Of a stretch of DNA of 11,696 bases, positions 1 to 11,696 are shown piece by piece. Source of the stretch: Pseudomonadota bacterium (lineage in GTDB: Bacteria > Pseudomonadota > Alphaproteobacteria > Rhizobiales > Kaistiaceae); assembly GCA_023433185.1 (NCBI GenBank), contig JAEZEN010000364.1, forward strand, positions 1 to 11,696, read 5' to 3'. Below the pieces are notes generated by a model. It was not told the origin of the DNA and did no database searches. It was given only the letters and a program-made list of their open reading frames with translations. Numbering within the stretch: position 1 is the stretch's first letter; every line of letters starts with the position of its first letter. The translations under genes were made by a program, and so were the position numbers.

Positions 1-1
1 G

Positions 2-253
2 CTCTCCCGAAAGCGCTTCTACCCCAGCGCGGGGCGACGCGACCGCCTCACCGGGCGGGCGACCGTGAGCTTCACGCTCAACGCCTCGGGGCGGGTGACG
101 GCGGCACGCATCGTGCGCTCCGCCGGATCGCGCATTCTCGACGATGCGGCGCTCGAGATGGTCCGGCGGGCCGCGCCCTACCCGCCGATCCCGCGCGGGC
201 TCGGCACGACCATCACCATCCAGGCGCCGATCGGCTTCGAGCTGCCGCGCTGA
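2..253 (+). CDS. TonB-family protein, C-terminal fragment (5' end outside window)
   Basis: The frame is open from the left edge to the TGA at 251-253 and gives the last 83 residues. It reads as a TonB C-terminal domain: an N-terminal YP-like element (KRFYPSA), then a beta strand ATVSFTLNASGRV, then a segment resembling the family's SSG..LD.AAL (SAGSRILDDAALEMV), then a proline-rich PYPPIP and a final strand ending in FELPR. TonB proteins carry energy from the inner-membrane ExbB/ExbD complex to outer-membrane receptors; this domain is the periplasmic part that contacts the receptor or acts in TonB-like paralogues. The GTG at 65 is internal to the domain and not a true start, because the YP element lies upstream of it. 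The gene ends 22 bp from the convergent dehydrogenase gene. The membrane anchor and proline-rich linker are outside the window, so a divergent TonB-domain protein cannot be excluded. Confidence 0.82.
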   Translation, partial: LSRKRFYPSAGRRDRLTGRATVSFTLNASGRVTAARIVRSAGSRILDDAALEMVRRAAPYPPIPRGLGTTITIQAPIGFELPR

Positions 254-275
254 ACGGGGCTACCGCTCCCGGGGA

Positions 276-1316
276 TCAGACGGCTTCCGCCCTGCCGCTC
301 GCGGCGGAGCGGTACATCGCGTCGAGCACCGCGACGGCGCGCGCGCCGACGATCCCGTCGGCCGGGTTCTCCACCGGCCTGCCGTGGCAGATGTCGACGA
401 AGACACGAAGCGGCGTCTCGCATTCATAGGCGCCGTCGCCGGGGGCGAGCGCGATCACCTCGTCGCGCCCGTCGCGGCGGCGGAGTTCGAGGCGCTCGCG
501 CTCGATGTCGAGGAGGAGCATGCCCTCGGTGCCGAAGATGCGGAGGTCGATCTGCACCGGACGGCCCTTCGGCAGCGTCGCCGCGCCCGAGACGGCGCCG
601 GTGGCGCCGCCCTCGAAGCGGACCGCCGCGGCGTCGTAGTAGTCGACCCCGGCCTTCGACTTGCCGGTCATGGCGAAGACCTCGGCCGGCGCCAGGTCGG
701 CGACGCGGAACATGAGACCGAGGGCGTGGACCAGCTGGCCCCAGCCGAAGCCGCCGGCCCGCTTCGGGTCGGCCCAGGTCGAGGCCGGCGGCCGGAACAT
801 CGCCCCCTCGGTCTCGACCATCGGCTCGCCGGCGAAGAGGTCGTCGAGGGCGTTGGCCATCTGGAGGACGACGTGCTCGATCCGGCCCACGCCGGCGGCA
901 AGCCGCCGCGCCTCCGCCGCGAAGGGGCGGAAGTTCCAGCCATAGGGGACGACGATCTGCCGATCCTTCTCCCGGGCCAGGGCAACCAGGGACCGGGCCT
1001 CGGCGGCGTCGGTGGTCAGCGGCTTCTCGACCAGCACATGGCAGCCTGTCTCGAGCGCCGCCCGGGCGTGCTCGAAGTGGACGACATGGGGCGAGGAGAT
1101 CACCACCCCGTCCATCGGCACGGCGTCGAGCATCGCCCGCCAGTCCTCGAAGGCCGCGGCGATCCCGAATGTCTCCGACACCGCGCGCAGTTCGTCCGCG
1201 CCCAGCCTGTTCACCGCCACCACCTCGCAGTCCGGCAGGGTCCGGAGCACCGGGATGTGGTTGACCACCGCCCACCAGCCGGCGCCGATGACCCCGATCC
1301 GCGCCTTCCGGTTCAT
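276..1316 (-). CDS. Gfo/Idh/MocA-family NAD(P)-dependent sugar dehydrogenase
   Basis: This 346-residue protein has the length and layout of the Gfo/Idh/MocA oxidoreductases, cytoplasmic enzymes that oxidise or reduce sugars, inositols and their acids with NAD(P). Residues 7-20 form the Rossmann glycine motif (GVIGAGWWAVVNH). The family signature EKP is at 97-99, with the likely catalytic Lys98. The C-terminal alpha/beta domain begins near residue 125 and contains the conserved GGFGWGQLVH segment, with His197 a probable active-site residue. The ATG overlaps the stop of the upstream regulator gene as ATGA, so the two are translationally coupled. As last gene of the transporter operon it is likely the first catabolic step for the imported compound. 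The substrate is not readable from sequence. The family call is secure. Confidence 0.93.
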   Translation of the reverse strand: MNRKARIGVIGAGWWAVVNHIPVLRTLPDCEVVAVNRLGADELRAVSETFGIAAAFEDWRAMLDAVPMDGVVISSPHVVHFEHARAALETGCHVLVEKPLTTDAAEARSLVALAREKDRQIVVPYGWNFRPFAAEARRLAAGVGRIEHVVLQMANALDDLFAGEPMVETEGAMFRPPASTWADPKRAGGFGWGQLVHALGLMFRVADLAPAEVFAMTGKSKAGVDYYDAAAVRFEGGATGAVSGAATLPKGRPVQIDLRIFGTEGMLLLDIERERLELRRRDGRDEVIALAPGDGAYECETPLRVFVDICHGRPVENPADGIVGARAVAVLDAMYRSAASGRAEAV

Positions 1317-2035
1317 TTCGCCCGCTCCATCGCTTGTCGTGTCGAGAGGTAGACGTTCTGCATGTGGGTCTCGGTCGCACGCTCGGCCCGGTCGGGATCG
1401 CGGTCGGCGAGGGCGGCCGCGATCGCGGCGTGGTCGGCCTGCGACTGGCGGAGCACGCCCGGCACCTCCGAGGCGATGCGCCGGTACTCGATGCCGAGCA
1501 CGTAGAGGGAATAGGAGACGCGGGCGAGAAACGGGTTCCGCGTGCTTTCCATGATCGTGCGGTGGAACTCGAGATCCGAGACGCGGAAGCCGATCGGGTC
1601 GTCGACCAGCCCCTCCTGGACTTTCACCATCGCCAGCAGCCGGTCGATGTCGGCGTCGCCGAGGCGCGCCGCCGCGAGCCGGGCGACGCGGCCGTCGACC
1701 ATCACCCGCGCCTCGTACAGGCCCTCGACATTGTCGACGTTGAGCGTGATCAGGAACTGGAGGGGACCGAGGATGTCGGCCGCGTCGAGCGAGGAGATGT
1801 AGGCGCCGCCGCCCTGCCGGGTCCGGACCACGCCGAGAATCTGGAGGCCGCGGAGCGCCTCGCGCACGCTCGGCCGGCTGACCTGCAGCATCTGCGACAG
1901 GTCGCGCTCGGTGGGCAGCTGGTCGCCGGGCTTGAGGTTGCCGGTCCGCACCAGATCGAGAACCTTCTTCGCCACCTGGTCGGCGACCGAATGCCGCTCG
2001 ACCGGCGACATCACCGGGGCGGCATCCGCGTTCAT
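1313..2035 (-). CDS. GntR-family transcriptional regulator, FadR subfamily (FCD domain)
   Basis: This 240-residue regulator has an N-terminal winged helix-turn-helix, roughly residues 15-82, with the GntR signature around LPTERDLSQML and SRPSVREALRGL and the wing RTRQGGGAYI. The C-terminal half is an all-helical FCD effector domain. Its metal-site pattern is visible: Asp154 and His158 (SDLEFH), His202 (ADHAAI) and His224 (ETHMQN). FadR-type regulators of this kind usually repress catabolic operons and are released by a carboxylated or sugar-acid ligand. The gene lies 67 bp after the permease stop; that gap shows no clear promoter or terminator. It ends in an ATGA overlap with the dehydrogenase. 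A FadR-like palindrome at 6109-6125 is its best candidate operator, implying autoregulation of the operon. Whether it represses or activates is inferred. Confidence 0.93.
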   Translation of the reverse strand: MNADAAPVMSPVERHSVADQVAKKVLDLVRTGNLKPGDQLPTERDLSQMLQVSRPSVREALRGLQILGVVRTRQGGGAYISSLDAADILGPLQFLITLNVDNVEGLYEARVMVDGRVARLAAARLGDADIDRLLAMVKVQEGLVDDPIGFRVSDLEFHRTIMESTRNPFLARVSYSLYVLGIEYRRIASEVPGVLRQSQADHAAIAAALADRDPDRAERATETHMQNVYLSTRQAMERAK

Positions 2036-2102
2036 GGCGGGCTGCCGATCGCCGTTGGATTGCGACCCCCTCGAGAGAACAGAGAGCAGGACAAGATCAT
2101 CC

Positions 2103-3092
2103 TTATTCTCCCAGCGCCCGCGTCCTGATCTGGTCGAGGCTGACGGCGAGCATCAGCACCACCCCCTTGGTCACGTCCTGCCAGAAGCTCGAGACGTCGT
2201 TGAGGGTCAGCCCGTTGTTGAGCGTACCCAGGATGAGGACGGCGAGCAGCGTGCCCCAGACGCTGCCGCGGCCGCCATAGAGGCTGGTGCCGCCGAGGAT
2301 GATGGCGGCGATCACGGTGAGGAGATGCGGGGCCGCCGCCGCCGGCGCGGCGGCGCCGAGCATGGCGGCGAGCATCAGCCCGGCCACGGCGCCGGAGACG
2401 CCGGAGAGGATGTAGAGCACCATCTGCACGCGCTCCACCGGCAGCCCGATCAGACGGCTCGCCTCCGGATTGCCGCCGACCGCATAGACGAAGCGGCCGA
2501 AGCGCGTCCGCCGCAGCACGATCGACAGCACGATGAAGACGATGATCATGAGGATCGGCGGGAACGGCACGCCGAGGATGCGCCCCTGGCCGATCCAGTT
2601 GAAGCCCGGCACCATGAGCGGCTTGGTCAGCCCGCCGGTCAGGATCAGCGCGGCGCCCGAGACGATCGACATCATGCCGAGGGTGACGATCAGCGGGTTG
2701 AGGCGCAGCCGCGTGCAGAACAGGCCGTTGACCGCGCCGATGAAGCCGCCGAGGAGGACCGCGAGGAGCGCGGCGATCCAGATGTTGACGCCCATGTCGG
2801 CATTGAGCACGGCGATCAGCACGCCGACCAGGCCGGCGATGGCCGCAACCGACAGGTCGAGCCCGCCGGCGATGATCAGCGGCGTGCCTGCCGCCGCCAT
2901 CAGCCCGATGAAGGCGATGTTCGAGCCGATCGACATCATGTTCCGCGTCGTCATGAAGAACGGCGAGAGCAGCGAGAAGACGACGAGCAGCAGGATGTAG
3001 AAGACGAAGAGCAGCACCACGCCCGACTCGGGGCGGCCGAGGAAGGTGAGGAACGGGCCACGTCCCGGTGTGGCGGCGGTGCGGTCGGTCAT
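2103..3092 (-). CDS. CUT2-family sugar ABC transporter permease (RbsC-like)
   Basis: The product is a very hydrophobic inner-membrane protein of the ribose/xylose/galactose permease family (BPD_transp_2). It has many membrane segments and the characteristic GGLDLSVAAIAGL loop early in the protein, comparable to GGIDLSVGS in RbsC. It would form the membrane channel, probably as a homodimer, that works with the adjacent ATPase and binding protein. I prefer the ATG at 3092 (329 residues), which lies 13 bp after the ATPase stop with a weak ACGGA ribosome site about 8 bp upstream. A GTG at 3116 is also open and would give 337 residues overlapping the ATPase gene by 11 bp. The TAA stop is 67 bp before the regulator gene. 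Family assignment is secure; substrate is unknown. Confidence 0.93.
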   Translation of the reverse strand: MTDRTAATPGRGPFLTFLGRPESGVVLLFVFYILLLVVFSLLSPFFMTTRNMMSIGSNIAFIGLMAAAGTPLIIAGGLDLSVAAIAGLVGVLIAVLNADMGVNIWIAALLAVLLGGFIGAVNGLFCTRLRLNPLIVTLGMMSIVSGAALILTGGLTKPLMVPGFNWIGQGRILGVPFPPILMIIVFIVLSIVLRRTRFGRFVYAVGGNPEASRLIGLPVERVQMVLYILSGVSGAVAGLMLAAMLGAAAPAAAAPHLLTVIAAIILGGTSLYGGRGSVWGTLLAVLILGTLNNGLTLNDVSSFWQDVTKGVVLMLAVSLDQIRTRALGE

Positions 3093-3105
3093 CGGCGGGA
3101 TCCGT

Positions 3106-4650
3106 TCATGCGGCACTGAAGGCGGGGTCGTTGGTGGTGGCGGCCATCAGCGCCGCCGGTGGCGTGCCCTTCGCGAAGCGGCCGACCACGCGACCGCGGT
3201 CGAGCACGAGCGAACGGTCGCTGATCCCCGCCACCTCCTCGACATCGGAGGAGAGGACGAGAACGGCGAGGCCGCGATCGGCGAGGGCGCGGAGTTCGAG
3301 ATAGAGTTCGCGGCGGGCGCCGACATCGACGCCGCGGGTCGGCTCCTCGAGAATGAGGAGCTTGACGGTGTCGACCAGCCAGCGCGCGACGCAGACCTTC
3401 TGCTGGTTGCCGCCCGAGAGGGTCCGCACGGTCTGCTCCGGCCCGCGGGTGCGGATGCCGAGAAGATCGATCCAGCGCCTGGCCTGCTCGGTCTCGGCCG
3501 CCTTCGAGACGAACATGCCGCGCACGTAGCGCTCCTGGAACGGGGCGACCATGTTCTCGCGCACCGTGAGGTCGCCGATGATGCCCTCGCGCTTCCGGTC
3601 GGCGGCGACGAAGCCGATGCCGCGCGCCTTGCCCACCCGGGCCGATTCCGGCCGGTAGGCGGCCCCCTGGACGAGGATCGTCCCGGCGGTGGCCGCACCC
3701 ATGGCGCCGTAGACGGCGCGGCCCAGGGTCTCGATGCCCGAGCCGATCAGACCGAAGACGCCGACGATCTCGGCCGCCCGCACCGTGAGGTCGACACCGT
3801 CGAGCTTGCCCGGCACCGACAGGGCCGAGACCGAGAGCACCTCGTCGCCATCCGTACCGGTGCGGGCGATGTCGTAGAGGTCGTCGGCGACCCGGCCGAG
3901 CATCGCGGCCAGCACCGCGCCATGCGAGGCGTCGCGCGTCTCGTAGAGACCGGCGTTCCGACCGTCGCGGAGCACGGCGATGCGGTCGGACACCTCGAAG
4001 ACCTCGCTCAGGTAGTGCGAGATGTAGATGACCGCGACCTGCTGGTCCCTGAGCCGGCCGATGATCCGGAAGATGAGCTTCGCCTCCTGCTCGGTCAGAG
4101 CGGCCGTCGGCTCGTCCATGACCAGCACACGCGCCTTGCCGGCGAGCGCCCGGGCGATCTCGACGATGCGCTGCTCGGCGACCGAGAGGCGTTTGACCAG
4201 CATGTCCGGGTCGATCGCGGCGAAGCCGAGCTGGTCGAGAAGGGCACGGGCGTTCTCGCGCATCGTGCGGTCGTCGACCATGGCGAAGCCGGGTCCGCGC
4301 TTCACCGGCAGGTCGGCAAGCGCGATGTTCTCGGCGACGGTCATGTCGCCCATCACCGAGATTTCCTGCGGCAGGAGGCGGATGCCGGCTGCCACCGCGG
4401 CCCGCGGATCGGGAAAGACGACGCCCTCGCCGTCGATGCGGACGGTGCCGGCATCGCGCGTGTAGACGCCGGTGAGGATCTTCACGAGCGTCGACTTGCC
4501 TGCGCCGTTCGAGCCGAGCAGCGCCATCACCTCGCCGGGCTGGACGACGAGATCCACGTCGGCGAGGACCGCGACGCCGCCGAACGACTTGCCGATGCCC
4601 CGCATCTCGAGGCGGGGGGTGGAGGGGGAACCCCCGGTTCCGACGGTCAC
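3106..4650 (-). CDS. CUT2-family sugar ABC transporter ATP-binding protein (RbsA/MglA-like, two NBDs)
   Basis: This 514-residue protein has two fused nucleotide-binding domains, as in RbsA, MglA and XylG, and energises sugar import. NBD1 is complete: Walker A at 46-54 (GSNGAGKST), Q-loop Gln95, signature LSVAEQ at 155-160, Walker B VLVMDE at 175-180 and His212. NBD2 has the degenerate Walker A usual for this family (GLIGSGIET, near 300-308), a signature LSGGNQQ at 411-417 and LLILEEPTRGVDVG at 431-444. In the latter, Glu435 takes the place of the usual Walker B Asp. The start is a GTG preceded by GGGAGG about 9 bp upstream. A 6-bp hairpin (4627-4641) covers codons 4-8 and might slow initiation. 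The gene lies 249 bp after the binding-protein gene, an unusually long gap inside such an operon. Confidence 0.95.
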   Translation of the reverse strand: MTVGTGGSPSTPRLEMRGIGKSFGGVAVLADVDLVVQPGEVMALLGSNGAGKSTLVKILTGVYTRDAGTVRIDGEGVVFPDPRAAVAAGIRLLPQEISVMGDMTVAENIALADLPVKRGPGFAMVDDRTMRENARALLDQLGFAAIDPDMLVKRLSVAEQRIVEIARALAGKARVLVMDEPTAALTEQEAKLIFRIIGRLRDQQVAVIYISHYLSEVFEVSDRIAVLRDGRNAGLYETRDASHGAVLAAMLGRVADDLYDIARTGTDGDEVLSVSALSVPGKLDGVDLTVRAAEIVGVFGLIGSGIETLGRAVYGAMGAATAGTILVQGAAYRPESARVGKARGIGFVAADRKREGIIGDLTVRENMVAPFQERYVRGMFVSKAAETEQARRWIDLLGIRTRGPEQTVRTLSGGNQQKVCVARWLVDTVKLLILEEPTRGVDVGARRELYLELRALADRGLAVLVLSSDVEEVAGISDRSLVLDRGRVVGRFAKGTPPAALMAATTNDPAFSAA

Positions 4651-4694
4651 CGTCTCACGCCTCCCTTCGAAGCCGAAGCCGGGACCGGCTCAAC

Positions 4695-4824
4695 CTGCTC
4701 ATCCCTGCGCACGCGGGGACCGCGGTGCTCAAGGCCACAGTCGGGAATCAGCGAAGGCAAATCGAAACTCGCTATGGCCATGCGTCCGTGACAGCGGGTC
4801 CCCGCGTGCGCGGGACCCAGCAGG
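4695..4824. repeat. Pair of inverted GC-rich palindromes (REP/BIME-like intergenic element)
   Basis: Two similar 29-bp units face each other at 4695-4723 and 4796-4824. The reverse complement of the right unit matches the left one at both ends of its core: CTGCT at the outer end and GCGCACGCGGGGACC at the inner side. Each unit is itself palindromic: the left folds as TCCCTGCG/CGCGGGGA (4702-4719) and the right as GGGTCCCCGCG/CGCGGGACCC with one bulged C (4796-4818). The 72-bp spacer is less GC-rich than the flanks. The arrangement, two head-to-head palindromes in an intergenic gap of an operon, resembles REP/BIME elements. The core resembles a type I-E CRISPR repeat, but there are no spacers or regular array. 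Copies elsewhere in the genome are predicted, not seen. Confidence 0.55.
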
Positions 4825-4859
4825 ACAGGGAGGGCGCGGCGCGCGGGGCGGGCCGCGGT

Positions 4860-4888
4860 GGCGGGGCCCTGGCGGTCAGGGTCCCGCC
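4860..4888 (-). terminator. Strong hairpin directly after the binding-protein stop (attenuator or mRNA stabiliser)
   Basis: Starting 11 bp downstream of the binding-protein stop codon is an inverted repeat with 12-bp arms (4860-4871 and 4877-4888) and a 5-nt loop. On the transcribed strand 11 of 12 positions pair, with one A/C mismatch, and nearly all pairs are G-C. No run of U follows, so it is not a classical intrinsic terminator. In binding-protein transport operons such a hairpin commonly protects the upstream mRNA from 3' exonucleases or causes partial termination, giving more binding protein than ATPase and permease. The structure is seen directly; the role is inferred. Confidence 0.55.
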
Positions 4889-4899
4889 ATGCCTCGACG

Positions 4900-6081
4900 C
4901 TACTCCGTCGGGATCAGGTCGAGAGCATCCGCCATGTCCGGCGACTGGCGGATGTCGGCGAGATGCGCGACGAACTTGTCCTGCGGGAAGTCCACCTCCA
5001 GGCCGAGCGCTTCGTCGCAGGGGAAGTCCGGGTAGTAGTTGCAGATGTTGCCCTTGTCGACCATGACGTGGGTCATCAGCACGGTGGGCGGCAGCTCGAT
5101 GCCGGCGAGTTCGGCCAGCGCCATCGGAACCAGGAAGTTGCCGTAGCGCTCGGGGAAGTAGCCGACGGAGGCGACGAAGGACGGCTCGGCCATCATCGTC
5201 GCCAGTTCGTCGGCGCCCATCCCGACGGCGATGAGGTCGGCCTCGCGTCCCGCCTGCTGCACCGCGCGGATGATTCCGGTGGTCGCCTGGTCGTTGATCG
5301 CCGTCGTCATGATCGGCACGCCGTCGGGGATCCGGCCCAGCACGTTGTTGGCCTGGGCGAAGCTCTCCTCGAGGGTGTTCTTGGTGTCGATGGTGATGAC
5401 GTGGCTCTCGGGAAAGCCCTCGACGGTGTCGAGGAAGCCGGCGAGCTGGCCACCGGTCCGCATCGCGGGCACCGCGCCCGACTGCGGCAGGTCGCCGAGG
5501 ATGAAGTAGCCCTCCTTGACCCTGTCGGCGCCGAACTTGTTCACGGCCGCCTGGCCGAGATAGACGCCGCCCATGTAGCCCGACTTCGGGTTGTTGGCGC
5601 CGAAGAAGGTCGCGCCCGGCATCGGAATGTCGATCGCGGTGACCTTGATGCCGGCATCGTTCATCTTCTGCATGATCGTCGCGCCGAAATTGGCGTCGGT
5701 CTGGAACTCGATCACATAGTCGACGTCGCGGTTGATGAAGCTCTCGGCGTTGGTCAGCGCCGTCGCACCGTCGAGATTGTTGTCGGCGATGACCAGTTCG
5801 ATCCCGGCCGCCTTCGCATTCGCGACGATGCCCTCCTCGACCTTGGCGCAGAAGCTGATGCCCCGGTCGAGATTGGCGAAGGCGAGCACGTACTTGTCGC
5901 CGTTCTTCGGCGGTGAGACCGCCATGGCGTCGACCACCGCCGCAGCGAGCGCCTCGGCCGAGAGCATCTCGCCCGAGAAGCCGGTCGGCGTGAAGCCATG
6001 GAAATCCTGGGCCGGGGCCACGGCCGTCATCAGCGCGAGCGCGGCGCCGGACAGGAGCATTCGGACTGCGGGTAAACGCAT
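4900..6081 (-). CDS. Periplasmic sugar-binding protein of the CUT2 ABC transporter (Peripla_BP_4 type)
   Basis: The 393-residue product starts with a Sec signal peptide: Arg at 2 and 7, a hydrophobic core at about 8-21 and an Ala-Pro-Ala signal-peptidase site ending at residue 24. The mature part has the two-lobed periplasmic binding-protein fold typical of ribose/galactose-type receptors. Recognisable elements are the first strand YVLAFANLDRGISF, an IADNNLDGATAL segment, a VDYVIEFQTD strand-loop and a MTTAINDQATTGIIRA hinge-side segment. It would capture the substrate in the periplasm and deliver it to the permease and ATPase encoded downstream. Two cysteines eight residues apart (Cys347 and Cys355) in an extended C-terminal tail could form a disulfide. 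The start is supported by a strong GGAGG (6091-6095) 9 bp before the ATG. It is the first gene of the operon, just downstream of the FadR-like palindrome. Confidence 0.94.
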   Translation of the reverse strand: MRLPAVRMLLSGAALALMTAVAPAQDFHGFTPTGFSGEMLSAEALAAAVVDAMAVSPPKNGDKYVLAFANLDRGISFCAKVEEGIVANAKAAGIELVIADNNLDGATALTNAESFINRDVDYVIEFQTDANFGATIMQKMNDAGIKVTAIDIPMPGATFFGANNPKSGYMGGVYLGQAAVNKFGADRVKEGYFILGDLPQSGAVPAMRTGGQLAGFLDTVEGFPESHVITIDTKNTLEESFAQANNVLGRIPDGVPIMTTAINDQATTGIIRAVQQAGREADLIAVGMGADELATMMAEPSFVASVGYFPERYGNFLVPMALAELAGIELPPTVLMTHVMVDKGNICNYYPDFPCDEALGLEVDFPQDKFVAHLADIRQSPDMADALDLIPTE

Positions 6082-6108
6082 GGATTTCTTCCTCCCAAGT
6101 GCGACCTG

Positions 6109-6125
6109 AATTGGTCAGGCCAATT
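6109..6125. promoter_or_regulatory. Candidate FadR/GntR operator palindrome upstream of the sugar operon
   Basis: The 17-bp site AATTGGTCAGGCCAATT is a perfect inverted repeat in its outer six bases (AATTGG/CCAATT). The inner TTGGTCAGGCCAA differs at one base from the symmetrical TTGGTC-N-GACCAA. Operators of FadR-subfamily GntR proteins typically carry TGGT...ACCA half-sites. The site begins 28 bp upstream of the binding-protein ATG and 14 bp beyond its ribosome site, a good place for a repressor. The operon encodes one FadR-type regulator, so it is the natural partner. The palindrome is seen; the binding is inferred. Confidence 0.6.
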
Positions 6126-6136
6126 TGATTTGCTTC

Positions 6137-6166
6137 ACCTTAGTGCGGTCGCTTGGGCCTTGCCAA
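6137..6166 (-). promoter_or_regulatory. Possible sigma-70-like promoter for the sugar-uptake operon
   Basis: Reading the minus strand, TTGGCA (complement of 6161-6166) is followed after 18 bp by TAAGGT (complement of 6137-6142). The -35 element is a reasonable match and the -10 element weak. A start site about 7 bp further on would fall just before the candidate operator at 6109-6125, so a repressor bound there would block early elongation or initiation. The geometry is sensible but the base match alone is not strong evidence. Confidence 0.3.
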
Positions 6167-6311
6167 GAGGATTCGCCACCGCAGCGTGGCGCGCGCTCCG
6201 GGCGAAGAGCCGCCAACCCGCCATGATTGTGTCGATGGACGGGAGACTCCGCACCAAAAGGCCCCTCGCGCGCCTCAAAATCATCAAGGACAGCAATTAG
6301 AGAGAGCGAAC

Positions 6312-6340
6312 TTGTTGTTCGCCGCGGCCTTTGGTAACGT
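6312..6340 (+). promoter_or_regulatory. Possible promoter for the Tat-exported protein gene
   Basis: TTGTTG at 6312-6317 and TAACGT at 6335-6340 are separated by 17 bp, within an A/T-rich patch. The -35 is fair and the -10 poor; TTTATCT just downstream is another possible -10. Transcription would start about 70 bp before the ATG at 6418. This is a weak call based on spacing and composition. An EcfG-type stress promoter was looked for and not found at correct spacing. Confidence 0.28.
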
Positions 6341-6417
6341 TTTATCTCTATTGTGAGGCACCAATCGCGTCGAACGGCTCGAACCCAGTAACTGCCAGTT
6401 CCCCACGGAGAACCGTA

Positions 6418-6849
6418 ATGGACTCGACCAAGGAAACGAAAGTCATGCGTACCGAAAAGGAAATGGCGCAGAGCCGCCGCAGCTTCCTTCGCCTCGGCGC
6501 GCTCGGCGCTGCCGCCGTGATCGCGGCCGGCGTCCTCCCCGGTGGCCAGGCACGCGCCGAGACGGCGACCCGGACGGCCAAGTCGGTGCGTTCCAGCGGC
6601 GAGGTCGGCTCCGTGACCGACGGCAAGGCGACCCGCAGCGCGCGCAGGATGCGCAGCATGGGCGAGATGGGTGAGAAGGCCGAAGGCGGCGCCTCGACCC
6701 GCAGCACGCGCTCCATGCAGGTCCAGCGCTCGATGAAGGCTGAGAAGAGCGCGAGCGGCACCGGCGGCAACCGCTCGGCCTCGACCCGCAAGATGGGCAC
6801 CCGTTCGGCGCAGCGTTCCATGAAGGCGACGAAGGCGATGAAGGGCTGA
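6418..6849 (+). CDS. Tat-exported small basic low-complexity protein, unknown function
   Basis: This 143-residue protein matches no family I recognise. Residues 19-25 (SRRSFLR) are a textbook twin-arginine motif, followed by a hydrophobic stretch and an Ala-Arg-Ala cleavage site ending at 47, so it should be exported by the Tat system. The mature 96 residues are odd: 13 Arg and 9 Lys against 7 acidic residues, 8 Met, and the rest mostly Ser, Thr, Ala and Gly. There is no Leu, Ile, Phe, Tyr, Trp, Cys, His or Pro. Short repeats occur, notably QRSMKA at 103-108 and 132-137 and several TRS/STR units. It is probably disordered. The ATG at 6418 is supported by GGAG 7 bp upstream. It lies 75 bp before the ligase gene on the same strand, so co-transcription with the biosynthetic genes is possible but unproven. 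Confidence 0.8.
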   Translation: MDSTKETKVMRTEKEMAQSRRSFLRLGALGAAAVIAAGVLPGGQARAETATRTAKSVRSSGEVGSVTDGKATRSARRMRSMGEMGEKAEGGASTRSTRSMQVQRSMKAEKSASGTGGNRSASTRKMGTRSAQRSMKATKAMKG

Positions 6850-6858
6850 CGCCCTTCA
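6839..6858 (+). terminator. Hairpin spanning the stop codon of the Tat-exported protein gene
   Basis: TGAAGGGC (6839-6846) and GCCCTTCA (6851-6858) form a perfect 8-bp stem. The 4-nt loop TGAC contains the TGA stop. A second weaker hairpin, CCGCC/GGCGG with a 5-nt loop, follows at 6869-6883. Neither is followed by a T-run, so full intrinsic termination is doubtful. The pair may cause partial termination or stabilise the upstream transcript, separating expression of the small protein from the ligase and later genes. Confidence 0.4.
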
Positions 6859-6924
6859 CCTGAAGAGCCCGCCCCTTCGGCGGATCATCCTTCGCGAATA
6901 CCGGAATATTGACGCGGGTGGACC

Positions 6925-8328
6925 GTGAATCCCTTGCTTGATGCCGCACTCGATTCGGCGGTGGCAGAGATGGATTTGCGGTCCGCCCGCGCTCCCTTTC
7001 CGGCGCCGCTTGCGCTGCTGCGCGAGCGTGTCGCCTCGGCGATGCGGGACGTGCCGTTCTACGCCGATCTCTACCGGCCGTTCGGGAGGCCGCCTGACGA
7101 CCCCGCCGCGTTTCTGGCCTGGTTCGCCGAACTGCCCGTCATCAGCCGGACCGACTTCGAGGACGTGAGGGACGAGGAGCGGGTGAGCCGCGCCTACGCC
7201 GACGCGCCGCTCGTCCGCAAGCAGACCAGCGGCAGCACGGGCATCCCTTTCGTCCTGTTCATCGACGAGCGTGTCGCCTCGTTCCGCAGCTGGCGCTTCC
7301 GCAAGCCCCACTTCGCCGCCGGCGAGACCGCGCCCGACACGCTCGAGTTCCTCTTTCCCGAACGCTTCCGCCGCGACCGGCAGGTCCGCGTCGTGGCGAC
7401 CAGGGCCGCGACCGGCGCAACGGCCGGCGAGGGCGCCCGCAGGACCCGGACGGAGAAGTCGTATTCGACCCTGACCGACGCCCTGAAGGCGCCGGAGGCG
7501 ATGTTCGCCGACCTCGCCGCCAAGAAGCCGCGAACCCTGGCCGGCTATGCCAGCTCGATCGTCGGGCTCGCCGCGTTCATGGCCGCCGAAGGCCGCAGCC
7601 TGCCCTCGGTGAAACGCATCTGGACGACCTCCGAAATGCTCACTCCGGAAGGCCGGGAGGCGATCCGCGACGCCTTCGGCTTCGAGGCCCGGGAAGCCTA
7701 TGCCAGCGTCGAGTTCGGCTTCATGGGCTGGCAGGAGGAGCCGGGCGGCGCCTACCGGCTCGAAACCGACCGGCTTGTCTTTGAAGGCGTCTCCCTCGCA
7801 TCCGGCCGCGCCGCGCCGCCCGGCGAGGACTGCCGCGTCGTCATCTCGGATCTCCTCAACGACGCAACGCCCCTCATCCGCTACGAGATCGGCGATGTCG
7901 CCGTGATGGCGGAGCCGACGGATGACGCTCCGGCGTTTCATGGCGCGATCGCCGAGCTGCGCGGCAAGACCAACGATTCGATCCGCGACGCGGCGGGCCG
8001 GCGCATCGAGCCTTTCGCGCTGCTCGGCCACCTCAAGGAGACGCTGGGCGCCGCCCAGTACCGCCTGGTCTGCGTCGAGCCCGGCCTCTTCGTGCTCCAG
8101 TACCGTCCCGCGCGGAGCGCCGAGGTGCGGCTCGAGGCGGCGCTCGCCGGACTTCGCCGGATCGTCGGCGAGCCGATCCGCGTCGTGGCGCAGAAGGTGC
8201 CCCGGATCGAGCGGGAAACCTCCGGCAAACTCAGGCCCATCGTCGATCTGAGCGCCATCGCCGGCGAGGGCCGCGCACGACTGCTTTCCGACCTCCAGCT
8301 CACCGAGCTTCACGACATCGACGCCTGA
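6925..8328 (+). CDS. PaaK/CapK-like adenylate-forming ligase (phenylacetate-CoA ligase family)
   Basis: The 467-residue product belongs to the PaaK/CapK/coenzyme-F390-synthetase branch of AMP-forming ligases, which activate a carboxylate as an acyl-adenylate. Visible motifs are the Ser/Thr/Gly-rich ATP loop QTSGSTGIP (100-108), the segment AYASVEFGFMG (258-268) at the adenine/substrate site, PLIRYEIGD (316-324) and the C-terminal swinging-domain motif ETSGK with the probable catalytic Lys435. The N-terminus PFYADLYR (44-51) is also typical. The GTG at 6925 is the first possible start after an in-frame stop at 6910-6912; its ribosome site is weak. It heads the run of biosynthetic genes, followed by a carrier protein, so it may load an acyl group on that carrier or release a product as an adenylate. 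The family is secure; the acid substrate is unknown. Confidence 0.88.
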   Translation: MNPLLDAALDSAVAEMDLRSARAPFPAPLALLRERVASAMRDVPFYADLYRPFGRPPDDPAAFLAWFAELPVISRTDFEDVRDEERVSRAYADAPLVRKQTSGSTGIPFVLFIDERVASFRSWRFRKPHFAAGETAPDTLEFLFPERFRRDRQVRVVATRAATGATAGEGARRTRTEKSYSTLTDALKAPEAMFADLAAKKPRTLAGYASSIVGLAAFMAAEGRSLPSVKRIWTTSEMLTPEGREAIRDAFGFEAREAYASVEFGFMGWQEEPGGAYRLETDRLVFEGVSLASGRAAPPGEDCRVVISDLLNDATPLIRYEIGDVAVMAEPTDDAPAFHGAIAELRGKTNDSIRDAAGRRIEPFALLGHLKETLGAAQYRLVCVEPGLFVLQYRPARSAEVRLEAALAGLRRIVGEPIRVVAQKVPRIERETSGKLRPIVDLSAIAGEGRARLLSDLQLTELHDIDA

Positions 8329-8397
8329 CCCGCGAGCCCCGTCCGGGACGCCCGCATCCACGAGTGAGACCGAGCCTTGGACCAGGACGCGAGGAAG

Positions 8398-8757
8398 ATG
8401 AGAGGCGCGCGGCACCGCGGCCAGACCGGCGCGTCGGCGAAACCCGCCGCCACCCGGAAGGCCATGCACGAACCCGCCGACGCCCCTGCCGCCGGACCGG
8501 CCGCCACCGCCCTCGCGGCGGTGATCGCGGAGGTGCTGCCCCGCCACGACCCGGCTGCGCCGCCACCCGAGACGGCCGAGCTCTACGCCGACCTGTTCAT
8601 CGATTCGCGGCGTTTCCTGATGATCATCCGCGGGCTCGAGAGGACCCTCGGCGTCGAGATCGACGACGAGGACCTGCTGGGGGTCGACCTCATCACCTAT
8701 GGCGACCTGCTGCGCTTCGTCGGCCAGGTCGCCGCAAAGAACGGGCCAGGGGCATGA
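8398..8757 (+). CDS. Stand-alone acyl/peptidyl carrier protein
   Basis: The C-terminal 80 or so residues have the shape of a phosphopantetheine carrier protein. After helix I (ATALAAVIAEVL), the segment ELYADLFIDSRRFLMIIRGLE corresponds to the family's L..LGLDSL....L...LE, followed by GVEIDDEDL. Ser70 of the Asp-Ser-Arg motif is the probable phosphopantetheinylation site; Arg after this Ser instead of Leu or Met is unusual. It would tether an acyl or aminoacyl intermediate for the neighbouring enzymes. The start is uncertain. ATG 8398 has AGGA about 10 bp upstream and gives 119 residues with a basic N-terminal extension; ATG 8464 would give a more typical 97 residues; TTG 8377 is also open. 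Strong third-position G/C continues upstream of 8464, favouring a longer form. Its stop overlaps the next gene's start as ATGA. Confidence 0.8.
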   Translation: MRGARHRGQTGASAKPAATRKAMHEPADAPAAGPAATALAAVIAEVLPRHDPAAPPPETAELYADLFIDSRRFLMIIRGLERTLGVEIDDEDLLGVDLITYGDLLRFVGQVAAKNGPGA

Positions 8758-10157
8758 ACGACATGGCGTCGCCGACCGGGACGATGGCGGGCGTGGCCAC
8801 CTGGTGCAACTTCCTCCACGACTTCCCCGACTACTACGAGGAATCGACCGCCACTCCCGACCATTTCGCCGATGCCGTCGGGGTCAACGTGCTGCCGCAG
8901 CAGCCGCTCTCGCTGATGAAGCAGTCGAACGACACGGCGAAGGCGGATGTCGCTATTCCCCCGGACGTTCAGGCAATCTACGCGACCTACCGCCCGACGC
9001 TGCTGCGCCGGGCCCATCGGCTCGAGGAACGACTCGGCACCACGGCCCGCATCTATTTCAAGTACGAGGGCGCCAACGTCTCGGGCAGCCACAAGCTCAA
9101 CTCGGCCATCGCGCAGGCCTACTACTACAAGAAGGCAGGCGTGAAGCACCTCATCACCGGCACCGGCGCCGGCCAGTGGGGGACCGCGCTCGCCTATGCC
9201 TGCAAGCAGTTCGGCCTCCGCTGCACCGTCTTCATGGTCGGCGTCAGCTACCGGCAGAAGCCGCAGCGGCCGCGCATCGTCGAGCTCTTCGGCGGCGAAA
9301 TCCACGAGAGCCCGAGCCCGCTGACGCGGACCGGCCGCGAGGCCATGGAGCGCGACCCCGACCGCATCGGCTCGCTCGCGGTCGCCACCGGGGAGGCCAT
9401 CGAGATGGCCCGCGAACTGAAGGAGTCGGCACGTTTCGCCGTCGGCAGCGGCGAGACCTGCGTGCTCCTCCACCAGACCGTGATCGGCAACGAGGCGGTC
9501 GGCCAGATGGCGGCGCTGGGCGACTTTCCCGACTACGTCGTCGCCTGCATGGGAGCGGGCAGCAACTTCGCCGGCGTCGGCATGCCGTTTCTCCGGGCCG
9601 CGAAGGCGATGGGCCGGAAGACCGAGCTCGTCGCCGCCGAGCCGGTCGCCTGCCCGAAACTGACCCGCGGCGACTATCTCTTCGACATCAACGACTTCTC
9701 CGGCACGACGCCGGTGACCCGGATGTACACGCTCGGCAACCGCTTCCTCGCGCCCGGCATCCATGCCGGGGGGCTGCGCTACCACGGCACCTCGGCGTTC
9801 CTGTCCGCCCTCTACGCCCATGGCGGCTTCTCGGCCCGCGCCGTGCCGCAGGCCGGGGCGCTCGGCGCCGGAATCCTCTTCGCCGACTGCGAAGGCATCA
9901 TCCCGGCGCCCGAATCGGCGCATGCGATCGCCGCGGCCATCGACATCGCCCGCGCGCACAAGGAGAGCGCGGCCCCCGCCATCCTCATCAACATCAGCGG
10001 GCACGGCCTGTTCGACCTCGCCGGCTACGAGGAGGCGAGGAACGGGACGCTCCCCAGCGACCTGCCGGACGAGGCGATGATCGCGACGAGCCTCGCGGCG
10101 GCGCGCGCCCGGAACGCCGAGTTCGCCAGGGCGATCACCGCCGATGTCCGGGCCTGA
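8754..10157 (+). CDS. TrpB2-like PLP-dependent enzyme lacking the tryptophan-synthase catalytic Glu
   Basis: This 467-residue protein resembles the TrpB2/TrpB-related PLP enzymes across its length. Examples are YRPTLLRRAHRLEERL (79-94), the PLP-lysine motif GSHKLNSA with Lys114, GAGQWGTALAYA (138-149), SYRQKP, LLHQTVIG, the phosphate loop GAGSNFAG (267-274), HAGGLRYHG (337-345), PAPESAHAI and NISGHG (413-418) around the pyridine-ring-binding Ser. One key residue differs. TrpB proteins have Glu in the ETGAGQ motif (Glu109 in Salmonella), which activates indole; here the motif is GTGAGQ with Gly136. It therefore probably does beta-elimination or beta-replacement with another nucleophile. No trpA or other tryptophan gene is nearby. 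It begins in an ATGA overlap with the carrier gene and ends 14 bp inside the dehydrogenase gene, so it belongs to the same biosynthetic operon. Confidence 0.9.
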   Translation: MNDMASPTGTMAGVATWCNFLHDFPDYYEESTATPDHFADAVGVNVLPQQPLSLMKQSNDTAKADVAIPPDVQAIYATYRPTLLRRAHRLEERLGTTARIYFKYEGANVSGSHKLNSAIAQAYYYKKAGVKHLITGTGAGQWGTALAYACKQFGLRCTVFMVGVSYRQKPQRPRIVELFGGEIHESPSPLTRTGREAMERDPDRIGSLAVATGEAIEMARELKESARFAVGSGETCVLLHQTVIGNEAVGQMAALGDFPDYVVACMGAGSNFAGVGMPFLRAAKAMGRKTELVAAEPVACPKLTRGDYLFDINDFSGTTPVTRMYTLGNRFLAPGIHAGGLRYHGTSAFLSALYAHGGFSARAVPQAGALGAGILFADCEGIIPAPESAHAIAAAIDIARAHKESAAPAILINISGHGLFDLAGYEEARNGTLPSDLPDEAMIATSLAAARARNAEFARAITADVRA

Positions 10158-11262
10158 TCCGGACGCCATCCTCTACGAGTCTCCGATCCACGAGCGGGGC
10201 CGGAAGCTCGGAGCGGAACTCGCCACCGCCTTCGCGTCGGCGGACCACCTCTTCTTCCGCGAGATGGCGCGCTTCGCGCCGCTCCAGCCTCTGCTCGCGG
10301 GCGGCATCGGCGACCCCGATGCCAGCATGGACGCGCTCGTCGGGCTCGGCGAGGGCTGCCCCAACGGAGCGATGCTCCTCTCCTTCGGCGCCCATGCCTT
10401 CGCCGTCGCCCCGGCGCTCGCCCGCTTCGCCTCCGACGAGATCAAGACCGCGTATCTCGCCCAGCTCGCCTCGGGGACGATGATCGGCGCCTTCGCCGCG
10501 ACCGAGGCTGCGGCGGGTTCCGACGTGATGGCGATGGAGACCCGGTTCGCCGAGACCCGGACCGGCTACGTGCTCAACGGCGAGAAGGCGTGGATCACCA
10601 ATGCCACGCAGGCCGACGTCCTTGTCGTCTTCGCCACCAAGGACGTGCGGCTCCACTCGCGCGGCATCAGCGCCTTTCTCGTCGAGCGCGGCGACTCTGG
10701 CGTTTCGACCGTGGCGGCGACGGAGCCGGGCCATGCCGTCCCCCCCCTCGGCAGCGTCACCCTCGCCGACGTCCATGTCGGCCGCGACCGCCTGATCGGC
10801 CGCATCAACGGCGGCGCGCTGGTGTTCCGCAATTCGATCGCCCAGGAACGCATCCTCCTCTCCGCGTTTCTCGTCGGCTCGATCCGCCGGGGGCTGATGC
10901 GCTCGATCGCCCACGCCAACCGCCGACAGCAATACGGCGTTCCGATCGGCGCCAACCAGGCGGTCAGCGGCCGGATCGTCGACACCTACCGCCGCTATGC
11001 GACCACCCGTCTCCTCCTCCAGTACGGCATCGGCCGCCTCGCGCTCGGCACCGCCACGGAGTCCGACGCGAGCCTGGTCAAGCTCCAGTGTTCGGAGGCC
11101 GCGGTCGAAAGCGCGCTCGATGCCTTCCGCATCCACGGCGCCCGCGGCTACGAGACCGCCGGGGCCGAGGGCCTCCTCGACGTCCTTTCGAGCGTCACCT
11201 ATTCCGGGACCTCCGACCTCCAGAAGGTGATCATCGCCGCGGCTCTCGGTCTGTCGGCATGA
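10144..11262 (+). CDS. Acyl-CoA-dehydrogenase-like flavoenzyme (probable carrier-bound substrate)
   Basis: The 372-residue product has the full acyl-CoA dehydrogenase layout: helical N-domain, FAD-binding middle domain with AATEAAAGSDVMAM (118-131) and GYVLNGEKAWITNA (141-154), and helical C-domain with RRQQYGVPIG (260-269) and GARGYET (332-338). These FAD enzymes make an alpha-beta double bond in a thioester. Medium-chain-type enzymes have the catalytic Glu in a YEGTS motif; here it is YSGTS, with Ser354. Glu235 in AQERILL lies where isovaleryl-CoA dehydrogenase has its base (LDLERL), so Glu235 is the likely base. Enzymes oxidising aminoacyl groups on carrier proteins, such as the PltE type, belong to this superfamily. 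With a carrier and an adenylation enzyme on either side of it in the operon, a carrier-bound aminoacyl substrate is a good inference. It overlaps the upstream gene by 14 bp and the downstream one by ATGA. Confidence 0.9.
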   Translation: MSGPDPDAILYESPIHERGRKLGAELATAFASADHLFFREMARFAPLQPLLAGGIGDPDASMDALVGLGEGCPNGAMLLSFGAHAFAVAPALARFASDEIKTAYLAQLASGTMIGAFAATEAAAGSDVMAMETRFAETRTGYVLNGEKAWITNATQADVLVVFATKDVRLHSRGISAFLVERGDSGVSTVAATEPGHAVPPLGSVTLADVHVGRDRLIGRINGGALVFRNSIAQERILLSAFLVGSIRRGLMRSIAHANRRQQYGVPIGANQAVSGRIVDTYRRYATTRLLLQYGIGRLALGTATESDASLVKLQCSEAAVESALDAFRIHGARGYETAGAEGLLDVLSSVTYSGTSDLQKVIIAAALGLSA

Positions 11263-11696
11263 GCATCCGGCACCTCGCCGCCTACCTCCTCGCCGCGGCG
11301 GAGGCCGGGCCCGCCCGCGTCGCCTACCGCGATGCCGCCGGCACCCGGAGCTACCGCGAGTACCGCGACGAGAGCCTCCGCGTCGCAGCGCTCCTCGCCG
11401 AGTCCGGCGTGGCGGCCGGCGATCGGGTGGCGATCGCGCTCCCCAAGGGCTTCGCGCTCTACGTCACGATCCATGCGGCCCTCTTCCGGAACGCCTGCTA
11501 TGTGCCGGTCGACTACACGACGCCGGTCGAGCGCGGCCGGGCGATCCTTGACGATGCCGGGGCGCGCGTGCTGGTGACCACCGCCCGCAGCCTCGCGCGC
11601 CTCCTCGGCGCGGCGACGGCCGACAGCCGCGAGACTGACGCCATCGTCGTCGCCGTGCTCGGACGCGACGCCCAGGGCGGGCTCGCCGTCGCCGCG
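11259..11696 (+). CDS. NRPS-type amino-acid adenylation enzyme, N-terminal part (3' end outside window)
   Basis: The frame starts at the ATG overlapping the dehydrogenase stop and stays open to the right edge, giving 146 residues. It reads as the start of an AMP-binding/adenylation domain. It has VAYRDAAGTRSYREYRDESLR (core A1-like), ALLAESGVAAGDRVAIALPKG and FRNACYVPVDYTTPVERGRAILDDAGARVLVT, which matches the NRPS A2 core motif with its aK.G.aYvPlD..P..R pattern. Such stand-alone enzymes activate an amino acid and load it on a separate carrier protein; the one encoded at 8398-8757 is the obvious partner. The specificity-determining residues lie beyond the window, so the amino acid cannot be predicted. 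It may continue into further NRPS domains. Confidence 0.85.
   Translation, partial: MSIRHLAAYLLAAAEAGPARVAYRDAAGTRSYREYRDESLRVAALLAESGVAAGDRVAIALPKGFALYVTIHAALFRNACYVPVDYTTPVERGRAILDDAGARVLVTTARSLARLLGAATADSRETDAIVVAVLGRDAQGGLAVAA

What the first reader, a model, noticed from the sequence alone, without database searches (positions are those of the whole stretch)
6925..11696. Compact, apparently undescribed biosynthetic cluster: two adenylating enzymes, one carrier, a TrpB-like enzyme and a carrier-type dehydrogenase
Five same-strand genes, four of them chained by 4- or 14-bp overlaps, combine a PaaK/CapK-like ligase, a stand-alone carrier protein, a TrpB2-like enzyme, an acyl-CoA-dehydrogenase-like enzyme and an NRPS-type adenylation enzyme. 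Adenylation enzyme, carrier and dehydrogenase match the logic of prolyl-to-pyrrolyl carrier chemistry (PltF/PltL/PltE). Adding a TrpB-like PLP enzyme and a second ligase is a combination I do not recognise from any known pathway. A pathway that loads an amino acid, oxidises it on the carrier and then joins it to a PLP-derived aminoacrylate or a nucleophile is conceivable.
Basis: partly seen in the sequence, partly recalled or inferred. Interest (0 to 1): 0.78.

Follow-up and report, generated by a model that had tools for sequence, protein, structure and literature searches.

The report
Carrier-based cluster with altered TrpB
A small bacterial gene set, kept in the same order in two phyla, appears to load a proline-like amino acid onto a carrier protein, oxidise it, and work with a tryptophan-synthase relative that has lost a key catalytic residue; every copy examined starts with a gene for a repetitive, positively charged protein, and our literature searches found no described pathway with this set.

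Summary
In detail: five + strand genes (ligase, carrier, TrpB-like, acyl-CoA-dehydrogenase-like, truncated adenylation enzyme) with overlaps of 4, 14 and 4 bp. In 6 of 6 fetched relatives (two Bauldia MAGs, four Myxococcota) the order is the same, with ligase and carrier fused in Myxococcota. A PF00756 esterase follows in 6 of 6, a phosphopantetheinyl transferase in both Bauldia.

The prolyl-to-pyrrolyl analogy is supported for the dehydrogenase (nearest solved relatives are prolyl-carrier dehydrogenases; catalytic Glu kept) and, in relatives, for the adenylation pocket (7-8 of 10 positions as in a prodigiosin-type enzyme; one constant Leu-to-Trp change). New here: the TrpB-like enzyme has Gly where TrpB has its catalytic Glu. 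Nine of nine Gly-type loci examined, two of them unrelated Streptomyces clusters, have a carrier gene adjacent; none of 60 Glu-type loci does. A Glu-to-Gly change was engineered in laboratory TrpB to use phenols. I propose a carrier-linked, non-indole aryl-alanine pathway. The product and the basic protein's role are unproven.

The parts
6418..6849 (+). Small basic repeat protein (called SBR here), 143 aa, Tat-type signal followed by R/S/K/M-rich repeats, mature part pI 11.8
   Evidence: 70-79% identical genes directly upstream of the ligase in L001, L002; 4 Myxococcota loci carry a different but equally basic repetitive gene at the same place; third-position excess of changes in this frame; predicted disordered
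6925..8328 (+). PaaK-like adenylate-forming ligase (LIG), GTG start
   Evidence: PaaK fold; 36-75% identical in 6 relatives
8377..8757 (+). Stand-alone phosphopantetheine carrier protein (CAR), start uncertain (TTG 8377, ATG 8398 or ATG 8464); Ser kept in LFIDS
   Evidence: PF00550; start codons; fused to LIG in Myxococcota
8754..10157 (+). TrpB2-type PLP enzyme (TRPB); Lys114 kept, Gly136 in place of the TrpB catalytic Glu
10144..11262 (+). Acyl-CoA-dehydrogenase-like flavoenzyme (ACAD), nearest to prolyl-carrier dehydrogenases, catalytic Glu position kept
11259..11696 (+). NRPS-type adenylation enzyme (ADEN), cut by the window end; specificity pocket not in the window
   Evidence: PF00501; full-length relatives in L001, L002, L003, L004, L010, L011

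Best explanation
A compact thiotemplated biosynthetic operon: SBR-LIG-CAR-TRPB-ACAD-ADEN, followed in relatives by an esterase (HYD) and, in Bauldia, a phosphopantetheinyl transferase (PPT). Proposed working: PPT (or a host enzyme) arms CAR; ADEN activates proline or a close analogue and loads CAR; ACAD oxidises the carrier-bound ring to a pyrrole or partly oxidised ring; TRPB forms aminoacrylate from serine (or phosphoserine) and couples it to an electron-rich non-indole ring, probably the carrier-bound one, giving a heteroaryl-alanine; LIG activates a second carboxylate (possibly that amino acid) for the same carrier or for amide/ester formation; HYD releases or transfers the product. SBR is a ribosomally made acceptor, scaffold or polyanion-binding partner. 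Shown here: gene identities, conserved order and co-occurrence, conserved catalytic residues, the Gly-for-Glu change and its link with carrier genes, the prolyl-like pocket of relatives. Inferred: every chemical step, the product, and SBR's role.
For: Same order in 6 of 6 fetched relatives from two phyla despite 36-65% identity of the compared proteins between the phyla. ACAD's four best solved relatives are prolyl-carrier dehydrogenases (162-176 bits) ahead of isovaleryl-CoA dehydrogenase (132); [quoted passage not shown] ADEN's best single-domain solved relatives are L-proline-carrier ligases 7thn and 6o6e (217 and 208 bits; the multi-domain entries LgrA, 308 for two domains, and 8xjz, 280 for two stretches, rank above). 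Pocket DLFY[V/I]AWV[C/F]K, 7-8 of 10 positions as in the prodigiosin-type enzyme of L089, DLFYLALVCK. TRPB: Gly in all 7 cluster loci and the 2 Streptomyces plasmid loci, each beside a carrier gene; Glu in 60 other loci, none with an adjacent carrier. [quoted passage not shown] Strong SBR matches occur in the cluster-bearing genomes only: 4 of 195 Myxococcota (two more at E about 1e-3), 2 of 28 genomes of the Bauldia family.
Against: ADEN's pocket differs from the prolyl-type enzymes by a constant Trp at the position recalled as GrsA 322, so proline itself may not be the substrate. The window holds only the first 146 residues of ADEN. Gly-type TrpB2 proteins are far more numerous than this cluster (115 of the 120 best hits), and the neighbourhood of nearly all is unseen; in the tree the cluster's own TrpB copies are not one clade, so the Bauldia and Myxococcota copies may have joined the cluster, or lost company, separately. 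There is no direct evidence that TRPB acts on a carrier-bound substrate. The two SBR families are not detectably homologous, so their equivalence rests on position and make-up. TRPB scores below the TIGR01415 cut-off (456.6 against 518.85) and ACAD below those for RedW and PigA.
Confidence: 0.45

Rival explanations
1. TRPB makes a free non-canonical amino acid from serine and a soluble nucleophile, and ADEN (prolyl-like pocket with Trp) loads that amino acid; ACAD then desaturates it on the carrier. Proline and pyrrole are not involved.
For: The constant Leu-to-Trp pocket change; the Gly-type TrpB2 of S. angustmyceticus stands beside an AMP-ligase and a carrier with no acyl-CoA dehydrogenase among the 16 listed features.
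Against: 7-8 of 10 pocket positions and the dehydrogenase both point to a prolyl-type ring.
Confidence: 0.25
2. The pathway decorates a protein: SBR is a multi-site substrate, and LIG/CAR/HYD transfer the carrier-made acyl group to its repeats, a RiPP-like or protein-modification system.
For: SBR heads the operon in 7 of 7 loci, is repetitive, and gave no strong match in searched genomes without the cluster; the Bauldia-like kind is predicted disordered and has a Tat-type signal, the export route recalled for proteins finished in the cytoplasm.
Against: The conserved repeat residues differ: Arg/Ser/Met in the Bauldia-like family, Arg/Gln/Lys in the myxobacterial one; no known RiPP enzyme was seen among the cluster genes; highly basic disordered proteins often just bind polyanions (recalled).
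Confidence: 0.15
3. SBR is only a DNA-, envelope- or carrier-binding helper (or a neighbour), and the cluster makes an ordinary pyrrole-type small molecule in which TRPB is a tailoring or supply enzyme.
For: pI about 12 and low predicted order; thiotemplated pyrrole modules of adenylating enzyme, carrier and dehydrogenase are well known (PMC10849742 section 8).
Against: Co-occurrence and fixed position in two phyla.
Confidence: 0.25
4. Ordinary metabolism: spare tryptophan synthase plus phenylacetate or fatty-acid enzymes that lie together by chance.
For: General annotations of the single genes.
Against: Conserved order in two phyla, loss of the TrpB Glu, carrier and PPT genes.
Confidence: 0.02

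Closest known systems
Thiotemplated pyrrole modules (PltF/PltL/PltE, RedM/RedO/RedW, Bmp, AnaB/AnaC, ChmHIJ; gene names partly recalled)
   Same: Stand-alone prolyl-type adenylation enzyme, carrier, FAD dehydrogenase with catalytic Glu; similar pocket letters
   Different: Pocket Leu to Trp; extra TrpB-like enzyme, PaaK-like ligase, esterase and basic repeat protein; carrier fused to the ligase in Myxococcota
TrpB2 (tryptophan synthase beta 2, e.g. 6hte; also 6hul)
   Same: Same family (NF009057 above cut-off), PLP Lys and GAGQWG loop kept
   Different: Catalytic Glu replaced by Gly; next to a carrier gene
Engineered TrpB variants such as Tm9D8 E105G / TmTyrS6
   Same: Glu-to-Gly change at the corresponding position (by motif; that E105 is this Glu is recalled)
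   Different: Laboratory TrpB variant acting on free phenols/naphthols; here a natural TrpB2 in a carrier-based cluster
PaaK-family AMP ligases of natural product pathways (NatL2, AjiA1, ClxA)
   Same: Same fold by structure search
   Different: 15-21% identity in those alignments; fused to a carrier in Myxococcota; substrate unknown
Streptomyces plasmid clusters L073 and L076
   Same: Gly-type TrpB2 directly beside a carrier gene, AMP-ligase nearby
   Different: No LIG-type ligase among the 18 proteins tested; other partner genes

Membership tests
Thiotemplated pyrrole module | Adenylation enzyme with prolyl pocket | tested here: inconclusive
   Relatives only (window copy truncated): DLFY[V/I]AWV[C/F]K; 8 of 10 positions as in L089 for L001, L002, L010 and 7 of 10 for L003, L004, L011; Leu to Trp in 6 of 6 (pocket positions recalled)
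Thiotemplated pyrrole module | Carrier with phosphopantetheine Ser | tested here: met
   PF00550 and LFIDS motif
Thiotemplated pyrrole module | Dehydrogenase of the prolyl-carrier type with catalytic Glu | tested here: met
   Best four solved relatives, Glu aligned; but below the NF045652 cut-off (227.1 against 650 bits) and the NF053553 cut-off (254.4 against 500)
Thiotemplated pyrrole module | Carrier-bound proline oxidised to pyrrole | not testable with these tools
   Needs enzyme assay
TrpB2 | Family profile | tested here: met
   NF009057 525.5 against cut-off 366; TIGR01415 456.6, below its 518.85
TrpB2 | PLP lysine | tested here: met
   GSHKLN, Lys114
TrpB2 | Catalytic Glu in ETGAGQ | tested here: not met
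   Gly136
PaaK-like ligases | Fold | tested here: met
PaaK-like ligases | Curated family profile | tested here: not met
   No Pfam family at 0.001; NCBIfam best 66.8 against cut-off 300
RiPP cluster | Ribosomal precursor with repeats | tested here: inconclusive
   SBR is small, repetitive and cluster-bound; modification not testable
RiPP cluster | Known RiPP-modifying enzyme | tested here: not met
   None among the cluster genes scanned against Pfam and NCBIfam

The most novel reading that the evidence does not exclude
Gly-type TrpB2 enzymes are a natural class of carrier-dependent aryl- or heteroaryl-alanine synthases, nature's version of the laboratory Glu-to-Gly TrpB, and in this cluster the carrier-made product is placed on, or carried by, the repeats of a ribosomally made basic protein that, in the Bauldia-like hosts, is exported through Tat.
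Probability: 0.1. Interest if true: 0.92.

Novelty: new variant of a known kind. Interest (0 to 1): 0.72.

Why it matters
It links three things not seen linked in the searches made here: a natural TrpB2 group that lost the catalytic Glu, carrier-protein chemistry, and a conserved basic repeat protein. If TRPB works on carrier-bound rings it would give new enzymes for non-canonical amino acids, and the small size of the operon makes the whole pathway testable in vitro.

Tried and rejected
Rejected: ordinary tryptophan or phenylacetate metabolism (conserved carrier and order, PPT in Bauldia). Rejected: SBR as a chance Arg-rich ORF of GC-rich DNA (homologous in relatives, third-position excess of changes in 7 of 7 pairs, co-occurrence with the cluster). 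Tried without yield: homology between the two SBR families (hhalign probability 0.2%); Rfam on the window (none); promoter and terminator scan of 6050-8400 (nothing above shuffles); literature on pocket codes (0 papers each) and on TrpB-like enzymes with carriers or subfamilies (no paper on this gene set by title and abstract start among the rows listed; one search listed 15 of 62). Papers: PMC10849742 passages and section 8; PMC12909874 and PMC13360519 passages only; all others search listings only. A plasmid search with the ligase found 29 records, all under 60% identity (20 listed, 21-31%). No relative of the ligase was sought in viral or metagenome contigs. A tree did not join the cluster's Bauldia and Myxococcota TrpB copies into one clade.

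Limits of the counts: Glu/Gly was read in 26 of 44 non-cluster TrpB matches, 29 of 35, and 7 of 13 plasmid records. The carrier profile was built from 13 carriers that include those of the nine Gly-type loci, so their detection there is by construction; independent evidence is Pfam for the window and L004 and record annotation for L073 and L076. The genome scan needs short exact peptide patterns and did not return the loci in G097 and G132 found later.
Full report
The window and its genes. The window is 70% G+C and holds a minus-strand sugar-type ABC transporter operon (276-6081) and, on the plus strand, the set under study. No whole genome is held for the window. Its transporter genes are 85-90% identical to those of Bauldia locus L002, so the window is from a close relative of Bauldia (placed in Kaistiaceae by the tree output).

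Conservation. A search of about 5.8 billion proteins with the ligase (7,997 candidates scored) gave 53 relatives at 55-84% identity among the 120 listed, and 16 proteins at 35-39% that carry a carrier domain on the same chain. A pattern scan of 84,980 species genomes gave four loci: two Bauldia MAGs (L001, L002), Myxococcus dinghuensis (L003) and M. eversor (L004). Whole-genome searches added two unnamed Myxococcota genomes (4 of 195 in the phylum; L010, L011) and showed rarity elsewhere: 1 of 397 sampled genomes of the order of L001 and 2 of 28 of its family. In all six loci the order is LIG-CAR-TRPB-ACAD-ADEN, with LIG and CAR fused in the four Myxococcota. Identity of the window to the Myxococcota is 36-38% (LIG), 63-65% (TRPB) and 41-44% (ACAD); for ADEN, L002 against Myxococcota is 40-43%.

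A PF00756 esterase follows ADEN in 6 of 6 loci. A phosphopantetheinyl transferase (4PPT_N and ACPS domains) follows it in both Bauldia loci; comparison with the Bauldia protein found none in the four Myxococcota loci. Directly before LIG, on the same strand, lies a small basic protein gene: window 6418-6849, 75 bp before LIG, 70-79% identical to the L001 and L002 copies. The four Myxococcota loci have at the same place a gene for a protein of about 150 aa, 52-74% identical to one another. Both kinds have pI about 12 and no Cys, and repeats seen by eye in the alignments (two DNA repeat families in the window copy). The Bauldia-like kind has a Tat-like signal, with profile matches below curated cut-offs, and repeats of the TRSARKMRSMGE type; the myxobacterial kind has no evident signal and four copies of a motif x[QR][VL]R[QR][LF]xAxK[QS]. 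The two are not detectably homologous. Changes between orthologues are most frequent at third codon positions in seven of seven pairs. The window's protein is predicted disordered (mean pLDDT 52.6, pTM 0.15); the myxobacterial one was not folded. Strong matches occur only in the cluster-bearing genomes: 4 of 195 Myxococcota (two further matches at E about 1e-3 are near chance) and 2 of 28 of the Bauldia family. Of 16 relatives in the protein collection, five have a contig length equal to that of a ligase or TrpB relative.

Loading and oxidation. ACAD is nearest among solved structures to prolyl-carrier dehydrogenases (5zw0 176 bits, 6af6 173, 6cxt 170, 4irn 162), ahead of isovaleryl-CoA dehydrogenase (132). 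6cxt is Bmp3 (PMC10849742, passage). The Glu that is Ala in 6af6 is kept; [quoted passage not shown] ACAD is still below the curated cut-offs for RedW and PigA. The full ADEN of L002 has L-proline-carrier ligases as best single-domain solved relatives (217 and 208 bits; GrsA 185); the multi-domain LgrA entries (308, two domains) and 8xjz (280, two stretches) rank above. Its pocket, read from alignment A7 at positions recalled from GrsA, is DLFYVAWVCK in L001 and L002, DLFYIAWVCK in L010, DLFYVAWVFK in L003 and L011 and DLFYIAWVFK in L004. Enzymes from prodigiosin-like plasmid clusters give DLFYAALACK (Thioclava, L087) and DLFYLALVCK (Methylocystis, L089), and Brasilonema L088, beside an ACAD and a carrier, gives DLLYLALVCK (that the first two are prodigiosin-type is my reading of their gene lists). 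So proline or a close analogue is likely, with a constant Leu-to-Trp change.

The TrpB-like enzyme. It is a TrpB2 (NF009057 525.5 bits; TIGR01415 below cut-off; solved relatives 6hul, 6hte). The PLP lysine is kept, but Glu of ETGAGQ is Gly136. Of the 120 best protein hits 115 have Gly, two Ala, one Ser, one Glu, and one lacks the motif; these are the nearest relatives, not a random sample. In Myxococcota 26 of 26 examined other TrpB2 loci have Glu, in Pseudomonadota 29 of 29, and of seven fetched plasmid records five have Glu and two Gly. In a tree of 63 proteins the 22 Glu rows form one side of a fully supported branch; the Gly-type rows, with one Ala and one Ser row, are on the other side, and the Bauldia-like and Myxococcota cluster copies fall in separate parts of it among metagenomic sequences of unseen neighbourhood. 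Both plasmid Gly-type genes, in S. angustmyceticus and Streptomyces sp. NBC_00704, stand directly beside a carrier gene with an AMP-ligase nearby. Scoring carriers in 69 loci: 9 of 9 Gly-type loci have an adjacent carrier gene or fused carrier domain; of 60 Glu-type loci one (L075) has a carrier more than 2 kb away and none an adjacent one; 55 of the 60 offer only about 1.5 kb of flank or less. [quoted passage not shown] the original paper was not held). The natural Gly-type enzymes may therefore use nucleophiles other than indole.

The ligase. No Pfam match, weak NCBIfam and sequence matches to PaaK-type enzymes, but the TSGS, ND..PL.RY and SGK.RP segments are conserved, some positions with rare exceptions, in the 38 aligned rows, and the predicted structure matches PaaK1/PaaK2, BT_0428, NatL2, AjiA1 and ClxA. 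Fusion to the carrier in Myxococcota suggests that LIG loads, or works at, that carrier. With one carrier and two adenylating enzymes, either the carrier is charged twice in turn or one enzyme makes an amide or ester; this is open.

Judgement. The gene set is real, conserved and not described in the papers that the searches listed. The prolyl-like loading and oxidation module is a known kind. The Gly-type TrpB2 beside carriers and the basic repeat protein make it a new variant, possibly more. I put about 0.45 on the full working model, higher (about 0.65) on the prolyl-like module alone, and about 0.1 on the boldest reading.

Noticed in passing
window 276-6081, minus strand: Sugar-type ABC transporter operon (Gfo/Idh oxidoreductase, GntR/FCD regulator, permease, ATPase, binding protein), divergent from the cluster and 85-90% identical in L002. 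None of these genes matched in the fetched Myxococcota loci.
   Followed up: partly
L073 7616-12961 (S. angustmyceticus plasmid p1): Carrier, Gly-type TrpB2, FAD/NAD(P)-binding protein and AMP-ligase in a row, with pabB, class IV aminotransferase and isochorismatase genes nearby: a different cluster that also pairs Gly-type TrpB2 with a carrier.
   Followed up: partly
L076 340-15266 (Streptomyces sp. NBC_00704 plasmid): Large cluster with a Gly-type TrpB2 beside a phosphopantetheine-binding protein, an AMP-ligase, a type III PLP enzyme, two acyl-CoA dehydrogenases and a phosphopantetheinyl transferase; its hypothetical 424-aa protein holds a carrier-like domain.
   Followed up: partly
P0121-P0240: Gly-type TrpB2 is a broad group (names include Acidobacteriota, Thermoanaerobaculia, Marinomonas, Streptosporangiaceae) whose neighbourhoods could not be fetched here.
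   Followed up: no
L003 9439-9894 and other myxobacterial copies: The myxobacterial basic protein holds stretches such as KATKQLATK and SARKS that, from memory, resemble histone H3 tail motifs; probably convergence of basic low-complexity sequence.
   Followed up: no
P0089, P0090: Distant ligase relatives of about 735 aa with a glycosyltransferase domain (PF00535) on the same chain.
   Followed up: no
window 2-253, plus strand: End of an ORF that by eye resembles a TonB C-terminal domain.
   Followed up: no
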